The notes under the pieces are model-generated. The model was given only the letters and a program-made list of their open reading frames with translations, was not told the origin of the DNA and did not search any database. A stretch of DNA of 64,000 nt from Flavobacterium sp. N502540 (GTDB lineage Bacteria; Bacteroidota; Bacteroidia; Flavobacteriales; Flavobacteriaceae), in assembly GCF_025947365.1 (NCBI RefSeq), contig NZ_CP110012.1:3534001-3598000 (forward strand), read 5' to 3'. The position numbers and the translations under genes were made by a program. Within the stretch, counting starts at the first letter, position 1. Each line of letters begins with the position of its first letter. Positions 1 to 64,000 of the stretch are shown piece after piece.

Positions 1-24
1 TAAGCTCTGATTGTATTAAAAAGT

Positions 25-60
25 AAAAAAATCCATTCGTGTAACGAATGGATTTTTTTA
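25..60. terminator. Bidirectional intrinsic terminator
   Basis: A perfect 7-bp stem (33-39 with 45-51, CCATTCG/CGAATGG, 5-nt loop) is flanked by an A run on the left and a T run on the right. It can act in both directions: for the minus-strand acetyltransferase gene ending at 100 and for whatever plus-strand gene lies left of the window. Confidence 0.75.
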
Positions 61-99
61 TGGGTAAAATTGTTAACTGCAACTGATGCTGAAAACTAT

Positions 100-1218
100 T
101 TACAAGTATTTTAAATACGTTTTTCTCTGGCAGTGTACTTTTGGGTCAAAATTCTTCCAAAGTAAATGAATGGCTGTATTGTCAGCTAATTCAGGTGTTC
201 TGATACAATTTTGAATTCCTTTTTCTGAAAATGTCTTGTAATATTCATCAAAAATAATAGCGGTAACTCCTTTATTTTGATAGTCCGGATGAACTCCAAT
301 TAGATAGAAAACAACATCTTTACTCTTTTTACGCGCTTTTAGTAAATGAATAAATCCAAAAGGAAATAATTTTCCTTTTGCTTTTTGTAAAGCTTCGGAA
401 AAGCTTGGCATAACAATACTAAAGGCCACCAGATTATCATCTTTGTCCACGACAAATTTGATGTATTCGGGATTGATAAAACTGATATATTTCTTTTTGA
501 AGTATTCTTTTTGAACATCTGAAATGGCAACAAACGAAGCTAATTTGGCGTAAGAATCATTAAACAAATCAAACATTTTGTCGACATGCGGCATAATGTC
601 CTTAGTTTTAGTAAAAGTTAAGGCACGTAAGCCGTATCTTTTTTTGATAAGTTCCTGTGCTTTAAGGAAAAACTCAGGTTTCACATTTGAAAAAGGAAAA
701 ATACTTTCGATGTATTCTTTTTCAACCTGAAATCCTAATTGTTCAAAATGTGTTACATAATAAGGATGGTTGTACCATGTAATCATAGTTCCTAATTGAT
801 CATAACCAGCTGTAAGAACCCCAACTTTGTCCAGATTTGAGAATCCCATGGGACCTTCAACGTGCTCCAGATTGTGTTTTTTTCCTAATTCGTAAACTTT
901 GTCCAACAAGGCCTTTGTGACTTCGATGTCGTCTATTGCATCAAACCATCCAAATCGAACTTTTCTTTTATGTTGGTCATTTACCTCAGACCAGTTGATG
1001 ATAGCCGTAATTCGTCCTACTATTTCATTGTTTCTGTAAGCCAGATAAAAATAGGCTTCGGCATTGTCAAAAGCAGGATTTTTAGTTTTGTCAAATGACT
1101 CTAATTCATCTGCTACAATAGGGGGAACCCAGTAGGCATTGTCTTTGTAGATTGAAAACGGAAATTTGATATAGTCAGTTAATTCCTTTTTGGTTATGGC
1201 TTCTTTAATTGTAATCAT
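100..1218 (-). CDS. GNAT-family N-acetyltransferase-like protein (372 aa)
   Basis: The protein has the layout of the larger GNAT-fold proteins found in many Bacteroidota. An N-terminal part is followed by a C-terminal acyl-CoA-type acetyltransferase segment (around residues 200-350) with a beta-strand/loop region reading YLIGVHPDYQNKGVTAI near residue 305, which resembles GNAT motif A (Q-x-x-G). It has no signal peptide or membrane segment, so it should be cytosolic. The substrate cannot be told from sequence. The ATG at 1218 is the first of the frame. The gene stands alone, with a terminator just downstream at 25-60. Confidence 0.75.
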   Translation of the reverse strand: MITIKEAITKKELTDYIKFPFSIYKDNAYWVPPIVADELESFDKTKNPAFDNAEAYFYLAYRNNEIVGRITAIINWSEVNDQHKRKVRFGWFDAIDDIEVTKALLDKVYELGKKHNLEHVEGPMGFSNLDKVGVLTAGYDQLGTMITWYNHPYYVTHFEQLGFQVEKEYIESIFPFSNVKPEFFLKAQELIKKRYGLRALTFTKTKDIMPHVDKMFDLFNDSYAKLASFVAISDVQKEYFKKKYISFINPEYIKFVVDKDDNLVAFSIVMPSFSEALQKAKGKLFPFGFIHLLKARKKSKDVVFYLIGVHPDYQNKGVTAIIFDEYYKTFSEKGIQNCIRTPELADNTAIHLLWKNFDPKVHCQRKTYLKYL

Positions 1219-1344
1219 TAAGATTTTCTTTGTTAAGAATGTTGCTTTAAATAAGGTGCTACGATTTAAGAAACGAATATAGCTATCTTTGAAGTAACAA
1301 AAAAGAATTGTGTAAAAAAAGCCCTGATTAATAAGCTTAGTGGA

Positions 1345-1893
1345 TCATTTGAAAGTGTAGCCGATTCGAAGATGGAGGTCTGCGGTAGTATCTGAAAAAT
1401 TTTTATCCAGATAAAATCTACGTCCAATTCCAATGCCTGTTTCATAATTGAAATTACTATTTCCAATATTTCGCCTAATTCCCCATTTAGGGATTATAGT
1501 AACTTGGTCGTGAATAAAGACATTGTCATGATTAGAAATAACAAACCAATTAGGATGGTAGTCAACCCCTAAAGTAACAAAATTAGCGCTATTATTTGTT
1601 TTTTTATTTTTAGCAGTCCGTTTATTGATATTGTAATACCATCTTGGTTCCAGAGTGATTACGGGAGTTAATACATATTCTGTCTTGCAGCCAGAGCATA
1701 TACAAAAACCACCATCAAAACCAATTTCGGTTCGTAAACTTATTTGATTGAGTAGTCGATGTTCGTGATTGAACCATATTCCCAAAAAGCCGGTTTGTAG
1801 GTTGTAAATGTCTTTTTCTACTCCGGTATTTTGGGATTTGGCTGATAAACAGATTAACAGTGATAATAGAAAGGCGTAATTTATCTTTCTCAT
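1345..1893 (-). CDS. Putative small outer-membrane beta-barrel protein (182 aa)
   Basis: A signal peptide (about residues 1-20, ending AKSQ) is followed by alternating aromatic/polar strands and a terminal ...LRIGYTFK. That ending resembles the C-terminal strand of small flavobacterial outer-membrane proteins. A Cys-rich loop (CICSGC, about residues 63-68) is unusual for such proteins and could form a disulphide or bind metal. No specific family is recognised. A -7-type element lies 27 bp upstream of the start. Function is unknown; the outer-membrane location is inferred from the signal peptide and strand pattern. Confidence 0.6.
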   Translation of the reverse strand: MRKINYAFLLSLLICLSAKSQNTGVEKDIYNLQTGFLGIWFNHEHRLLNQISLRTEIGFDGGFCICSGCKTEYVLTPVITLEPRWYYNINKRTAKNKKTNNSANFVTLGVDYHPNWFVISNHDNVFIHDQVTIIPKWGIRRNIGNSNFNYETGIGIGRRFYLDKNFSDTTADLHLRIGYTFK

Positions 1894-1919
1894 ATTTGAA
1901 AAATTGGCGTATAATTTTT

Positions 1920-1927
1920 CAAATATA
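1920..1927 (-). promoter_or_regulatory. Candidate -7 promoter element
   Basis: Read on the minus strand this is TATATTTG, a perfect match to the Bacteroidota -7 consensus TAnnTTTG, placed 27 bp before the ATG at 1893. No clear -33 TTTG lies at the usual distance, so support is partial. Confidence 0.4.
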
Positions 1928-1983
1928 ATTATTTTCCTACATTTAAGAATATTATAAAGTAATTTTTTTTCTTACTATTTGGA

Positions 1984-2961
1984 TTATTCGTATTTTGATT
2001 TACGTTTTCGTTCTTTTGCCTGGTAATCTATTTCTCTTTGCTCCATTTTGTTGTCTTTATTCTTTTTGGCTCTGTCTTCTCGTTTAGTTTGCAGCTGATT
2101 TTCTTTATAACGTCCGTCATAACGCCAGGAAACACCAACTCCTCCATATAATATTGAAGGTGTATTCTTGAAGTTTGTACTTATAGATGCATCTACCTGA
2201 AGGTTTGGATTAATTAAGTAAGCTGCTCCGCCACGAACAATGGCATCGCTGTAAAAGTCACTTTTATAGCCCTGATTTTCAACAAAACCGGACCATTTAT
2301 CGTTAAATCCGCGTGTAAGAGTAAGCACATAGCCGTAGCTCGGGTAGTCTGTTGAAATGTAATCGGCAATAATATTAGTTACGAAAACCCATTTTCCACC
2401 GCCAAATAGATTTTGAGTGATTAACATTACTTTTGGAGAAATACTCGATTGTGGAGAGAAAGAATAAGGATTGTTTGCACCAACAAAATTTGCACCGGCA
2501 AATACTGAAACGGCAGGAATTAGCTCGTGCCAGTTAAAGCTGCGATTGGCTTTGTAGCTATAGATGTTAGCTTCTTTTTTGTAATTTTTATAGGGATCAT
2601 AAATCAGATATTTGGCTCCTAAAACCGTTTGTCTGAAATTATTTTTTTTATAACTCGTATATGGCGTATCAAAATTTTCCATTTGGTACTGTATGTCCGC
2701 AATAAGTTCCAGTTTTTCTAAAAAAGCACCATAACGAATAGTCAGATCTGTACCAAAACCATTGGCGTCATAATCCAGTAAATTGTGTTTTTCTTTGATG
2801 CCATATACACCAAGTTCTGCCTGTATAACTGATTTTCCAACAGCATAGGCCGACATCGTTTCACCAGGACGGTTTGAATTGATGACATCAGTGTACTGTG
2901 CGAAAAATAATTGAGGTAATAAACAAAGAGCTGCAGTAAAAAAGTTTTTATTTTTTAACAT
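1984..2961 (-). CDS. Putative outer-membrane channel/transporter-like protein (325 aa)
   Basis: A signal peptide (about residues 1-21, ...LFFAQ) is followed by some 260 residues of alternating beta-strand pattern. The text opens with a motif on the theme NSNRPGETMSAYAVGKSVIQ, which I associate with the MetA/phenol-degradation-type outer-membrane family (PF13557-like). The last 40 residues are highly charged (many K, R, E, D) and would extend past the barrel, which is atypical because barrels usually end on an aromatic residue. Substrate is unknown. It is a single gene with a candidate -7 element at 2998-3005. Confidence 0.6.
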   Translation of the reverse strand: MLKNKNFFTAALCLLPQLFFAQYTDVINSNRPGETMSAYAVGKSVIQAELGVYGIKEKHNLLDYDANGFGTDLTIRYGAFLEKLELIADIQYQMENFDTPYTSYKKNNFRQTVLGAKYLIYDPYKNYKKEANIYSYKANRSFNWHELIPAVSVFAGANFVGANNPYSFSPQSSISPKVMLITQNLFGGGKWVFVTNIIADYISTDYPSYGYVLTLTRGFNDKWSGFVENQGYKSDFYSDAIVRGGAAYLINPNLQVDASISTNFKNTPSILYGGVGVSWRYDGRYKENQLQTKREDRAKKNKDNKMEQREIDYQAKERKRKSKYE

Positions 2962-2997
2962 AAACGTGTTTTTGGATTAAAAAGTAATAACGCATTT

Positions 2998-3005
2998 CAA
3001 ATGTA
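2998..3005 (-). promoter_or_regulatory. Candidate -7 promoter element
   Basis: On the minus strand this reads TACATTTG, matching TAnnTTTG, 37 bp before the start at 2961. No good -33 element is visible. Confidence 0.35.
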
Positions 3006-3086
3006 CTATATTTTATTATTTATTTAAGATTGATATTTTAATTTTAAACGATGGATTTATTAATTTTGAAAAAAAATTATATGATC

Positions 3087-3371
3087 ATGCAAGAAGCATC
3101 TTTTGTAAATCTGATTAAAACGATAATGTGGATCGTTGCGTTTTATTATATTTTTAAATTTTTAGCACGAATCTTTTTGCCGGTATTGGTAAAAAAAGCA
3201 GTAGAAAAAGCTGGAGAGAATTTTCAAAGACAACAACAATATAGTCAGGATAATACATGGCAAAAAACACGTAATAATAACGATGAAATTATTATTAATA
3301 CCGCCAATGCAAAAAATCCTCGTGAAACCAAAAAGGTTGGCGATTATGTTGATTACGAAGAAATAGATTAA
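3087..3371 (+). CDS. DUF4834-like small membrane protein (94 aa)
   Basis: One hydrophobic segment (roughly residues 8-30 of the chosen product, ...IMWIVAFYYIFKFLARIF) is followed by a Lys/Glu-rich amphipathic stretch and a tail ending VGDYVDYEEID. This layout and the conserved GDYVDYEEI-type end fit the DUF4834 family of Bacteroidota, whose function is unknown. The frame is open from 3051, with in-frame ATGs at 3081 and 3087. I chose 3087 because it starts just before the conserved part. It lies 50 bp upstream of the yfhO-like gene on the same strand and may be co-transcribed with it. Confidence 0.7.
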   Translation: MQEASFVNLIKTIMWIVAFYYIFKFLARIFLPVLVKKAVEKAGENFQRQQQYSQDNTWQKTRNNNDEIIINTANAKNPRETKKVGDYVDYEEID

Positions 3372-3421
3372 ATTTGTGACCTAATTTATAGGATTCATCA
3401 TTTAACCCAAACCAGCCTAAA

Positions 3422-5851
3422 TTGAAAATAGTAAATAAGTTCTATCCGCATGCCCTTGTTATCCTGGGCTTTATCCTCGTTTCTTTAATTTATTTTTACC
3501 CGGTTTTACAAGGAAAACAAATTTTCCAGTCGGATATTGCTCAATATACCGGAATGGCTAAAGAGCAAAACGATTTTAGAGCTACAGAACATTCTGAACC
3601 TTATTGGACAAATTCTGCGTTTGGAGGTATGCCAACTTATCAGCTGGGAGCTAATTATCCAAATGATTTTGTGGGTAAATTAGACGATGCTTTGCGTTTT
3701 CTGCCTCGTCCTGCCGATTATTTATTTCTATATTTTTTAGGCTTTTACGGACTATTGTTGGTTTTAAAAACCGATCCTTTAAAAGCATTTATCGGGGCAA
3801 TTGCCTTCGGTTTCTCGACTTACCTGATTATCATTTTAGGTGTTGGGCATAATGCAAAAGCACATGCTATTGCCTATATGCCGCTTGTTATCGCCGGATT
3901 CATACTCGTTTTTCAAAAAAAGTACATTTGGGGAGGTCTGCTCACCATGTTTGCGGTTGCATTAGAGGTTAATGCCAACCACTTTCAAATGACATATTAT
4001 TTACTGATTTTCTTATTGATACTGTCAGCTTATTTTGCATTTAATTTTATCAAAGAAAAAGAGTATAAATCGCTTTTAACCGCTGTCGGTGTTTTGGCTG
4101 TAGCCGGAATTTTTGCTATTGGAGCCAATGCCACTAATTTGTTGGCAACCAGTGAATATGCTAAATTTAGTACCCGTAGCAACAGTGAATTAACTTTTAA
4201 CCCTGATGGTTCTAAAAAGACTAATGAAAATGCACTAAGCCGTGAATATATTACAGAATACAGTTACGGAATTGCTGAAAGTTTTAACTTGATTGCTCCA
4301 AGACTTTTTGGAGGTTCAAATCATGAAAATGTAGGGACTGACAGCCGTATGTATTCTTTTATGATTGAACAGGGAGTACCGTCAGAACAGGCACAGGATT
4401 TTGTGTCGGGAATGCCAACGTATTGGGGAGATCAGCCTATAGTAGCAGCTCCGGCTTATATTGGAGTTGTGGTTTTCTTTTTAGCAGTTTTAGCTTTATT
4501 TATTGACGATCGAAAAATAAAATATGTGTTTTTTACAGGTGCATTAGTTTCGCTAATACTTTCCTGGGGAAAAAATTTCGCGTTACTGACTGACTTCTTT
4601 ATCGATTACGTTCCAATGTACGACAAGTTTAGAGCGGTTTCATCGATTCAGGTTATTCTTGAATTGTGTTTTCCTGTTCTGGCTGTTATGGGATTACAAT
4701 CGTTTTTTAAAGCTAAAGAAGAACCTAAATTACAGCAGAAAGCGCTTGTGCAGACAGGAGTTTTCGGATTAGGCGTTATTTTGATTTTAGTATTCGCTAA
4801 AAGCATGTTCCATTTTACAGGCAGCAGTGATAATTATTTTTTAGAAAGTTACGGACCTGCTTTTGTAGATGCCTTGAAAGAAGACAGAAAGAGTTTGTAT
4901 TCTGCTGATTTATTGCGATCAGGCTTTTTTATCGTGATTACTTTTGGGATCCTTTGGTTGTTTATCAAGAATAAACTGGCTCAGAATACTACTTTGATTA
5001 TCGTTGGTCTTTTGATGATTTTTGATTTATTTTTTGTTGATAAAAAATATGTATCAGCCAAAGATTTTGTGAGCCCGGTACAAATTGCGGCGCCATTTCA
5101 GGAAACACCTTCAGATGCTCAGATTTTAAAAGATACTACACATTACAGAGTTTTTGAAGTAAGCGGAAACATGTCAAGTGCACGTGCTTCTTATTTTCAC
5201 CATTCTTTAGGCGGATATCATGCCGCAAAACCAAGAAGAATACAACAGCTTTTTGATTATCAGATTGCAAAAAACAATGTCGAAGTTTTAGACATGTTAA
5301 ATGTAAAATACATCATCCAAACGGATAAAGAAGGAAAAGAATTTCCAACAGTAAATCCAAATGCTAATGGAAATGCATGGTTTGTAACTACTGTAAAATT
5401 GGTGAATAAACCGGATGATGTAATGAAAGCATTGGATCATATCGATACTAAAACGGTAGCGGTTTTCAACGTTCGCGAGCATGAAGGTAAATTTAGAAAT
5501 GCCCGAATGAAAAAACAATGGGATACTACAGGAACTATTCAGGTCGTACAGTACAAGCCTAATTACATTAAATACAAATCAAACAACGGAAAAGATGGCC
5601 TGGCTGTTTTTTCTGAGATCTATTATAAAAATGGATGGAATGCCTATATTGATGGTAAACTTACGGATCATTTCCCTGTAGATTATGTTTTAAGAGCTAT
5701 GGAAATTCCGGGTGGCGAACATACTATCGAATTTAAATTTGAACCGCAGGTTGTTAAAACAGGAAGTGTAATTACATTGGCAAGCTGCATTGGAATGTTA
5801 CTACTTTTAATTGGTGGAGTTTATTTCGAAAGAAAAAAGGCGAAAGCTTAA
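3422..5851 (+). CDS. YfhO family membrane protein (809 aa)
   Basis: This is a large polytopic membrane protein with many hydrophobic helices through about residue 560, then a soluble C-terminal domain and a final helix (about residues 780-800). Landmarks of the YfhO family are visible: an early SDIAQYTGMAKEQ stretch, the long loop with FGGMPTYQL, and a late GEHTIEFKFEP near the end. Firmicute YfhO proteins are tied to glycosylation of lipoteichoic acid; in Bacteroidota they are thought to be GT-C-like, and the substrate is unknown. The start is TTG at 3422, with the next in-frame Met about 43 codons inside the conserved region. Glycosyltransferase and flippase genes follow downstream. Confidence 0.9.
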   Translation: MKIVNKFYPHALVILGFILVSLIYFYPVLQGKQIFQSDIAQYTGMAKEQNDFRATEHSEPYWTNSAFGGMPTYQLGANYPNDFVGKLDDALRFLPRPADYLFLYFLGFYGLLLVLKTDPLKAFIGAIAFGFSTYLIIILGVGHNAKAHAIAYMPLVIAGFILVFQKKYIWGGLLTMFAVALEVNANHFQMTYYLLIFLLILSAYFAFNFIKEKEYKSLLTAVGVLAVAGIFAIGANATNLLATSEYAKFSTRSNSELTFNPDGSKKTNENALSREYITEYSYGIAESFNLIAPRLFGGSNHENVGTDSRMYSFMIEQGVPSEQAQDFVSGMPTYWGDQPIVAAPAYIGVVVFFLAVLALFIDDRKIKYVFFTGALVSLILSWGKNFALLTDFFIDYVPMYDKFRAVSSIQVILELCFPVLAVMGLQSFFKAKEEPKLQQKALVQTGVFGLGVILILVFAKSMFHFTGSSDNYFLESYGPAFVDALKEDRKSLYSADLLRSGFFIVITFGILWLFIKNKLAQNTTLIIVGLLMIFDLFFVDKKYVSAKDFVSPVQIAAPFQETPSDAQILKDTTHYRVFEVSGNMSSARASYFHHSLGGYHAAKPRRIQQLFDYQIAKNNVEVLDMLNVKYIIQTDKEGKEFPTVNPNANGNAWFVTTVKLVNKPDDVMKALDHIDTKTVAVFNVREHEGKFRNARMKKQWDTTGTIQVVQYKPNYIKYKSNNGKDGLAVFSEIYYKNGWNAYIDGKLTDHFPVDYVLRAMEIPGGEHTIEFKFEPQVVKTGSVITLASCIGMLLLLIGGVYFERKKAKA

Positions 5852-5886
5852 AATCGTTTTAAAATATTGTTGAAATAGCATTTTTG

Positions 5887-5894
5887 TATCTTTG
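5887..5894 (+). promoter_or_regulatory. Candidate promoter (-7) of the small-protein/nucleotidyltransferase pair
   Basis: TATCTTTG is a perfect TAnnTTTG element, 25 bp before the ATG at 5920. A TTG lies at 5868-5870, giving a 16-bp spacer, a little short of the usual 17-23. This suggests the pair is transcribed independently of yfhO. Confidence 0.45.
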
Positions 5895-5919
5895 CTGTGT
5901 ATTAGAAAGAAAGTAAACA

Positions 5920-6084
5920 ATGAAAGATAGCGTGTTAAGTTTTGGTACTCCACAAGAGTTAGAAGCTAAGAGAATAGCGGAAATCAAGAAGCTTTCTTAT
6001 CTGGAAAGATTAGAGAGACTAATGGCTATTATTGAAGTTTCCTATACGATAAAAACAGCTAGAATAATTAGATCTAAAAAGTAA
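5920..6084 (+). CDS. Small protein (54 aa), candidate antitoxin-like partner
   Basis: The reading frame runs ATG to TAA and encodes a charged, mostly helical protein: begins MKDSVLSFGTPQELEAKR, has LSYLERLERLMAIIE in the middle and a basic tail ...RIIRSKK. Its stop codon overlaps the start of the nucleotidyltransferase by one base (TAATG), so the two are translationally coupled, and a good -7 element lies 25 bp upstream. Many two-gene nucleotidyltransferase modules carry a short helical first gene of this kind. I do not recognise a named family. The antitoxin role is inferred only from size, order and coupling. Confidence 0.65.
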   Translation: MKDSVLSFGTPQELEAKRIAEIKKLSYLERLERLMAIIEVSYTIKTARIIRSKK

Positions 6085-6557
6085 TGAATGAGCAAATAGT
6101 AGCTATTTGGCGTAGTTTTTTTGAAAACAAAGTTAAATATATAACTATTGGTGGATTTGCTGTAAATATCTACGGATATAATAGGAATACTGGAGATATT
6201 GATATTTATTTAGAAGATACTGTTGAAAATCGAAGTAATTTAAGGAAAGCACTAAAATCAATTAATCTTGGAGATTTTGAGACCATTGAAACTATGCAGT
6301 TTATTCCTGGATGGAGTGATTTTACATTAAATTATGGTTTGCGATTAGATATCATGACTGCTGTTAAAGGCCTAGAGGATAAATCTTTTACTTCTTTATT
6401 AGAAGATGCTACAGTTGTAATGATAGATGAAACCCCGGTTTATTTTATTGACTATGATAATTTAATTGTTGCTAAAAAAGCCGCTAACAGACCGAAAGAT
6501 ATCTTAGATATTGAGGAGCTTGGAAAATTGAATGACGAAAAAGGAAAAAATATTTAG
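6084..6557 (+). CDS. Pol-beta-fold nucleotidyltransferase, AbiEii/DUF6036-like (157 aa)
   Basis: The N-terminal region carries the nucleotidyltransferase signature: Gly23-Gly24, then R34, T36 and the Asp38-x-Asp40 pair (GYNRNTGDIDIYL). Asp89 (LRLDIMT) is a plausible third metal ligand. Near the C-terminus KKAANRPKDILDIEEL matches the conserved K-x-x-x-R-x-K-D-x-x-D-x-x-x-L helix of AbiEii- and DUF6036-type proteins. Known relatives transfer nucleotides to RNA or protein targets, often as toxins paired with a small gene upstream. Here the 54-aa gene overlaps the start by one base. The toxin role is inference. Confidence 0.8.
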   Translation: MNEQIVAIWRSFFENKVKYITIGGFAVNIYGYNRNTGDIDIYLEDTVENRSNLRKALKSINLGDFETIETMQFIPGWSDFTLNYGLRLDIMTAVKGLEDKSFTSLLEDATVVMIDETPVYFIDYDNLIVAKKAANRPKDILDIEELGKLNDEKGKNI

Positions 6558-6589
6558 TTGTATAAACTTACTTCATAGCATAGTATAAA

Positions 6590-7873
6590 TTGGAACAAAA
6601 AAAACTCTTAATCATTACCTATTATTTTCCACCGGCTGGAGGACCAGGTGTACAACGTTGGTTAAAATTTGTAAAATATTTACCCGAATTTGGAATACAG
6701 CCGATAGTTTATGTTCCTGAAAACCCAACCTACCCAATTGTTGACGAAGGTCTGGTTAATGAGATTTCCGATAAAGTAATTGTTCTTAAAAACAAAATCT
6801 GGGAGCCGTATCAGTTGGCTTCCGTTTTCTCAAAGAATAAAACTAAGAAAATTAGTTCGGGAATTTTTCCACATAAGAAGAAACAAACCTTTTTAGACAA
6901 AATTTTTCTTTGGGTTCGTGGTAATTTGTTTATTCCGGATGCCCGTGTTTTTTGGGTAAAACCTTCAGTGGCTTATTTAGAAAAGTATATCAAAGAACAC
7001 AATATTGACACCATTGTCACTTCGGGGCCGCCACACAGTTTGCATTTAATAGGTCTGGAATTGAAAGAAAAATTAAATGTAAAATGGTTTGCTGATTTCC
7101 GTGATCCATGGACTACAATTGGATATCACAAAGCTTTGCGTTTATCGGGTTATGCTGCCAAAAAGCATAAAAACCTCGAACATAAAGTACTCAATAGTGC
7201 CGATACCATTATTGTTACTAGTAAAACTACAAAAGTGGAGTTTGAGGTCATTACCAATAAACCAATTTCGGTGATTACCAATGGTTATGACATCGAAAAT
7301 GTAGAGAAACAAACATTAGATACAAAATTTACGTTGGCACATATCGGATCTTTTTTATCCGATCGAAATCCTCGATTTTTATGGGAATGTCTGGTAGAGT
7401 TGCTTCAGGAAATTCCTGAGTTTAAATCACATTTGGAAATTAAATTAATTGGAGCAGTAAGTCAGGAAGTATTGGATGCTATCACTGAATTTGAGTTGAA
7501 GAATTATTTGAATCTTTTAGGATACGTTTCGCATCATGAAGCAATTGCCCATCAAAAGAAATCGCAGGTTTTGCTTTTAATCGAAATTAATTCCGAGGAT
7601 ACCAAAAGTATAATTCCGGGTAAATTATTCGAATATATGGTGTCCAATCGTCCAATAATAGCCATAGGACCTCAAGGTTCTGATTTTGCCGATATTATAA
7701 AAGAGACCAATACAGGAGTATTTTTTGATTATTCTGAAAAAGCGAAGTTAAAAAGCGTAATTTTGGACTTTTATAATCAATTTTTAGAAGGGAAACTACA
7801 GGCCAATGGTGTTGGTTTACAACAATATTCCAGAAAGAATCTAACCAAGCAATTAGCACAGTTGATTAACTAA
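6590..7873 (+). CDS. Glycosyltransferase family 4 protein (427 aa)
   Basis: This is a GT-B fold transferase. The N-terminal Rossmann half begins LLIITYYFPPAGGPGVQRW, a donor/acceptor loop typical of GT4 enzymes of Bacteroidota. The C-terminal half holds a late IPGKLFEYMVSNRPIIAIG (about residues 340-358), the usual nucleotide-sugar-binding segment containing Lys and Glu. No signal peptide or membrane helix is present, so it is cytosolic or peripheral on the inner membrane. It starts on TTG at 6590, with no earlier ATG. The flippase gene follows 40 bp later, suggesting both serve assembly of a surface glycan; the sugar is unknown. Confidence 0.88.
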   Translation: MEQKKLLIITYYFPPAGGPGVQRWLKFVKYLPEFGIQPIVYVPENPTYPIVDEGLVNEISDKVIVLKNKIWEPYQLASVFSKNKTKKISSGIFPHKKKQTFLDKIFLWVRGNLFIPDARVFWVKPSVAYLEKYIKEHNIDTIVTSGPPHSLHLIGLELKEKLNVKWFADFRDPWTTIGYHKALRLSGYAAKKHKNLEHKVLNSADTIIVTSKTTKVEFEVITNKPISVITNGYDIENVEKQTLDTKFTLAHIGSFLSDRNPRFLWECLVELLQEIPEFKSHLEIKLIGAVSQEVLDAITEFELKNYLNLLGYVSHHEAIAHQKKSQVLLLIEINSEDTKSIIPGKLFEYMVSNRPIIAIGPQGSDFADIIKETNTGVFFDYSEKAKLKSVILDFYNQFLEGKLQANGVGLQQYSRKNLTKQLAQLIN

Positions 7874-7913
7874 GCTAGTCTGCAATCTAAAATCTAAATT
7901 CAGAAATCCAAAA

Positions 7914-9383
7914 ATGGGTATTGTTTTAAATCAGTCTTTCAAAAATACAATTATCACTTATATAGGTTTCGGTATTGGAGCCATTAATACACTTTATTTG
8001 TATCCGGTTTTTTTGGGTGCAACTTTTTATGGCTTAACCAATTATGTGACTTCTTGTGCCAATGTGATTATGCCATTATTTGCGATTGGTATGCAAAATA
8101 CCTTGGTTAAATTTTATTCGCAATATCAAACTGAAGAAGAAAAATCCCGTTTTCTATCCTTTACGGTTTTGTTTCCTTTGCTATTAATAATCCCGCTTTT
8201 ACTGATAGGTCTTGTTTTTTATGATGAGATTCTGTTCTTTTTGTCAAAAAAGAATGCGATTGTTAGAAGCTATATATGGTTAATACCTTTTATTGGATTG
8301 TGTATGGCATATTTTGAGATTTTTTATGCCTGGTTGCGGGTAAATATGCATTCCGTTTTTGGAAATTTTGTAAAGGAAGTGGGCTTGCGATTATTTTCAT
8401 TATTTCTATTAATAGGTGTCTATTATAATTGGCTTAGCGTTGAAGGTTTTGTGTATGCAACAGCAATTTTATATTTTTTGGCATTCCTGATAACCATGTT
8501 ATATGCATTTAGTATTCAGAAGCCAACTTTTCAGTTTACAATACCTGCAAATACAAAAGATATACTGGTATATACTTTTTATATTATTTTATCCGGAAGT
8601 GTTGCCAATTTGCTTTTGGATGGCGATAAAATGATATTAAATCAATATATGCAGATTGAAAATATTGCTTTTTATTCTGTTGCCACCTATATTGCTTTGG
8701 TTATTTCGGTTCCAAGCCGAGCTATGCACCAGATCGTATACCCAATTACGGCTAAATTAATGCACGATAACAAACATGATGAGTTGAATCAGCTCTACAA
8801 AAAAACATCAATAAACCTACAGATTGTGGGTGGTTTTGTAATGCTTTGCATATTTGTAAATATCGGTCAGTTATACGAGTTGGTTCCAAAAGAATACAGT
8901 GGTGGAATTGCAGTTGTATTTATGATTGGCTTGTCTAAATACTTTGATTTAATTTTAGGAAACAATAATGCGATCATTTTTAATACTAAATATTATCGTA
9001 TGGTGCTGTATTTAGGATTAATGCTGGTTGCGTTGACCGTAATTTTAAACATGATCTTTATTCCAATTTTTGGAATCTTCGGATCTGCTTTTGCTACTTT
9101 ATTATCGATTACCCTATATAGTTTGGCAAAACTGCTTTTTGTGGTTAAAAGACTTCATTTGTATCCTTTTACTATTCAGACAATATATTCGATGTTAATT
9201 ACATTTGCATTGTTTTTATTGTTTTACTTTTGGGAGTTCCCTTTTTATCAATTGGTTAGTATTGCTTTAAAGTCAGTTTTGGTAACCATTTTATATGTTT
9301 ATTTAAATTATAAATTTGCGATTTCCCCTGATATCAATAAAGTAATAGATACTGTTTTGAAAAAGATAGGATTTAAAATTTAA
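7914..9383 (+). CDS. Oligosaccharide flippase family protein, Wzx-like (489 aa)
   Basis: About 12-14 hydrophobic helices run almost end to end, with the polysaccharide-biosynthesis/MOP superfamily pattern: an N-terminal IGFGIGAINTLYLYP, a central charged loop LLLDGDKMILNQYM (about residue 240), and PSRAMHQIVYPITAKLM. Such proteins move lipid-linked oligosaccharides across the inner membrane. It directly follows a GT4 gene on the same strand, consistent with export of a glycan built by that enzyme. The start ATG at 7914 is the first in frame. Confidence 0.85.
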   Translation: MGIVLNQSFKNTIITYIGFGIGAINTLYLYPVFLGATFYGLTNYVTSCANVIMPLFAIGMQNTLVKFYSQYQTEEEKSRFLSFTVLFPLLLIIPLLLIGLVFYDEILFFLSKKNAIVRSYIWLIPFIGLCMAYFEIFYAWLRVNMHSVFGNFVKEVGLRLFSLFLLIGVYYNWLSVEGFVYATAILYFLAFLITMLYAFSIQKPTFQFTIPANTKDILVYTFYIILSGSVANLLLDGDKMILNQYMQIENIAFYSVATYIALVISVPSRAMHQIVYPITAKLMHDNKHDELNQLYKKTSINLQIVGGFVMLCIFVNIGQLYELVPKEYSGGIAVVFMIGLSKYFDLILGNNNAIIFNTKYYRMVLYLGLMLVALTVILNMIFIPIFGIFGSAFATLLSITLYSLAKLLFVVKRLHLYPFTIQTIYSMLITFALFLLFYFWEFPFYQLVSIALKSVLVTILYVYLNYKFAISPDINKVIDTVLKKIGFKI

Positions 9384-9436
9384 TGCGATTTTGATAGAGA
9401 AGCAAAAGTAATTTACAATTGAAGCTGTTTTGTCTT

Positions 9437-9444
9437 TATATTTG
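9437..9444 (+). promoter_or_regulatory. Candidate -7 promoter element of the MscS gene
   Basis: TATATTTG matches TAnnTTTG exactly, 34 bp before the ATG at 9479. A TTG at 9419-9421 gives a 15-bp spacer, shorter than usual. Confidence 0.4.
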
Positions 9445-9478
9445 TTAGAAAGGTTAACTAACTTATTGCTGACAGTAT

Positions 9479-11131
9479 ATGAAAAATAAAATTGTTTGTT
9501 TTTTAGCGCTTTTTATTACTTTGTTTTCTTCTGTGACTTTTGCTCAGAAAGACAGTTCTCAAACATCGAAAACGACTGTTAAAGAAGTAAAAACAAAAGG
9601 ATATCCTGTAAAACCGTTTAAAGATACGCTTTTTTATGTGTACCATAAAGTAGGTTCTTTTTCGCCCGAAAACAGAGCAAATGCAATTACAGAAAAGATC
9701 AGGAAATTATATGAGGATTCATTCTTTATAGCTGATTCGATTTCGGTTGTACCTTCAGATATTTCTCAGGACATTGTTTATAAGAATGATTTTGTCATCA
9801 TGTCTGTTTTAGATGTAGATGCAAAAGCAGAGAATCAAACAGCAGGTTTCATCGCAAAGCGAAATTTAAACCTGATTAAAAGAGCGATTGTATATCAGAA
9901 TGACAATTACTCCATGCTTCCAAAAAGATTGGGGTATACAGCATTGCTGGTTTTAATTATTGGATTTGTTTTGTATTTTGTGGGTAAATTATTCAACAGA
10001 GTAAAGCTGTACATCCTGAAAAATAGCGACCGACACTTTAAAGGATTCAAGTATAATAATATCAATATCCTCTCACCTCAAAAACAGCAGTTTTTACTCA
10101 TGCGATTGTATAGTGCTATTAAAGTAATTACGCTTATTTTGATAGTATATCTTTCATTACCATTATTATTCAGTATTTTTCCTGCTACCGAAGCATATAC
10201 AACTACTTTGCTGCGTTGGATTCTTTCGCCTGCAAAACTTGCGGTAATGGGATTTGTGGGTTTTCTGCCAAGTTTAGTCACTATAGTGGTTATCATTGTC
10301 ATTTTTAAATATTCGATAAGAGTTATCAAATTCTTTTTTGATGAGATAAAAAAAGAGAATATTAAAATTGATGGTTTTTACAGCGATTGGGCAATGCCCA
10401 CTTTTAATATCATTCGTTTTCTGATGCTTGCTTTTATGCTGGTGGTTATATTTCCGTATTTGCCAGGATCAGATTCTCCAATATTTAAAGGTGTTTCGGT
10501 ATTTGTGGGGGTTTTATTTTCTTTGGGTTCTTCTAATGCGATTGCTAATATGGTGGCGGGTCTGGTGATTACCTATATGCGTCCGTTTAAGATTGGTGAC
10601 TTTATAAAAATTGGCGATGTTAGCGGAGAGGTGATTGAAAAAACGGCTTTGGTTACTCGTGTCAGAACACCTAAATTTGAGGATATTACGATTCCTAATG
10701 CAACTGTTTTATCAAGTACTTCAACCAATTATTCAGCGAATACAAAACATGCCAATAATGGTTTATTGATTCATACTACCGTTACGATTGGGTATGATGT
10801 TCCGTATAATGACATTTATAAAGCATTGATTGAAGCCGCTCTAAAAACGGAAATGGTCGAGCAGACACCATCTCCTTTCGTTCTGCAAACCAGTCTGGAT
10901 GACTTTTATGTTTCCTATCAGATCAACGTTTATACCAAAGAGCCTACGAAACAGCCCCGGATTTATTCCTCTTTACATCAAAACATTCAGGATTCGTTTA
11001 ATGCTGCCGGAATAGAAATCATGTCTCCACATTACGGAGCACTTCGCGATGGTAACGCCACGACAATTCCTGCGAATTATCTGAGTAATGACTATCAGGC
11101 ACCTCCTTTTAATGTTAAGAATAAAGGATAA
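9479..11131 (+). CDS. MscS-family mechanosensitive ion channel (550 aa)
   Basis: A cleavable signal peptide (about residues 1-22, ...VTFAQ) leads into a periplasmic domain of about 130 residues. Several membrane helices follow (about 155-370), then the MscS beta domain. The pore-lining helix region reads GSSNAIANMVAGLVITYMRP, followed by FKIGDFIKIGDVSGEV, both classic MscS features. The C-terminal cytosolic cage extends to residue 520. Such channels release osmolytes on hypo-osmotic shock. The extra signal peptide and periplasmic domain place it among the larger MscS-like forms. It has its own candidate -7 element. Confidence 0.9.
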   Translation: MKNKIVCFLALFITLFSSVTFAQKDSSQTSKTTVKEVKTKGYPVKPFKDTLFYVYHKVGSFSPENRANAITEKIRKLYEDSFFIADSISVVPSDISQDIVYKNDFVIMSVLDVDAKAENQTAGFIAKRNLNLIKRAIVYQNDNYSMLPKRLGYTALLVLIIGFVLYFVGKLFNRVKLYILKNSDRHFKGFKYNNINILSPQKQQFLLMRLYSAIKVITLILIVYLSLPLLFSIFPATEAYTTTLLRWILSPAKLAVMGFVGFLPSLVTIVVIIVIFKYSIRVIKFFFDEIKKENIKIDGFYSDWAMPTFNIIRFLMLAFMLVVIFPYLPGSDSPIFKGVSVFVGVLFSLGSSNAIANMVAGLVITYMRPFKIGDFIKIGDVSGEVIEKTALVTRVRTPKFEDITIPNATVLSSTSTNYSANTKHANNGLLIHTTVTIGYDVPYNDIYKALIEAALKTEMVEQTPSPFVLQTSLDDFYVSYQINVYTKEPTKQPRIYSSLHQNIQDSFNAAGIEIMSPHYGALRDGNATTIPANYLSNDYQAPPFNVKNKG

Positions 11132-11178
11132 AGTGTTGAAAATCTGTATGTAATCTTAAAATTTTAACAGTCTTTTGT

Positions 11179-11209
11179 TTTGTGGTTTATTTTATAAAAA
11201 TTAACTTTA
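11179..11209 (+). promoter_or_regulatory. Candidate Bacteroidota promoter
   Basis: TTTG (11179-11182), a 19-bp spacer and TAACTTTA (11202-11209). The spacing is ideal, with one mismatch in the last base of the -7 box. It would transcribe the small gene at 11373 with a leader of about 155 nt. Confidence 0.35.
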
Positions 11210-11372
11210 GCTAAGAATATGGCAATACTTTTTGTTTTAGGATAAAAATATCTTATGAAAAGCATACAATAAAAGTACATGCTGTAGTGTTTATTTAAAT
11301 TAGAATGTTTTTTAGAATTTAAAATTGTGAAGTAATTGTAGTAGTATTTAGATTAATTTTTAAGGAATTATT

Positions 11373-11672
11373 ATGAAGAACGGCCAACTCAGTCAGGAAC
11401 AAAGCTTGCAAGTATTTTCTAATATGATATCAAATAAAGTGCAAAATGGATTTATACTGGAAGAAAGGAACGATGAATTGCTTTTCGCGGTTCTGAGTAA
11501 AGGAGGAAAAGTAGTAAATCACAGTTTAAATTTTATAATTTTTTGCCTTACCCTGGGATTGTGGTCGTTTGCATGGCTTTATCTGACAATAGAAGCCACC
11601 AAGCAAAAGAAAATATTAGTTGCCATTGACGAAGACGGCTTTCCTTTTGAAGAAAAATGTTTAGTGGCATAG
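11373..11672 (+). CDS. Small single-pass membrane protein of unknown function (99 aa)
   Basis: A soluble N-terminal half (about residues 1-50, with a hydrophobic/charged pattern) is followed by one hydrophobic stretch (about 52-72, ...FIIFCLTLGLWSFAWLYL) and a short acidic C-terminal tail ending EEKCLVA. No family is recognised. The ATG at 11373 is preceded by an AAGGA stretch 9-13 bp upstream, one of few Shine-Dalgarno-like sites here. A bidirectional terminator follows, so the transcript probably carries this gene alone. Confidence 0.6.
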   Translation: MKNGQLSQEQSLQVFSNMISNKVQNGFILEERNDELLFAVLSKGGKVVNHSLNFIIFCLTLGLWSFAWLYLTIEATKQKKILVAIDEDGFPFEEKCLVA

Positions 11673-11693
11673 CAGCTTAAATAGGAAGTAAAA

Positions 11694-11737
11694 AAAAAAT
11701 CCAAATTTCAATTATAGTATTGAGATTTGGATTTTTT
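11694..11737. terminator. Bidirectional terminator between convergent genes
   Basis: A 19-bp near-perfect stem (11694-11712 with 11719-11737, one mismatch, 6-nt loop) has an A run on the left and a T run on the right. It sits between the plus-strand gene ending at 11672 and uvrA ending at 11757. Confidence 0.85.
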
Positions 11738-11756
11738 ATTGAAATTTTTGCTATGG

Positions 11757-14552
11757 TTAAAGTTTGTCTTTCAGGTACACTCCGGTAACCGATTCTTTTA
11801 CTTTTACAATATCTTCGGGAGTTCCTGCAGCTAGCAGATGACCGCCATTTTCACCACCTTCAGGTCCCAGATCAATAATCCAGTCGGCACATTTTATAAG
11901 ATCAAGATTATGTTCGATGACAATTATAGAATGCCCTTTTTCAATTAAGGCATCAAAGGAAGTCATTAATTTTTTAATGTCGTGAAAATGCAAGCCGGTT
12001 GTTGGCTCATCAAAAACAAATAAGGCTTTGTCTTTCGTAGCTCCTTTGACTAAAAAGGAAGCCAGTTTAATACGCTGTGCTTCACCACCCGAAAGAGTAG
12101 AAGAGGATTGTCCTAACTGTACATATCCTAACCCCACATCCTGCAAGGGCTGTAGTTTCTGAGTAATTTTGGATTGTTTGTTTTTATCAAAAAAAGCAAT
12201 TGCATCATCGATAGTCATAGTTAGAATATCGTTAATGTTTTTTTCATCGAAATTAATCTCTAAAATTTCTTTTTTAAAACGTTTTCCTCCACAGGTTTCA
12301 CACGGTAGCGAAACATCGGCCATAAAGACCATCTCGACGTTTATAGAGCCTTCTCCTTTGCACGTTTCACAACGGCCGCCATCGACGTTAAAAGAGAAGT
12401 GTTTGGCCTGATATCCTCTTACTTTAGAGAGTTTTTCTTTAGCATACAAGTCCCGTATATCATCGTAGGCTTTGATATAAGTGACCGGATTGGATCTTGA
12501 ACTTCTTCCAATTGGGTTCTGATCGACATATTCGATATGTTTGATTTGCGAAAACGAACCTTTTAGTTCACTAAACTGACCTGCTTTTTCAGCAGCACTG
12601 TCCAGTTTTTTCTGCATGGCCGGGAACAATATCTTTTTAATCAAGGTACTTTTTCCACTTCCGGAAACTCCGGTAATGACCGTTAAAACGTCTAATGGAA
12701 AAGTGACATTAATATTCTTTAAGTTGTTCTCTCTTGCGCCTACAATATCAATATGGTTTTTGAATTTACGTCTTCTTTTAGGAACAGAAATTTCTAAATC
12801 ACCGTTCAGGTATTGGGCAGTTAGTGAATCTGATTTCAGGATTTCTTTATACGTACCCTGAGCGACCAGTTTTCCACCAAATGTACCCGCTTCGGGACCG
12901 ATATCAATAATCATATCGGCAGCTTTCATAATATCTTCGTCGTGCTCAACTACAATTACTGTGTTACCCAGATCACGAAGTGACAATAATACTTTAATTA
13001 ATCTTTCGGAATCTTTTGGGTGCAGACCAATACTGGGCTCATCCAGAATGTACATCGATCCAACTAAGCTGCTTCCCAAAGAAGTAGCGAGATTGATACG
13101 TTGTGACTCACCGCCCGAAAGTGTTGCCGAATTTCGATTTAAAGTCAGATAATCTAAACCAACTTCAGTTAAAAAAGACAAACGATTGTTGATTTCGACC
13201 ATTAATCGTTTTGCAATTTGCTGTTCGTAAACGTTTAGATCGATGTTTTTGAAAAAAGTAACTAAATGTTTGATAGGCAAATCGACTAAATCTGAGACCG
13301 TTTTGTCATTTATTTTTACATAAGATGCTTCTTCACGCAAGCGTTTGCCACGACAGGCATGACATTTTGTTTTTCCACGGTAACGGGATAACATTACACG
13401 GTTCTGGATTTTATAGTTTTTCTCTTCAAGTTCTTTGAAAAAATCATTTAGACCTTGAAAATATTGGTTTCCTTTCCAGATTAAATCTTTCTGTTCTTCA
13501 GAAAGTTCGAAGAAAGGTTTGTGAATAGGAAAATCAAATTTATAAGCGTGTTTTACCAGTTCGTCTTTGTACCAGCTCATACTTTCCCCTCTCCAGGGAT
13601 AAATGGCGCTTTCGAAAATAGACAGAGAAGTATTTGGGATCACTAAATCAGCATCGATACCAATAATATTTCCGTAGCCTTCACAAACCGGACAGGCTCC
13701 GTATGGATTGTTGAAACTGAATAAATGAACGTTAGGCTCTAAAAAAGTAATCCCGTCAAGCTCAAAATTATTAGAGTAAGAGAATTTTTTATCGGAGTTT
13801 AATTCTTGTAAATAACAAATGCCTTTTCCTTCAAAAAAAGCGGTCTGTACTGCATCGGCCAGACGATTGTAGAATTCTTCTTCTTCTTTAACCACAATTC
13901 TGTCAATAATCAATAGAATATCTTTATTGTCTAATTGATGAAGATCTGTTGGTGAAAAATCATCCAGACGAACCATTTCGTTATGAACCAAAATACGTGC
14001 AAAACCTTGTTGAAGCAATACTTTCAGTTTGTCTTCCAGCTGTCTGCCTTCTTCAAGATGAATAGGAGCAAGGAGGAGCCATTTACTGTCTAATTCTAAC
14101 GTTTTTACATCCGTAATTACATCGGTAACGGTATTTTTTTTGACTTCCTGACCGGAAATTGGAGAATAGGTGCGACCAATTCGGGCATAAAGCAATTTCA
14201 TATAATCGTAGATCTCTGTTGAAGTCCCTACAGTAGAACGCGCATTGGTTGTGTTTACCTTTTGCTCAATTGCAATGGCAGGCGCAATACCTTTAATGTA
14301 TTCTACTTTTGGCTTGTCCAGACGTCCCAAAAACTGACGTGCATACGAAGATAAGCTTTCGACATAACGACGCTGTCCTTCGGCATACAAGGTATCGAAT
14401 GCAAGACTCGACTTACCTGATCCTGAAAGGCCTGTAATAACAACTAGTTTATTTCGGGGTATTGCTACATCTACATTTTTTAAATTATGTACCTGTGCGC
14501 CTTTAATGATAATATTATGTTTTGGGTCGAGAGTCGAAAGATCAATTTGCAT
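11757..14552 (-). CDS. uvrA: UvrABC excision nuclease subunit A (931 aa)
   Basis: UvrA is the damage-recognition ATPase of nucleotide excision repair. Both ABC modules are present: Walker A GLSGSGKSS near residue 45 and GVSGSGKST near residue 640, two LSGGE signatures and two Walker B regions with DEPS/DEPT. The zinc modules are intact (CPVCEGYG ... CHACRGKRL, and CETCKGEG ... CETCGGKRF). Length is normal for the family. The frame extends to a TTG at 14564, but the ATG at 14552 starts exactly where homologues do, so I use that. A -7 element lies about 20 bp upstream. Confidence 0.97.
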   Translation of the reverse strand: MQIDLSTLDPKHNIIIKGAQVHNLKNVDVAIPRNKLVVITGLSGSGKSSLAFDTLYAEGQRRYVESLSSYARQFLGRLDKPKVEYIKGIAPAIAIEQKVNTTNARSTVGTSTEIYDYMKLLYARIGRTYSPISGQEVKKNTVTDVITDVKTLELDSKWLLLAPIHLEEGRQLEDKLKVLLQQGFARILVHNEMVRLDDFSPTDLHQLDNKDILLIIDRIVVKEEEEFYNRLADAVQTAFFEGKGICYLQELNSDKKFSYSNNFELDGITFLEPNVHLFSFNNPYGACPVCEGYGNIIGIDADLVIPNTSLSIFESAIYPWRGESMSWYKDELVKHAYKFDFPIHKPFFELSEEQKDLIWKGNQYFQGLNDFFKELEEKNYKIQNRVMLSRYRGKTKCHACRGKRLREEASYVKINDKTVSDLVDLPIKHLVTFFKNIDLNVYEQQIAKRLMVEINNRLSFLTEVGLDYLTLNRNSATLSGGESQRINLATSLGSSLVGSMYILDEPSIGLHPKDSERLIKVLLSLRDLGNTVIVVEHDEDIMKAADMIIDIGPEAGTFGGKLVAQGTYKEILKSDSLTAQYLNGDLEISVPKRRRKFKNHIDIVGARENNLKNINVTFPLDVLTVITGVSGSGKSTLIKKILFPAMQKKLDSAAEKAGQFSELKGSFSQIKHIEYVDQNPIGRSSRSNPVTYIKAYDDIRDLYAKEKLSKVRGYQAKHFSFNVDGGRCETCKGEGSINVEMVFMADVSLPCETCGGKRFKKEILEINFDEKNINDILTMTIDDAIAFFDKNKQSKITQKLQPLQDVGLGYVQLGQSSSTLSGGEAQRIKLASFLVKGATKDKALFVFDEPTTGLHFHDIKKLMTSFDALIEKGHSIIVIEHNLDLIKCADWIIDLGPEGGENGGHLLAAGTPEDIVKVKESVTGVYLKDKL

Positions 14553-14570
14553 AAAAAAAGTCAATTTCTA

Positions 14571-14578
14571 CAAAAGTA
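14571..14578 (-). promoter_or_regulatory. Candidate -7 element of uvrA
   Basis: On the minus strand this reads TACTTTTG (TAnnTTTG), ending 19 bp before the ATG at 14552. It supports 14552 rather than 14564 as the start, because transcription would begin near 14564. No -33 box is evident. Confidence 0.35.
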
Positions 14579-14881
14579 ATCAATTTTGATTTCAATTTTG
14601 TTAATCAGATTGTTCCAAATTCTAACAGAATTGTGATTTGGTGATTGGATAGATTAAGAGTTAAAACCGATCAGATCAGTGTGAGAAAAACAAGGAATGT
14701 AATTTGAGAAAAAATAGCGGATTGAATTCTTAGTCTAAAATTAAAAACACATGCAAAAAATCCTTCTAAGGTTGTACAAATGCTTGTTTTTCTGCTTTTT
14801 AATTGTGTTTTTTCATGTTAAAAGAGTGTTGAATCGGGTTTGAAATAGTCTGAAAAAGGATGAAAATGAAATGTGTCCTGC

Positions 14882-14909
14882 AATAATTAACAATTTATTG
14901 TTAATTATT
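14882..14909. promoter_or_regulatory. Perfect 12-bp-arm palindrome upstream of the sigma-factor promoter
   Basis: The arms AATAATTAACAA (14882-14893) and TTGTTAATTATT (14898-14909) pair perfectly around a 4-nt loop. There is no T run after it. It ends 10 bp before the -33 box at 14920, a place typical of operator or activator sites. It lies in the 495-bp gap 14565-15059, of which the left part (14580-14870) shows nothing I can name. Confidence 0.4.
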
Positions 14910-14919
14910 CGTCTTTTTG

Positions 14920-14952
14920 TTTGCTTTTTAAAATATTAATTTGTTAAATTTG
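14920..14952 (+). promoter_or_regulatory. Bacteroidota-type promoter of the sigma-factor gene
   Basis: TTTG (14920-14923), a 21-bp spacer and a perfect -7 box TAAATTTG (14945-14952). The start codon is 108 bp further on, so the mRNA should have a leader of about 100 nt. This is one of the two best -33/-7 pairs in the window. Confidence 0.55.
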
Positions 14953-15004
14953 ATCAAAATATTAACACAAGTACCTAACCCAAAAGCCACGCCTATAAAA
15001 TAAA

Positions 15005-15055
15005 ACTACTTTTTATAAAATTACTCCAAATTTTAAATAGAAACTAAAAAAGTAG
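15005..15055 (+). promoter_or_regulatory. Possible leader hairpin occluding the sigma-factor start
   Basis: ACTACTTTTT (15005-15014) is perfectly complementary to AAAAAGTAGT (15046-15055), which ends 4 bases before the ATG at 15060. If formed in the mRNA, the 10-bp stem would pair the bases right upstream of the start codon. The role is inferred from position only. Confidence 0.3.
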
Positions 15056-15059
15056 TATT

Positions 15060-15644
15060 ATGGCTGATGTGCATATTCCTGACGCTCTATTGGTAAAAAA
15101 TTATGTTGAAGGCAACGAAAATGCCCTTGCAACATTAATTAAAAGGCACGAGTCTAAGATATATGGATTTATATATTCAAAGATTGCGGATAGAGATATT
15201 TCAAATGATATTTTTCAAGACACTTTTATTAAGGTAATCAAAACCTTAAAAAGTAATTCCTATAATGAAGAAGGTAAATTTCTGCCTTGGGTGATGCGTA
15301 TTTCCCATAATCTGATTGTGGATCACTTTCGTAAAACCAAAAAAATGCCAATGTACAGAGAAACAGAAGAGTTTTCGATATTCTCTGTTATGTCTGATGA
15401 TTCTTTGACTATTGAGAATAAAATGATTTTTGATCAGGTCGAGGTTGATTTAAAAAGAATCATCGAAGAGTTGCCTGAAGATCAGAAAGAAGTATTGGTG
15501 ATGCGCATGTATCAGGATATGAGTTTTAAGGAAATTTCAGAGCTTACAGATGTGAGTATCAATACAGCATTAGGAAGAATGCGATATGCTTTGATGAATT
15601 TGAGAAAAATAATTGATAAACATCAAATTATTTTAACCAACTAA
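15060..15644 (+). CDS. RNA polymerase sigma factor, sigma-70 family (ECF-like, 194 aa)
   Basis: Region 2 spans about residues 20-90 (DIFQDTFIKVIKTL, then LPWVMRISHNLIVDHFRK for DNA melting and -10 contact). Region 4 spans about 130-185 (LPEDQKEVLVMRMYQDMS, then a helix-turn-helix KEISELTDVSINTALGRM). Region 1 and most of region 3 are absent, as in ECF-type factors. No anti-sigma gene is adjacent. Instead, a palindrome, a good promoter and a long structured leader precede it, suggesting control at transcription or translation. A 47-aa gene follows after 51 bp. Confidence 0.93.
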   Translation: MADVHIPDALLVKNYVEGNENALATLIKRHESKIYGFIYSKIADRDISNDIFQDTFIKVIKTLKSNSYNEEGKFLPWVMRISHNLIVDHFRKTKKMPMYRETEEFSIFSVMSDDSLTIENKMIFDQVEVDLKRIIEELPEDQKEVLVMRMYQDMSFKEISELTDVSINTALGRMRYALMNLRKIIDKHQIILTN

Positions 15645-15695
15645 TACTAATTCAGGTATTGCTTCGTTATACTATTATAAAAACGTTTTGATGGT

Positions 15696-15839
15696 ATGGC
15701 GAAAATTTACTCTAAAAAGGCATTAGCTTCTAAAGATTTAAAACCTAAAAAAGAAGTTATTTCTTTTTTACTTAGTTATTCACAAGCCTTGAAAGTTGTG
15801 AAAATTGAAGATAAGAGTTTTGAAATTATAGCTAATTAA
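15696..15839 (+). CDS. Small basic protein downstream of the sigma factor (47 aa)
   Basis: The ATG-to-TAA frame gives a Lys-rich protein starting MAKIYSKKALASKDLKPKK and continuing EVISFLLSYSQALKVVKIED to a C-terminal EIIAN. The amphipathic middle and full codon continuity make it look coding. It lies 51 bp after the sigma-factor stop on the same strand, and a strong terminator follows it, so the two probably share a transcript. I do not recognise the family; possible roles include a small regulator or partner of the sigma factor, but nothing in the sequence proves it. An overlapping ATG at 15691 opens only an 11-codon frame. Confidence 0.6.
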   Translation: MAKIYSKKALASKDLKPKKEVISFLLSYSQALKVVKIEDKSFEIIAN

Positions 15840-15905
15840 ACAGCCCACTACATTTGTCGGATGTTTATTTCGAAAGAAAAACCAGATGGTCGTTCTGGTT
15901 GAAAG

Positions 15906-15945
15906 CTCACTATTTGCATGTAAATGCAGGTAGTGAGTTTTTTTT
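15906..15945 (+). terminator. Intrinsic terminator
   Basis: The stem CTCACTA/TAGTGAG (15906-15912 with 15931-15937) has an inner TGCAT/ATGCA extension and is followed by eight T. It ends the sigma factor/47-aa transcript. Confidence 0.85.
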
Positions 15946-16505
15946 GCTTCAGTTGGTCTGCGGGAAGGAATTGGAAGAATTCTTTTGTGTTTAAAACCAG
16001 TATTTTTTATAAAATTTAACTTGTTATAAGAGTCAGATATTCAAGCTTTAAAGCTTTGTGTTTTGGCTTGTGTTTTTTGATTGATGTAAAAAGAAGCCTT
16101 CAGATTTTGGGGCGGTAATTTGTTAAATTTCTGTGTTTTGTTTGAATTTCATTTATTTATTTTATATTTAGCTTTATTATAGTTAAAAAGTGGATTTTTA
16201 TTCAATGAATTTGCTCTATATAAATGATTTGTGTATTAAAAACCTTTCAATATATAGAAAAGTTCATTTAAGAGGATTCTTTTATAAGTCTAACCAAAAA
16301 CCAAAAAATTGATGAAGAAAAACTACCCACACTTTGTTTTGTTTGTTGTTTCTCCTGGTATTTTGTAAAGAATAGCAAGAATGATGAGTTTTTGTCAGGT
16401 ATTTAAGCGGATGTTGTATTGATTTTTACTGCTTTCGTTTGGATGTTTTGATATTACCTCATTGGATTACCCTAAAATCTTTGAAACAACTAAACCAAAC
16501 CGAAA
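15946..16505 (+). other. 560-bp gap with a promoter-like pair and a gene-start remnant
   Basis: TTTG (16141-16144), 18 bp and TATATTTA (16163-16170) resemble a promoter with one mismatch. At 16312-16368 a flavobacterial-style leader (TCTAACCAAAAACC...) precedes an ATG whose 18 codons (MKKNYPHFVLFVV...) look like the start of a signal peptide. A shift of frame after about codon 11 would continue LFLLVFCKE before a stop at 16373. The rest of the gap shows nothing I recognise. This may be the stump of a deleted exported-protein gene, or the leader region of the TPR gene. Confidence 0.3.
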
Positions 16506-17570
16506 ATGAAAAAGAACCTAAAAATAGTATCATTATTCCTAATGATAAGTATTGGAGCGTTTGCTCAAAAAGAGGAATTAAAAGAGGCGCAATCTTATTA
16601 TGCTAAAGGGAAAAACCAGGAAGCATTAGCCGTTTTAAAAAAAATAGAATATCAGATATTAAATGCACCGGACGAGGTAAAGACGGATTATTTTTTTACA
16701 AAAGGTAATGTTTATAAGGATCTCGCGACTAAAAATGTCGATGCTGCAAGTAATTTTGCATTGGCATCAGCAGCCTATCAGGATGTATTATTGTATGAAA
16801 ATGAATCCCGAAATTATAAGTATGCTTTTAAAGCGAGTTCGGCATTGAAAGAGATGAAGTCTAAATTGGTGGATGGTGCTTACAGTGATTATAAAATTGG
16901 AAAATTTAAAGAAAGTGCCGATAAGAGTTATGAAGTGTATTTGTTTGATAAAAAAGACACTCTAAACTTGTTCAATGCGGCTTCTTCTTCTTTAGCCGGT
17001 AAGGATTACAACGCTGCCATAAAGTATTTTGAGGAGCTGAAAAGAATAAACTATTCCGGAAAAGGGATGGTTTTTTATGCTACAAATAAAAAAACAAAAC
17101 AGGAAGAAGTATTTATTTCGATGAGTGCAAGAGAATCTAGTATTAATGAAGGTTTATATGAAAAACCGAGAAATTTTAATCCGCCTTCTAAGAAAGAAGA
17201 AATTCTGGTTTCTTTAGGTTTTTCCTATCTGGAGAGAAATGATTTTCGTAATGCGGAGAAATACTATGAAGATGGATTAAAAGTGAACCAGGATTGTCTT
17301 ACCTGTTGCTTAAATCTGGCTTATGTTAAGGTGCAGTTTAGAAAAGAAATTCAGGATCAGATGTCGTCATTGGGTACCAGTGCCAATGAAATGAAACAAT
17401 TTGATAAATTGGATGCTCAAAAGGACGAGGTGGTAAAAAGTGCTATTCCGTATCTTAAAAAAGCACTGGTGATTGAGCCTAAAAATGAAAATGCTGTAAA
17501 ATCACTCTTAGGTATTTACAGATCGTTGAATATGACCAAAGAATACAATGCTCTTAAAGGTGGCATGTAA
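16506..17570 (+). CDS. Exported TPR-repeat protein (354 aa)
   Basis: A signal peptide (about residues 1-20, ...SIGAFAQ) is followed by helical repeats. TPR-like units are visible at about 22-50 (EAQSYYAKGKNQEALAVL), 135-195 (YNAAIKYFEEL) and 235-275 (GFSYLERNDFRNAEKYYEDGL). It then has NQDCLTCCLNLAYVK, with three Cys close together, and a last helix pair to the end. It probably sits in the periplasm as a scaffold. The ATG is preceded by an A/C-rich leader (CTAAACCAAACC). No partner can be named from context. Confidence 0.82.
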   Translation: MKKNLKIVSLFLMISIGAFAQKEELKEAQSYYAKGKNQEALAVLKKIEYQILNAPDEVKTDYFFTKGNVYKDLATKNVDAASNFALASAAYQDVLLYENESRNYKYAFKASSALKEMKSKLVDGAYSDYKIGKFKESADKSYEVYLFDKKDTLNLFNAASSSLAGKDYNAAIKYFEELKRINYSGKGMVFYATNKKTKQEEVFISMSARESSINEGLYEKPRNFNPPSKKEEILVSLGFSYLERNDFRNAEKYYEDGLKVNQDCLTCCLNLAYVKVQFRKEIQDQMSSLGTSANEMKQFDKLDAQKDEVVKSAIPYLKKALVIEPKNENAVKSLLGIYRSLNMTKEYNALKGGM

Positions 17571-17580
17571 AAATAATAGA

Positions 17581-17611
17581 GAAGCTGCTAAACTTTCTTT
17601 TTAGCAGCTTC
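17581..17611. terminator. Terminator-like hairpin at a convergent gene junction
   Basis: GAAGCTGCTAAA (17581-17592) pairs perfectly with TTTAGCAGCTTC (17600-17611) around a 7-nt loop. It lies after the TPR gene and overlaps the last codons of nth. No strong T run follows on either side, so efficiency may be modest. Confidence 0.6.
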
Positions 17612-18244
17612 CTCTAGTATCGATTTTTTACCAACAGTTCTGGTAATAATATCTTTTTCTAAATCCCATCCTCTTGCCGGTGAATATTCACGCCCGTACC
17701 AGATAATCTGTAGGTGCAGGTCATTCCATAATTCTTTAGGAAATAATCTTTTAGCATCTTTTTCCGTCTGTACTACATTTTTTCCGTTCGAAAGATTCCA
17801 TCGGTACATTAATCGGTGAATGTGTGTGTCAACCGGAAAGGCAGGAACACCAAAAGCCTGTGACATTACTACACTTGCTGTTTTATGTCCAACTGCTGGT
17901 AAAGCTTCCAAAGCTTCAAAATCTTGTGGGACTTCACCATTGTGTTTGTCGATCAGAATATGTGATAATCCATGAATTCCTTTAGATTTCATTGGAGATA
18001 AACCGCAAGGGCGAATGATTTCTTTAATTTCCTCAACCGACATTTTAATCATGTCATAAGGATTATCTGCTTTTGCGAAAAGTATAGGAGTAATTTGGTT
18101 TACACGAACGTCAGTGCATTGTGCCGAAAGCAAAACTGCAATTAATAACGTGTAGGGATCTTTATGGTCTAATGGTATAGGTATCGTAGGGTAGAGTTCT
18201 TTTAACGTATTTATAACAAATGTTACTCGAGCTTCTTTATTCAT
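17588..18244 (-). CDS. nth: Endonuclease III-type DNA glycosylase without Fe-S cysteines (218 aa)
   Basis: The HhH-GPD core is intact: LLSAQCTD near residue 40, the hairpin LPAVGHKTASVV with the catalytic Lys, and VDTHIHR with the catalytic Asp. It should remove oxidised pyrimidines in base excision repair. The C-terminal loop that in E. coli holds the C-x6-C-x2-C-x5-C [4Fe-4S] site reads GREYSPARGWDLEKD here and contains no Cys at all. The protein ends soon after with a basic tail (EEAAKKKV). Start ATG at 18244. Confidence 0.92.
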   Translation of the reverse strand: MNKEARVTFVINTLKELYPTIPIPLDHKDPYTLLIAVLLSAQCTDVRVNQITPILFAKADNPYDMIKMSVEEIKEIIRPCGLSPMKSKGIHGLSHILIDKHNGEVPQDFEALEALPAVGHKTASVVMSQAFGVPAFPVDTHIHRLMYRWNLSNGKNVVQTEKDAKRLFPKELWNDLHLQIIWYGREYSPARGWDLEKDIITRTVGKKSILEEAAKKKV

Positions 18245-18283
18245 TTCCGTAAATTTAATCCCGTAAAAATAGTATTATTTTAA

Positions 18284-18428
18284 TTGTGAATTGTAAAATG
18301 TACATTGTAAAATGTGATAGGCGAATAGTTGATTATGGGGGATGAATTGTTTTTAAGTTGCAATCTAACGATCGAATAATCTAAGAAGTTTAATAAGTTT
18401 AAGAAGTCTAACAATCTAATAATCTAAA
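18284..18428. repeat. Short-period AT-rich repeats upstream of bcp
   Basis: Two low-complexity arrays fill this gap: TTGTAAAATGTACATTGTAA-type units (18292-18318) and a run built on AATCTAA/GAAGTCTAA/GTTTAA words (18361-18428) that reaches the bcp start codon. The first family recurs at about 24422-24460. Confidence 0.5.
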
Positions 18429-18431
18429 TAA

Positions 18432-18884
18432 ATGGTAACATTACAAAAAGGCGATAAAGCACCAAATTTCTCAGGAGTAGATCAGGATGGGAAGGCGCAT
18501 AAACTGGCAGATTATGCCGGAAAGAAATTGGTCGTTTTCTTTTATCCAAAGGCAAGTACTCCGGGATGTACAGCTGAGGCTTGTGATTTAAGAGATAATT
18601 TTGAGCGTTTTAAAGCGAATAATTACGAACTTCTGGGGGTTAGTGCTGACAGCCAGAAAGCACAGTTAAAATTTAAAGATAAGTACGAGTTTCCTTTTCC
18701 GTTATTGGCAGACGAAGATAAATCTGTAATCAATGCGTTTGGGGTTTGGGGGCCTAAGAAGTTTATGGGAAAAGAGTATGATGGAATCCATAGAACCACT
18801 TTCGTGATAGACGAAAACGGAATTATTGACGAGGTAATCGAAAAAGTAAAAACGAAAGAACACGCTGCACAGATTTTGAAGTAA
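18432..18884 (+). CDS. bcp: Thioredoxin-dependent thiol peroxidase, Bcp/PrxQ type (150 aa)
   Basis: The thioredoxin fold carries the peroxiredoxin motif YPKASTPGCTAEACDLRD. Cys46 is the peroxidatic residue and Cys51, five residues on, is the resolving one, as in PrxQ/BCP. Later motifs (LGVSADSQKAQLKF, LLADEDKSVINAFGVWG) also fit. It reduces hydroperoxides using thioredoxin in the cytosol. Length is normal. The start lies directly after a repeat array, leaving little room for a classic ribosome-binding site. Confidence 0.95.
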   Translation: MVTLQKGDKAPNFSGVDQDGKAHKLADYAGKKLVVFFYPKASTPGCTAEACDLRDNFERFKANNYELLGVSADSQKAQLKFKDKYEFPFPLLADEDKSVINAFGVWGPKKFMGKEYDGIHRTTFVIDENGIIDEVIEKVKTKEHAAQILK

Positions 18885-18893
18885 GTTTTTTTT

Positions 18894-19163
18894 GTTTCAG
18901 GTTTTAAGTTTCAAGTTTCAAGTTTCAGGTTTCAAGTTTCAGGTTTAAAGTTTCAAGTTCTGGATCGAACAAAATTTTACCGCAAAGCACACAAAGCTTT
19001 TAAACACAAAGTTCGCAAAGCTTCATACTGAATAAACTTTGCGAACTTTGTGTTTTCTATGCGCAACACACATATCATTTTAGCGTGCTTTGCGGTAAAA
19101 AATTCCAAGCCAAAATTTCAACCTAAACCTGAAACTTGAAACCTGAAACTTGAAACCTGAAAC
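18894..19163. repeat. Triple-nested palindrome with heptamer arms
   Basis: The outer arms are nine tandem heptamers of the GTTTCAA/GTTTCAG type (18894-18956) and six in inverted orientation (19122-19163, CTGAAAC/TTGAAAC). Inside them lies a perfect 16-bp inverted pair (18975-18990 with 19085-19100, TTTTACCGCAAAGCAC). The innermost is a perfect 19-bp pair (19002-19020 with 19037-19055) with core CAAAGTTCGCAAAG and a 16-nt loop. It fills the gap between convergent bcp and the gene ending at 19211. Confidence 0.9.
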
Positions 19164-19210
19164 AAAAAAACTTAGAAACAAAAAAAAGTCCCAATAAAGG
19201 GACTCTTTTT

Positions 19211-20671
19211 TTAAGTATTTTGCTCTAATTCTTTCTGCGGATGGTATCCAAAAAGATGGTGTTCTTTTATGATTTCGGCAATACCGGTTGGAAGCATGTG
19301 TTCCCATCCTGTTTTTCCCTGATTGATCATTTTTAGTACCTCACGAGAGAAAACTTCTAAGTTATGCGGGTCATAATCTGCAATATCAATTACTTTTCCG
19401 TTGAATTTAAAGAATTTGTATAATTCTTTCATTCTTGGGTGTACTTTCAAGTTGTTTGAGTTCATTAAAACGCCATTTTCATCCAACATTGGATATAAGA
19501 AAACTTTCATATCTCTGTAGAATAGTTTTCCAAAGGCTTCTAATATTCCACCACTTAAATGACGGTAGTATTTCTCGTCAAAAATATCGACTAAATTGTT
19601 AACTCCCATCGCTAGTCCCATACGGGCTTTGGTGTAATTAGCAAAATATTCAACTACCTTATAATATTCCTGGAAATTTGAAATCATTACAGTCTGCCCC
19701 AGAGAGCAAAGTAATTCGGCTCTGTCCATAAAGTCACGCTCGTCAATTTCACCATCAGAACGTAAATTAGAAAGTGTAATTTCGAAAATAACCAGTGTGT
19801 TGTCTTTTTCTACTTTGTTTTCTTCTAAAAACATTTTAAGTGACTTCTCATACATGTCCATGTTTACTTTTGTAACCGGACGGAAACTTCCTCTTAAAGC
19901 TAGAAGATTTTTTTTGTATAAAATAGCTGCTGGTAATATGTTTTTTCCTTCCGGATTGAACATTACGGCATCAGTCATTCCGTTTTTAACCAACTGTAAA
20001 CTCATCAAACGATTATCAACATGAGCAAAACGAGGCCCTGAGAAGTTAATGGTGTCGATTTCGAGTTGGTCTTTGTCTAAGTGATCGTATAAATAACGAA
20101 GTAATCGTTTTGGATCGTTGTATTTGTAAAAAGCACCATAAATTAGGTTTACCCCTAAAATTCCAAGTGTTTCCTGTTGTAGTCTCGCATCAGTTTCTTT
20201 AAAACGAATGTGCAGAATAATTTCGTTGTATGCTTCATCCGGTTCAATTTGGTAGCGGATTCCTACCCAGCCATGACCTTTAAATTGTTTAGCGAAATCT
20301 ATGGTAGCAACAGTATTGGCATAACTAAAGAAAAGCTTTGTTGGATGTTTTTCTCTGCTTAATCGTTCTTCGATGATTTGCCCTTCATGGGTAAGCATTT
20401 TTTTTAACCGTTCCTCAGTTACATAACGTCCATCGCTTTCAGCTCCATAAACGGCATCACTAAAATCTTTGTCATAGGCAGACATTGCTTTTGCAATTGT
20501 TCCCGATGAACCTCCGGATCTGAAAAAATGCCTTACCGTTTCTTGTCCGGCGCCTATTTCAGCAAATGTCCCGTAAATATTCTCGTTTAAATTAATGCGT
20601 AGTGCTTTGTCTTTTATAGAAGGAATCTGTTCGATGACCCTGTCACCTTTGAGTTTTATTTCTGTACCCAT
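19211..20671 (-). CDS. Conserved protein of unknown function (486 aa)
   Basis: A soluble protein with no signal peptide or membrane segment. The text is strongly patterned, with stretches that look conserved: FAEIGAGQETVRHFFRSGG near residue 36, KGHGWVGIRYQ near 130, NGMTDAVMFNPEGKNILPAA near 230, RGSFRPVTKVNMDMYEKS near 257, and SNFQEYYKVVEYFANYTK near 330. I do not recognise a catalytic motif and assign no function; database labels for such proteins should be treated with caution. The likely start is the ATG at 20671. A divergent MBL-fold gene begins 90 bp away. Confidence 0.75.
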   Translation of the reverse strand: MGTEIKLKGDRVIEQIPSIKDKALRINLNENIYGTFAEIGAGQETVRHFFRSGGSSGTIAKAMSAYDKDFSDAVYGAESDGRYVTEERLKKMLTHEGQIIEERLSREKHPTKLFFSYANTVATIDFAKQFKGHGWVGIRYQIEPDEAYNEIILHIRFKETDARLQQETLGILGVNLIYGAFYKYNDPKRLLRYLYDHLDKDQLEIDTINFSGPRFAHVDNRLMSLQLVKNGMTDAVMFNPEGKNILPAAILYKKNLLALRGSFRPVTKVNMDMYEKSLKMFLEENKVEKDNTLVIFEITLSNLRSDGEIDERDFMDRAELLCSLGQTVMISNFQEYYKVVEYFANYTKARMGLAMGVNNLVDIFDEKYYRHLSGGILEAFGKLFYRDMKVFLYPMLDENGVLMNSNNLKVHPRMKELYKFFKFNGKVIDIADYDPHNLEVFSREVLKMINQGKTGWEHMLPTGIAEIIKEHHLFGYHPQKELEQNT

Positions 20672-20735
20672 TTTATTTTAAATAGATTTGTTACAAAGTT
20701 AGTAAATTAGCCTTCTAATGAAAGAGAAATAATCC

Positions 20736-20743
20736 TATTTTTG
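20736..20743 (+). promoter_or_regulatory. Candidate -7 element of the MBL-fold gene
   Basis: TATTTTTG matches TAnnTTTG, 18 bp before the TTG start at 20762. On the opposite strand TAACTTTG (20694-20701) lies 22 bp before the divergent gene's start, so the 90-bp gap may hold two back-to-back promoters. Confidence 0.4.
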
Positions 20744-20761
20744 TAAAAAAATTAAGTTCAA

Positions 20762-21526
20762 TTGAAGGTATATTTTTTAGGTACTGGTACTTCTCAAGGC
20801 ATTCCGATAATCGGAGTGGATCATCCTGTTTGTAAAAGCACTGATGCTAAGGATAAAAGACTTCGTGTTTCTATTTGGATTACGTGGGACGATCATTCGT
20901 ATGTGATCGATTGTGGTCCTGATTTCAGACAACAGATGCTTTCCTGTGGCTGCCGAAAGCTCGATGCTATTTTATTTACACACGAACATGCTGATCATAC
21001 GGCCGGTTTAGATGATATTCGCCCTTATAATTTCAGACAGGGCGAGATTCCTGTGTATGCACATCAGCGTGTAATCGACAACTTAAAACGTCGTTTTGAT
21101 TATGTTTTTGAAACCGTAAACAAGTACCCGGGTGCACCCAGCGTTAAAACGATTGAGGTAGTGAATGATGTACCTTTTGCCGTTGGCGATAAAACAGCAA
21201 TTCCAATTAATGTGATGCACGGTGATTTACAGGTTTTTGGATATCGCATCGATGACTTCGCTTATTTGACGGATGTAAAAACAATTGAAAAAGCTGAAGT
21301 TGAAAAACTTAAAAATTTGAAAGTGCTGGTCGTAAATGCTTTGCGTTTAGAACCGCACGATACACATTTTAATTTACAGGAAGCATTGGATTTTATCGAC
21401 TTAGTGAAACCAGAAGTTGCTTATCTAACGCATATTAGTCACGTTTTGGGCTTTCATGAAGAAGTGCAAAAACAATTGCCCGAAAATGTTTTTCTGGCTT
21501 ATGATAATTTAGAAATTACAATTTAA
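20762..21526 (+). CDS. MBL-fold metallo-hydrolase, PhnP-like (254 aa)
   Basis: The metallo-beta-lactamase metal site is complete: FTHEHADHTAGLDDI (H-x-H-x-D-H, about residues 79-84), a later His in INVMHGDLQVFG and Asp in YLTDVKT, and the final His in YLTHISHVLG. The N-terminus VYFLGTGTSQGIPIIGVDHP is typical of the PhnP/RNase Z-like phosphodiesterase branch. Likely substrates are cyclic or diester phosphates, but none is proven. The start is TTG at 20762, supported by a -7 box 18 bp before it. The next gene begins 13 bp downstream. Confidence 0.88.
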   Translation: MKVYFLGTGTSQGIPIIGVDHPVCKSTDAKDKRLRVSIWITWDDHSYVIDCGPDFRQQMLSCGCRKLDAILFTHEHADHTAGLDDIRPYNFRQGEIPVYAHQRVIDNLKRRFDYVFETVNKYPGAPSVKTIEVVNDVPFAVGDKTAIPINVMHGDLQVFGYRIDDFAYLTDVKTIEKAEVEKLKNLKVLVVNALRLEPHDTHFNLQEALDFIDLVKPEVAYLTHISHVLGFHEEVQKQLPENVFLAYDNLEITI

Positions 21527-21539
21527 TTATATTACAAAA

Positions 21540-22043
21540 ATGAAAAAATCCTTAATGCTTTACCTTTTTATCCTTGCGATACTAATGAATGTTTTTACCT
21601 ACATGTTTTACAGCAGCGAAGTAAAATTTGAGCAGGACAGATATGTGAAAACAACCAAAAAGCTGAGAGACAGTATCAGTTTAGTGTCAACAAAATTGGC
21701 GGAAGCAGATTATTTTTCTTTAGAGCATAATGAAAATGCACAGAATTATTTTGACAATAGTGCAACCGGAGGAAAAGTTATTTTATATGAAAAACTAATT
21801 CCGTTGGTAACAGAGAAACTATTGGACTTAAATGCAAATCCAAACGGGAATCCTTATACCGGACAAGACAAAATTGGTCCAAACAAATTTATCATCAATA
21901 AGGTAAAAATTTTAAATCACAGATGGATTATTGCAGATTACAGTAATGGTGAAATGTGGGGAGAAGTGTTGTTGAAGTACTTTGTTAATGACGACGAAAG
22001 TATTACTTTTGAAGTAAACCAAACCTGGCTGTATCAAAAGTAA
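21540..22043 (+). CDS. Membrane-anchored protein of unknown function (167 aa)
   Basis: One N-terminal hydrophobic segment (about residues 5-24) is followed by a helical stretch (about 30-60) with LRDSISLVSTKLAEADYFSLEHNENAQ, and a beta-rich C-terminal part with NKVKILNHRWIIADYSNG. The anchor orientation suggests a periplasmic domain. It starts 13 bp after the MBL-fold gene, so it is likely in the same transcript. No family is recognised. Confidence 0.65.
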   Translation: MKKSLMLYLFILAILMNVFTYMFYSSEVKFEQDRYVKTTKKLRDSISLVSTKLAEADYFSLEHNENAQNYFDNSATGGKVILYEKLIPLVTEKLLDLNANPNGNPYTGQDKIGPNKFIINKVKILNHRWIIADYSNGEMWGEVLLKYFVNDDESITFEVNQTWLYQK

Positions 22044-22090
22044 GAAGCTTTTTTCTTATTTCTAAACCGGTTTAACTAAATATTCGACTT

Positions 22091-22522
22091 ATGAAAAAGG
22101 TGTTTTTGCTTGCTATTGTTGCAGGACTTTCATTTTCTTGCGGGAAGAAAGTCGCTGAAGAGAATAAAACTTCTGAAAAGAAAGAAGAAGTTAAACCAGC
22201 TGTTGTTGGAGGAGATTCGGATGCTCATGGATGTAAACCTTCTGCGGGTTACACCTGGTCGGCTCTTAAAAAGGAATGTGTTCGTCTTTTTGAAGTCGGT
22301 ACAAAATTAGCTCATGCCGAAGATGGAAAAGCATATTCCACTGTAGCTTATGTTATTTTTGACGGAAACAAAGCGGAACTTTTTCTGGATACTCAAGATG
22401 AAGTAATCCTTTTAGAAAGAAAATCAGAAGGAGAGCCTTGGGTAAAGGATGGTTATCAATTAATTGCCTGGAAAGGTTATGTTTTGAAGAAAGACGGTAA
22501 GATTCTTTATACGGGAGAATAG
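22091..22522 (+). CDS. Lipoprotein with a two-Cys motif (143 aa)
   Basis: The lipobox LSFSC gives Cys17 as the lipidated residue. A Lys/Glu-rich linker (about 18-40) leads into GCKPSAGYTWSALKKECVRL (about 48-67), whose two Cys may form a disulphide, and a beta-rich domain with YVIFDGNKAELFL to the end. It follows the membrane-anchored gene after 47 bp and may share its transcript. Function is unknown; the location is most likely the periplasmic face of a membrane. Confidence 0.7.
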   Translation: MKKVFLLAIVAGLSFSCGKKVAEENKTSEKKEEVKPAVVGGDSDAHGCKPSAGYTWSALKKECVRLFEVGTKLAHAEDGKAYSTVAYVIFDGNKAELFLDTQDEVILLERKSEGEPWVKDGYQLIAWKGYVLKKDGKILYTGE

Positions 22523-22548
22523 TTTAGTGTTCAGTCACAGTCTCAGTA

Positions 22549-22590
22549 TTCAGTCTCAGTTTTAAAGTAAGACTGAAAACTGAGACTGAA
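22549..22590. terminator. Repeat-derived hairpin between convergent genes
   Basis: TTCAGTCTCAGTTTT (22549-22563) pairs perfectly with AAAACTGAGACTGAA (22576-22590) around a 12-nt loop. The left arm continues a run of CAGTCTCAGTATT-like units from 22530. It lies between the lipoprotein gene and the cysteine hydrolase, which are convergent. Confidence 0.6.
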
Positions 22591-22592
22591 AA

Positions 22593-23162
22593 CTAGACAA
22601 TCCTTTTGATAAATTCGGTAGTAACCACCTGTGCAAATTCTTCATTTAAACTGGCAAGAGCGGTTTGATGAATAATTTCGGCAGAGAATTCCTCTCCGTT
22701 TATACCTTTTTTACTGAAAGTTGCCGTAGCATCAGAAATTAGATAAACGTTATAGCCAAAATTTCCCGCCATTCTTGTGGTTGTAGAAACGCAGTGATCT
22801 GTTGTTAAGCCAACGATTATAACAGTTTTGATTTTGGCATCGTCAAGTAATTCCTTTAAATTAGTTCCGATAAAAGCGCTATTTACATTCTTCCTGATGA
22901 TTGTTTCACCTTCTTGCGGCTTTACAATATCCTGAAATTCATTTCCCGGATGGGTTTCATTCAGAATAGAGTTTGGATTAGAAGAACAATGCTGTACATG
23001 GAAAATGGGCATCTTTTTGTTTCTCCAGATTTCCAAAAGTTCAGCAGCTCTTTGTTCAGCAGCCGGATTATTTCGTTCTCCTCCCCAGTAAGCGATATCG
23101 TCGAATCCTTTCTGAATATCAATTAAAAGTAGCGCCGGGTTATCTAATTTTTTTAAACTCAT
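22593..23162 (-). CDS. Cysteine hydrolase, isochorismatase family (189 aa)
   Basis: All three catalytic positions are present: Asp15 (LLIDIQKGF), Lys91 (IIRKNVNSAF) and the nucleophile Cys124 (VGLTTDHCVSTTTRMA). The length is right for the family, whose members hydrolyse amides such as nicotinamide or ureido acids, or isochorismate. The substrate cannot be fixed from sequence. It is cytosolic. No partner gene is obvious. Confidence 0.88.
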   Translation of the reverse strand: MSLKKLDNPALLLIDIQKGFDDIAYWGGERNNPAAEQRAAELLEIWRNKKMPIFHVQHCSSNPNSILNETHPGNEFQDIVKPQEGETIIRKNVNSAFIGTNLKELLDDAKIKTVIIVGLTTDHCVSTTTRMAGNFGYNVYLISDATATFSKKGINGEEFSAEIIHQTALASLNEEFAQVVTTEFIKRIV

Positions 23163-23251
23163 AAGATTAGTTTTTTAAATTTTGATCATTTTTGGGGATT
23201 GAGATTGAATTTCATCTTGAAAGACTACTTTTTGCTAGCCAATTACTAATG

Positions 23252-23539
23252 TTATAGTGTTATTTCAAATGTAACTTTAGCTTTTAAGGCTGTGAAAACT
23301 TTAATTAGCGTTTCTATCGTTACATTTCCGGTGTTATTTTCTAATTTTGAAATTTGCGCTTTTTGAACCCCTATAAGCTTACCCAGATCTTCCTGAGTCA
23401 GATTGCGTTCTTTTCTGGTTTGTCTGATAGCATTGGCAATTAAGTCCAGTTGTAAGTCATATTCGAACTTGTCTCTGTTTGGTGTGCCTATTTTTCCAAC
23501 TAATTCATCTGTTACTACTTCTAATGTATATGTTTTCAT
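23252..23539 (-). CDS. XRE-family HTH regulator, HigA-like antitoxin (95 aa)
   Basis: An N-terminal dimerising part (residues 1-35) is followed by a Cro/C1-type helix-turn-helix (about 36-90): IRQTRKERNLTQEDLGKLIG, then VQKAQISKLENNTGNVTIETL. Size and layout are those of HigA antitoxins encoded just downstream of a HigB toxin. The preceding frame (23556-23798) looks like a weak or decayed HigB C-terminus. It may therefore be an orphan regulator. Confidence 0.8.
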   Translation of the reverse strand: MKTYTLEVVTDELVGKIGTPNRDKFEYDLQLDLIANAIRQTRKERNLTQEDLGKLIGVQKAQISKLENNTGNVTIETLIKVFTALKAKVTFEITL

Positions 23540-23555
23540 TACGGTATAAATTAGA

Positions 23556-23798
23556 TTAATCTTTCTCTTTAAAATAATTCAGTTGTATCTTTTTTGCTTT
23601 TAGTATTTCTTTGGAAGCAACTTTACTTTGTTTTTGATGATTTAAATTATAAAGTCTAGACTCTAAAAATACAAATGTTTTTTCACAATTTCTTTTTTTG
23701 CAGGAATTGTATTGTTTTTTTTGTAACGGAAAAAGATTTAAGATTCGGTGCTGTAATTGAAAAAGGTAATTATATCGCGAGCCAATTCTTAAAGTCAA
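23556..23798 (-). pseudogene. Possible decayed HigB-type toxin C-terminus
   Basis: The frame ends 16 bp before the HigA-like gene. Its last part (LNHQKQSKVASKEILKAKKI) resembles the LNGFxKKTQKTPxxEI end of HigB/RelE-like toxins, but the N-terminal core is missing. Its upstream end runs into the hydrolase gene at 23770. I read it as a remnant; it could also be a chance frame. Confidence 0.3.
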
Positions 23799-24414
23799 AG
23801 AAATTTTGCGGAGCTACGCCATGTCCAACCGGATATTCTTTATAGGTAATTGGAATATTTAAATGTTCTAAAATTGCAGGCGTTTTTCTGGCCCACTCGA
23901 TTGGTATTACCTGATCGACAGTTCCGTGTGAGGCAAAGAATTTTAGGTTTTTAAAGTCATTTTTATCATAACCATCTTTGATGATATCTTCATTAAAATA
24001 ACCACTCATTGCCACAACACGTTGTACTTTTTCAGGATATGAAAGTGCAACGGAATAACTCAAAATTGATCCCTGACTGAAACCAATCAAAGTTACATTA
24101 TTAGAATCAATAGGGTAGTTAGCCGTTAATTCATCAATAAAACCGGCAATTACATCACGGGAAGTTTTTGCCTGTTCATTGTCAGAAAATTTATTCTGAT
24201 CTGCATCAAAGTTAATCGCATACCAGGCGTAAGCGCCATATTGTAAATCATAAGGTGCTCTGGCCGAAATAATGTAATAGTTATCAGGAAGTTCGGTTGC
24301 AAACGAGAACAAATCGGCTTCGTTGCTGCCATATCCGTGTAATAAAATTAAAACAGGATTTTTGTCTAAGATAACTTTTGGTTCTTGTATTTTATATTCT
24401 AGAGATAGATTCAT
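23770..24414 (-). CDS. Alpha/beta-hydrolase, phospholipase/carboxylesterase type (214 aa)
   Basis: The fold and catalytic triad are visible: nucleophile Ser in IGFSQGSILSYS (about residue 112), Asp in SHGTVDQVIP (about 165) and His in YPVGHGVAPQN (about 198). The oxyanion region reads LLHGYGSNEADLF. No signal peptide is present, so it acts in the cytosol on esters or thioesters. Preceded by a tandem-repeat gap. Confidence 0.88.
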   Translation of the reverse strand: MNLSLEYKIQEPKVILDKNPVLILLHGYGSNEADLFSFATELPDNYYIISARAPYDLQYGAYAWYAINFDADQNKFSDNEQAKTSRDVIAGFIDELTANYPIDSNNVTLIGFSQGSILSYSVALSYPEKVQRVVAMSGYFNEDIIKDGYDKNDFKNLKFFASHGTVDQVIPIEWARKTPAILEHLNIPITYKEYPVGHGVAPQNFFDFKNWLAI

Positions 24415-24465
24415 TTTTAAGTGTAAGATGTGAGTTGTAAAATGTAAGTTGTAGTATGTATTAAG

Positions 24466-24600
24466 ACAAATCTCGTTAGGCTGAGCGAATTCAAATCTCG
24501 TTAGGCTGAGCGAATTCGAATCTTGCTAGACTGAGCGAAGATAATGTTTGTCAGGCTGAGCGAAGATAAAACTTGTCAGACTGAGCGAAGTCAAAGTCTG
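24466..24600. repeat. Five-copy tandem repeat, exact 25-bp period
   Basis: The core (G)GCTGAGCGAA begins at 24479, 24504, 24529, 24554 and 24579, exactly 25 bp apart, with flanks such as AAATCTCGTTA or AACTTGTCA. Copies differ by a few bases (GGCTG or GACTG, GAATTC or GAAGAT). A solitary copy of the core stands at 50024. It occupies most of the gap 24415-24621. Confidence 0.9.
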
Positions 24601-24621
24601 ACAAAGAATGTAATTTAAAAT

Positions 24622-24948
24622 TTACCCTATTTTTTGAAACCATTTTTGGAAAAGCTCTCCCACTAACGGAATTGGTTTTGTTTGTCCCTGAATGGCGGTA
24701 AAAATGCCGTAAGTCCATAAAATTGAAATACAGATCCACATTGGGAAAGTGATAAAGAAGCTGTCGAAATTGCTGATGATGGCTCCGAATGAAATAAAAG
24801 TTAAGGACAATCCCAGTGCCTGACGAATGTGAAATGAAGCAAAGCTGTTTTTGTCTTCAGAGTTCATCGACATTGCAATTAGTACCCCAATAATCAAAAT
24901 ATAACTGGTGATAGCGATTGGTTTTCCCTTTTCAATTGAATTGTTCAT
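24622..24948 (-). CDS. DUF4870-like membrane protein (108 aa)
   Basis: Three hydrophobic helices (about residues 13-30, 48-66 and 70-90) are separated by the SFASFHIRQALGLSL motif. That motif resembles the conserved FH-x-RQAL signature of the DUF4870/Tic20-like small membrane family. Its start lies 5 bp after the stop of the dihydroorotase-like gene, so the two are surely co-transcribed. Function is unknown. Confidence 0.75.
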   Translation of the reverse strand: MNNSIEKGKPIAITSYILIIGVLIAMSMNSEDKNSFASFHIRQALGLSLTFISFGAIISNFDSFFITFPMWICISILWTYGIFTAIQGQTKPIPLVGELFQKWFQKIG

Positions 24949-24953
24949 TGTGA

Positions 24954-26210
24954 TTATTTAGAGGTAACAAGTTGATTTTGATTGAATATTCCGTAAACAG
25001 AACCTTTGATTTCTGCTCCTAAAAAGGCAGAGTTTTTAGATTTGGATAGAATATTTTCTTTTGTAAAAGTTGATTTTCCTTCTGGAGTAAAGAAAGTGAA
25101 GTTGGCTTTTGAACCTTCGGCTATGACACTGTTTTCAATTCCGAAAACCGTTTTACCCAACGTTAATTTTTCAATTACAGTTTCTAAAGGCAGCACCGTT
25201 AATAAAGCACCAAAAGCACTTTCCAGACCAATTGTTCCATTTTTAGCGGTATCGAATTCCATTTTTTTGAATTCAATATCAATTGGATTATGATCGGAAG
25301 TAATCATATCGATAGTCCCGTCTAAAACTGCGTTTAAAAGAGCTTTTCTGTCTGTTTCACTTCGCAGTGGTGGAGTTACTTTAAAACGGGTATCAAATTC
25401 TTCCAGTTTTTCATCAGTAAGTACCAAATGATGCACAGCAACACTGCAAGTAACTTGCAAACCTTTTGCTTTTGCTTCTTGAATTAATGCAACAGTTTTT
25501 GCAGTAGAGACGGTCGGGATGTGTAATTTTCCACCGGTATATTCTAATAGAAATAAGTTTCTGGCAACTTGTAGTTCTTCTGCCAAAGTTGGGATTCCTT
25601 TAAGGCCTAGTCTTGTTGAAACGATTCCTTCATTAGCAACACCGTTTCCTTTTAAATTAGGGTCTTGTGCATAAGTAATCACTAAACCATCAAAATCCTG
25701 TACATATTGTAAAGCAATTTTTAGAAGATTGGCGTTGTCGATACTTTTGTTGTAGTCTCCAAAAGCAACAGCTCCGGCATTTTTCATATCGTAAAGTTCT
25801 GCCATATCTTTTCCTTCGCTGGCTTTAGTTAAAGCCCCAATTGGGAAAAGTTCAGTAGCAATACCGTTTGCTTTATTTTTTACAAAATTTACCTGTGATT
25901 GGTTGTCAATTACAGGGAAGGAGTTGGGTTGAAGAGCAACGGCTGTAAAACCGCTTTTTGCCGCAACATTCAATCCGTTGGCGATCGTTTCTCTGTCTTC
26001 GTAACCCGGTTCTCCAAAAGAAACGCTGCTGTCAAACCAACCTTGAGAAAGATGTAAGTGATCAAATTTTACCTCTTTTGCATTATCAATTTCAGGAAGT
26101 GAAGTTCCTATTTTTTCAATTAAACCATCTGCAATTAAAAGATCAACGGTCTGATTGTGAAACGGACTCTCTGAATCGATTATTTTGGCGCTTCTGATGA
26201 TTATTTTCAT
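24954..26210 (-). CDS. Dihydroorotase-like amidohydrolase lacking zinc ligands (418 aa)
   Basis: The overall layout is that of class I dihydroorotase: GWFDSSVSFGEPGYEDRETI, FTAVALQPNSFP, GVVAFGDYNKS-like and MITSDHNPIDIEFKK segments. The usual D-x-H-x-H-x-R-E-P-G is changed, however. Ser62 and Ser64 stand where the two zinc His should be, and Gly66 replaces the substrate-binding Arg; the late Asp in TSDHNP remains. A non-catalytic PyrC homologue, comparable to the inactive partner that supports aspartate transcarbamoylase in some bacteria, fits best. No pyrB is nearby. It is likely in operon with the DUF4870-like gene. Confidence 0.82.
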   Translation of the reverse strand: MKIIIRSAKIIDSESPFHNQTVDLLIADGLIEKIGTSLPEIDNAKEVKFDHLHLSQGWFDSSVSFGEPGYEDRETIANGLNVAAKSGFTAVALQPNSFPVIDNQSQVNFVKNKANGIATELFPIGALTKASEGKDMAELYDMKNAGAVAFGDYNKSIDNANLLKIALQYVQDFDGLVITYAQDPNLKGNGVANEGIVSTRLGLKGIPTLAEELQVARNLFLLEYTGGKLHIPTVSTAKTVALIQEAKAKGLQVTCSVAVHHLVLTDEKLEEFDTRFKVTPPLRSETDRKALLNAVLDGTIDMITSDHNPIDIEFKKMEFDTAKNGTIGLESAFGALLTVLPLETVIEKLTLGKTVFGIENSVIAEGSKANFTFFTPEGKSTFTKENILSKSKNSAFLGAEIKGSVYGIFNQNQLVTSK

Positions 26211-26249
26211 ATGTAGAGAAATTTATTTATTATTTTACAGATTCTCGTT

Positions 26250-26338
26250 TGTCATTTCGACCTAAGGAGAAATCGCATTTTAATATTCTGTGCAGTGCGT
26301 TCTCAGCAAGTGTGATTTCTCCTTACGTCGAAATGACA
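26250..26338. repeat. Inverted repeat with 28-bp arms
   Basis: The left arm (26250-26277) and right arm (26311-26338) pair over 28 bases with two mismatches around a 33-nt loop. The arm text is of the type TGTCATTTCGACSTAAGGAG. The word GTCATTTCGA also occurs in the 50018-50078 repeat. It fills the gap between two minus-strand genes. Confidence 0.85.
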
Positions 26339-26353
26339 TAGATGCTAAAAGAA

Positions 26354-28282
26354 CTACTTTACAAATTTTATTATTGCCATTTCTAATGCTAAAAATAACA
26401 GTGCAAAGATAACAAACCATTTCCAAATTTGGCTGTCTGTTCGCTCCGTTTGTAAGGTGTTAAAAATGGTTGAAATAGTATCCGCTGTTTTAAAATCAGA
26501 AATCACATTGGTGTTTACCTGACTCAGATCACTTTCGCTTCTTTTGTAATTAAAACTTAGGTTTTCGACCCACTCTTTTCGGTCAAAAACACTATAATTT
26601 CCAGCCGTTTCAGGAAAATTATTAAAGGTGAGTTTAACTTTGTTGTTTAGTATTTGCTGAATGGGAATAAAAGAATCATCATTTCCTTTTACTTCCAAAA
26701 TAGCATCTTTAGTTAATAATACATCAACAAAATAAGGCTGATTACTGCCTATAATCAAAGCGTTAACCCCGGTTTTTTGATTGTTCTGCCCCATTTTGTA
26801 AAATAAGGGAACAATCAAAGGAGATTGCTGGAAGTTTGAATTTGTTGCATTAATAGGTGCCGAAAAGACCGTAATTCCCGAAACCGGATTTTGAATGGCT
26901 GTTACAAATACGCTTTGGTCTTCGTAGGATAAAACGGCTGGGTACGGACTTGAAATACCAAAGGAACTGTTTGTTTTTGGATATTGAAAGTTCGTGATTT
27001 TGTTCTCAAACACACCGGAGAATAGCGGATGATCAAAATTGATTTTGGTGACTAACTTCGCTTTGTTTTCAAGAGTGGTAAACTGAATTTTTCCGAAATT
27101 GCTTAAGAAAGAATTTAAATTAGAAACAGCTGTTTTTTCGGATGGAATCACTACTAAATTACCACCTTTTGCTACAAATGCTTTTAATGTAGTTTGTAAC
27201 GCTTGAGGAATTTCTGTCAGTTCGTTTAGAATAATGGTGTTTTGTTTATCTAAACTGTTGTAATCCAGGTTGCTGATCGAATAGTTATTGTAGTTGAATT
27301 CTGCCGATGTATAAATTCGGGATAAGAAATTACTTTTTTCGGGTTCACCAATACTGATGATGTTTGTTTTCTTTGTTTTCAGGATGCTGAAATAAAGCTT
27401 GTTGTCGTACGCTAATCCATTGTCTTCAATAACAACGTAACCATGAAAAGCTTCTTTCGGAATGGTAAAGTCTATTTTCTTTTTCTTTGCATCAAAATGG
27501 ATAATGGTTTTGGCAATCAGTTTATTTTGATTGTACAAGGCCATCGAAACGGGTTTGAAATCTTCTCCGTAAGCTGATAGATTAACGCTTATCTCGTAGA
27601 AATTCTCCAGAGTCTGATTGATAAAGACACTGTCAATGGCAATATTATTTTTCTGTTCCGCTTCCGGAATAATAAAATAAGGTTTCTCTTCGGTGTCAAG
27701 GTTTTTTATGTCCTTCCCGGTAAGACCTACCGCATCGGTAATAATGACAATATCTTTTTTATGAGCTGATTTATGCGCTTTGATCTTTGCTATTATCGAC
27801 GGAAGTTCAAAAGGAGTGGCACTGTATTTTAGGTTTTGCAATGCACTTTTTGATGATTTGATATCGGTATTCCAATAGTTTTCAGTGTTAGTCAGTAGTG
27901 AAAAAGAGGCAGTTTCGGGAGTGTTTTCAAGAAGTTCCTGCACGGCACGTTTTAGCAGTTCTCCTTTCTTTCCTTTCGCCTGCATACTAAATGAATTATC
28001 GAGAACGATGTACATTTCATTGGCGGCATTTTTACTGTCTTTAGCCTCAAAAAAAGGTTGAGCAAAAGCCAGAATAATACAAGTCAATAGTAGCAAGCGG
28101 GTAGCTAATAACAATCGCTTTTTGATTTTGGAACTCTTTCGGGTCTGAACAGAGATCTCTTTCAGGAAGCGGACATTAGTAAAAAAAGAGGTTTTAAAAC
28201 GTCGTAATTGAAATAAATGAACCAAAATTGGAACAATTAACAAGAACAGAAAGTATAGAATTTCGGGATGTTTAAAATGCAT
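26354..28282 (-). CDS. BatA-domain/vWA membrane protein (642 aa)
   Basis: The N-terminus (about residues 1-78) is the Bacteroides-aerotolerance (BatA) module: two hydrophobic helices around the basic linker FQLRRFKTSFFTNVRFL. A von Willebrand A-like domain follows with a MIDAS start DNSFSM near residue 91. A long beta-rich middle region and a final transmembrane helix (WKWFVIFALLFLALEMA, near 620-636) complete it. Such proteins are envelope components of unknown exact role. A -7 element lies about 50 bp upstream. Confidence 0.87.
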   Translation of the reverse strand: MHFKHPEILYFLFLLIVPILVHLFQLRRFKTSFFTNVRFLKEISVQTRKSSKIKKRLLLATRLLLLTCIILAFAQPFFEAKDSKNAANEMYIVLDNSFSMQAKGKKGELLKRAVQELLENTPETASFSLLTNTENYWNTDIKSSKSALQNLKYSATPFELPSIIAKIKAHKSAHKKDIVIITDAVGLTGKDIKNLDTEEKPYFIIPEAEQKNNIAIDSVFINQTLENFYEISVNLSAYGEDFKPVSMALYNQNKLIAKTIIHFDAKKKKIDFTIPKEAFHGYVVIEDNGLAYDNKLYFSILKTKKTNIISIGEPEKSNFLSRIYTSAEFNYNNYSISNLDYNSLDKQNTIILNELTEIPQALQTTLKAFVAKGGNLVVIPSEKTAVSNLNSFLSNFGKIQFTTLENKAKLVTKINFDHPLFSGVFENKITNFQYPKTNSSFGISSPYPAVLSYEDQSVFVTAIQNPVSGITVFSAPINATNSNFQQSPLIVPLFYKMGQNNQKTGVNALIIGSNQPYFVDVLLTKDAILEVKGNDDSFIPIQQILNNKVKLTFNNFPETAGNYSVFDRKEWVENLSFNYKRSESDLSQVNTNVISDFKTADTISTIFNTLQTERTDSQIWKWFVIFALLFLALEMAIIKFVK

Positions 28283-28332
28283 TCGGGCTTCGATTTACTT
28301 CACTACGTTTTATTTTTCGCGAAGACACTGGT

Positions 28333-28340
28333 CAAAAATA
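28333..28340 (-). promoter_or_regulatory. Candidate -7 element of the BatA gene
   Basis: TATTTTTG on the minus strand, 51 bp before the ATG at 28282. No -33 box at the proper distance was seen. Confidence 0.3.
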
Positions 28341-28551
28341 CAAATTTTTACTCAAACCTTATCAGTTATAGAGCAGATTATGAGCAAACGCCGTTGGCTA
28401 TTCTTTTTAATGAATTTAGATCGGTTTTTGTTGTAGAAACTGTTTGCATCGTCTGAAAAATCTAACTTTTGTAGGCCCATTTGTAACAAAAAAATGGGAT
28501 TAGAGAAGATATTATTCGCTATTTTAGCGTATCTAAAACAATTCAAGAATT

Positions 28552-29664
28552 ATGAAAAGATTATATATACTGTTTTTTTCTGCTTTGTCCTGTGCAGGTT
28601 TACAGGCTCAGAACAAATTTAATTTACTGGTAGGAACTTACACGAATACTTGTCAGAGTAACGGAATTTACGTTTATGATTTTAATGCCGATTCCGGTGA
28701 TTTTAAATTGAAAAGTTCCTCAGAAAATGTAGTAAGCCCAAGTTATTTGTCGGTTTCAGCAGACAATAAGTTTGTGTATGCAGTAAACGAAAACGGGACT
28801 CACAGTTCTGTTAGTGCTTTTGGCTATGACGCAGGGTCTGGAAAATTAACTTTTCTAAATAAAAATGATGCGTTGGGTGCTGATCCTTGTCATTTGATTA
28901 ATGATGATAAAAATGTGCTTGTTGCGAATTATTCAGGAGGAAATATTGCTGTTTTTAAGAAGAATGTCGATGGAAGTATTTCTGAAGCACAGCAGTTAGT
29001 TCAGCACGAAGGAAAAGGAATTAATGCGGCGCGTCAGGAAAAAGCACACGTACACATGGTGGCTTATTCCCCTGATAAAAAGTTTGTTTTGTCTAATGAC
29101 TTAGGTCTGGATAAAGTTTTTGTGTATAAATACAATCCGAATTCTAAAAATGAAATCTTAACGCTGAAGGGATCTGTAGACGTAAAACCGGGAAGCGGAC
29201 CAAGGCATTTGACGTTTAGTAAAGACGGTAAATTTGTGTATCTGGTTCAGGAATTAGACGGTACTCTGACGACTTTTAGTTTTGACCCAAACGGAAATCT
29301 GAAAGTAATTGCGGAGACGAGCATTTTGCCAAAAGGATTTACAGGAGGAACCGGAGCAGCAGCCATCAAAATTTCGCCTGACGGAGCATTTTTATATGTT
29401 TCAGATTGTGTCGATGCGAATTCTGTTTCCGTTTATAAGATTCAGAAAAATGGAGGGATTGAATTGGTAGAGCAGGTGAGTACGCTGGGAAAAGGTCCAA
29501 GAGATTTTGCGATTGATCCTACGGGTAATTTTCTCTTAGTAGGACATCAATATACGAATGACATTATTATTTTTAAAAGAGATAAAACAACCGGGAAATT
29601 AACCGATACAGGCAAGAGAATCGGGTTGTGCTCTCCGGTGGGGTTGGTTTTTACGAGGATATAG
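28552..29664 (+). CDS. Lactonase-family beta-propeller protein (370 aa)
   Basis: A signal peptide (about residues 1-20, ...AGLQAQ) is followed by seven-bladed-propeller repeats of the 6-phosphogluconolactonase (YbhE/lactonase) family. Typical motifs are LVGTYTNTCQSNGIYVYDF, PSYLSVSADNKFVYAVNE, HVHMVAYSPDKKFVLSNDLG, GSGPRHLTFS and KGPRDFAIDPTGNFLLVG. Cytosolic relatives hydrolyse 6-phosphogluconolactone. This copy is exported, so its substrate may be another sugar lactone. Start at the ATG 28552. Confidence 0.88.
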   Translation: MKRLYILFFSALSCAGLQAQNKFNLLVGTYTNTCQSNGIYVYDFNADSGDFKLKSSSENVVSPSYLSVSADNKFVYAVNENGTHSSVSAFGYDAGSGKLTFLNKNDALGADPCHLINDDKNVLVANYSGGNIAVFKKNVDGSISEAQQLVQHEGKGINAARQEKAHVHMVAYSPDKKFVLSNDLGLDKVFVYKYNPNSKNEILTLKGSVDVKPGSGPRHLTFSKDGKFVYLVQELDGTLTTFSFDPNGNLKVIAETSILPKGFTGGTGAAAIKISPDGAFLYVSDCVDANSVSVYKIQKNGGIELVEQVSTLGKGPRDFAIDPTGNFLLVGHQYTNDIIIFKRDKTTGKLTDTGKRIGLCSPVGLVFTRI

Positions 29665-29670
29665 TTTATT

Positions 29671-29820
29671 GAGGTACTAAGTTGCTAAGGTTCTAAGCTA
29701 CTAAGATTGTGGTTCTGGAAAAGTAAAAAAGCTCAAAAAAATAGAATTAAGTAATTCAATTTTTTTGAGCTTTTGTTTTTTGTAACTTAGAACCTCAGCA
29801 ACTTAGAGGCTTAGTACCTA
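29671..29820. repeat. Octamer-repeat inverted arms enclosing a terminator
   Basis: The left arm (29671-29707, AGGTACTAAGTTGCTAAGG-like 8-bp units) matches the right arm (29785-29818) in inverted orientation. The right arm has one extra 8-bp unit. A strong terminator sits in the middle. It fills the junction of two convergent genes. Confidence 0.85.
29725..29774. terminator. Bidirectional terminator
   Basis: A long near-perfect stem, AAAAGCTCAAAAAAAT... pairing with ...ATTTTTTTGAGCTTTT, with AAGT loop around 29751-29754, A-rich on the left and T-rich on the right. It serves the lactonase gene on the plus strand and the helicase gene on the minus strand. Confidence 0.9.
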
Positions 29821-29828
29821 AAAAAAGA

Positions 29829-31187
29829 CTATTTATCCTTATCCTTTCTCTTCTTATCTCTCGTTTTCAGCATGTTTCGATTGACAGATCCGTGGGTTTT
29901 CTTTTTGGTTTTAGACGGACCACCAAGATTGACTTTTTTGTTCTTTTTCGATTTTTCATGAAACGCACCGTCACCCTCAAGTTTTGGTTTTTTCATTAAA
30001 AACTTAATAGGCTGCTTGTCTTTTTCAGGTTCGATTAGTTTGGTTGAAATTTCAACTTCTTCAGGGAAATCGGCAATTTCCAGTTCCTGATTCATTAATA
30101 CTTCAACTTCAATTTTGAATTCTTCTTCACGTGGTGTGATAAAACTAATAGCAGTTCCGGTAGCATCTGCACGACCTGTACGACCAATTCTGTGCATGTA
30201 TAATTCAGGGAATTCAGGAAGTTCAAAGTTAATAACGTGGGAAATGTTCGAAATGTCTAAACCTCTGGCCATAATATCAGTGGTGATTAATCCGCGAAGA
30301 TTACCTTCCTGAAATTCTGCCATGGTACTCAAACGGTAATTTTGAGATTTATTAGAGTGAATTACTCCAAACTGACCTTCAAAATCCTCTTCGATTCGGG
30401 TATGAAGCATATCCGAAATCTTTTTATTGTTCACGAAAACCAAAACACGTTCCATGCTTTCATTGGTTTCCAGTAAATGTTTCAGCAAATTTACTTTGGT
30501 ATTGAAATTCGGAACATTATAAGTAATCTGTGTAATTTTTTCCAAAGGTGTTCCCGAAGCGGCAAGTGTTACCTCTTCCGGAAAGTCAAAAAAGTCATTC
30601 AGTACAGCATCTACTTCATCGGTCATGGTTGCTGAGAACAGAATGTTTTGACGTTTGGTTTTCATCATCGCCAAAAGAGCAGTCAATTGCGTACGGAAAC
30701 CTAAATTCAGCATTTCATCAAACTCATCAATAACTAATTTCTGAGTTTCATCAAAACGTACTACCGCATCCAACGCTAAATCCATTGTTCTACCTGGCGT
30801 TCCTACCAAAATATCTACACCTTCGTACACCGCTTTTTTCTGTGTATTGATGTTTACTCCACCAAAAATCCCCAGTGTTTTAACCGACATGTATTTGGTT
30901 AATTTCTCTACTTCTTCTACTACCTGAACGACTAATTCACGGGTTGGAACCAGAATTACAATTTTAGGTGTATTGGTATTGGTGAATTTGTATAATTTAA
31001 GAAGGGGTAATAAGTAAGCAAATGTTTTACCAGTACCGGTTTGTGCAATTCCCATCATGTCACGGCCAGACATAATCACTGAAAAAGATTTTTCCTGAAT
31101 TGGAGTAGGAGTAACAAAACCTAGTTCGTCGATAGCTTTTTGTACTGATTTAGGGAGATTGAATTTTTCGAAAGTGCTCATTTGCAT
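29829..31187 (-). CDS. DEAD-box-family RNA helicase with DEFD motif II (452 aa)
   Basis: Helicase motifs are present in order: Q motif (TPIQ, near residue 32), motif I AQTGTGKT, Ia PTRELV, Ib TPGRT, motif II as VIDEFDEML, motif III SAT, and motif VI HRIGRTGRAD. A basic C-terminal tail rich in K/R (about 400-452) probably binds RNA. RNA unwinding in ribosome assembly or mRNA turnover is the usual role. Motif II is DEFD, not DEAD. Two ATGs (31187 and 31181) are possible starts. Confidence 0.93.
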   Translation of the reverse strand: MQMSTFEKFNLPKSVQKAIDELGFVTPTPIQEKSFSVIMSGRDMMGIAQTGTGKTFAYLLPLLKLYKFTNTNTPKIVILVPTRELVVQVVEEVEKLTKYMSVKTLGIFGGVNINTQKKAVYEGVDILVGTPGRTMDLALDAVVRFDETQKLVIDEFDEMLNLGFRTQLTALLAMMKTKRQNILFSATMTDEVDAVLNDFFDFPEEVTLAASGTPLEKITQITYNVPNFNTKVNLLKHLLETNESMERVLVFVNNKKISDMLHTRIEEDFEGQFGVIHSNKSQNYRLSTMAEFQEGNLRGLITTDIMARGLDISNISHVINFELPEFPELYMHRIGRTGRADATGTAISFITPREEEFKIEVEVLMNQELEIADFPEEVEISTKLIEPEKDKQPIKFLMKKPKLEGDGAFHEKSKKNKKVNLGGPSKTKKKTHGSVNRNMLKTRDKKRKDKDK

Positions 31188-31198
31188 TAAATTTTGTG

Positions 31199-31206
31199 CA
31201 AATATA
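31199..31206 (-). promoter_or_regulatory. Candidate -7 element of the helicase gene
   Basis: TATATTTG on the minus strand, only 12 bp before the ATG at 31187, so the leader would be very short. No -33 box seen. Confidence 0.35.
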
Positions 31207-31290
31207 GCTATAAATAGCTGAAAATCGATGTTTCTTAGAAATTACAACAGTTTGTGGGCTTCGAATTTCTTAAAAATGCAGTTTAAAAAG

Positions 31291-31659
31291 CTATAAAAAT
31301 CGTTTTATTCGCAGTAAAAGTTCATTTGGATTAAAAGGTTTAGCAATAAAATCGTCTACACCTAATTCAAAAGCTTCTTCAACAGTGTTTTCTTCTTCCC
31401 CAAGTGAAGAAAGTGCAATAACACGAATATCATTGTAATTTTGCTTGATTTCATTGATAATTTCCAGACCGGATTTAAGAGGTACGGAAATCGTGGTAAT
31501 CACTAAATCCGGCATAATAACCGGAAGCCGTTCCATGGCATTGATACCATCTTTCGCAATACTTACTTTGAAGCCTTCTTTTTTCAGAATGAATTTTAGA
31601 ATCTCAACAGTCATATCATCATTATCGATGATCATAATTTTTTTATCGGTAGTATCCAT
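31291..31659 (-). CDS. Stand-alone receiver domain lacking the phospho-acceptor Asp (122 aa)
   Basis: The CheY fold is clear: acidic pocket IIDNDDM (D12, D14/D15), beta-5 Lys in FIAKPF, and Ser in IALSSL. At the phosphorylation site, where the family has D in VILDIMMP, the sequence is VITTISVP, so Thr56 replaces Asp. The DNA codons are ACC ACG there, not near a frameshift. It has no output domain. It is the last gene of the HEAT/GT2/YaiO/DUF4838 operon, 9 bp after the DUF4838 gene, so it probably acts through protein contact without phosphorylation. Confidence 0.88.
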   Translation of the reverse strand: MDTTDKKIMIIDNDDMTVEILKFILKKEGFKVSIAKDGINAMERLPVIMPDLVITTISVPLKSGLEIINEIKQNYNDIRVIALSSLGEEENTVEEAFELGVDDFIAKPFNPNELLLRIKRFL

Positions 31660-31668
31660 TTTGACTAT

Positions 31669-33882
31669 TTATTTTTTATACAACTCTATTTCGTCCAGCA
31701 TTATCATTGCTTTTTTGTTTTTTCGCTTTCTCCAGACGGGTAATTCCTTCTGGTTTTCTGCTACGATTTTGATCTTGGTAAAACTACTGAATATTTGATT
31801 TTCGACTTCCCATGATTGTGTTGTAATTTCGTAGTCTTCTGTTAAAATGTTGCAAATTTGCTCTTTAATAAGCTCCCATTTCTGATTCTTGAAACCATAG
31901 ATTTTTATATTTTTTGGTGTAAAAATCCAATGTCTCTGATCGCTTAGGAAATTTAGTTTTAAGGTGTTGAAATCAAGATTTTTGGTTTCGATTTCAATTT
32001 CAGGATTCGTATCATACCATCCAATCCAGTTGATATTGAAGTTTTTATAGCCCCTGTTTCCATCCACTAAACCATAACTTCCTTTGCCTTTAAACTCATC
32101 AGATGGAGGTGTTAAAAAGGTAACTTTCAGATCCTCGCCTAAATGAGTAGTGGTGTTTTTGCAAATTTCAATCCATTCTTTATAGTAATTATCAGGAGAA
32201 ATTCCGTCTTCGCTCAATTCATAAACTCCAAATTGATTGCAGGATTGCGAGAATTTTAAAACTCTTTCGGTTAAGCCTGCTTTAACTTCTTTTTCGCCTT
32301 TGTTATTTACGACAAACATTCCGTGTTGGTTTTTTCCATAAAATTTGGCCTGTTCAAAATAAACAAATTCTAAAGCCAGTCGTAATTTATGAACACGTGC
32401 GCTTAAAATGGAATTATTTTCGACAGCATTATTGGCCTGTTCCAGAAAATGATCGTATTGATCCATAGCTTCAGGGGTCAAGAACGTATTTCGTGCCTGA
32501 ACAGGACCAGAATAAATATCTAAATAAGCCTTACTTTTGTTTTGATTGGCTTCTATAAGGTCAAGATATTTTGCGACAAAGGGTGCTGCTTTTCCATAAA
32601 AACCTCTGAGGAAATCAGCAGTAACAGCTTTAATGTCAATATCAGTATTCCACATTAATTTTGCCAGCAGATATTGTCGTAATTCCGAAAGATCGCCCGG
32701 AACATCAGCATATCCCTGTACAAATAGTCCTTTTACTTTGTTTTTTTGAAAGAGCTTATAGTTGCTTTGAAAAGATTCAAAATTAGGAAAGGGGGACATG
32801 AAATTAGAGAATTGTACGGTGTAATCCCATAAAAATAACTGTGGTGAAGTCGTGCTCCAGTTTTCAAGGTTTTTGACAAATGATGGGTTACTCTGATTGG
32901 TAATGGGTTTGCCACGATCCAGTTCAATCGGGCATAAGATCGTAGAAATGTTTGGAGCTATTTTTAGATTTACAGGAGGTTTGAAGGTGTGAAGATAGGC
33001 AAGGCTAGTAATTTTGGTTTTAGGGAAACGAGCCGCAATTTTATTTAAAAAATAATAAAAAGAACCTTGCGGACCGCCATATTTAGTGTTCATGGCTTTG
33101 CATTGCGTACATTCGCAATACACGACGTCATCATTCTGGCTTACAGAATAGAATTGCGCATGGGGTGTTTTTGCGATAATTTCAGTCATTTTTTCCTCTA
33201 CCAGACTCACAACGGTGTCATTGGTCATACACAAAGATTCTGTATTTCGTTCCCCTTCGTACAAAGCAAAAAGTTTAGGATTATTTTTAAAATATTCTTT
33301 TGGCGGAACAAGCATGCTAAAAGAATGTCCCCAAAGGCCAAAATCGCCAATATGCCAATCGAGTTTGTGCCAGTCCCTGAAATCTTCGTCATAACAATCA
33401 GGGTAAAACAAAGCTCTGTAATCAAAAGAGGGTTGATAAATTTTACTTGTGTTTTTGCGAAAAATAAATTGAGTTACTTTTGGAATATAAGTTTCTGTTG
33501 CAGTAAATTTTCTAAATTCCCAGATTTCGAGTAAAGTATAAACGGCATAACGCAGGTGTTTCTGATTTGGAGCCGTGATATAAATTGATTTTGAATCGCT
33601 TTTGATACTGAATTCATTTGCTTTGAGTTTTTTGTCATTGGAAATTTCCAGTATGATTTCGGAAGCATCACCCTCTTTTTGACTTTTTGTAGTAATTTCA
33701 AATGGTTTCGATACGGATTTCTCCAGATATAATTTTAGTATTCCTGCCGCAGCCTGGGTACTTTCGGCTGTAGCAAAAATTTTGGTTTTATCGGATATTG
33801 TAATTTCAGATTGTGCCATCATCTTAAAACTAAGCAGGGTGAGAATAAGTATTTGAAAATAGAGAAGGCGCTTTTTTTTCAT
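31669..33882 (-). CDS. Exported DUF4838 protein, GH67-like (737 aa)
   Basis: A signal peptide (about residues 1-23, ...FKMMAQ) is followed by a small alpha-glucuronidase-N-terminal-like domain (about 24-140). The DUF4838 catalytic-barrel-like region (about 150-400) then contains FDYRALFYPDCYDEDF, GHSFSMLVPP, VSQNDDVVYCECTQC and FVQGYADVPGDL. A C-terminal beta domain (about 600-737) looks like a carbohydrate-binding module. The family is related to GH67-type hydrolases; activity is unproven. In this operon it may trim or bind the polysaccharide in the periplasm. Confidence 0.85.
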   Translation of the reverse strand: MKKKRLLYFQILILTLLSFKMMAQSEITISDKTKIFATAESTQAAAGILKLYLEKSVSKPFEITTKSQKEGDASEIILEISNDKKLKANEFSIKSDSKSIYITAPNQKHLRYAVYTLLEIWEFRKFTATETYIPKVTQFIFRKNTSKIYQPSFDYRALFYPDCYDEDFRDWHKLDWHIGDFGLWGHSFSMLVPPKEYFKNNPKLFALYEGERNTESLCMTNDTVVSLVEEKMTEIIAKTPHAQFYSVSQNDDVVYCECTQCKAMNTKYGGPQGSFYYFLNKIAARFPKTKITSLAYLHTFKPPVNLKIAPNISTILCPIELDRGKPITNQSNPSFVKNLENWSTTSPQLFLWDYTVQFSNFMSPFPNFESFQSNYKLFQKNKVKGLFVQGYADVPGDLSELRQYLLAKLMWNTDIDIKAVTADFLRGFYGKAAPFVAKYLDLIEANQNKSKAYLDIYSGPVQARNTFLTPEAMDQYDHFLEQANNAVENNSILSARVHKLRLALEFVYFEQAKFYGKNQHGMFVVNNKGEKEVKAGLTERVLKFSQSCNQFGVYELSEDGISPDNYYKEWIEICKNTTTHLGEDLKVTFLTPPSDEFKGKGSYGLVDGNRGYKNFNINWIGWYDTNPEIEIETKNLDFNTLKLNFLSDQRHWIFTPKNIKIYGFKNQKWELIKEQICNILTEDYEITTQSWEVENQIFSSFTKIKIVAENQKELPVWRKRKNKKAMIMLDEIELYKK

Positions 33883-33887
33883 ACGAT

Positions 33888-35152
33888 TTAAAATTTATAT
33901 TGCAGTAAAAAAGCGAAATCAAGTTCGTTTTGAAACTTTTTAGGGGTGTATTCCTGTTGGTTGTTGGTGATTAATATTCCGAAAATATAATGGGTTTTGA
34001 TTAACTTGTAAAAGCCGGCACTCAGTCTGTACGAACTTAAAGAAGCTCTGTTTTCATATTCCGCCGCTCTGGTCTGATCGTCCGGCGAAGTCCCATAACC
34101 TGCAATTAGGGTAAGATAATCAAACTTAGTGCCGTAATAGTAGCGGGAGGTAAGGGTAAAGGACGGCCCGTCTTTTTGAATGTAAGATCTTAAATTGAGC
34201 CAGTATGCCCCGAAGTATTTTCCTAATCCTACATTTAAAGTTTTTAAATTGCTGTTGTCCTGCATTTCGATGTAGCGGAAGCCTAAATCTGCCTCCCAGC
34301 CTTTGGCGAAATTGTAGAAATAGGAATATCCTAATCTCCATTCAGGAAAAGCGATGTCACTGCTGTAGGCGACATCAATGTAGGAATAGTTGTTTTTCTT
34401 TCCCGACAGGTAAGATTCGACTTCAAATTGAAGTCCACTGGCCATGACCTGACTGGAAGATCGTCTTTCGGCATAGCTGACTCTTCCAATTAAACTTCCC
34501 CAGGTACGTTGATGTGTATAATCGGCACTTGCCAGATGCCACGGACCAACACCGTCGCGATCAATTGTGGTGAAGTTGTAATAAACACCCGCCCGATCCA
34601 TATTAGTTCTCGAGTACAAGGCAAAAAGACGCTGTTCGATGTCGGCGTCATTAGGATATTTTGTTCTTATCGATTGGAGGTATTTTTCTTCATTTTTAGT
34701 GTCATTCTGCAAAGAATAAATCGCAATTCTTTTCAGTCTGAAAGTTTTGTTGTCAGGAAACTGTTCAATTGCTTTATTGGTTAAGACCAGAGCTTCGTTG
34801 TAATTTTTTGCCTCTAAATCCATATTGATCAGATAGAGATAGGCATCCTCATAGGCCGGATTTTTATCAATTACATAGTTATAGTAAAAACGGGCACTGT
34901 CTTTTGTTTTTGTCAGGTCATAATTTCGCCCCAATACCAGATAGAAATCCAGGTAATCCGGAGCCAGTTTTTTCCCTAACTGAGCTCTCTGGATATTTGC
35001 TTTGTAGTCCGGACAGGCATTTTTCATGTCGTGGAGCACAACAGTCAAAAGGCTGTCAGTGTCTATTTTTTTTGACCTTTTGTAGTTTGACAGGTCAATA
35101 GAAATAAACAAAAAAGCAGTCTTATTAGAGCTATAGTTCTGTTATGTTTCAT
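33888..35152 (-). CDS. YaiO-family outer-membrane beta-barrel with TPRs; apparent frameshift
   Basis: The body (from codons around 35111 to 33888) has TPR-like helices (about 60 to 180) and a C-terminal barrel of some 220 residues ending in FLLQYKF, the YaiO layout. The long frame starts only at a TTG (35111) and has no signal peptide. In another frame an ATG at 35152, 7 nt after the GT2 stop, starts MKHNRTIALIRLLFCLFLLT, a good signal peptide. It runs to TAG at 35063-35065, directly after an A8 tract (35066-35073). One more A, or a -1 slip, would join it to the body at IDTDSLL. TPR plus barrel recalls PgaA/BcsC-type secretins. Confidence 0.82.
35066..35073 (-). other. Homopolymer A8 tract joining the two YaiO frames
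   Basis: In the coding sense the tract reads C-AAAAAAAA-TAG. Upstream of it is the signal-peptide frame; the body frame begins within it. A9, or a -1 shift at A-AAA-AAA, restores one frame. It may be phase variation, programmed slippage, a real mutation or a sequencing error. Confidence 0.7.
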
Positions 35153-35159
35153 AATCAGC

Positions 35160-36596
35160 TTATTTTTTAGATGGACCTTCATATCCTTTACGGACCATTA
35201 CGCCCCAGTTTTGTTCTTTTCTTCGAAAGAAGAGCCAATAGCCTTTCAGTGAGGCATAAATCGTTATCGGATGATACGCAAAAGGCTCAAGTGCGGCCAT
35301 CCCGATAAGAATCATTAATTCTTTATAATTGGCATAACTTTTATACAGTATTTCATCTATCAATATGGATATTATGGTTATGGAGAGATAGAATAGATAG
35401 ACTAATAGGCTTATAATCAGTAAATGTTGGTAGTCGATCATTCCAAATATAAAACTGAAAATGAGAGTCAGAATACCAATAAATTCAATAATAGGAACTA
35501 AAAACTCAAAACTGAAAAAGAAAGGTAATACCAGAAATGCTGTTCGTCCGTATTTTGGATTTAAAAACATTTTTCGATGTAAATATAAGGTTTGAACTAG
35601 TCCACGAGCCCAGCGAATGCGCTGTCTTAAGAATATTTTTCGCGTACTTGGAACTTCGGTCCAGCAGAGCGATTCGGGAATGTATTTGATTAAGTATTTT
35701 TCTTTAGTATCGTGCATGTATTTTCGCATGCGCGTCACCAGTTCCATATCTTCGCCTAAGGACTGATGCCAGTATCCACCCGCTTTAATTACAATGTCTT
35801 TATCAAACATACCGAGACCTCCGGAAACCAAAAGCAGACCGTTTAGCTGACTCCACGCCATTCTTCCAAATAAAAAAGAACGCACGTATTCTAATTCCTG
35901 AAAACGCGGATACCATTCTTTAGGATAGTGAACTTTAAACAAAAAGCCTTCCTTGATTTCGCAGGAATTTGAAATCCTGATTCCGGCTCCGCAGGCAATG
36001 ACACGGGTTTCATTTTCCATAAACGGTTTGGCCAGTTTCAAAATAGTATCTCTTTTTAGAATACAATCTACATCAGTGCATAAAAACAGGGGATATTGCG
36101 AAGAGTTTATCCCGGCATTTGCGGCATCAGCTTTACTTTTTCCATTTATTTTGTCGACAATCAGTAATTTCGAATAAACAGGATTCTTTGATTTATAATG
36201 TCCGCGAACGGGTTGTGTGACTATTTTCTCCTGATAATAAAAGTCAATTTTAACCAGATCAAATTCGGCAATTAGTTTTTCCAGCGTATCGTCAGAACTT
36301 CCGTCATTGACAATAATGATTTCGTATTTCGGATAGGTCAGAGAGAGCAGGGATTTAACATTGTAGACGATATTTACGCCCTCATTAAAAGCAGGAGCCA
36401 CAATGGAAACGCCCAGTATATGGTTCGAACGAATTAGAACCTCTTCTTCCAGGTATTTTTGATATTTTAAATGTTTTACGATCGCCCAATAAGAAAGAAC
36501 AGACAGAAAGATGTAGAACAGAATGTACCCGATTGAAAAATGGATTACAAAGACATTGTAACAGTGAATAATATAATGTAGAAAATCAGTCGTCAT
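35160..36596 (-). CDS. Processive glycosyltransferase family 2, PgaC/BcsA-like (478 aa)
   Basis: An N-terminal helix (about residues 15-42) precedes a GT2 domain with APAFNEGVNI, the DGSSDD donor site, DVDC (D-x-D), GGLGMFDKD, the base region LGEDMEL and RQRIRWARG (the Q-x-x-R-W motif of processive synthases). Three to four C-terminal helices (about 350-440) form the translocation channel. This architecture is that of inner-membrane synthases that both polymerise and extrude a beta-linked glycan. No PilZ domain is attached. Its ATG overlaps the HEAT gene stop (ATGA). YaiO starts 7 nt after its stop. Confidence 0.93.
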   Translation of the reverse strand: MTTDFLHYIIHCYNVFVIHFSIGYILFYIFLSVLSYWAIVKHLKYQKYLEEEVLIRSNHILGVSIVAPAFNEGVNIVYNVKSLLSLTYPKYEIIIVNDGSSDDTLEKLIAEFDLVKIDFYYQEKIVTQPVRGHYKSKNPVYSKLLIVDKINGKSKADAANAGINSSQYPLFLCTDVDCILKRDTILKLAKPFMENETRVIACGAGIRISNSCEIKEGFLFKVHYPKEWYPRFQELEYVRSFLFGRMAWSQLNGLLLVSGGLGMFDKDIVIKAGGYWHQSLGEDMELVTRMRKYMHDTKEKYLIKYIPESLCWTEVPSTRKIFLRQRIRWARGLVQTLYLHRKMFLNPKYGRTAFLVLPFFFSFEFLVPIIEFIGILTLIFSFIFGMIDYQHLLIISLLVYLFYLSITIISILIDEILYKSYANYKELMILIGMAALEPFAYHPITIYASLKGYWLFFRRKEQNWGVMVRKGYEGPSKK

Positions 36597-37654
36597 AGTT
36601 GTAATTCTCTAATGTGATTAATCATTTTTTGGGTATCGGAATCCTGTCTTCCTAATACATCTGTACGTAGAGAATCGAGATCGTTTAAAGCGGCTACCAT
36701 TTTTAATTTAAGATCTTTGATTTCTTCGTTTGGAATTTGATGGTTTAAAAATGAAATTGTTTTTTCTGAGCCTATAATGGCGAGGGCATCCAGAATTTCC
36801 AGTTGAAGTTCGATACTCTCCTGCTTAAATTGCAGTAACAGATCCTCTTCGGCTTCATACAGGTACAAGTCGCGAATGGCAATAATCACATCGGTTCTTA
36901 GATTTTTATTTTCGTGTTTGAGCAATTTGATAATATCCCCTGATCTGTTCCTGTAATTATAAAATACCATAGTCATCACGGCTAATTTCAGAATAGTAGG
37001 ATTATCAGATTCTATCCAGAGCTCAATATCGGGTGGAATTGGTATGTTTTGCGAATGCAACACATCCATTATTTTTATAGTAGTACTGATGGATACTTTT
37101 ACCGGAATCTTATTAACGGCCTGCCAGTCTCCTTTGGTTAAAATCAGGTAAGCAATATTGGCATTTGACCGGATAATTTTATTGGGATGGAACAAATATT
37201 TTTTGATTAAAGTAATTCCCGGTTTGTATCCCAAGGCTTGAAAATGATAAATGCCATCACATTTTTTATATTTTCTAAAATCCCGAAGCAAACTTGCCGA
37301 ATAATGGTTTAAACCCAGTTGGTTGTATATAATAAGAATGTTTTTGGCGGTTTTACCTTTTAAATTGCTTTTCATCCGAATCATATCGTCGATAAGCATT
37401 TCTTTACACCAGGTTTTATGGATTGGAATTTCGGATCTGAATTTGGCGATTTTGTATTTCAGAATACTTTCCTCCGGTTTTGAGAGTGTAATCTCTGTAA
37501 GGAAAATTTCAGATTTTCTAATAATATGATGCCGGTAAGGAAGAGTGTATTGATAATGAATTCTTTTGAGTATTAAAGCAAGTGCTAAAGCTAAACTTGT
37601 AAATACAAATAATGGGATGGCGTAGTGTTTTATATAACCTATAAAATGCTCCAT
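36593..37654 (-). CDS. Membrane-anchored HEAT-repeat protein (353 aa)
   Basis: One N-terminal helix (about residues 10-30, ...LFVFTSLALALALILK) is followed by a long helical domain. HEAT-like units are visible near residues 225-330 (IIKLLKHENKNLRTDVIIAI, then a unit with LEILDALAIIGSEKTISFL). The frame is open to a GTG at 37693, but the ATG at 37654 gives the natural N-terminus. It is the first gene of the operon and its stop overlaps the GT2 start by 4 bases (ATGA). It may be a scaffold or co-polymerase for the synthase; that is inference. Confidence 0.85.
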   Translation of the reverse strand: MEHFIGYIKHYAIPLFVFTSLALALALILKRIHYQYTLPYRHHIIRKSEIFLTEITLSKPEESILKYKIAKFRSEIPIHKTWCKEMLIDDMIRMKSNLKGKTAKNILIIYNQLGLNHYSASLLRDFRKYKKCDGIYHFQALGYKPGITLIKKYLFHPNKIIRSNANIAYLILTKGDWQAVNKIPVKVSISTTIKIMDVLHSQNIPIPPDIELWIESDNPTILKLAVMTMVFYNYRNRSGDIIKLLKHENKNLRTDVIIAIRDLYLYEAEEDLLLQFKQESIELQLEILDALAIIGSEKTISFLNHQIPNEEIKDLKLKMVAALNDLDSLRTDVLGRQDSDTQKMINHIRELQL

Positions 37655-37725
37655 AAATATTGCTTTATAGAGTGAAATTACGAAAAAAAACACAATAAAA
37701 CTAATGAAAGGTCACTCCTTGGGGG

Positions 37726-38490
37726 CTAAAAACCTTCAAAAACGCCCAATCCGAAAAGGGCAAAGTCATATTTTACCGGATCGTGAGGATCCATTTTTCT
37801 GAGTTTAAGATCGAGTTCGGTTAATGCCTTTCCATCATTTTGTTTTCGGGTTAGGATCCCTAATTTTCGGGCCACATTACCGGAATGTACATCAAGCGGA
37901 CACGACAATAATGAAGGTGAAATGGTTTTCCAGATACCTAAATCGACACCTTTGGTATCCTGGCGCACCATCCAGCGCAGGTACATGTTGATTCTTTTTG
38001 CTGCCGAATTGTTTAGCGGATCTGAAATATGCTTTTGGGTTCGGGGCAAGTGATCAATTTCAAAGAATATTTTTTTGAACTCACTTATGCTTTTCTGTAA
38101 GCCGTTGTCTTCTTGATTTTTGGCAAAAACAGCTTCAAGACCCTTGTGATTTTTATAAATGTGCTGTAATCCTTTTATAAAACCGCTAAAGTCTTTTCCG
38201 TTAAAAGTACGGTGTACAAAGTTTTCAAGACGCTCCAGATCTTCATCAGTATGTGACATCACAAAATCGTAAGGAGTATTACCCATTAATTCCATCATTT
38301 GATGCGAATTTTTGATAATCATCTTGCGATTTCCCCAGGCAATGGTAGCACTCAAAAAACCGGCAATTTCAATGTCTTCTTTCTGAGAAAACAAATGTGG
38401 AATTTGCACAGGATCGCTTTCGATAAAATCGAGATTGTTGTATTGGATGACTTTTTCGTCAAGAAATTCTTTGAGTTCTTTTTGTGTCAT
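37726..38490 (-). CDS. TIGR02757 (DUF2400) family protein (254 aa)
   Basis: Typical motifs include LFSQKEDIEIAGFLSATIAWG near residue 30, LRWMVRQDTKGVDLGIWK near 170, and CPLDVHSGNVARKLGIL near 196. The family is widespread in Bacteroidota and distantly resembles HhH-type DNA glycosylases; its function is not established. Soluble and cytosolic. It follows the LolD-like gene after 38 bp and may share its transcript. Confidence 0.88.
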   Translation of the reverse strand: MTQKELKEFLDEKVIQYNNLDFIESDPVQIPHLFSQKEDIEIAGFLSATIAWGNRKMIIKNSHQMMELMGNTPYDFVMSHTDEDLERLENFVHRTFNGKDFSGFIKGLQHIYKNHKGLEAVFAKNQEDNGLQKSISEFKKIFFEIDHLPRTQKHISDPLNNSAAKRINMYLRWMVRQDTKGVDLGIWKTISPSLLSCPLDVHSGNVARKLGILTRKQNDGKALTELDLKLRKMDPHDPVKYDFALFGLGVFEGF

Positions 38491-38528
38491 AATTTAAAGG
38501 AAGGAGGTAACCGAATTGTTGAACGTTT

Positions 38529-39194
38529 TTAATTACTGATTAATCCGTCAACCATTACTAACTTTCTATCCGCCATATTGGCTAATTCTTCATTGTGCGT
38601 TACAATTACAAAGGTCTGTCCAAATTCATCACGTAGCTGAAAGAATAACTGATGTAAATTTTCGGCAGAATGGGTGTCCAGATTTCCCGAAGGTTCATCT
38701 GCAAAAATAACGTCGGGTTTGTTGATTAGTGCCCTTGCTACAGCAACTCTTTGTTGTTCTCCTCCTGAAAGTTCATTGGGTTTATGATTAATTCTGTGTG
38801 AAAGTCCTAAATATTCTAAAAGTTTTTTGGCCTCGGTTTCTACTTCATTATTTTTTTTTCCGGCAATGAAAGCAGGAATACATACATTTTCTAATGCTGT
38901 AAATTCCGGTAAAAGCTGATGAAACTGAAAAATAAACCCTAAATTTAGATTTCTGAATTTTGATAATGACTTATCACTCAACTCTAAAACATTCTGACCA
39001 TTTATGGTTAAAGAAGTTTCGGTTTCTAATCCTGAAGGCTTGTCAAGTGTTCCTAGAATTTGCAAAAGAGTTGTTTTTCCAGCACCGGATGCACCAACAA
39101 TCGAAACAATTTCACCTTTTTTAATGTGTAGATCGACTCCTTTTAAAACTTCTAATTTGTCGTAGAACTTATGTATATTTTTTGCGTGGATCAT
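38529..39194 (-). CDS. ABC transporter ATP-binding protein, LolD-like (221 aa)
   Basis: Walker [18 protein letters not shown]-loop [18 protein letters not shown], signature [15 protein letters not shown], Walker [13 protein letters not shown] and H-loop VTHNEEL are all present. The Q-loop and GNLD match the LolD/MacB subfamily, which powers lipoprotein release or related envelope work. The frame is open to 39239, but the ATG at 39194 matches the family start ([11 protein letters not shown]). No permease gene is adjacent. Confidence 0.93.
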
Positions 39195-39278
39195 TTTGAA
39201 ACTGTTTCTACAAAGAAACAAAGATTCTTCCGATATCAAAATGCCATCTAACAGAATTTTAAGAACAAGTTTGAAATG

Positions 39279-39321
39279 ACAATATCAATATCAATGTCAA
39301 TATCAATGTCAATAACAATTG
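39279..39321. repeat. Hexanucleotide microsatellite
   Basis: About seven units of CAATAT/CAATGT/CAATAA in tandem. It lies in the gap between the LolD-like gene and the small gene at 39539. Confidence 0.75.
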
Positions 39322-39538
39322 CAGTTTAAATGCAGGTCTTGATTTTAGGAGGGTGAAAAGGGGAGAGGGTGAAAAAAACGGACTGTTGAATAAATCGGTC
39401 TGGTTTTTGACAGAAGATGGAGTAGAGATGCTTTTTGGGGGAAGAAAAGTATTGATCAGGTGGGAATTAAGAAATAAATTACCATTAGAAAATAAGTTTG
39501 TTTTAAAAAATTCTTTTAAATTCGAATATCTAAATACA

Positions 39539-39832
39539 ATGAAAATGCAGGAAGCCAAAGTAATGAACGACGACAGAACAAAGAAACTCCTTTTGGGTTT
39601 GGCATTGGATGCAATTGGAATGCTGACTTACAGTATACCGGGCTTTGCTGAGCCTGCCGATTTGATTTGGGCACCAATAGCAGCTTTTATAATGACCAAA
39701 ATGTATCAGGGAAGAGTAGGGAAAGTAGCGAGTGTTTTAACTTTTATAGAAGAAATACTTCCGGGAACTGATATTATTCCATCCTTTACCATAACCTGGA
39801 TTTATACTTACTTTTTTTCAAAAAGGGAGTAA
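39539..39832 (+). CDS. Small conserved membrane protein (97 aa)
   Basis: It starts KMQEAKVMNDDRTKKLLLGL and has hydrophobic stretches at about residues 16-36 and 43-57 around AEPADLIWAPIAAFIMTKMY, then EEILPGTDIIPSFTITW near the end. The PADLIWAP...LPGTDIIPSFT pattern looks conserved, with two acidic/proline turns. No family name is certain. The frame is open to 39353, but the upstream part is low-complexity and the ATG at 39539 begins the structured protein. It stands alone, followed by a palindrome. Confidence 0.7.
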   Translation: MKMQEAKVMNDDRTKKLLLGLALDAIGMLTYSIPGFAEPADLIWAPIAAFIMTKMYQGRVGKVASVLTFIEEILPGTDIIPSFTITWIYTYFFSKRE

Positions 39833-39854
39833 GGAGCAGTTCTGATAAATGATT

Positions 39855-39906
39855 AACCGCAAAGTTCGCAAAGTTTAATAATTAAGGCTTTGCGAACTTT
39901 GCGGTT
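39855..39906. repeat. Perfect 19-bp palindromic repeat, same family as 19002-19055
   Basis: AACCGCAAAGTTCGCAAAG (39855-39873) pairs perfectly with 39888-39906, loop 14 nt. The core CAAAGTTCGCAAAG is identical to that of the palindrome at 19002-19055. It may double as a terminator for the convergent genes on each side. Confidence 0.9.
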
Positions 39907-39922
39907 GTTTTTTATTGATTTG

Positions 39923-40240
39923 TTAAGGTTGAGGTTTTGAATCTTTAAATAAAAATCCCAGTCCCATATTTTTAAGCATTTTCTTTTCAAAATTCCAAAA
40001 GAAACGGAATTGTCCGAATATGGTACCGATACCAACCAGTAAAACCTGATAGATCGGGAAAATAACTAGCAGTCGTATTAGAGTAAACCAGCCTCCGAAA
40101 TCCTCTTTGGTAATGCCAAGCAAGACGCAAAAAGGTTTAGACAGCCATGCAGATGCCGATCCTGTGATGGCAAAAACAATTAGTATGATTATGGCTTGTA
40201 CATTTGAGGTGATGCCCCAACGTTTTTTTAGTCTGTTCAT
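39923..40240 (-). CDS. DUF6787-like small membrane protein (105 aa)
   Basis: Two or three hydrophobic helices (about residues 15-33, 50-72, 78-90) follow an N-terminal MNRLKKRWGITSNVQ, with the conserved-looking YQVLLVGIGTIFGQFRFFW and a charged EKKMLKNMG end. It resembles a small Bacteroidota family of unknown function (DUF6787 as I recall it). It may be co-transcribed with the lipoprotein gene ending at 40274. Confidence 0.72.
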   Translation of the reverse strand: MNRLKKRWGITSNVQAIIILIVFAITGSASAWLSKPFCVLLGITKEDFGGWFTLIRLLVIFPIYQVLLVGIGTIFGQFRFFWNFEKKMLKNMGLGFLFKDSKPQP

Positions 40241-40273
40241 TCTTTATTTATAACGATTACAAATATAAGAACA

Positions 40274-40714
40274 TTATCTTATAGGAACATAGCCTGCGAG
40301 CTTTTGTTTGTAAGTATTTTGAAAATAAATCATATAGTTATAAATAAGGTAATTTACTTCGTAACCGTAATGAATCGTTGGCTGATAATCAATTCTCATT
40401 TCATATAAATTCGGACTATAGCGCTGTGGCTGTAAAACACGATTGTTCCATTCGGTTACATACAGATTATTTTTGTTTTCGAGATAACTTAAAGAGTGAT
40501 AATTTCGGGGAAGTGCCCTTGAAGCCAGCCAGGTACTAAAACCGTTATCGATAATGATCACTTCGTACTCTAAAGAATCGTTGGCAATTCGTACCGTATC
40601 GTTTACTGCAACAGTAGACTTACCGTCTGTATTTGCAGCCACCGTATTTTTTGAAGCTGTTGAACAGGCAATTATGGTAAACAGTAGGCCTAATATAAAG
40701 AGGGATTTTTTCAT
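40274..40714 (-). CDS. DUF6146-like lipoprotein (146 aa)
   Basis: The lipobox FTIIAC gives Cys17 as the lipidated residue. A Ser/Thr-rich linker follows, then a conserved-looking domain with DNGFSTWLASRALPRNYHS, EWNNRVLQPQRYSPNLYEM and INYLIYNYMIYFQ-like text to the C-terminus. The pattern matches a Bacteroidota lipoprotein family of unknown function (DUF6146). It precedes the DUF6787-like gene on the same strand by 33 bp. Confidence 0.8.
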   Translation of the reverse strand: MKKSLFILGLLFTIIACSTASKNTVAANTDGKSTVAVNDTVRIANDSLEYEVIIIDNGFSTWLASRALPRNYHSLSYLENKNNLYVTEWNNRVLQPQRYSPNLYEMRIDYQPTIHYGYEVNYLIYNYMIYFQNTYKQKLAGYVPIR

Positions 40715-40800
40715 AAATTTTGTTTCAGACTTAAATTTACGAATAAATGAGGAGAGGTTTGAGGTATTTAACAGTTTGTATAGAAAGGTTCTGAGGTACT

Positions 40801-40960
40801 AAGGTTCAAAGGTTCAAAGTTACAAAGGTGCATAGGTTTAAAAGTTTTGTTGTAACTTAGTTCTATAAAAGAGAAAAGTCTGTTTGCATTCATGCAAACA
40901 GACTTTTTATTGTTTTAGTCGAGATCTCTGGACCTTTGTAACTTTAAGCCTTTGTCCCTT
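40801..40960. repeat. Octamer-repeat inverted arms enclosing a terminator
   Basis: The left arm of GGTTCAAA-type octamers (40801-40829) is complementary, with a few mismatches, to 40932-40960. A perfect terminator lies between them. The architecture is the same as at 29671-29820. Confidence 0.85.
40874..40907. terminator. Terminator of the DUF937 gene
   Basis: AAAAGTCTGTTTGCA (40874-40888) pairs perfectly with 40893-40907 over 15 bp, loop 4 nt, with an A run and a T run on the two sides. It lies downstream of the minus-strand gene ending at 40971. Confidence 0.9.
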
Positions 40961-40970
40961 AAAAAAAAAA

Positions 40971-41528
40971 CTATTTCCCAAACAATTTCCCCAATAATCC
41001 ACCTAATCCTCCACTTTTGGTAAGACTCATAGCATCGGCTACATCTACTTTTCCATCATTGTTTTGGTCCAGACCGAATTGCATTCCGTATTTATTAATA
41101 GTTTCCATAATACCGGAAGCCTGTCCGCTATTTCCCGAAATTGAGCTTATAATATCTGAAATATTGAAACTACTGTCGTTGGGATCTTTTGCTTTGTTGA
41201 CTAAAGAATTCAAAACCTGCGGAATCATACTTGAAGCGACACCGGCAGAATCAGTGCTGCTTAATCCGAATTTTTCACCAAGACTTCCGCTCAATTGTTG
41301 TGTTATTTGCTGTACAACGGGATTAGAACTGTCCAGTTTAGAAGTTCCGTTAAATAAGCCGGCCAATTGTTCTGCACCTCCTTCTGAAGCAATTTTTTGC
41401 AATCCTGAAAATATTGAAGAGCTAGTTTCTTGTATAACCGCTTCATTGTGTTCATTTGGGACAGCAGTGTTGTTTACAACCGCATCGCCTCCGTATTGTT
41501 GTACTAATTGTGTTAATTGTTCGAACAT
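40971..41528 (-). CDS. DUF937-like protein with an EF-hand-like loop (185 aa)
   Basis: The N-terminal MFEQLTQLVQQYGGDAVVNN, repeated Gly/Ser-rich helical segments and VASSMIPQVLNSLVNKA fit DUF937. Near the C-terminus LDQNNDGKVDVADAMSL (about residues 153-169) has the D-x-N-x-D-G-x-V-D spacing of an EF-hand/dockerin calcium loop. The end is Gly-rich (GGLGGLLGKLFGK). No signal peptide. Function is unknown. Confidence 0.8.
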   Translation of the reverse strand: MFEQLTQLVQQYGGDAVVNNTAVPNEHNEAVIQETSSSIFSGLQKIASEGGAEQLAGLFNGTSKLDSSNPVVQQITQQLSGSLGEKFGLSSTDSAGVASSMIPQVLNSLVNKAKDPNDSSFNISDIISSISGNSGQASGIMETINKYGMQFGLDQNNDGKVDVADAMSLTKSGGLGGLLGKLFGK

Positions 41529-41579
41529 GATTTAAAGAATTTAGGTTAGAATTTAAACTCAAATTTAATCAAAAAAAGA

Positions 41580-41613
41580 AAGGGATTTATTAAACGATGT
41601 TAATAAATCCCTT
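41580..41613 (-). terminator. Terminator of serA
   Basis: AAGGGATTTATTA (41580-41592) pairs with 41601-41613 over 13 bp. On the minus strand it is followed by TTCTTTTTTTG. It lies after the serA stop. Confidence 0.85.
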
Positions 41614-41636
41614 CTAATTAATTTATTTTTAGTTTA

Positions 41637-42587
41637 TTAGCTCAGTAAAGAAATAATTTGTGAAGCTAATTCTGTACCAATTCTGTCTTGTGCTTCTCCT
41701 GTGGCAGCCCCAATGTGAGGAGTCAATGAGATTTTAGTATGCATTAAAATAGCCATTTCCGGTTTTGGCTCGCTTTCAAAAACGTCCAATCCTGCAAATG
41801 CTACTTTTCCTGAATCTAAAGCTTTTAATAAGGCTACTTCGTCAATAACACCACCGCGAGCACAGTTTACTATTCCAACACCATCTTTCATAATAGCCAG
41901 TTCTTTTTCGCCAATGATGTAACCGTCCTGAGCTGGAACGTGTAAGGTAATGAAATCAGCTTCTTTGAACAATGATTCTAAAGATTGAGAAACGATAGTT
42001 GTAGTGATCGATTGACCGTCAAAAAACTCAACTTTAACGTCAACAGAAGGAATAAAGCTATCAGCAGCGATTACTCTCATTCCTAAACCTAAAGCCATTT
42101 TTGCAGTAGCCTGACCAATACGTCCAATACCAACAATACCAAGAGTTTTACCTCTTAGTTCAGTACCATTAGCATACGCTTTTTTCAAACCGTCAAAGTT
42201 TGAATCCCCTTCAAGAGGCATATTTCTGTTTGAATCATGTAAAAAACGAACACCTGAAAATAAGTGTCCAAATACCAACTCGGCAACAGATTCTGATGAA
42301 GAAGCCGGAGTATTAATGACATGAATTCCTTTGCTTTTTGCGTAATCAACATCGATGTTGTCCATACCAACACCACCACGGCCAATAATTTTCAATCCCG
42401 GGCAGGCATCAATAATGTCTTTACGAACTTTAGTAGCGCTTCGTACTAAAACGACATCTACATTATTTTCATTTACAAAATTAGCTACTTGTTCCTGAGC
42501 TACTTTTGTTGTAATAACTTCAAAACCACCTTTTTCTAAAGCAAGAATTCCACTTTTTGAAATTCCGTCGTTTGCTAATACTTTCAT
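41637..42587 (-). CDS. serA: D-3-phosphoglycerate dehydrogenase-type 2-hydroxyacid dehydrogenase (316 aa)
   Basis: The NAD-binding motif GIGRIGQATAKMA (about residue 150) and the catalytic Arg (NCARGGVIDE), Glu (FESEP) and His (LTPHIGAATGEAQ) are all present. The short length and absence of a C-terminal ACT domain indicate the compact form without serine feedback. It follows serC in the same direction with a repeat in the 220-bp gap. Together they make phosphoserine from 3-phosphoglycerate, the first two steps of serine synthesis. Confidence 0.9.
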   Translation of the reverse strand: MKVLANDGISKSGILALEKGGFEVITTKVAQEQVANFVNENNVDVVLVRSATKVRKDIIDACPGLKIIGRGGVGMDNIDVDYAKSKGIHVINTPASSSESVAELVFGHLFSGVRFLHDSNRNMPLEGDSNFDGLKKAYANGTELRGKTLGIVGIGRIGQATAKMALGLGMRVIAADSFIPSVDVKVEFFDGQSITTTIVSQSLESLFKEADFITLHVPAQDGYIIGEKELAIMKDGVGIVNCARGGVIDEVALLKALDSGKVAFAGLDVFESEPKPEMAILMHTKISLTPHIGAATGEAQDRIGTELASQIISLLS

Positions 42588-42672
42588 CTTAGTTTATGTG
42601 TTTATTTGTTTATTTGTTTAATCGTACAGATTAGAAGATAAACATAATATTATAATTTTTTCTTTTTTGTTT

Positions 42673-42757
42673 AGGAGCTAATCCCGCTATCCGTTGTGAT
42701 CTTTTTTGTTTTTAAAGAAAAAACAAAAAAGGATCTCCACTTCTATCGGGGCTAGGA
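42673..42757. repeat. Dispersed palindromic element, copy 1
   Basis: The ends read AGGAGCTAATCCCGCTATCC and CCACTTCTATCGGGGCTAGG. They flank an AT-rich inner palindrome (ATCTTTTTTG ... CAAAAAAGGAT). A second copy with matching ends lies at 61629-61711. It occupies the serC-serA gap. Confidence 0.8.
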
Positions 42758-42807
42758 ATTCTGTGTTCAATTCCTGTTTTTGGCAAACTAAAAACTGCGA
42801 CTGTAAA

Positions 42808-43878
42808 CTAAACTTTAGTTTCCAAAGCTTTCATTACATCTACTAAAACCTGAACACTTTCGATAGACATCGCATTGTAGATTGAAGCTCTGTAGCCACC
42901 AACTGAACGGTGACCCGGTAATCCTGAAATTCCGGCTTCTTTCCATAAAGCGTCAAAAGTAGCAGTATGATCGGCATTGTTTAGTAAGAAAGTAACGTTC
43001 ATCTTAGAACGGTCTTCAACTGCTGCTGCACCTTTAAACAATGGGTTTCTGTCAATTTCTGCATAAAGTAATTCTGCTTTTGCATTGTTTAGTTTTTCAA
43101 CTGCAGCAATTCCTCCTTTTTCTTTAATCCATTGTAAAGTTAGTAGCGAAACATATACAGCAAAAACAGGAGGAGTGTTGTACATACTCTCTGCTTTAAT
43201 ATGTTTAGCGTAATCTAGCATACTTGGAATTGTTCTTCCGTTTTTCTCCAGTATTTCTTCTTTAATCACAACCAAAGTGGTTCCGGCAGGTCCCATATTT
43301 TTTTGAGCACCTGCGTAGATTAAGTCAAATTTAGAGAAATCCAATTCACGTGAAAAAATATCAGAACTCATATCGCAAACCACAGGAACATTTGTTGCCG
43401 GGAATTCTTTCATTTGAGTTCCGAAAATAGTGTTGTTGCTGGTACAGTGAAAGTAATCAGCATCACTTGGTATTTCGTATCCTTTCGGAATATGATTATA
43501 ATTAGCTTCTTTTGAAGAACCTACGATAACAGTTTCTCCAAAATACTTTGCTTCTTTTATAGCGGCAGTTGCCCAGGTTCCGGAATCCAGATAAGCAGCT
43601 TTTCCATTTTCTTTCATTAAATTATATGGAGCCATTAAGAAGGCTGTGCTTGCACCACCTTGTAAAAATAGAGCCTGATACCCTTTTCCCTGAAGTCCCA
43701 ATAATTCTAAAGCAAGGGATCGAGCTTCCTCCATAACGGCAACGAAATCTTTACTTCGGTGCGAAATTTCAAGAATAGATAGTCCTGAATCATTAAAATC
43801 TAAAACGGCTTTTGATGCTTTCTCAAAAACTTCCTGAGGTAAAATACTTGGTCCTGCGCTGTAGTTGTGTTTTTTCAT
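42808..43878 (-). CDS. serC: Phosphoserine aminotransferase (356 aa)
   Basis: SerC makes O-phosphoserine from 3-phosphohydroxypyruvate with glutamate and pyridoxal phosphate. Landmarks include NYSAGPSILPQEVFEKA at the N-terminus, LFLQGGASTAFLMAPYN near residue 70, the PLP-lysine region IYAGAQKNMGPAGTTLVVI (Lys near residue 193), and GLPGHRSVGGYRASIYNAM near 320. Length is normal. serA follows. Confidence 0.95.
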   Translation of the reverse strand: MKKHNYSAGPSILPQEVFEKASKAVLDFNDSGLSILEISHRSKDFVAVMEEARSLALELLGLQGKGYQALFLQGGASTAFLMAPYNLMKENGKAAYLDSGTWATAAIKEAKYFGETVIVGSSKEANYNHIPKGYEIPSDADYFHCTSNNTIFGTQMKEFPATNVPVVCDMSSDIFSRELDFSKFDLIYAGAQKNMGPAGTTLVVIKEEILEKNGRTIPSMLDYAKHIKAESMYNTPPVFAVYVSLLTLQWIKEKGGIAAVEKLNNAKAELLYAEIDRNPLFKGAAAVEDRSKMNVTFLLNNADHTATFDALWKEAGISGLPGHRSVGGYRASIYNAMSIESVQVLVDVMKALETKV

Positions 43879-43971
43879 GGTTTTTGTTAATAGTCGAAAA
43901 ATTTAAAGACGCAAATTTCGGCAATAGGACCTGAAAAAGCGATAAATAATTCGAAATAATTGAACATATTT

Positions 43972-45045
43972 TTATTTTGTTGTTAACAAAAACGTTATAG
44001 TATCTACATTATCTGCATAATCCCACAAACGTGGTTTTTGGGTTTGCCCAAAAGAAATACTGTTTTGAGCTAAATTATTGCTAACGATGCACTGAATTTG
44101 TTCAGCATCAGCTTCTAAACGAGTCTGTAAATCTTCGATATTTTCATAAGATTCGTAAAAGACACTCGAAATAGGAGAGGCGTAACTTGGATCTTCTTTT
44201 AGAGTTAAAAAGCCATTGTCAAGCAGTTTAAAATTACTCATCAAAAACACCGCTTTGTTATAGTCGTAATTGTTAGCGTATTTTTCGTAATGAATAACAT
44301 CCTGATATTTGAAAATGGCCTGGAAAAAAGCATCAAAAGAATAATCTTTCGGAACAAAAAGTTTAGATACATTGCGGCATCCCAGACCAAAGTATCTGAA
44401 AATATCTTCGCCCAAAGCTTCTAATTCTTCGTGAGTTTCTTTTCCGTTTAAAATCGCAACCGAATTTCTGTTTTTGCGAATGATAGACGGCTTATCTTTA
44501 AAGTAATATTCAAAATAACGTGACGTATTGTTGCTTCCGGTTGCTATAACGATATCAAAATTTTCGAGTTTACCTTCCACGAAAGTGATCTTATCTTTTA
44601 GATTTTCATCTACAAAAATGAGGTATTTGGCTAAAAACGGCAATAAATGCTGATCGTTTGAAGATGTTTTTATTAAGGCCTTATTTCCAGTGATTAAAAC
44701 CGATAAAAAGTCATGAAATCCAACTAACGGAATATTTCCGGCAAGGATTAAGGCAACTGTTTTTTCAGTCTTATCTGCTTTCTCGAATTCTGAGCGGTAA
44801 GCCGAAAGCCATTTTTCAATGTTTTCTTCCGTCAATGCTTCTGCCCATGAATGTATTGCAAAATGCACCTGTTCAGGAGTGTACCATCCATTGTGTGATT
44901 GAGAAAGAGCAATCAGTTTTATGAAATCATCAAAAAACAGATCGTTACCTAAAACCGATTCATTTCGTGTGTTTTCTGCTTCAGAGAACTGACTTAAAAA
45001 TCGACCTAGTGCTATAAAAGACTGTTTTTTTTCGTTTTGTAACAT
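43972..45045 (-). CDS. Acyl-CoA reductase, LuxC-like (357 aa)
   Basis: An aldehyde-dehydrogenase-superfamily protein of the acyl-CoA reductase (LuxC) type. Features are ILAGNIPLVGFHDFLSVLI, the nucleotide region IVIATGSNNTSRYFEYYF, and the likely catalytic Cys in YFGLGCRNVSKLFVP. It should reduce fatty acyl-CoA or acyl-ACP to an aldehyde with NADPH. The frame is open to 45126, but the ATG at 45045 (MLQNEKKQSF) begins the conserved part. The ferredoxin gene diverges from it after a short gap. Confidence 0.9.
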   Translation of the reverse strand: MLQNEKKQSFIALGRFLSQFSEAENTRNESVLGNDLFFDDFIKLIALSQSHNGWYTPEQVHFAIHSWAEALTEENIEKWLSAYRSEFEKADKTEKTVALILAGNIPLVGFHDFLSVLITGNKALIKTSSNDQHLLPFLAKYLIFVDENLKDKITFVEGKLENFDIVIATGSNNTSRYFEYYFKDKPSIIRKNRNSVAILNGKETHEELEALGEDIFRYFGLGCRNVSKLFVPKDYSFDAFFQAIFKYQDVIHYEKYANNYDYNKAVFLMSNFKLLDNGFLTLKEDPSYASPISSVFYESYENIEDLQTRLEADAEQIQCIVSNNLAQNSISFGQTQKPRLWDYADNVDTITFLLTTK

Positions 45046-45051
45046 AAGTAA

Positions 45052-45083
45052 TTTGTTTATGAAAGGTTTTGATTGTAATTTTG
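45052..45083 (+). promoter_or_regulatory. Bacteroidota-type promoter of the ferredoxin gene
   Basis: TTTG (45052-45055), a 20-bp spacer and TAATTTTG (45076-45083), a perfect -7 box at ideal spacing, 115 bp before the ATG at 45198. The leader between holds inverted GTCAAAAGTC/ACTTTAAGAC-type repeats (45108-45190). Confidence 0.55.
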
Positions 45084-45197
45084 CACAAAAATAAGGATAA
45101 ATAAGTCGAAAGTCAAAAGTCATCAAGTCAAAAGAGAAGGATGTCTTTTTTTTGGCTTTGCAACTTTAAGACTTTTAACTTTAAGACTAAAAAAACA

Positions 45198-45548
45198 ATG
45201 GCAATAATTATAACTGACGAATGCATAAACTGTGGGGCTTGCGAACCGGAATGCCCAAATACAGCAATTTATGAAGGAGCTGACGATTGGAGATACAAAG
45301 ACGGAACCAGTCTTTCAGGAACCATAATTTTACCGGACGGAACTGAGGTTGATGCAGGTGATGCACAAACACCAATTTCTGATGAGGTATATTATATCGT
45401 TCCGGGAAAATGTACCGAGTGTAAAGGTTTTCACGATGAACCTCAATGTGCTGCCGTATGTCCAGTTGATTGTTGTGTGCCAGATGATAATCACGTTGAA
45501 GACGAAGAAACCTTGTTGAACAGACAAGCGTTTTTACACGGTGAATAA
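45198..45548 (+). CDS. 4Fe-4S ferredoxin (116 aa)
   Basis: Two cluster motifs are seen: [12 protein letters not shown] (C-x2-C-x2-C-x3-C-P, about residues 9-20) and [22 protein letters not shown] (about 76-97), the second with a 7-residue insertion. The 50-residue segment between them is long for a 2[4Fe-4S] ferredoxin. The frame is open to 45141, but the ATG at 45198 starts just before the first motif ([13 protein letters not shown]) and follows a good promoter. Its redox partner is unknown. A perfect terminator follows. Confidence 0.93.
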
Positions 45549-45571
45549 TGAAATAATGATGTATTTGATAT

Positions 45572-45611
45572 AAACAAAAAATCCTGAGCGTTAGCTCAGG
45601 ATTTTTTGTTT
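45572..45611. terminator. Strong terminator after the ferredoxin gene
   Basis: An 18-bp perfect stem (45572-45589 with 45594-45611) around GTTA, A-rich and T-rich at the ends. It is the longest perfect terminator stem I found here. Confidence 0.93.
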
Positions 45612-45818
45612 AGTCGGATAACAGGTTTTTTTGACCTGTATAATTGCATAAAGTTTCTAACTGCTTAACCTGTTGGCTGTAATTATTTTTAAATACATAG
45701 AAACATAGGTTTAATACACTCAAATAAGGCGTTTTACTTATTTTAGGAGCACAGAGGCAGCTATGCGTAAGAAGCATGTTTTTATGTGTTTAATGTTTTT
45801 TTTTAACGGGTTAATTAC

Positions 45819-48485
45819 TTAAAAATTAAATCCAAGTCTTGCATAGTAGTATGCTCCGCTGAATCCCATCTGAACAGCATCCCAATAACCTCCTGCTTCA
45901 GTATTTCCTGTTTCATCTTGTTTGGTTGGGTAAACATTGAATAAGTTGTTGCTTCCAATGCTTAATTTTAGGTTTTTAGTCAATTGATATCCAACAGTTA
46001 AGTCAGTGATCAGTCTTGGATTGTATACATCATTTTCATCAGTGTAATCTACTAAAACTACTTTGCTGAATCTGGTGAATGCGATACCGGCATCAAATTT
46101 ATTTTTAGCATAGTTAAGGTTTAAACCAAATTTGTTGTCCGGAGCTGATGATAGTAGGAATGCTTTTTCACGTTTCCCAAAGAAAGTACCCTCGTCTAAA
46201 GTTCCGTTTTTTACATTGTCAATTTTCATGTCATTAATGTTTCCAACTAAAGTTGCACTAAACAATGATTCTCCGAATTTTTTCTTCCAGGCCAAAACGA
46301 TATCCAAACCGTGAGTACTGGTGTCTACACCATTCACGAAAAACTGGGCTTTATCTACACCAAGGTTTAAAGGTTTAGCATCAAAATATCCGGTAAGAAC
46401 AATACGGTCTTTTACTTTGATGTAGTAACCGTCAACTGTTGCAGTGAAATCTCCAAACGTAGCCGTGAATCCCAAAGAGGCATTTACCGCTTTTTCTTCG
46501 TTTAGTTTCTGAATCCCAAAAGCCTTGGTAACCGGGCTGTTGTTTGGAGCAAGTAGAACTTCGGTAGCTCCTCCTGCATTAAAATTCGTAAAACGCAGGT
46601 TGTAGTAAATTTGCGCCAGTGAAGGAGCACGGAAACCGGTGCTTACAGATCCTCTGAAGTTAACATGCTGTCCGGCTTTTACTCTTGCGGCTAATTTTCC
46701 GTTTAACGTACTTCCAAAATCACTATAATTTTCAAAACGAACCGCACCACTCAGTAAAAAAGACTCTGTGATGTCAAGTTCAGCATCAGTGTATAAAGAT
46801 AAATTCGTACGGCTTTTGTCTACCGTATTTGAAGGGCTGTATCCCGGAAAACCTTGTGAACCTCCAGGTCTTGAAATTGTTGGAGATGAAGTTGGATCTG
46901 TAGGATCGTAATCCGGATTTGGAATAGTTGGTGCACTTTGGGTTGTAGGATTGGTTATAGGCCTTCCGTTAGTATCATAAGTTGCATATGAACCTTCTTC
47001 TCCTGAAAAAATCGTAAATTTTTCCGTTCTGTATTCCGCTCCAAAAGCAAGGTTTAAACCGCTTAATACCGAATCATAGTTTTTAGAAAAATCAAAATTG
47101 GTTGTATTTTGAGTCAGACTGTGTCCTCCTGCATCAAATTCTGTTGGAGATTTCTCTTCTAAGGAAGCATTTATAGTTCCTTTGATGTAGTAATGAAAAA
47201 GGTTTTTACCGTAAGTATTGCTAAGATCAATGTTCCATCCGCTGGCCGTTTTAGTTCTAAATCCCGCAGCAAGAGAATTGTCTATAATATTAGAAGTAAT
47301 TCTAGGAGTGTATCCGCCGGGATAAACAGATTCCACAACTCTTTCTCCTCCGTTTCTCGTAAATGCATAGGCATCTGTATCTCTGTAATTTCGGCCTCCA
47401 AATGCATAAAACTGCGTTTTTTCGGATACCGGAAGTGATAAGTTTCCGAATAAGTTAAAACCCTGAATAGAAGCGTCTCCAAAACCTTTTCTGAAATCAT
47501 AAGCAGGTCTTAGAGTTTTGTTTTTGTTGATGTATTCAGTTGTAAAATTGGCTGAACCTCCTTTGTCACCAATAGCAACTCCATAGTTAGCGGCTACTTT
47601 TACAGATCCACCATCGAAAGATTGGTTTTTACCATAAGTATTTCCGTTTCCGTTTTGGTCTAGTCTGAAGTTTTTGGTATTAGGAGTTCCATCCAGAAAA
47701 TCACCTTTTGCATTGGTATTAAATGCTCCGTAGGTTACAGATCCTGTTAATTCGTCGACATTGTCATTTAGTACAATATTAATAACTCCGGCAATAGCGT
47801 CCGAGCCGTATTGGGCAGCAGCACCATCTCTCAGAATCTCAATTCTTTTGATTGCAGTAGCGGGTATGGCATTTAAATCAGTTCCCGTATTTCCACGTCC
47901 TCGGGTACCAAATAAATTGATTAATGAAGACTGATGTCTTCTTTTTCCATTAATCAAAACCAAAGTCTGATCCGGTCCCAGACCTCTCAGTGAAGCAGGA
48001 TCAACGTGATCGGCCCCATCAGATCCGGATTGTTTGTTGGCATTAAATGAAGGAGCAACATATTGTAATAATTGATTGATCTCTATTTTACCGCTTTGTG
48101 TCGTGACATCTTTTACACTAATAACATCAATCGGAACGGCCGAATTGACTACGGTTCTTTTGGTATTTCTTGATCCTACGATTACGACATCATTCAGGAC
48201 CTGACCTCCGTTTTCGTCTAAAGTAACGTCGGTTTTACTATTTGAAGAGGGTTTTTCTACATTTGCATAGCCAACATAGCTAAAAATTAAAATGGCACCT
48301 TCTTTTACTTTTATAAGGTAACCTCCTTCAAAATTGGTAGATACACCGTTTGTAGTTCCTTTTTCGAGGATATTAACTCCGGGTAGCGGATTGCCCGATT
48401 TATCTCTTACAACTCCTGATATTTCTTTTTGGGCGAATAGAAATGCTGTGTTAAACAGTATTAGTAATAATGCAATCTTTTTCAT
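45819..48485 (-). CDS. TonB-dependent receptor with CarboxypepD_reg-like N-terminus (888 aa)
   Basis: A signal peptide (to ...AFLFAQ) leads to a carboxypeptidase-regulatory-like beta domain (about residues 20-110, KEISGVVRDKSGNPLPGVNI, then GAILIFSYVGYAN). The plug domain (about 115-240) contains LRGLGPDQTLVLINGKRRHQ and IKRIEILRDGAAAQYGSDAI. A 22-strand barrel ends in YYYARLGFNF. The substrate is unknown, and there is no SusD-type partner next to it. The frame opens at 48548, but the ATG at 48485 begins the signal peptide. Confidence 0.95.
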   Translation of the reverse strand: MKKIALLLILFNTAFLFAQKEISGVVRDKSGNPLPGVNILEKGTTNGVSTNFEGGYLIKVKEGAILIFSYVGYANVEKPSSNSKTDVTLDENGGQVLNDVVIVGSRNTKRTVVNSAVPIDVISVKDVTTQSGKIEINQLLQYVAPSFNANKQSGSDGADHVDPASLRGLGPDQTLVLINGKRRHQSSLINLFGTRGRGNTGTDLNAIPATAIKRIEILRDGAAAQYGSDAIAGVINIVLNDNVDELTGSVTYGAFNTNAKGDFLDGTPNTKNFRLDQNGNGNTYGKNQSFDGGSVKVAANYGVAIGDKGGSANFTTEYINKNKTLRPAYDFRKGFGDASIQGFNLFGNLSLPVSEKTQFYAFGGRNYRDTDAYAFTRNGGERVVESVYPGGYTPRITSNIIDNSLAAGFRTKTASGWNIDLSNTYGKNLFHYYIKGTINASLEEKSPTEFDAGGHSLTQNTTNFDFSKNYDSVLSGLNLAFGAEYRTEKFTIFSGEEGSYATYDTNGRPITNPTTQSAPTIPNPDYDPTDPTSSPTISRPGGSQGFPGYSPSNTVDKSRTNLSLYTDAELDITESFLLSGAVRFENYSDFGSTLNGKLAARVKAGQHVNFRGSVSTGFRAPSLAQIYYNLRFTNFNAGGATEVLLAPNNSPVTKAFGIQKLNEEKAVNASLGFTATFGDFTATVDGYYIKVKDRIVLTGYFDAKPLNLGVDKAQFFVNGVDTSTHGLDIVLAWKKKFGESLFSATLVGNINDMKIDNVKNGTLDEGTFFGKREKAFLLSSAPDNKFGLNLNYAKNKFDAGIAFTRFSKVVLVDYTDENDVYNPRLITDLTVGYQLTKNLKLSIGSNNLFNVYPTKQDETGNTEAGGYWDAVQMGFSGAYYYARLGFNF

Positions 48486-48637
48486 GGTTAATTGAGTTTG
48501 GTTTATTGGTTTTTGTTCGTTTGTTATAAAAGTAACTATTTTTAACAAAAAATTAATAAGAAGTTTATTTTTTTTAATGATGTAGCCTTAAAAAACATTA
48601 ATCGTCATTTTTACTTCAATTGCGAGCTATTAAATCT

Positions 48638-48645
48638 TATATTTG
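48638..48645 (+). promoter_or_regulatory. Candidate -7 element of ychF
   Basis: TATATTTG matches TAnnTTTG, with TTG at 48620-48622 (15-bp spacer, short). The leader to the ATG at 48800 would be about 150 nt. Confidence 0.35.
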
Positions 48646-48799
48646 CAAAATTTTAAAGCCAAAAAATAATATTTCGGCACAAATACAAAAGGAATACAAG
48701 AAATATAACCTGTTAAAAACGACTTTGATATACTGAAAAACCGGTATAAAGAAGACTCGAAAGAAAAAGGTTTACATAAAAAACAAATAGAATCAACAG

Positions 48800-49894
48800 A
48801 TGAAAGCAGGAATTGTAGGATTACCAAATGTTGGAAAATCAACATTATTTAATTGTTTGTCTAATGCAAAAGCGCAGAGTGCCAACTTTCCGTTTTGTAC
48901 AATCGAACCAAATATTGGAGTTGTAAACGTTCCGGATCCAAGAATTAACAAACTGGAAGAATTGGTAAAACCAGAGCGTGTACAAATGGCAACTGTGGAT
49001 ATCGTTGATATCGCAGGTTTGGTAAAAGGTGCTAGTAAAGGAGAAGGTCTTGGAAATCAGTTTTTAGGAAACATTAGAGAGTGTAATGCTATTATTCACG
49101 TTTTACGTTGTTTTGATAACGATAACATCGTTCACGTTGACGGTAATGTAAATCCAATTCGTGATAAAGAAACGATTGATATCGAACTTCAGTTGAAAGA
49201 TTTGGAAACAATCGAGAAACGTTTGGAGAAAGTAAAACGTGCCGCTAAAACCGGAAACAAAGAAGCTCAGACTGAAGAAGCTTTGTTGAACCGTATCAGA
49301 GAAGCGTTATTGCAGGCAAAATCAGCAAGAACCATTATTCCTCAAAGCAACGACGAAGAAGTTTTAATGGAAGGTTTTCAATTGATTACCGCTAAACCGG
49401 TATTGTACGTTTGTAATGTTGACGAAGGTTCAGCTGTAAACGGAAATAAATATGTTGATCAGGTTCGTGAATTGGTAAAAGACGAAGAAGCTGAAGTTAT
49501 CATTCTTTCAGTAGGAGCAGAAGCGGATATTACAGAATTGGAAAGCTACGAAGAGCGTCAGGTTTTCCTTGAAGATATGGGATTGACTGAGCCGGGAGCT
49601 TCTGTGCTAATTCGTGCAGCATACAAATTATTAAAACAGCAAACTTACTTTACAGCCGGTGTAAAAGAAGTTCGTGCCTGGACCATCAATATTGGAGCTA
49701 CAGCACCACAAGCTGCCGGAGTTATTCATACTGATTTTGAAAAAGGATTCATTCGTGCGGAGGTAATTTCATACGAAGATTACGTTCAGTACGGTTCTGA
49801 AGCAAAAGCAAAAGAAGCTGGGAAATTCAAAGTGGAAGGAAAAGAATATATCGTAAAAGATGGTGATGTAATGCATTTCCGTTTTAACGTTTAA
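48800..49894 (+). CDS. ychF: Ribosome-associated ATPase YchF (364 aa)
   Basis: An Obg-family P-loop protein: G1 GLPNVGKSTLFN, then ANFPFCTIEPN, the G3 region DIAGLVKGASKGEGLGNQFL and NVDEGS in place of NKxD, which explains ATP over GTP preference. The C-terminal TGS-like domain is present (AWTINIGATAPQAAGVIHTD, VKDGDVMHFRFNV). It binds ribosomes and acts in stress and translation control. Length is typical. Confidence 0.97.
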   Translation: MKAGIVGLPNVGKSTLFNCLSNAKAQSANFPFCTIEPNIGVVNVPDPRINKLEELVKPERVQMATVDIVDIAGLVKGASKGEGLGNQFLGNIRECNAIIHVLRCFDNDNIVHVDGNVNPIRDKETIDIELQLKDLETIEKRLEKVKRAAKTGNKEAQTEEALLNRIREALLQAKSARTIIPQSNDEEVLMEGFQLITAKPVLYVCNVDEGSAVNGNKYVDQVRELVKDEEAEVIILSVGAEADITELESYEERQVFLEDMGLTEPGASVLIRAAYKLLKQQTYFTAGVKEVRAWTINIGATAPQAAGVIHTDFEKGFIRAEVISYEDYVQYGSEAKAKEAGKFKVEGKEYIVKDGDVMHFRFNV

Positions 49895-49938
49895 TTTTTT
49901 TTTAGAGAAAATAGAATAGAGAATAAAGAAGATAGACT

Positions 49939-49968
49939 AAAAACTGCTGGAGCAATTCAGCAGTTTTT
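49939..49968 (+). terminator. Terminator of ychF
   Basis: AAAAACTGCTG (49939-49949) pairs with CAGCAGTTTTT (49958-49968), loop 8 nt, followed by T. Confidence 0.85.
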
Positions 49969-50017
49969 TTATGCACAAAAGTTATTGTTATCTGTATTTT
50001 GAGGTTAAAGAAAGTCA

Positions 50018-50078
50018 TCGTCAGGCTGAGCGAAGTCGAAGCTTCGCATAGTTTGTCATTTCGAGTCTCGTTCCTTGA
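50018..50078. repeat. Composite repeat sharing words with other gaps
   Basis: It contains GGCTGAGCGAAG (as in the 24466-24600 array) and GTCATTTCGA (as in the 26250-26338 palindrome), with GAAGTCGAAGCTTCG between. It lies in the 340-bp gap between ychF and the TIGR02117 gene. The rest of that gap, apart from the terminator, shows nothing more. Confidence 0.7.
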
Positions 50079-50235
50079 AATAAAAAAAAATGAACTTAAA
50101 AATCCGTTTAAATCCGCGCTTTCGCATGCGCGAATCGGTATAATTTGTGTGTAATTTGTAAGAAGCAAAAAAAATGGCTCAAAAATTGGTTACAGAAAAA
50201 TTAACCAATTATCAATCTAAAAACAACCAATCAAA

Positions 50236-50913
50236 ATGCTAAAAAAATCTTTCAAATTTCTGGGCTGGACACTTTTCGGGATCTTTACTTTTCTTGCTTT
50301 ATATGTCACAGCCGTATTATTGATTTCCAGAATTACAGTTAACTCCACTATTGACAAAATTGACGAACAAAATGCAATTCCGATTTATATTCTTTCCAAT
50401 GGAGTGCACACAGATATAGTGGTTCCGATTGTTACCGAAGTCAAAGATTGGAGAAAGGAAATTCAGTTTGATCAGACAGAATCCAACGATACACTGGCAA
50501 AATTTGTAGCTTTTGGCTGGGGTGATAAAGGTTTTTATCTCGATACGCCTGAATGGTCAGATTTAAAAGCGAGTACGGCTTTAAAAGCTATATTTGGGGT
50601 GAGTTCGTCAGCAATGCACACCACATTTTTTAAGCAATTACGCGAAGGTGAAGATTGCAAACGTATTTTGGTTTCTAAAGAAAACTATCAAAAATTAGTA
50701 AACTATATCTCAGAGAGTTTTAATAATCCGGAGAATCCTGAATGGATTGAGGGACATAGTTATGGGAAAAAGGATGCTTTTTATGAGGCAAAAGGAAGTT
50801 ATAGTCTGTTTTATACGTGTAACACCTGGGCAAACTGCGCATTAAAAGCGGCAAATCAAAAAGCGAGTTTATGGACGATTTATGATAAAGGAATTTTTTA
50901 TCATTACCAGTAA
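50236..50913 (+). CDS. TIGR02117 (DUF2459) family protein (225 aa)
   Basis: One N-terminal hydrophobic segment (about residues 8-30) is followed by a periplasmic-type domain with SNGVHTDIVVPIV (about 50-62), FVAFGWGDKGFYLDTPEW (about 92-109), the long FGVSSSAMHTTFFK segment and YTCNTWANCALKAA near the C-terminus (Cys near 196). These conserved positions mark the family, whose function is unknown; a His and Cys arrangement resembling a Cys-peptidase-like site may exist. An A/C-rich leader precedes the ATG. Confidence 0.85.
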   Translation: MLKKSFKFLGWTLFGIFTFLALYVTAVLLISRITVNSTIDKIDEQNAIPIYILSNGVHTDIVVPIVTEVKDWRKEIQFDQTESNDTLAKFVAFGWGDKGFYLDTPEWSDLKASTALKAIFGVSSSAMHTTFFKQLREGEDCKRILVSKENYQKLVNYISESFNNPENPEWIEGHSYGKKDAFYEAKGSYSLFYTCNTWANCALKAANQKASLWTIYDKGIFYHYQ

Positions 50914-51271
50914 AAAGAAAAAGACGCCCTTAAGAGTGTTCAGTCGCTAGGGGACAAAAACTTAGGGGGATTGTGGATGTTCCCCGTATTGAATCTCTAC
51001 AAAACAATTTTTGAGGTTAGATGATAGTGTTATGTAGTTTAAGGAGACAATGACTATGGTTGATTACAAGTGGCAATACCATTTAGGTGCAATAAAATAT
51101 ACTCCGCCAGGAGTAAAATATCGGTAGAAAGAATAAGGCCCCCATTGAAAAAATGTCCGTAGGGATTATATGTGTTTCCAGATGAGATTTTATAGGAAAA
51201 AAATATGGCATGGTAAAAATGTAAAAATTATCTGAAATACAGGAATTTAATCTTTTGTTTATTCTTTAAAT
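50914..51271. other. 358-bp gap without a recognisable gene
   Basis: I see no terminator or family-like text. One mini-frame (51050-51127, 25 codons) has an AAGGAG stretch just upstream, but its product shows no features. It may be degraded sequence. Confidence 0.5.
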
Positions 51272-52228
51272 TTGAAAGAATATCAAAAAACGAATCTTGT
51301 GGAAAATCAAAATATTCTGTCGAAAACCTGGTATTTGTTACGAACCACTATTTTAGAGTTCAATGACGATAATGCCATCAAGCTAAGCGCAGCTTTGTCG
51401 TATTATACCATATTTGCATTACCGCCTTTATTGATCATTATTATAACCATCTGCGGTTTCTTTTTTGGAGAAGAGGCGGTAACCGGGGAGTTGTACGGGC
51501 AAATCAACCGTTTAGTAGGGAACGATGCCGCAATTCAAATTCAGGACGCAATCAAAAATGTGCAATTGTCTGATAGTAATGTTTTTGTAACAATTTTTGG
51601 AGTTGTGATGCTTTTAATAGGAGCTTCGGGAGTTTTTGCCGAAATACAAAGTTCAATTAATTTTATCTGGGGGCTGCGCGCGAAACCGAACAAAGGGCTT
51701 AAAAAATTCATTCAGAATCGGATTATGTCTTTCTCTATGATTGTTTCTGTTGGATTTCTAATGCTCGTAAGTTTAATGTTAAATGCGGTTTTAGATGTCT
51801 TAAATGCGAGATTAAAACTATATTTAGCCGACAGTACAGTGTATTTGTTTTACGTCATAAATTTGATCATTGTTTTAGGTAGTATCACCTTGCTTTTTGC
51901 AATTATATTCCGAACTTTACCAGATGGCCTTATAAAGTGGAAAGACGCTTTCATTGGCGCCGGGTGTACCGCAATCCTTTTTATGATAGGTAAATTTGCA
52001 ATTGGATTTTATTTGGGAAACTCAACAATTGCAAGTGTTTATGGCGCAGCAGGATCAGTAATAATCATTTTGGTTTGGGTGTATTATTCCGCAATTATTT
52101 TATATTTTGGAGCCGAGTTTACTAAAGTATATGCTAAAACGTACGGAGGGAAGATTGCTCCGAATGGCTATTCGGTCGAAATTAAAAAAGAGATATTTGA
52201 AATTCAAGAACAAACAGAAATTTCATAA
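51272..52228 (+). CDS. YihY/BrkB-family inner-membrane protein (318 aa)
   Basis: Six hydrophobic helices are arranged as in YihY/virulence factor BrkB-type proteins. Motifs include LSAALSYYTIFALPPLLIII near residue 38, GVVMLLIGASGVFAEIQSSI near 110, and YGAAGSVIIILVWVYYSAII near 255. The family is found widely and its substrate is not known. The start is a TTG at 51272; a TAAATTTG box at 51267-51274 overlaps it, so a GTG at 51299 is an alternative start if that box is a promoter. Confidence 0.88.
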   Translation: MKEYQKTNLVENQNILSKTWYLLRTTILEFNDDNAIKLSAALSYYTIFALPPLLIIIITICGFFFGEEAVTGELYGQINRLVGNDAAIQIQDAIKNVQLSDSNVFVTIFGVVMLLIGASGVFAEIQSSINFIWGLRAKPNKGLKKFIQNRIMSFSMIVSVGFLMLVSLMLNAVLDVLNARLKLYLADSTVYLFYVINLIIVLGSITLLFAIIFRTLPDGLIKWKDAFIGAGCTAILFMIGKFAIGFYLGNSTIASVYGAAGSVIIILVWVYYSAIILYFGAEFTKVYAKTYGGKIAPNGYSVEIKKEIFEIQEQTEIS

Positions 52229-52324
52229 GTTTTGATGATTCAGAAATGTAGTTTATGGTTTTATGGAAATACTTAAAACAGGTGAAACGGGTAACAAAAA
52301 ACAGTAAATTTTAAAATAAAGTAT

Positions 52325-52849
52325 ATGAAAATTGTAGCCTTTGGAGGAAGTAACAGTCAGCATTCGATAAACAAACAGCTGGCGACTTATGCGGCAAGTT
52401 TATTCGACAATGGAACGGTTGAGGTTTTAGATCTTAATGATTTTGCCATGCCTTTGTTTAGTGTCGATTTAGAAAAAGAAATTGGTCAGCATGAGCTGGC
52501 AAAAACATTTTTGCAAAAGATTGAAAATGCAGATCTGTTGGTAATTTCTTTGGCAGAAAACAACGGAAATTACTCTGCGGCTTTCAAGAATTTGTTTGAT
52601 TGGAGTTCGAGGATCATGAAAGAAATTTTTCAGCAAAAACCAATGCTTTTAATGGCTACTTCGCCGGGAGCAAGAGGAGGAGCTTCGGTTTTGGAAATTG
52701 CCAATAACGCTTTACCAAGATATGGAGCACAGATTAAGGCTACTTTTTCATTGCCTGCATTTAACGCGAATTTTGATTTGGAGGAAAATAAAATTTCAAA
52801 TGAAGAGTTAAATAAAGAATTAAAAGACATTATTAAGTCTAGTTTCTAA
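52325..52849 (+). CDS. NAD(P)H-dependent FMN reductase-type oxidoreductase (174 aa)
   Basis: Flavodoxin-like fold with IVAFGGSNSQHSINKQLA at the N-terminus (phosphate of FMN), VISLAENNGNYSAAFKNLFDW in the middle and LLMATSPGARGGASVLEI for the flavin loop. It should reduce FMN or quinones in the cytosol. The transglutaminase-like gene begins only 3 bp after its stop, so the pair is co-transcribed. Confidence 0.88.
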   Translation: MKIVAFGGSNSQHSINKQLATYAASLFDNGTVEVLDLNDFAMPLFSVDLEKEIGQHELAKTFLQKIENADLLVISLAENNGNYSAAFKNLFDWSSRIMKEIFQQKPMLLMATSPGARGGASVLEIANNALPRYGAQIKATFSLPAFNANFDLEENKISNEELNKELKDIIKSSF

Positions 52850-52852
52850 TTT

Positions 52853-53830
52853 ATGATTCCAAAAAAGATTGTCCTTACTGTTTTCTTCCTGAGTTTTATC
52901 TTTCTGTTTCGTGTAAACGCGCAAAAGTACAATACGATTGATAATACGGTATTAAAGTATCCCGCTAATTTTAATTCAGTAGAAAGCCTGGCAGAAAGAA
53001 TACAAAAAGATTTTACTTCAGATTATGATAAAGCGAGGGCTATTTACAGCTGGATTGCTTTAAACATAAAATACGATTACAAAGCCTATCTGAATCCGCC
53101 AAAACCGCTCAGATTTACCTATATTAATGAAGCGGATAAACAAGCGAAAATTGCAGTTTTAAAGGAAAAAACATGGCAGAACACTTTCGAATCCCGAAAA
53201 GCGGTTTGTGAAGGTTTTACACTTTTATATCAGGAATTGGCCTATTTAACGGGTTTGAAATGTGAGGTGATCCGAGGAGATTCTAAACGATCGTTGAGTG
53301 ATATCGGACGTAAAAATTCGTTTTCCAATCATTCCTGGAATTTGGTTGAGGTGGATAGAAAATGGATTTTGGTTGATGTAACCTGGGGACAGGGATACTA
53401 CGACAGTGACAAAAAAGTGGCTGTGACTCATTTTTCACCCGTTTATTTTGATACCGATCCCAAGTACTTTTTCGCCAAGCATTTTCCGGATTCGGGAACT
53501 TATCTGGGTAAAAAATTAAACAAAGAGGATTTTCTGAACGGACCATTACTTTTTGATGCTGCAATTGAAGGCGATCATGAGATTTTGGCGCCGGATTCAG
53601 GAATTATTCAGGCAAATGATGGGGATAAAATTCTTTTTAGGATTAAGAATATTGCAAAGACAGATCTGTTTTATTATTTGAAAAATGGAAAACCTGTTCG
53701 AATTGAAGATTCTAAGGTCGTAAGAGGAGCTTTAGAATTTGAGGTAATTTATGATAAAAAAATAGGCTCGTATATTACTTTTTTTCTGGATCGTGACGGT
53801 ATAATGTCATTTAAGATACTTTCAAAGTAA
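52853..53830 (+). CDS. Exported transglutaminase-like protein (325 aa)
   Basis: A signal peptide (about residues 1-23, ...RVNAQ) is followed by a transglutaminase-like core (about 60-200): ARAIYSWIALNIKYD, the nucleophile Cys in RKAVCEGFTLLYQELA, His in NHSWNLVEVDRKW and Asp in LVDVTWGQG. The C-terminal part (about 220-325) is beta-rich. The catalytic triad is complete, so it may be a protease or cross-linking enzyme of the envelope. The substrate is unknown. Confidence 0.88.
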   Translation: MIPKKIVLTVFFLSFIFLFRVNAQKYNTIDNTVLKYPANFNSVESLAERIQKDFTSDYDKARAIYSWIALNIKYDYKAYLNPPKPLRFTYINEADKQAKIAVLKEKTWQNTFESRKAVCEGFTLLYQELAYLTGLKCEVIRGDSKRSLSDIGRKNSFSNHSWNLVEVDRKWILVDVTWGQGYYDSDKKVAVTHFSPVYFDTDPKYFFAKHFPDSGTYLGKKLNKEDFLNGPLLFDAAIEGDHEILAPDSGIIQANDGDKILFRIKNIAKTDLFYYLKNGKPVRIEDSKVVRGALEFEVIYDKKIGSYITFFLDRDGIMSFKILSK

Positions 53831-53925
53831 AACGAAGCAGGATCTTTGCTTAAAGAGCTTCCTTCTTTGGTTAAATTGGCGTATCTTAGCCATTACAGTT
53901 ATAAAATTAATTTAACTGCCGGATT

Positions 53926-55101
53926 ATGGAGACAACTTATTTGAAATCAATTTTAGACAATGATTTCTATAAATTTACAATGCAGCATGCTGTAATCAAA
54001 CTTTTTCCCAAGGCTCAGGTTCGTTACGGCTTTATCAACAGGGGAAATCATTTTTTTCCGCCTGGATTTGGAGATTTACTTCGAAAATCGGTTGATGCAA
54101 TGGCAGATCTGCGGTTGACAAAAGAAGAAAAACAATATTTGTGGCAGCATTGTTCTTATCTGGATCCCACTTATTTTGATTTTTTGCAAGGCTATAACTT
54201 TGACCCGTCCGAGGTTCAGATTACTCAGACAGGTTCTGAGTTAAAAGTAACTGTTGAGGGCTATTGGTATCGTACCATTTTATGGGAAGTGCCACTGATG
54301 GGATTGATTTCTGAGCTGTTTTATAAGACCGGTCAATCCATTCGACTGGAAGATGAAGCTTTAAAAAGAGTAACCAAAGACAAGATTGACAATTACAATA
54401 AAATTGGCGTTTCGATTTTAGAGTTTGGAACCCGACGACGCCATTCGTATGAGGTACATGCCCTGGTGAATGAGACACTTCGAAAATTTGGTTCGAATAG
54501 TTTTATAGGTACCAGTAATGTTCATTTTGCAATGACTAATAATATGCGGCCATTGGGTACTCATGCGCACGAATGGTTTATGTTTCATGCAGCGCAATAC
54601 GGTTTTAAAATGGCAAATATGATGGGCTTGGGACATTGGACGCAGGTGTACGATGGCGATCTCGGAATTGCACTGACAGATACCTATACTACAGCAGTGT
54701 TTTTTGAACAATTTGATAAAAAGTACTCGAAACTTTTTGACGGAGTACGTCACGATAGCGGAGATCCTATTGAATTTGCAGAAAAAGTAATTTCGCATTA
54801 TACCCAAATGGGAATTGATCCAAAATCGAAAGTGATCGTTTTTTCGGATTCGTTGAATTACGAGAAGGTGAAAAGAATAGCAGATTTTTGTAAAGATAAA
54901 ATCAAAATGTCATTTGGTGTCGGAACCAATTTTACCAACGATGCTGGCTTGCCTTCGATGAATATGGTGATAAAACTGACAGAAGTAAAATTGAATAATG
55001 ACCAGTGGCAAGGTGTTGTAAAACTTTCTGACGAAAAAAATAAAAATACCGGAACGCCCGAAATGATTGCTTTAGCAAAAGAAGTACTGGGAATCAAATA
55101 G
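53926..55101 (+). CDS. pncB: Nicotinate phosphoribosyltransferase (391 aa)
   Basis: PncB makes nicotinate mononucleotide in the NAD salvage pathway. Motifs include LDNDFYKFTMQHAVIKLFP at the N-terminus, LEFGTRRRHSYEVHALV near residue 167, RPLGTHAHEWFMFHAAQYG (the phosphorylatable His region), and GVRHDSGDPIEFAEKVI for the phosphate loop. Length is normal. It precedes parE on the same strand by about 160 bp. Confidence 0.95.
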   Translation: METTYLKSILDNDFYKFTMQHAVIKLFPKAQVRYGFINRGNHFFPPGFGDLLRKSVDAMADLRLTKEEKQYLWQHCSYLDPTYFDFLQGYNFDPSEVQITQTGSELKVTVEGYWYRTILWEVPLMGLISELFYKTGQSIRLEDEALKRVTKDKIDNYNKIGVSILEFGTRRRHSYEVHALVNETLRKFGSNSFIGTSNVHFAMTNNMRPLGTHAHEWFMFHAAQYGFKMANMMGLGHWTQVYDGDLGIALTDTYTTAVFFEQFDKKYSKLFDGVRHDSGDPIEFAEKVISHYTQMGIDPKSKVIVFSDSLNYEKVKRIADFCKDKIKMSFGVGTNFTNDAGLPSMNMVIKLTEVKLNNDQWQGVVKLSDEKNKNTGTPEMIALAKEVLGIK

Positions 55102-55129
55102 TATTTTTTACCATAAAGCTGATTTTTTA

Positions 55130-55137
55130 TATTTTTG
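55130..55137 (+). promoter_or_regulatory. Candidate -7 element of parE
   Basis: TATTTTTG matches TAnnTTTG; no -33 box is evident. The leader to the ATG at 55263 would be about 120 nt. Confidence 0.25.
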
Positions 55138-55262
55138 GTTTGCGGATTGTTTTAAAATCAATGTAAATAGGGTTTAAAGCTGTTATTATTCGTAACAAAA
55201 ATAAAATACGCTTTCATTTTTTGACTATAAATGGTACATTAGCCAAAAATCCAATTCACTTT

Positions 55263-57134
55263 ATGCTAGAGCAAAATCAATATACCGAAGATAACATTCG
55301 ATCACTCGATTGGAAAGAACATATCCGTATGCGTCCCGGAATGTATATCGGGAAATTGGGAGACGGATCTTCGCCTGATGATGGTATTTATATTCTTCTA
55401 AAAGAGGTACTGGACAACTGTATTGATGAGTTTGTAATGGGCTCAGGAAAAACTATTGAAGTGACTATCAGAGATAAAACGGTTTCGGTTCGTGATTACG
55501 GACGTGGAATTCCGTTAGGGAAAGTGGTGGATGTTGTTTCAAAAATGAATACGGGAGGAAAGTACGATTCAAAAGCTTTCCAGAAATCGGTTGGTTTGAA
55601 TGGTGTCGGAACAAAAGCGGTGAATGCATTGTCGAACTATTTTCGTGTAGAATCGGTTCGTGATGATAAACAAAAAGCAGCAGAGTTTTCAGCGGGAAAT
55701 CTGGTTCTTGAAGAAGATGTGATTGATACTACCAAGCGAAAAGGAACAAAAGTAACTTTTACGCCGGATGAATCGATTTTTAAAAATTACAAATTCCGTT
55801 TAGAATATGTGATCAAAATGGTCAAGAACTATTGTTATCTGAACAATGGACTAACCATTATTTTCAACGGTGAAAAATATTATTCGGAGAACGGACTTCG
55901 TGATTTATTAGAAGAAACCATCAATGAAGAAGATTTAGAATACCCTATTATCCATTTAAAAGAGCATGATATTGAAGTAGCGTTAACGCACAGTAAAACG
56001 CAATACAGTGAAGAATATCACTCTTTTGTCAACGGACAAAACACTACACAAGGAGGAACGCACTTAGCAGCTTATAGAGAAGCAATTGTAAAAACCATTC
56101 GAGAGTTTTACAATAAAAACTTTGAAGCATCTGACGTTCGTAAATCGATTGTGAGTGCGATTAGTATTAAGGTTATGGAGCCGGTTTTTGAGTCTCAGAC
56201 TAAAACCAAATTAGGTTCTACCGATATGGGTTCTGATGACGGGACACCCCCGGTTTCGGTTCGTACCTTTGTGAACGATTTTATCAAAACCAAGTTAGAC
56301 AATTACCTGCATAAAAATCCAACGACCGCAGAAGCCTTATTGCGAAAAATTTTGCAGGCCGAACGCGAGCGAAAAGAATTGTCCGGAATTAGAAAACTGG
56401 CTACAGATCGTGCTAAAAAGGCCAATCTTCACAATAAGAAATTAAGAGATTGCCGTGCGCATCTTCCGGATACAAAGAATCCAAGAAACCTGGAGAGTAC
56501 CCTTTTCATTACCGAGGGAGATTCGGCTTCCGGATCGATCACCAAATCGCGTGATGTGAATACACAGGCCGTTTTTAGTTTGCGTGGTAAGCCTCTGAAT
56601 TCCTATGGAATGAGTAAGAAAATTGTTTATGAAAATGAAGAATTTAATTTATTGCAGGCAGCGCTTGATATCGAAGACGGACTGGAAAAATTGCGTTACA
56701 ACAATATCGTAATCGCAACCGATGCCGATGTCGACGGTATGCACATTCGTTTGCTGTTGATTACTTTTTTCCTTCAGTTTTTCCCTGAGTTAATTAAAGA
56801 AGGCCATTTATATATTTTGCAGACACCGCTTTTCAGGGTTCGTAATAAAAAAGAAACCATCTATTGTTATTCTGAAGAAGAACGAAAAGACGCGATCGAA
56901 AAACTAAAACCAAAACCAGAAATCACCCGATTTAAAGGTTTAGGAGAGATTTCTCCGGATGAGTTTAAAAATTTCATCGGAGACACCATTCGCCTTGACC
57001 CAATTATGATGGATAAAAATACCTCAATCGAGCAATTATTATCTTTTTACATGGGTAAAAACACACCGGACAGACAAGAGTTTATTATTAAGAATTTGAA
57101 GGTGGAACTGGATGCAGTTGAAGAAGAAGTTTAA
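55263..57134 (+). CDS. parE: DNA topoisomerase IV subunit B (623 aa)
   Basis: The GHKL ATPase part has [28 protein letters not shown] and [14 protein letters not shown]. The TOPRIM part has [24 protein letters not shown] and [18 protein letters not shown] gyrB-type tail insertion is missing. The frame opens at a TTG (55221), but the ATG at 55263 ([15 protein letters not shown]) matches the family. The partner parC lies directly downstream, and the pair decatenates replicated chromosomes. A hairpin separates the two genes. Confidence 0.93.
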
Positions 57135-57144
57135 GATTTAAATA

Positions 57145-57171
57145 AAAATACTAGACAATGTCTAGTATTTT
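57145..57171. terminator. Hairpin between parE and parC
   Basis: AAAATACTAGAC (57145-57156) pairs perfectly with GTCTAGTATTTT (57160-57171), 3-nt loop, followed by TT. It could reduce read-through, so parC levels may differ from parE. Confidence 0.75.
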
Positions 57172-57256
57172 TTGATTTCAAAAAAACGCAGTCACTGTCT
57201 GCGATTTTTAAATTAACTTCTTGAAAACAAATGAATTATAATTACAAGATAATTAG

Positions 57257-59974
57257 ATGAAAGACGAAGAAGACGATAACATCATTCCGGGCGACGACGA
57301 GAATAATTCAGAAGAAAACCTGGATAACATTCAGGAAGGAGATGACGATGAAATTATCGATGTAGATGCCAAACATTTTGAAGGAGCACATTTTTACGAA
57401 AATCAGGAACAGGAAGGTGAAGACGTAATTACGAAAGTTACCGGAATGTACAAGGACTGGTTTTTGGACTATGCTTCGTACGTAATTCTGGAACGTGCAG
57501 TTCCTGCTATCGAGGACGGATTTAAACCCGTTCAGCGTCGTATTATGCATTCTTTGAAAGAGCTGGATGATGGTCGTTATAACAAAGTTGCCAATGTTGT
57601 TGGTCACACCATGCAGTATCATCCACACGGAGATGCGAGTATTGGTGATGCTATGGTACAAATTGGACAAAAAGATTTATTGATCGATTGTCAGGGTAAC
57701 TGGGGTAATATTTTAACAGGTGACGGAGCAGCAGCTTCGCGTTACATTGAGGCACGTTTGTCAAAATTTGCTTTAGAGGTTTTGTATTCTCCAAAAATTA
57801 CCGATTGGGGTGTTTCCTACGATGGTCGTCGTGCAGAACCGAACAACCTTCCGGTAAAATTCCCGTTGCTTTTGGCACAGGGGGCAGAAGGGATTGCAGT
57901 AGGACTTTCGACAAAAGTTTTGCCTCATAACTTCAACGAATTAATTGATGCTTCGATTAAAATCTTAAAAGGAAGAGCTTTTACGCTGTATCCTGATTTT
58001 ATGACGCAGGGTATTGCCGACGTGTCTAATTATAATGACGGACTTCGTGGCGGACGTGTGCGTGTGCGTGCTAAAATTGCTCAGTTGGATAAAAATACAC
58101 TGGTAATCACACAAATTCCGTTTTCGACCAATACCTCGAGTTTAATTGACAGTATTTTGAAAGCCAACGAAAAAGGTAAAATCAAAATCAAGAAAATTGA
58201 AGACAATACTGCAGCCGATGTTGAGATTTTAATTCATCTTTTTCCGGGAGTTTCTCCGGATAAAACCATAGACGCGCTGTTTGCTTTTACAGCTTGTGAA
58301 ACTTCTGTGGCACCTTTAGGCTGTGTGATTGAAGACAATAAGCCTTTGTTTATCGGAGTTTCTGAGATGTTGAAAATATCGACTCACAGAACCGTTGATT
58401 TACTTCGTCAGGAGTTGGAAATTCAGTTAGAGGAATTAAAAAATAAATGGCACTTCTCGACTTTAGAAAAAATCTTTATCCGCGAAGAAATGTACATTGA
58501 CTTCAAATTGTATTCAGATAGAGAGTCACTTTACAAATATTTATACGACCGTTTTGAGCCGTTCAAAAAATCATTCGTCAGAGAAATCAACGATGAAGAT
58601 TTACAACGTTTGACTCAAATACCGATGATTCGTATTACCCGTTTTGACTCTGACAAGGCCGATGATTTCATCGCGAAGTTAGAAGATGAAATGAAGGAGG
58701 TAGAGTACAATCTGGAGAATTTAACGGATTTTGCAATTGCCTACTTTACTAAATTAAAAGAGAAATACGGAAAAGGACGCGAGCGTCAGACTGAACTTCG
58801 TGTTTTTGATAATGTCGAAGCTACAAAAGTTGTTTTGCGTAATACAAAACTTTTTGTAAACAGAGAAGAAGGTTTCGTAGGAACCAGTTTAAAGAAAGAC
58901 GAATACGTAGCCGATTGTTCTGATATCGATGATGTTATTGTGTTCCTGCGCGATGGTACAATGATGATTTCAAAAGTAGATGCCAAAACATTTATAGGAA
59001 AAGATATTATACACGTCGCTGTTTTTGATAAGAGCGATAAGCGTACGATTTACAACATGATGTATCGTGATGGTAAATCCGGACCTTCCTATATTAAGCG
59101 TTTTAATGTTACCGGAGTTACACGTGATAAAGCGTATGATCTGACTAACGGGACAAATGGTTCGCAGGTGGTTTATTTTTCGCATAATCCGAATGGAGAG
59201 GCAGAGGTCGTTACTATTTTACTGCGTCAAATTGGAACCATTAAAAAACTGAAATTCGATATTGATTTTGCTAAACTGGCCATCAAAGGACGTGGATCAA
59301 AAGGAAATTTGGTTACCAAATATCCAATCAAGAAAATAGAATTAAAAGAAAAAGGAATTTCGACTTTGCTGCCAAGAAAAGTCTGGTTTGATGATACCGT
59401 TAAGCGTTTAAATGTTGATGCCCGAGGAGAATTGCTGGGAGAGTTTAAACCAAGCGATAAAATTTTGATCATAAGTCAGGCCGGTAAGTTGAAGGTGATT
59501 ATTCCGGAATTATCGACTCATTTCGAAGAGGATATGATTGTTTTGGAAAAATGGAAACCTAAAAAACCAATTTCGGCAATCTATTACGATGGAGAAAAAG
59601 AACGTTACTTCTTAAAACGTTTCCTTGTGGAAAATGAGGGTAAAGAAGAAAGTTTTATTACAGATCACCCGAACTCGCAATTAGAAATTGTATCAACAGA
59701 TTACCGTCCGGTAGCCCAGTTGGTTTTTGCAAAAGTAAAAGGAGTTCAGAAAGAAGATTTACATATTGATGTTGAAGATTTTATTGCCGTAAAAGGTTTT
59801 AAAGCACTCGGAAATCAACTGACGACTGATAAGCTAAAACAAGTAAATCTGTTAGAACCTCTGCCTTATGAAGAACCGGTTGAAGAAGTTCCGGAGAGGG
59901 TAATCGGAGATGATGATGACGCTGTTGAAACAGAATTAGATGATGATGGCCAGATAGGTCTGGTTCTTGAATAA
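57257..59974 (+). CDS. parC: DNA topoisomerase IV subunit A with acidic ends (905 aa)
   Basis: After an acidic N-terminal extension of some 65 residues comes the core: YKDWFLDYASYVILERAVP, GFKPVQRRIMHSL, HPHGDASIGDAM and the active-site Tyr in AASRYIEARLSKFALEV. The C-terminal domain (about 560-870) holds beta-pinwheel-like repeats, then an acidic tail (DDDDAVETELDDDGQIG). Homologues usually start right at the YKDWFLDY-type region. It partners with parE upstream. A terminator follows. Confidence 0.93.
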   Translation: MKDEEDDNIIPGDDENNSEENLDNIQEGDDDEIIDVDAKHFEGAHFYENQEQEGEDVITKVTGMYKDWFLDYASYVILERAVPAIEDGFKPVQRRIMHSLKELDDGRYNKVANVVGHTMQYHPHGDASIGDAMVQIGQKDLLIDCQGNWGNILTGDGAAASRYIEARLSKFALEVLYSPKITDWGVSYDGRRAEPNNLPVKFPLLLAQGAEGIAVGLSTKVLPHNFNELIDASIKILKGRAFTLYPDFMTQGIADVSNYNDGLRGGRVRVRAKIAQLDKNTLVITQIPFSTNTSSLIDSILKANEKGKIKIKKIEDNTAADVEILIHLFPGVSPDKTIDALFAFTACETSVAPLGCVIEDNKPLFIGVSEMLKISTHRTVDLLRQELEIQLEELKNKWHFSTLEKIFIREEMYIDFKLYSDRESLYKYLYDRFEPFKKSFVREINDEDLQRLTQIPMIRITRFDSDKADDFIAKLEDEMKEVEYNLENLTDFAIAYFTKLKEKYGKGRERQTELRVFDNVEATKVVLRNTKLFVNREEGFVGTSLKKDEYVADCSDIDDVIVFLRDGTMMISKVDAKTFIGKDIIHVAVFDKSDKRTIYNMMYRDGKSGPSYIKRFNVTGVTRDKAYDLTNGTNGSQVVYFSHNPNGEAEVVTILLRQIGTIKKLKFDIDFAKLAIKGRGSKGNLVTKYPIKKIELKEKGISTLLPRKVWFDDTVKRLNVDARGELLGEFKPSDKILIISQAGKLKVIIPELSTHFEEDMIVLEKWKPKKPISAIYYDGEKERYFLKRFLVENEGKEESFITDHPNSQLEIVSTDYRPVAQLVFAKVKGVQKEDLHIDVEDFIAVKGFKALGNQLTTDKLKQVNLLEPLPYEEPVEEVPERVIGDDDDAVETELDDDGQIGLVLE

Positions 59975-59982
59975 TAGAAAAT

Positions 59983-60024
59983 AAAAAAGAGGAAGTTTCA
60001 AAATTTTGGAACTTCCTCTTTTTT
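59983..60024. terminator. Terminator of parC
   Basis: A perfect 15-bp stem (59983-59997 with 60010-60024) has A and T runs at its ends. Confidence 0.9.
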
Positions 60025-60104
60025 TATGTGTATAAGGCCATAGTTTTCTCTTGCCGTAAGCATTTTGTTAAAAAAATCAACTTTCGGAACGAAATTAATC
60101 AAAA

Positions 60105-60385
60105 CCAATAGCTCAGAAAGGGCTTCAGCAAGAGCATGGTGCGTAGCACTATGAATGATGATAACAATTATGGGTTATGCCCTGAAAGGGCAAAAGCCAG
60201 ATCGCAACGAAAAGCTCCAGACATATTTTGTGTGAAATCTTATAAGAAGTTGAACATTTTTTATAGGATTGTGTAGGGATCAAAAAATGCTTTTGCCCTT
60301 TCAGGGCAACACACCTCATTAATTTAGTTCATAACGCGTTGCGCTATGTTTGTGCTTTCGGGCTTTCAGCCCTTTTCTGTCCAAC
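60105..60385. repeat. Element of two diverged inverted copies of a ~90-bp unit
   Basis: The left half (about 60107-60197) and right half (about 60289-60385) align in inverted orientation, with a perfect 19-bp pair GCCCTGAAAGGGCAAAAGC (60179-60197) and its complement (60289-60307). Each arm also has its own hairpin (GCCCT-GAA-AGGGC). Weaker matches continue through CAGAAAGGGCT and the GCGTAGCACTATGAA-like region. It fills the 400-bp gap between parC and the TerC gene; nothing else was seen there. Confidence 0.75.
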
Positions 60386-60423
60386 TGTTGTTTTTAATTC
60401 CCAAACGAGAGTTTCAAAATAAC

Positions 60424-61203
60424 TTAATTTGACGAATGTTTTTTTCGGATTCGCATATTGATAAATTCGACAGCAAGCGAAAACGAAATGGCGAAGTACA
60501 AATAACCTTTCGGTACCGCTCCAATATGCTCACCTGCAAGTGCCGCATTCGATAAGTGCATGCTTTCCGTAATCAGCATAAAACCGATCAGAATCAAAAA
60601 TGAAAGCCCCAGTATTTGAATGGATGGATTCTTGTTGACAAAATTTCCAACAGGAACCGCAAACAACATCATAATCAATACCGAAATGACTACCGCTGTA
60701 ATCATGATCGTTAAAGCACCATGAACACCATTTGTCATACCGACAGCCGTTAAAATCGAGTCTACAGAAAAAATCAAATCGATCAGGAGGATTTGCATAA
60801 TGACGTTCGAGAATGATTTTTTGGCAGCAGTTTTAAGTGTTTTTTCCTCCTCAGCATGATGGTCCACTTTTTCGCTGATTTCTTTAGTACTCTTATAAAT
60901 CAGGAACAAACCGCCCAGAAATAAAATGACCGCCTGACCGGTAAAATCTCCTTCGAACCAGCCCCAGTGAATGCTGAAAAGTGTTGCTTTCATGGCAATC
61001 AGATACGAAATTCCCATCAACAGGGCGATACGCATAAACATGGCCAAAAACAAACCAATTCGGGTGGCTCTCTTTCGATCTTCTTCAGGTAATTTCCCCG
61101 TGACGATGGATATAAAAATAATATTGTCGATCCCCAGGACAATTTCTAGAAAAGTCAATGTCAGTAAGGCAATCCACACATCGGGGTTTAGAAAAACTTC
61201 CAT
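60424..61203 (-). CDS. TerC-family membrane protein (259 aa)
   Basis: Seven or so helices with the TerC/Alx hallmarks: LTFLEIVLGIDNIIFISIVTG (about residues 16-36) and LLIDLIFSVDSILTAVGM (about 138-155), both with Asp in membrane segments. A His-rich cytosolic loop (DHHAEEE) lies near 115. Related proteins help metal (manganese) export or tellurite resistance. The substrate is not proven. Start ATG at 61203. Confidence 0.92.
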   Translation of the reverse strand: MEVFLNPDVWIALLTLTFLEIVLGIDNIIFISIVTGKLPEEDRKRATRIGLFLAMFMRIALLMGISYLIAMKATLFSIHWGWFEGDFTGQAVILFLGGLFLIYKSTKEISEKVDHHAEEEKTLKTAAKKSFSNVIMQILLIDLIFSVDSILTAVGMTNGVHGALTIMITAVVISVLIMMLFAVPVGNFVNKNPSIQILGLSFLILIGFMLITESMHLSNAALAGEHIGAVPKGYLYFAISFSLAVEFINMRIRKKHSSN

Positions 61204-61237
61204 ACTAAAGGTGTTTTAAAACATTTAAATAGATTAT

Positions 61238-61609
61238 TTACTCAACTCTTACTACTGTGCCACGTTGTTTTTGGTCAGAACCCACCATTCCAAATTCAAA
61301 AGTGTAAGAATCCTTAGAAGTGGTTAGAATTTTCATGCTGATGGCTTTTTCTTCAGCCATATTTTTAGGGTGTTTTTTTTGTAAAATGTATTCACAATCA
61401 CTTACCCATCTGATGGTTGAAGTGTCTGTTTTACCTTCAAAAGTTTCGATTTCGATATTGTCTTTACGTTCAAAAACAGTGGTTTTTTTGACACCATTTA
61501 CTTCAAATTCAAATTTGAATTTTCCATTTTTAAAATCTTTGCAGTTGTGTTCTGCGTTGTAACATGACATTAAACCTAATAATGGAAGTAAGAATATAAT
61601 TTTTTTCAT
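61238..61609 (-). CDS. Small lipoprotein (123 aa)
   Basis: Lipobox LGLMSC, Cys about 16. The mature part has HNCKDFKNGKFKFEFEVNGV, a conserved-looking IETFEGKTDTSTIRWVSDCEY with a second Cys pair, and KMAEEKAISMKILTTSKDSYTF-type strands. The frame extends to 61681, but the ATG at 61609 starts the signal peptide. A function is not known; some databases label close relatives as topoisomerase IV, which the sequence does not support. Confidence 0.82.
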   Translation of the reverse strand: MKKIIFLLPLLGLMSCYNAEHNCKDFKNGKFKFEFEVNGVKKTTVFERKDNIEIETFEGKTDTSTIRWVSDCEYILQKKHPKNMAEEKAISMKILTTSKDSYTFEFGMVGSDQKQRGTVVRVE

Positions 61610-61628
61610 AATGTAATTTGTTTTTTTA

Positions 61629-61711
61629 AGGAGCTGATTCCTGCTGTACGCTATATCTTTTCCGTCAGCTGCGGCAGACATAAAAGGATACCGCTTCCAT
61701 CAGGGCTAGGG
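61629..61711. repeat. Dispersed palindromic element, copy 2
   Basis: The ends AGGAGCTGATTCCTGCTGTA and CCGCTTCCATCAGGGCTAGG match copy 1 (42673-42757), and both are followed inward by ATCTTTT and AAAAGGAT. The inner part differs (GTCAGCTGCGGCAGAC here). Confidence 0.8.
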
Positions 61712-61748
61712 CATTAGTATTTATTAGAGGATTTTTGAAGTACAAAGA

Positions 61749-61931
61749 TTATTTATATTTATAATAACAAAAGGATAAAAATAAAAATAGAACTAAAAAG
61801 TTTAAAAAAGTCAGAAAAAACAAGTTCCTTTTTCTGTTTTCAAAACCTTGTTCTGAAGCCAGTTTTGTTTTGCAGAATCGGATGAGAATCCACCAGTATA
61901 ATCCGCCAAGATCTGCATGAAATTCTATCAT
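61749..61931 (-). CDS. Small membrane protein coupled to the DinB-like gene (60 aa)
   Basis: Basic linker then one hydrophobic segment near the C-terminus (about residues 38-57, FFLTFLNFLVLFLFLSFCYY). Its ATG overlaps the DinB-like gene stop by 4 bases (ATGA), a sign of translational coupling. No family is recognised. Confidence 0.5.
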   Translation of the reverse strand: MIEFHADLGGLYWWILIRFCKTKLASEQGFENRKRNLFFLTFLNFLVLFLFLSFCYYKYK

Positions 61932-62503
61932 TTCAATCGCTTCAATTCATCATCTGTAAAGTTCTTGATTTCTTTTTTTTTGGCAAACTTTTCGGCATTG
62001 TAATTTCCGGATTTGTTTTTTGGAATCGATAAGCTGTCCCAGTCGCCCTTCTTTAATTGTTTGGCATAAAAAACAATCTGTCCGATATGATAAGGATAAT
62101 GTGCCAGCTGTCTGTTGATTGCCTCAATAACGGTATGACCTTCGTTACGGATATAAATGATGTCTGAAAGCTGCTCCGGGTTTAAGCTGTTTAAGGCATT
62201 CAGCAAACAATCCCAGCCTTTGTTCCAGATCAGCAGGACTTCTTCTTTAGATTTCAGATCATTTTCAAATTCCGAATCGCGATTGCGCCATTCTTTTTCG
62301 CCATCAGACGTTAAAAAATCGGTCCAGCGTGAGAGCATATTGCCTGAAACGTGTTTTACAATCGTAGCAATGCTGTTGGTATCTTCATTGAGAGTAACAA
62401 AAAGCTGTTCGGGTTCTAATTGTGCAATGGCTTTTTCCCCCAGCATTTTATAGTACAAAAACTGTTTTTTAACGCTTTCTAAATAGGAATCAGTTGCTTT
62501 CAT
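61928..62503 (-). CDS. DinB/DUF1572-like protein (191 aa)
   Basis: The four-helix DinB-like pattern is visible: SIATIVKHVSGNMLSRWTDF near residue 43, LLIWNKGWDCLLNALNSL near 90, and NRQLAHYPYHIGQIVFYAKQ near 127. The putative metal-site His residues (KHVSGN ... AHYPYHIGQ) are kept. Such proteins bind zinc or nickel; members may act as bacillithiol-like S-transferases. Function here is unknown. A small membrane-protein gene overlaps its end. Confidence 0.85.
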   Translation of the reverse strand: MKATDSYLESVKKQFLYYKMLGEKAIAQLEPEQLFVTLNEDTNSIATIVKHVSGNMLSRWTDFLTSDGEKEWRNRDSEFENDLKSKEEVLLIWNKGWDCLLNALNSLNPEQLSDIIYIRNEGHTVIEAINRQLAHYPYHIGQIVFYAKQLKKGDWDSLSIPKNKSGNYNAEKFAKKKEIKNFTDDELKRLK

Positions 62504-62538
62504 AGTGATACATTTGGTTTAGCGGAAATGAGTTTTTA

Positions 62539-62566
62539 TTTTTTGTCACAAGTTCGTGGCAAAAAA
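62539..62566 (-). terminator. Terminator of the pentapeptide gene
   Basis: TTTTTTGTCAC (62539-62549) pairs with GTGGCAAAAAA (62556-62566), one wobble, loop 6 nt. On the minus strand it ends in a T run, directly after the stop at 62568. Confidence 0.8.
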
Positions 62567-62567
62567 A

Positions 62568-63140
62568 CTATACAATTTTAATATCGTATTTGTCTAATAA
62601 CCCTACAATACCCTGAGTTGAAAATTGTGCTTTTCGCATAGGGTTAAATTCAGGATCAATTTTATAATTGTAGGCAGTTCTAAAGTCGACGCCTGCCAGC
62701 TGTGTATCGTTAAAAATAGCCCCGTCGAGATTGCAATTGTCAAATAAAGAATTGGTTAGATTGCATCCTATAAAAGAAACCTCGCGCAAAGAGCAGTTGA
62801 TAAATTTAGTTTTAGGCATTTTTTTGTTCGAAAACACAGCGTAATCTAATGTACTTTCTTCAAAATAAACCTGGAATAGAAAATCATCACATTCGTTAAA
62901 AGCAATTCCAAGAAGCTTGCAATTTTTGAATGTAGCATTTTTCAGACTGGTACCGGACAAACTTGTCATTGATAAATTGCAATCGATAAACTCGCAGTCT
63001 AAAAAGGTATTATAAGCAAAATTGCTATTCGAGAAATCACAATTCTTAAAAACACAATCTTCAAACTCCCGATTGTTTATTTTTTTGTCAATATAGGTAA
63101 CTTTTTCGAAGGTTTTTTGAATGTGAATTAGACTTTCCAT
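62568..63140 (-). CDS. Pentapeptide-repeat protein (190 aa)
   Basis: Repeats with a Phe/Leu at every fifth position run from about residue 25 to 155 (FKNCDFSNSNFAYNTFLDCE ... NCNLDGAIFNDTQLAGVDF). This gives a right-handed quadrilateral helix. The C-terminus (IVGLLDKYDIKIV) ends in a helix-like stretch as in Qnr/MfpA-type proteins, some of which mimic DNA and protect gyrase or topoisomerase IV. That role here is only a suggestion. Its start overlaps the 3' end of the broken toxin gene. Confidence 0.9.
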   Translation of the reverse strand: MESLIHIQKTFEKVTYIDKKINNREFEDCVFKNCDFSNSNFAYNTFLDCEFIDCNLSMTSLSGTSLKNATFKNCKLLGIAFNECDDFLFQVYFEESTLDYAVFSNKKMPKTKFINCSLREVSFIGCNLTNSLFDNCNLDGAIFNDTQLAGVDFRTAYNYKIDPEFNPMRKAQFSTQGIVGLLDKYDIKIV

Positions 63141-63443
63141 GAGTGTTTTTTAGATTTTCGTGCATTGTGACGTACCCTAAGGATATAAATGATTTCCTCT
63201 GTTATTTGATAGGAAACCGAATAATTGTAAACCGAATAAACTCTGAAACTACCATCATTATTGGTTTTTTGAGTGTCGTGTTTATAAATTTCGGGTTGAG
63301 TTTTAAGAATTTCGGTACTGTCAAAAAATAGTATTGACAACTTTATCAGCAATTGAAATTGATTTGCTTTCAAAGAAAATGTAAAAATGAATGTCCTCTA
63401 ATTGATTCAAAGCACTGCTAGACCAAATTATTTTCTTCCCCAT
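63128..63443 (-). pseudogene. RelE/ParE-family toxin gene, frameshifted in a T6 run
   Basis: The N-terminal frame starts at the ATG 63443 inside the antitoxin end (MGKKIIWSSSALNQLEDIHF) and stops at a TGA after ...ADKVVNTIF. The rest (DSTEILKTQPEIYKHD ... YILRVRHNARKSKK) follows in another frame. A T5 in place of the T6 tract (plus strand 63323-63328) would fuse them into a 104-residue ParE-like protein with a complete fold and RHNAR end. It may be inactive in this strain or a sequencing error. Confidence 0.75.
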
Positions 63444-63658
63444 TTTTCTGCAATCTCTTTAGCCTGATCTTCCGTATAAAAGTTGCCTTTTTTGATGTTT
63501 TCCAGAGCGTCTTCAATGTCTAAATTGTAGGCTTTGTCTGAATCAACTGTACTGTTGTTTACAGACTGTAAAAGATGTTTTAGCTTCTCAACAAACGAAG
63601 GGTCTTTTACTTTATCAATTTCCTGATGAATCCACTTTAGTTCTGCTTGAATATCCAT
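63428..63658 (-). CDS. Antitoxin-like protein of the ParE-type module (76 aa)
   Basis: A small acidic, helical protein (MDIQAELKWIHQEIDKVKDP at the start, AKEIAEKWGRK at the end), encoded directly upstream of and overlapping the toxin by 16 nt. The size and gene order are those of antitoxins paired with RelE/ParE toxins. No known DNA-binding motif is clear. It stays intact although the toxin is broken. Confidence 0.78.
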   Translation of the reverse strand: MDIQAELKWIHQEIDKVKDPSFVEKLKHLLQSVNNSTVDSDKAYNLDIEDALENIKKGNFYTEDQAKEIAEKWGRK

Positions 63659-63685
63659 AATAAAGAATTTGAGTAAAGATACAAA

Positions 63686-63907
63686 TTAGTCATTAAATAA
63701 ACCTTTCATAATGACTTTCAATCCGTAAAAGATCAAAAACATAGCGCTTAAACAAGCCACAATTCCAATTCCCAAAACCAGATAATGCCAGTTGGTATGC
63801 TGATTCATAAAAGCGTTATAAATTAGCGACGGCCCAATAAACAATAAAGGCAATGAACCCGATAAATATTTAATTCCTTTTCCTAATAATTCTTTATTTG
63901 TTGCCAT
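63686..63907 (-). CDS. DUF6095-like small membrane protein (73 aa)
   Basis: Two hydrophobic helices (about residues 15-34 and 44-66) around the LLFIGPSLIYNAFMNQHTNWHY loop, with GKGIKYLSG before and IMKGLFND after. The arrangement fits a Bacteroidota family of unknown function that I recall as DUF6095. A heptamer-repeat region lies upstream. Confidence 0.78.
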   Translation of the reverse strand: MATNKELLGKGIKYLSGSLPLLFIGPSLIYNAFMNQHTNWHYLVLGIGIVACLSAMFLIFYGLKVIMKGLFND

Positions 63908-63929
63908 TTTTTTGTTTTAGGTTTTGAGA

Positions 63930-63984
63930 GTTTCAGGTTTTAATGTTTCAGGTTTTAATGTTTCAGGTTTCAAGTTTCAGGTTT
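63930..63984. repeat. GTTTCAG/GTTTTAAT heptamer-type satellite
   Basis: Tandem GTTTCAG, GTTTTAAT, GTTTCAA units, the same family as the arms of 18894-19163. The array may continue beyond the window; its partner arm is not inside. Confidence 0.8.
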
Positions 63985-64000
63985 AGTACCTATTGAAATT

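What the first reader, a model, noticed from the sequence alone, without database searches (positions are those of the whole stretch)
31291..37654. Five-gene operon with the parts of an unassigned synthase-dependent polysaccharide system
Seen: a HEAT protein with one membrane anchor, a processive-type GT2 (DxD, ED, QxxRW), a TPR plus beta-barrel protein (YaiO type), an exported DUF4838 protein and a stand-alone receiver lie on one strand, with gaps of -4, 7, 5 and 9 nt. Known: Pga, Bcs and Alg systems pair an inner-membrane GT2 with a TPR/beta-barrel porin and a periplasmic hydrolase. Here there is no PilZ, no deacetylase and no Pga/Bcs/Alg/Pel partner; HEAT, DUF4838 and a pseudo-receiver take those places. 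Inference: an exopolysaccharide or surface-glycan machine with phosphorylation-independent control.
Basis: partly seen in the sequence, partly recalled or inferred. Interest (0 to 1): 0.75.

Follow-up and report, generated by a model that had tools for sequence, protein, structure and literature searches.

The report
Receiver-HEAT-controlled polysaccharide synthase operon
A Flavobacterium-type operon encodes a probable cell-surface polysaccharide synthase that comes with a HEAT-repeat membrane partner and usually a CheY-like receiver, in bacteria that mostly lack the messenger (c-di-GMP) known to switch such synthases on.

Summary
The five genes are there (HEAT, processive GT2, TPR/YaiO barrel, exported DUF4838 glycosidase-like protein, stand-alone receiver; minus strand, gaps -4, 7, 5, 9). 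One correction: YaiO is not a single open frame here; its signal peptide and barrel part at an A8 run, while a near-identical genome has it intact. The order is kept in the 20 best-matching in-genus loci fetched. A wider survey redraws the system: the core is receiver-HEAT-GT2, usually with YaiO. HEAT is directly upstream of this GT2 in 61 of 61 Flavobacteriaceae loci and 74 of 80 named loci from many phyla, against 0 of 20 controls, and the two are naturally fused in spirochaetes. DUF4838 is optional; 40 of 61 loci carry an LtaS-type phosphotransferase, 38 a hybrid kinase. Of 58 Flavobacteriaceae genomes with the GT2, one has a GGDEF domain over cut-off and none a PilZ, so c-di-GMP control is very unlikely there. 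Best explanation: a synthase-dependent surface polysaccharide machine gated from the cytoplasm by a receiver acting through HEAT. Product, contacts and sign of control are untested. No paper found describes the module.

The parts
36593..37654 (-). HEAT-repeat protein with one N-terminal membrane anchor, HEAT domain predicted cytoplasmic; constant neighbour of the GT2
   Evidence: HEAT_2 21.9 bits, sub-threshold; over 61 Flavobacteriaceae HEAT proteins: anchor in 59, more K/R after than before it in 61; profile match to the HEAT part of natural fusions
35160..36596 (-). Processive-type GT2 polysaccharide synthase (478 aa)
   Evidence: (nearest NCBIfam PgaC_IcaA 113 bits, cut-off 422.3); the model of a relative (HEAT::GT2 fusion) matches hyaluronan synthase and BcsA
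36066..36074 (-). DxD motif (D175-x-D177) of the GT2
   Evidence: invariant in 24 members
35748..35753 (-). ED motif (E282-D283), catalytic base region (role recalled)
   Evidence: invariant in 24 members
35610..35624 (-). QxxRW motif (Q325 to W329)
   Evidence: Q, R and W invariant in 24 members
33888..35152 (-). TPR plus YaiO-type outer-membrane barrel gene; not one open frame in this strain
   Evidence: intact in L173
35066..35073 (-). A8 run in which the signal-peptide frame (from 35152, stop at 35065-35063) and the TPR/barrel frame part
31669..33882 (-). Exported DUF4838 protein: GH20b-type N-domain, glycosidase-like barrel, C-terminal sugar-binding-like domain; predicted periplasmic glycosidase
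31291..31659 (-). Stand-alone receiver (CheY-like), degenerate: no phospho-acceptor Asp
   Evidence: dN/dS median 0.069 over 19 comparisons
31492..31494 (-). Codon 56 of the receiver, Thr in place of the phospho-acceptor Asp

Best explanation
The operon encodes a synthase-dependent surface polysaccharide machine whose switch is a receiver-HEAT pair instead of c-di-GMP. The GT2 polymerises a nucleotide sugar (most likely a HexNAc, inferred) on the cytoplasmic side and pushes the chain through its own membrane channel. The HEAT protein is a constant inner-membrane subunit: its anchor packs on the synthase and its cytoplasmic solenoid lies by the catalytic domain and carries the signal. In the usual form a hybrid histidine kinase phosphorylates the stand-alone receiver, which binds HEAT or GT2 and gates synthesis after translation. 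The TPR/YaiO barrel carries the chain over the outer membrane. An LtaS-type phosphotransferase (most Flavobacteriaceae loci seen) or the DUF4838 glycosidase (window type) modifies or trims it in the periplasm. In the window's clade the receiver lost its acceptor Asp but stays under selection, so there it probably acts as a constitutive or partner-regulated subunit. Shown here: gene content, order, fusions, conservation, motifs, no GGDEF or PilZ found in the genome. Inferred: the polymer, the receiver contact and its sign, export through YaiO, trimming by DUF4838.
Against: No product is known for any member found. Receiver-HEAT or receiver-GT2 contact is not shown. No receiver over threshold on the same strand in 4 of 61 and 19 of 80 loci (several of the 19 are cut by contig ends, and L127 and L143 have one just under threshold). 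YaiO is missing from L193, L194, L205 and not on the same strand in 6 of 61 loci, so it is not obligate, and it is broken in the window. The LtaS-type enzyme keeps its Asp in only 21 of 37. GGDEF and PilZ searches are by domain profile and would miss unusual c-di-GMP proteins; two relatives outside the family have a GGDEF next to the receiver (L150, L166). A confident fusion model does not prove the same contact in split proteins.
Confidence: 0.6

Rival explanations
1. The GT2 is a non-processive enzyme that builds a lipid-linked sugar or decorates lipopolysaccharide; YaiO, DUF4838 and the receiver are unrelated fellow travellers.
Against: QxxRW and ED invariant; about 390 residues of hyaluronan synthase with its membrane part are matched; YaiO in 55 of 61 and 50 of 80 loci against 0 of 20 controls.
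Confidence: 0.18
2. The receiver is only one step of a phosphorelay to other outputs (for example transcription) and does not touch the synthase; HEAT is a structural partner of the GT2.
For: Hybrid kinases with their own receivers lie next to it; stand-alone receivers often serve as relay steps (recalled); no contact was shown; I did not search the loci for output regulators or Hpt genes beyond the ten proteins.
Against: The receiver stays with HEAT-GT2 across phyla; the window clade keeps it under selection with no acceptor Asp, which a relay step could hardly tolerate.
Confidence: 0.25
3. The window locus is decaying: the receiver has lost its active site and YaiO is broken.
For: Asp replaced by Thr; YaiO frames part at an A8 run.
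Against: Thr or Asn in 20 loci of a clade that keeps all five genes; dN/dS medians 0.037 to 0.092; YaiO intact in L173.
Confidence: 0.07
4. It is a diverged poly-GlcNAc (Pga/Ica) system with renamed parts.
For: PgaC_IcaA is the best NCBIfam model for the GT2 (113 bits); TPR-plus-barrel layout as in PgaA (recalled); DUF4838 matches hexosaminidases.
Against: Far under the PgaC cut-off of 422.3; no PgaA, PgaB or PgaD model among the matches of the five proteins, no deacetylase; no GGDEF or PilZ found in the genome.
Confidence: 0.15

Closest known systems
Pga/Ica poly-N-acetylglucosamine systems (PgaABCD, IcaADBC; their make-up recalled)
   Same: Membrane GT2 (PgaC is the nearest curated model), TPR plus outer-membrane barrel, periplasmic glycosidase-like protein
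   Different: HEAT protein and receiver instead of PgaD and c-di-GMP, no deacetylase among the five genes, barrel matches YaiO and not the PgaA model, GT2 far under the PgaC cut-off
Bacterial cellulose synthase (Bcs), including the pEtN-cellulose type with BcsG (make-up recalled)
   Same: Processive GT2 with a membrane part that matches BcsA; a sulfatase-fold transferase beside or fused to the synthase in relatives
   Different: No PilZ on the GT2, no BcsB or BcsC among the five genes, no GGDEF or PilZ found in the genome
EpsW-EpsZ regulation in Myxococcus xanthus (PMC12802240; abstract and passages read)
   Same: A stand-alone receiver tied to a polysaccharide-making membrane enzyme, post-translational control
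   Different: Target there is a phosphoglycosyl transferase of a Wzx/Wzy pathway, not a processive synthase; no HEAT partner is named in the passages seen
E. coli yaiO-yaiX-yaiP-yaiS
   Same: YaiO barrel encoded near a GT2
   Different: YaiP shares only the N-terminal stretch (35 bits); no HEAT or receiver gene annotated in 376000-386000; yaiX interrupted by IS2
DUF4838 proteins (PF16126) and BT0459, GH84, GH115, GH20 glycosidases
   Same: Fold and domain order
   Different: 9 to 16% identity in the 50 VIA rows shown; one paper names DUF4838 (listing only)

Membership tests
Synthase-dependent polysaccharide systems (general kind) | Membrane-embedded processive GT2 with DxD, ED and QxxRW | tested here: met
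   (fold tested on a relative)
Synthase-dependent polysaccharide systems (general kind) | TPR plus outer-membrane barrel encoded with the synthase | tested here: met
   frame broken in the window strain
Synthase-dependent polysaccharide systems (general kind) | Polymer product dependent on the GT2 | not testable with these tools
   needs mutants and glycan analysis
Pga/Ica (PNAG) | GT2 over the PgaC_IcaA cut-off | tested here: not met
   113 bits against 422.3
Pga/Ica (PNAG) | PgaA-type porin (TIGR03939) | tested here: not met
   not among the two matches of the window YaiO at E 0.01
Pga/Ica (PNAG) | PgaB/IcaB deacetylase in the operon | tested here: not met
   none among the five genes
Bcs (cellulose) | PilZ domain on the GT2 | tested here: not met
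c-di-GMP-controlled synthases | GGDEF and PilZ domains in the genome | tested here: not met
   family survey
YaiO outer-membrane barrel family | PF19413 / TIGR04390 over cut-off | tested here: met
   150.2 bits against 23.9; 99.8 against 32
Phosphorylatable receiver | Receiver domain, acid pair, Ser/Thr and Lys | tested here: met
Phosphorylatable receiver | Phospho-acceptor Asp | tested here: not met
   Thr in the window, Thr or Asn in 19 relatives; Asp in 112 of 115 surveyed receivers
HEAT-repeat proteins | Pfam HEAT_2 over cut-off | tested here: inconclusive
   21.9 against 27.7 bits; profile match to HEAT part of fusions E 3e-9
DUF4838 | PF16126 over cut-off | tested here: met
   303.4 bits against 26.6
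Glycoside hydrolases of the GH20/84/115 fold group | Same fold and domain order | tested here: met
Glycoside hydrolases of the GH20/84/115 fold group | Catalytic acids and activity | tested here: inconclusive
   D251 invariant in 26 sequences; activity not testable
EpsW-EpsZ type control | Phosphoglycosyl transferase as the receiver's target | tested here: not met
   no such enzyme among the five genes

The most novel reading that the evidence does not exclude
Receiver-HEAT-GT2 is a second general way to switch polysaccharide synthases, parallel to c-di-GMP and found from Bacteroidota to Bacillota and perhaps archaea: a two-component system drives polymer synthesis directly through a HEAT subunit that is built into the synthase, and in one Flavobacterium clade the receiver has turned into a phosphorylation-free structural regulator.
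Probability: 0.5. Interest if true: 0.86.

Novelty: new variant of a known kind. Interest (0 to 1): 0.72.

Why it matters
Known synthase-dependent systems are frequently gated by c-di-GMP (PMC12802240, passage), yet nearly all of the 199 Flavobacteriaceae genomes surveyed lack GGDEF and PilZ domains and must control such polymers in another way. A receiver-HEAT-GT2 core with natural fusions gives a concrete, testable candidate for that way. If right, it links two-component signalling to polymer output without a transcription step, over many phyla, and offers a natural series (Asp, Glu, Thr, Asn, Ser, Ala at the acceptor site) for studying how a receiver evolves from switch to fixed subunit.

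Tried and rejected
Pga/Ica membership: rejected on cut-offs and missing parts. E. coli YaiP as a relative: only the N-terminal stretch aligns. Romboutsia RiGT2 (PMC10374906, abstract and passages) was considered because a Romboutsia protein is among the fusion hits (P0099); RiGT2 has a C-terminal PilZ domain, so it was set aside. P0071 (receiver, HEAT-like part and GT2 in one chain) was not used as evidence: the stretch after its receiver looks out of frame. A mixed alignment of split HEAT and GT2 proteins with the fusion (A3) placed HEAT rows on the GT2 half and was dropped; the fusion was modelled on 54 fusion proteins, itself included (A4). Model faults found on checking: the first phosphotransferase model held one contaminant (a metal-ATPase-like ORF of L046) and the first GT2 model held one GT2-sulfatase fusion, so it also scored sulfatase proteins; both were used. 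With clean models the counts were the same except LtaS-type 40 instead of 41 of 61 and HEAT directly upstream 74 instead of 73 of 80; I quote. Rows left out: G630 (GT2 82% over residues 2-360 only) was not fetched; of the in-genus matches at 60-78% I fetched 20. Literature searches gave no paper on this module (listings; passages seen of PMC12802240, PMC10374906 and PMC12419801 only, the last irrelevant); subscription papers and preprints are not in that library. The structure comparison of the fusion covers its GT2 half only and says nothing on the solenoid. No complex could be modelled, so receiver contact is untested. Promoter and terminator scans were not run.
Full report
WHAT IS THERE. 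Pfam and NCBIfam name the parts; HEAT_2 is under its cut-off in the window protein (21.9 against 27.7 bits), but the family's profile matches the HEAT part of natural fusions at 96.1% and E 3e-9. The operon lies between a DEAD-box-helicase-like gene downstream and a gene of unknown role upstream (the helicase name is recalled from the sequence).

A BREAK THAT WAS MISSED. The YaiO start at 35152 opens a 29-residue signal-peptide-like frame that stops at 35063. The TPR/barrel frame is open from 35141. They part in an A8 run at 35066-35073. Another genome whose GT2 matches at 100% (G433, L173) has one intact 431-residue YaiO. The break is therefore special to this strain or assembly.

ORDER IN RELATIVES. 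I fetched the 20 in-genus loci that follow the window's own (GT2 81-100%, L173-L192); the order HEAT-GT2-YaiO-DUF4838-receiver is kept in all 20, with same-sized neighbours on both sides in most. G630, with a partial GT2, was not fetched. Twenty further in-genus loci (GT2 60-78%, L193-L212, a part of those found) vary: DUF4838 is absent in L203, L204, L207, L208, L211 and L212; YaiO is cleanly absent from L193, L194 and L205; in L035, L209 and L210 the GT2 is fused to a sulfatase-fold enzyme. dN/dS medians over 19 comparisons with L173 (one of them, L192, has the Asp) are 0.069 (receiver), 0.092 (DUF4838), 0.037 (GT2), 0.081 (HEAT) and 0.076 (YaiO); the synonymous distance was saturated in 0, 1, 10, 4 and 16 of the 19, so the figures for GT2 and YaiO rest on fewer pairs.

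THE WIDER SYSTEM. In a draw of 199 Flavobacteriaceae genomes (about one a genus), 58 carry this GT2 subfamily at over 360 bits, or in two halves (G041), with a clear gap to other GT2s under 66 bits (my count from its rows). Around the 61 loci of these genomes HEAT is on the same strand within 7 kb in 61, a receiver in 57, YaiO in 55, the LtaS-type enzyme in 40, a hybrid kinase in 38, DUF4838 in 6, and HEAT is the gene directly upstream of GT2 in 61. The usual order is kinase, receiver, HEAT, GT2, LtaS-type enzyme, YaiO. The LtaS-type protein has a sulfatase domain (89-123 bits in four full-length proteins), membrane helices and a TPR end. The window's own genome has a second locus in the kinase, receiver, YaiO, HEAT, GT2 form, with the receiver's Asp in place (L033). 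Twenty control loci around other GT2s, drawn from the weak hits, show HEAT 0, YaiO 0, LtaS-type 0, DUF4838 0, same-strand receiver 2, kinase 2.

OUTSIDE THE FAMILY. Among these HEAT is on the same strand within 7 kb in 76, directly upstream in 74, receiver in 61, YaiO in 50, LtaS-type in 20, DUF4838 in 13, kinase in 22. Of the four without HEAT, L113, L133 and L135 have the GT2 within 450 bases of a contig end. Titles cover Bacteroidota, Alpha-, Gamma- and Deltaproteobacteria, Bdellovibrio, Myxococcota, Gemmatimonadetes, Terriglobia, Elusimicrobia, Spirochaetales, Neomarinimicrobiota, Bacillota and Halorubrum; some are metagenome bins and may be misnamed, and the Halorubrum HEAT rests on the rebuilt model only. 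In Paenibacillus (L166) and a myxococcote (L150) the receiver sits in larger proteins with a GGDEF domain. In a phylum draw 94 of 395 genomes have the GT2 at E 1e-60; in a genus draw 170 of 398 have it at 1e-100.

HEAT IS PART OF THE SYNTHASE. A spirochaete has HEAT and GT2 in one chain (L163; HEAT_2 27.8 against 27.7 bits, GT2 68.6 bits). A search with its GT2 half listed 120 of 1710 proteins, of which 82 carry PF13646 beside the GT2 domains (my count). The AlphaFold2 model of this fusion has pLDDT 89.2 and pTM 0.88. Its GT2 half matches hyaluronan synthases, BcsA and chitin synthase, and also the mannosyltransferase PcManGT, the top VIA row. In six BcsA rows (9fnn, 9fmz, 5ej1, 9fp0, 9fmv, 4p00) the aligned range begins at model residue 1 to 4, which is the HEAT anchor helix, as if it stood in for a BcsA membrane helix; in a seventh (9b8v) it begins at 469. 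A range is not a full alignment, so this is only suggestive. In 61 HEAT proteins of Flavobacteriaceae the anchor is clear in 59 and more basic residues lie on its C-side in 61 (mean 5.7 against 0.8), so the repeats should face the cytoplasm.

THE RECEIVER. Of 115 receivers under 200 residues near the GT2, 112 keep the acceptor Asp, two have Glu, and the window has Thr. In the 20 loci of the window's clade (window and L173-L191) the residue is Thr or Asn; L198 and L199 have Ser and Ala; the other receivers listed there have Asp. On the GT2 tree this is two changes.

NO C-DI-GMP FOUND. The own one-contig genome has no GGDEF and no PilZ match (the models ring in 8 and 5 of 14 control genomes). 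In the same 199-genome draw GGDEF is matched in 4 genomes (2 over cut-off) and PilZ in 1. Of the 58 genomes with the GT2, one (G093) has a GGDEF over cut-off, a second (G104) one under cut-off, and none has PilZ.

HOW IT PROBABLY WORKS. The synthase polymerises and extrudes; HEAT relays a cytoplasmic signal; the receiver supplies it; YaiO exports; the phosphotransferase or DUF4838 tailors. The nearest proven control of this style that I found is EpsW acting on EpsZ; the same paper says that synthase-dependent pathways are frequently controlled by c-di-GMP (PMC12802240). Product, contacts and the sign of control remain untested.

NOVELTY. The kind (synthase-dependent polysaccharide system) is known; the receiver-HEAT control core was not found in nine searches of an open-access library. 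I therefore rate it a new variant of a known kind.

Noticed in passing
L033 (own genome C1:4792000-4807000): Second locus in the same genome: hybrid kinase, receiver with Asp, YaiO, HEAT, GT2; no LtaS-type enzyme or DUF4838 seen beside it.
   Followed up: partly
window 35066-35073: A8 run where the YaiO signal-peptide and barrel frames part; intact in L173. Possible phase-variable tract or assembly error.
   Followed up: partly
L193, L194, L205: YaiO cleanly absent from otherwise complete operons; DUF4838 and receiver kept.
   Followed up: partly
L035, L209, L210, L110, L112, L115, L119, L120: GT2 and LtaS-type sulfatase-fold enzyme in one chain of 1139 to 1267 residues.
   Followed up: partly
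L097, L098, L099, L100, L142: Two tandem GT2 genes after HEAT in Chitinophagaceae-like contigs, followed by a TPR/YaiO protein (large except in L100, which is cut by the contig end) and, except in L100, DUF4838.
   Followed up: no
L150, L166: Upstream regulators hold receivers and a GGDEF domain, so these lineages may mix receiver and c-di-GMP inputs on the same HEAT-GT2 core.
   Followed up: no
L171 (Halorubrum lipolyticum): GT2 of this subfamily in an archaeon with a HEAT-like gene (rebuilt model only) and a receiver gene on the same strand nearby.
   Followed up: no
L047:8029-10458: LtaS-type enzyme, over 37 aligned: metal-ligand Glu/Asp in 37, Ser/Thr at the nucleophile position in 32, His in 33, but Asp only in 21; some may be inactive (residue roles recalled).
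   Followed up: partly
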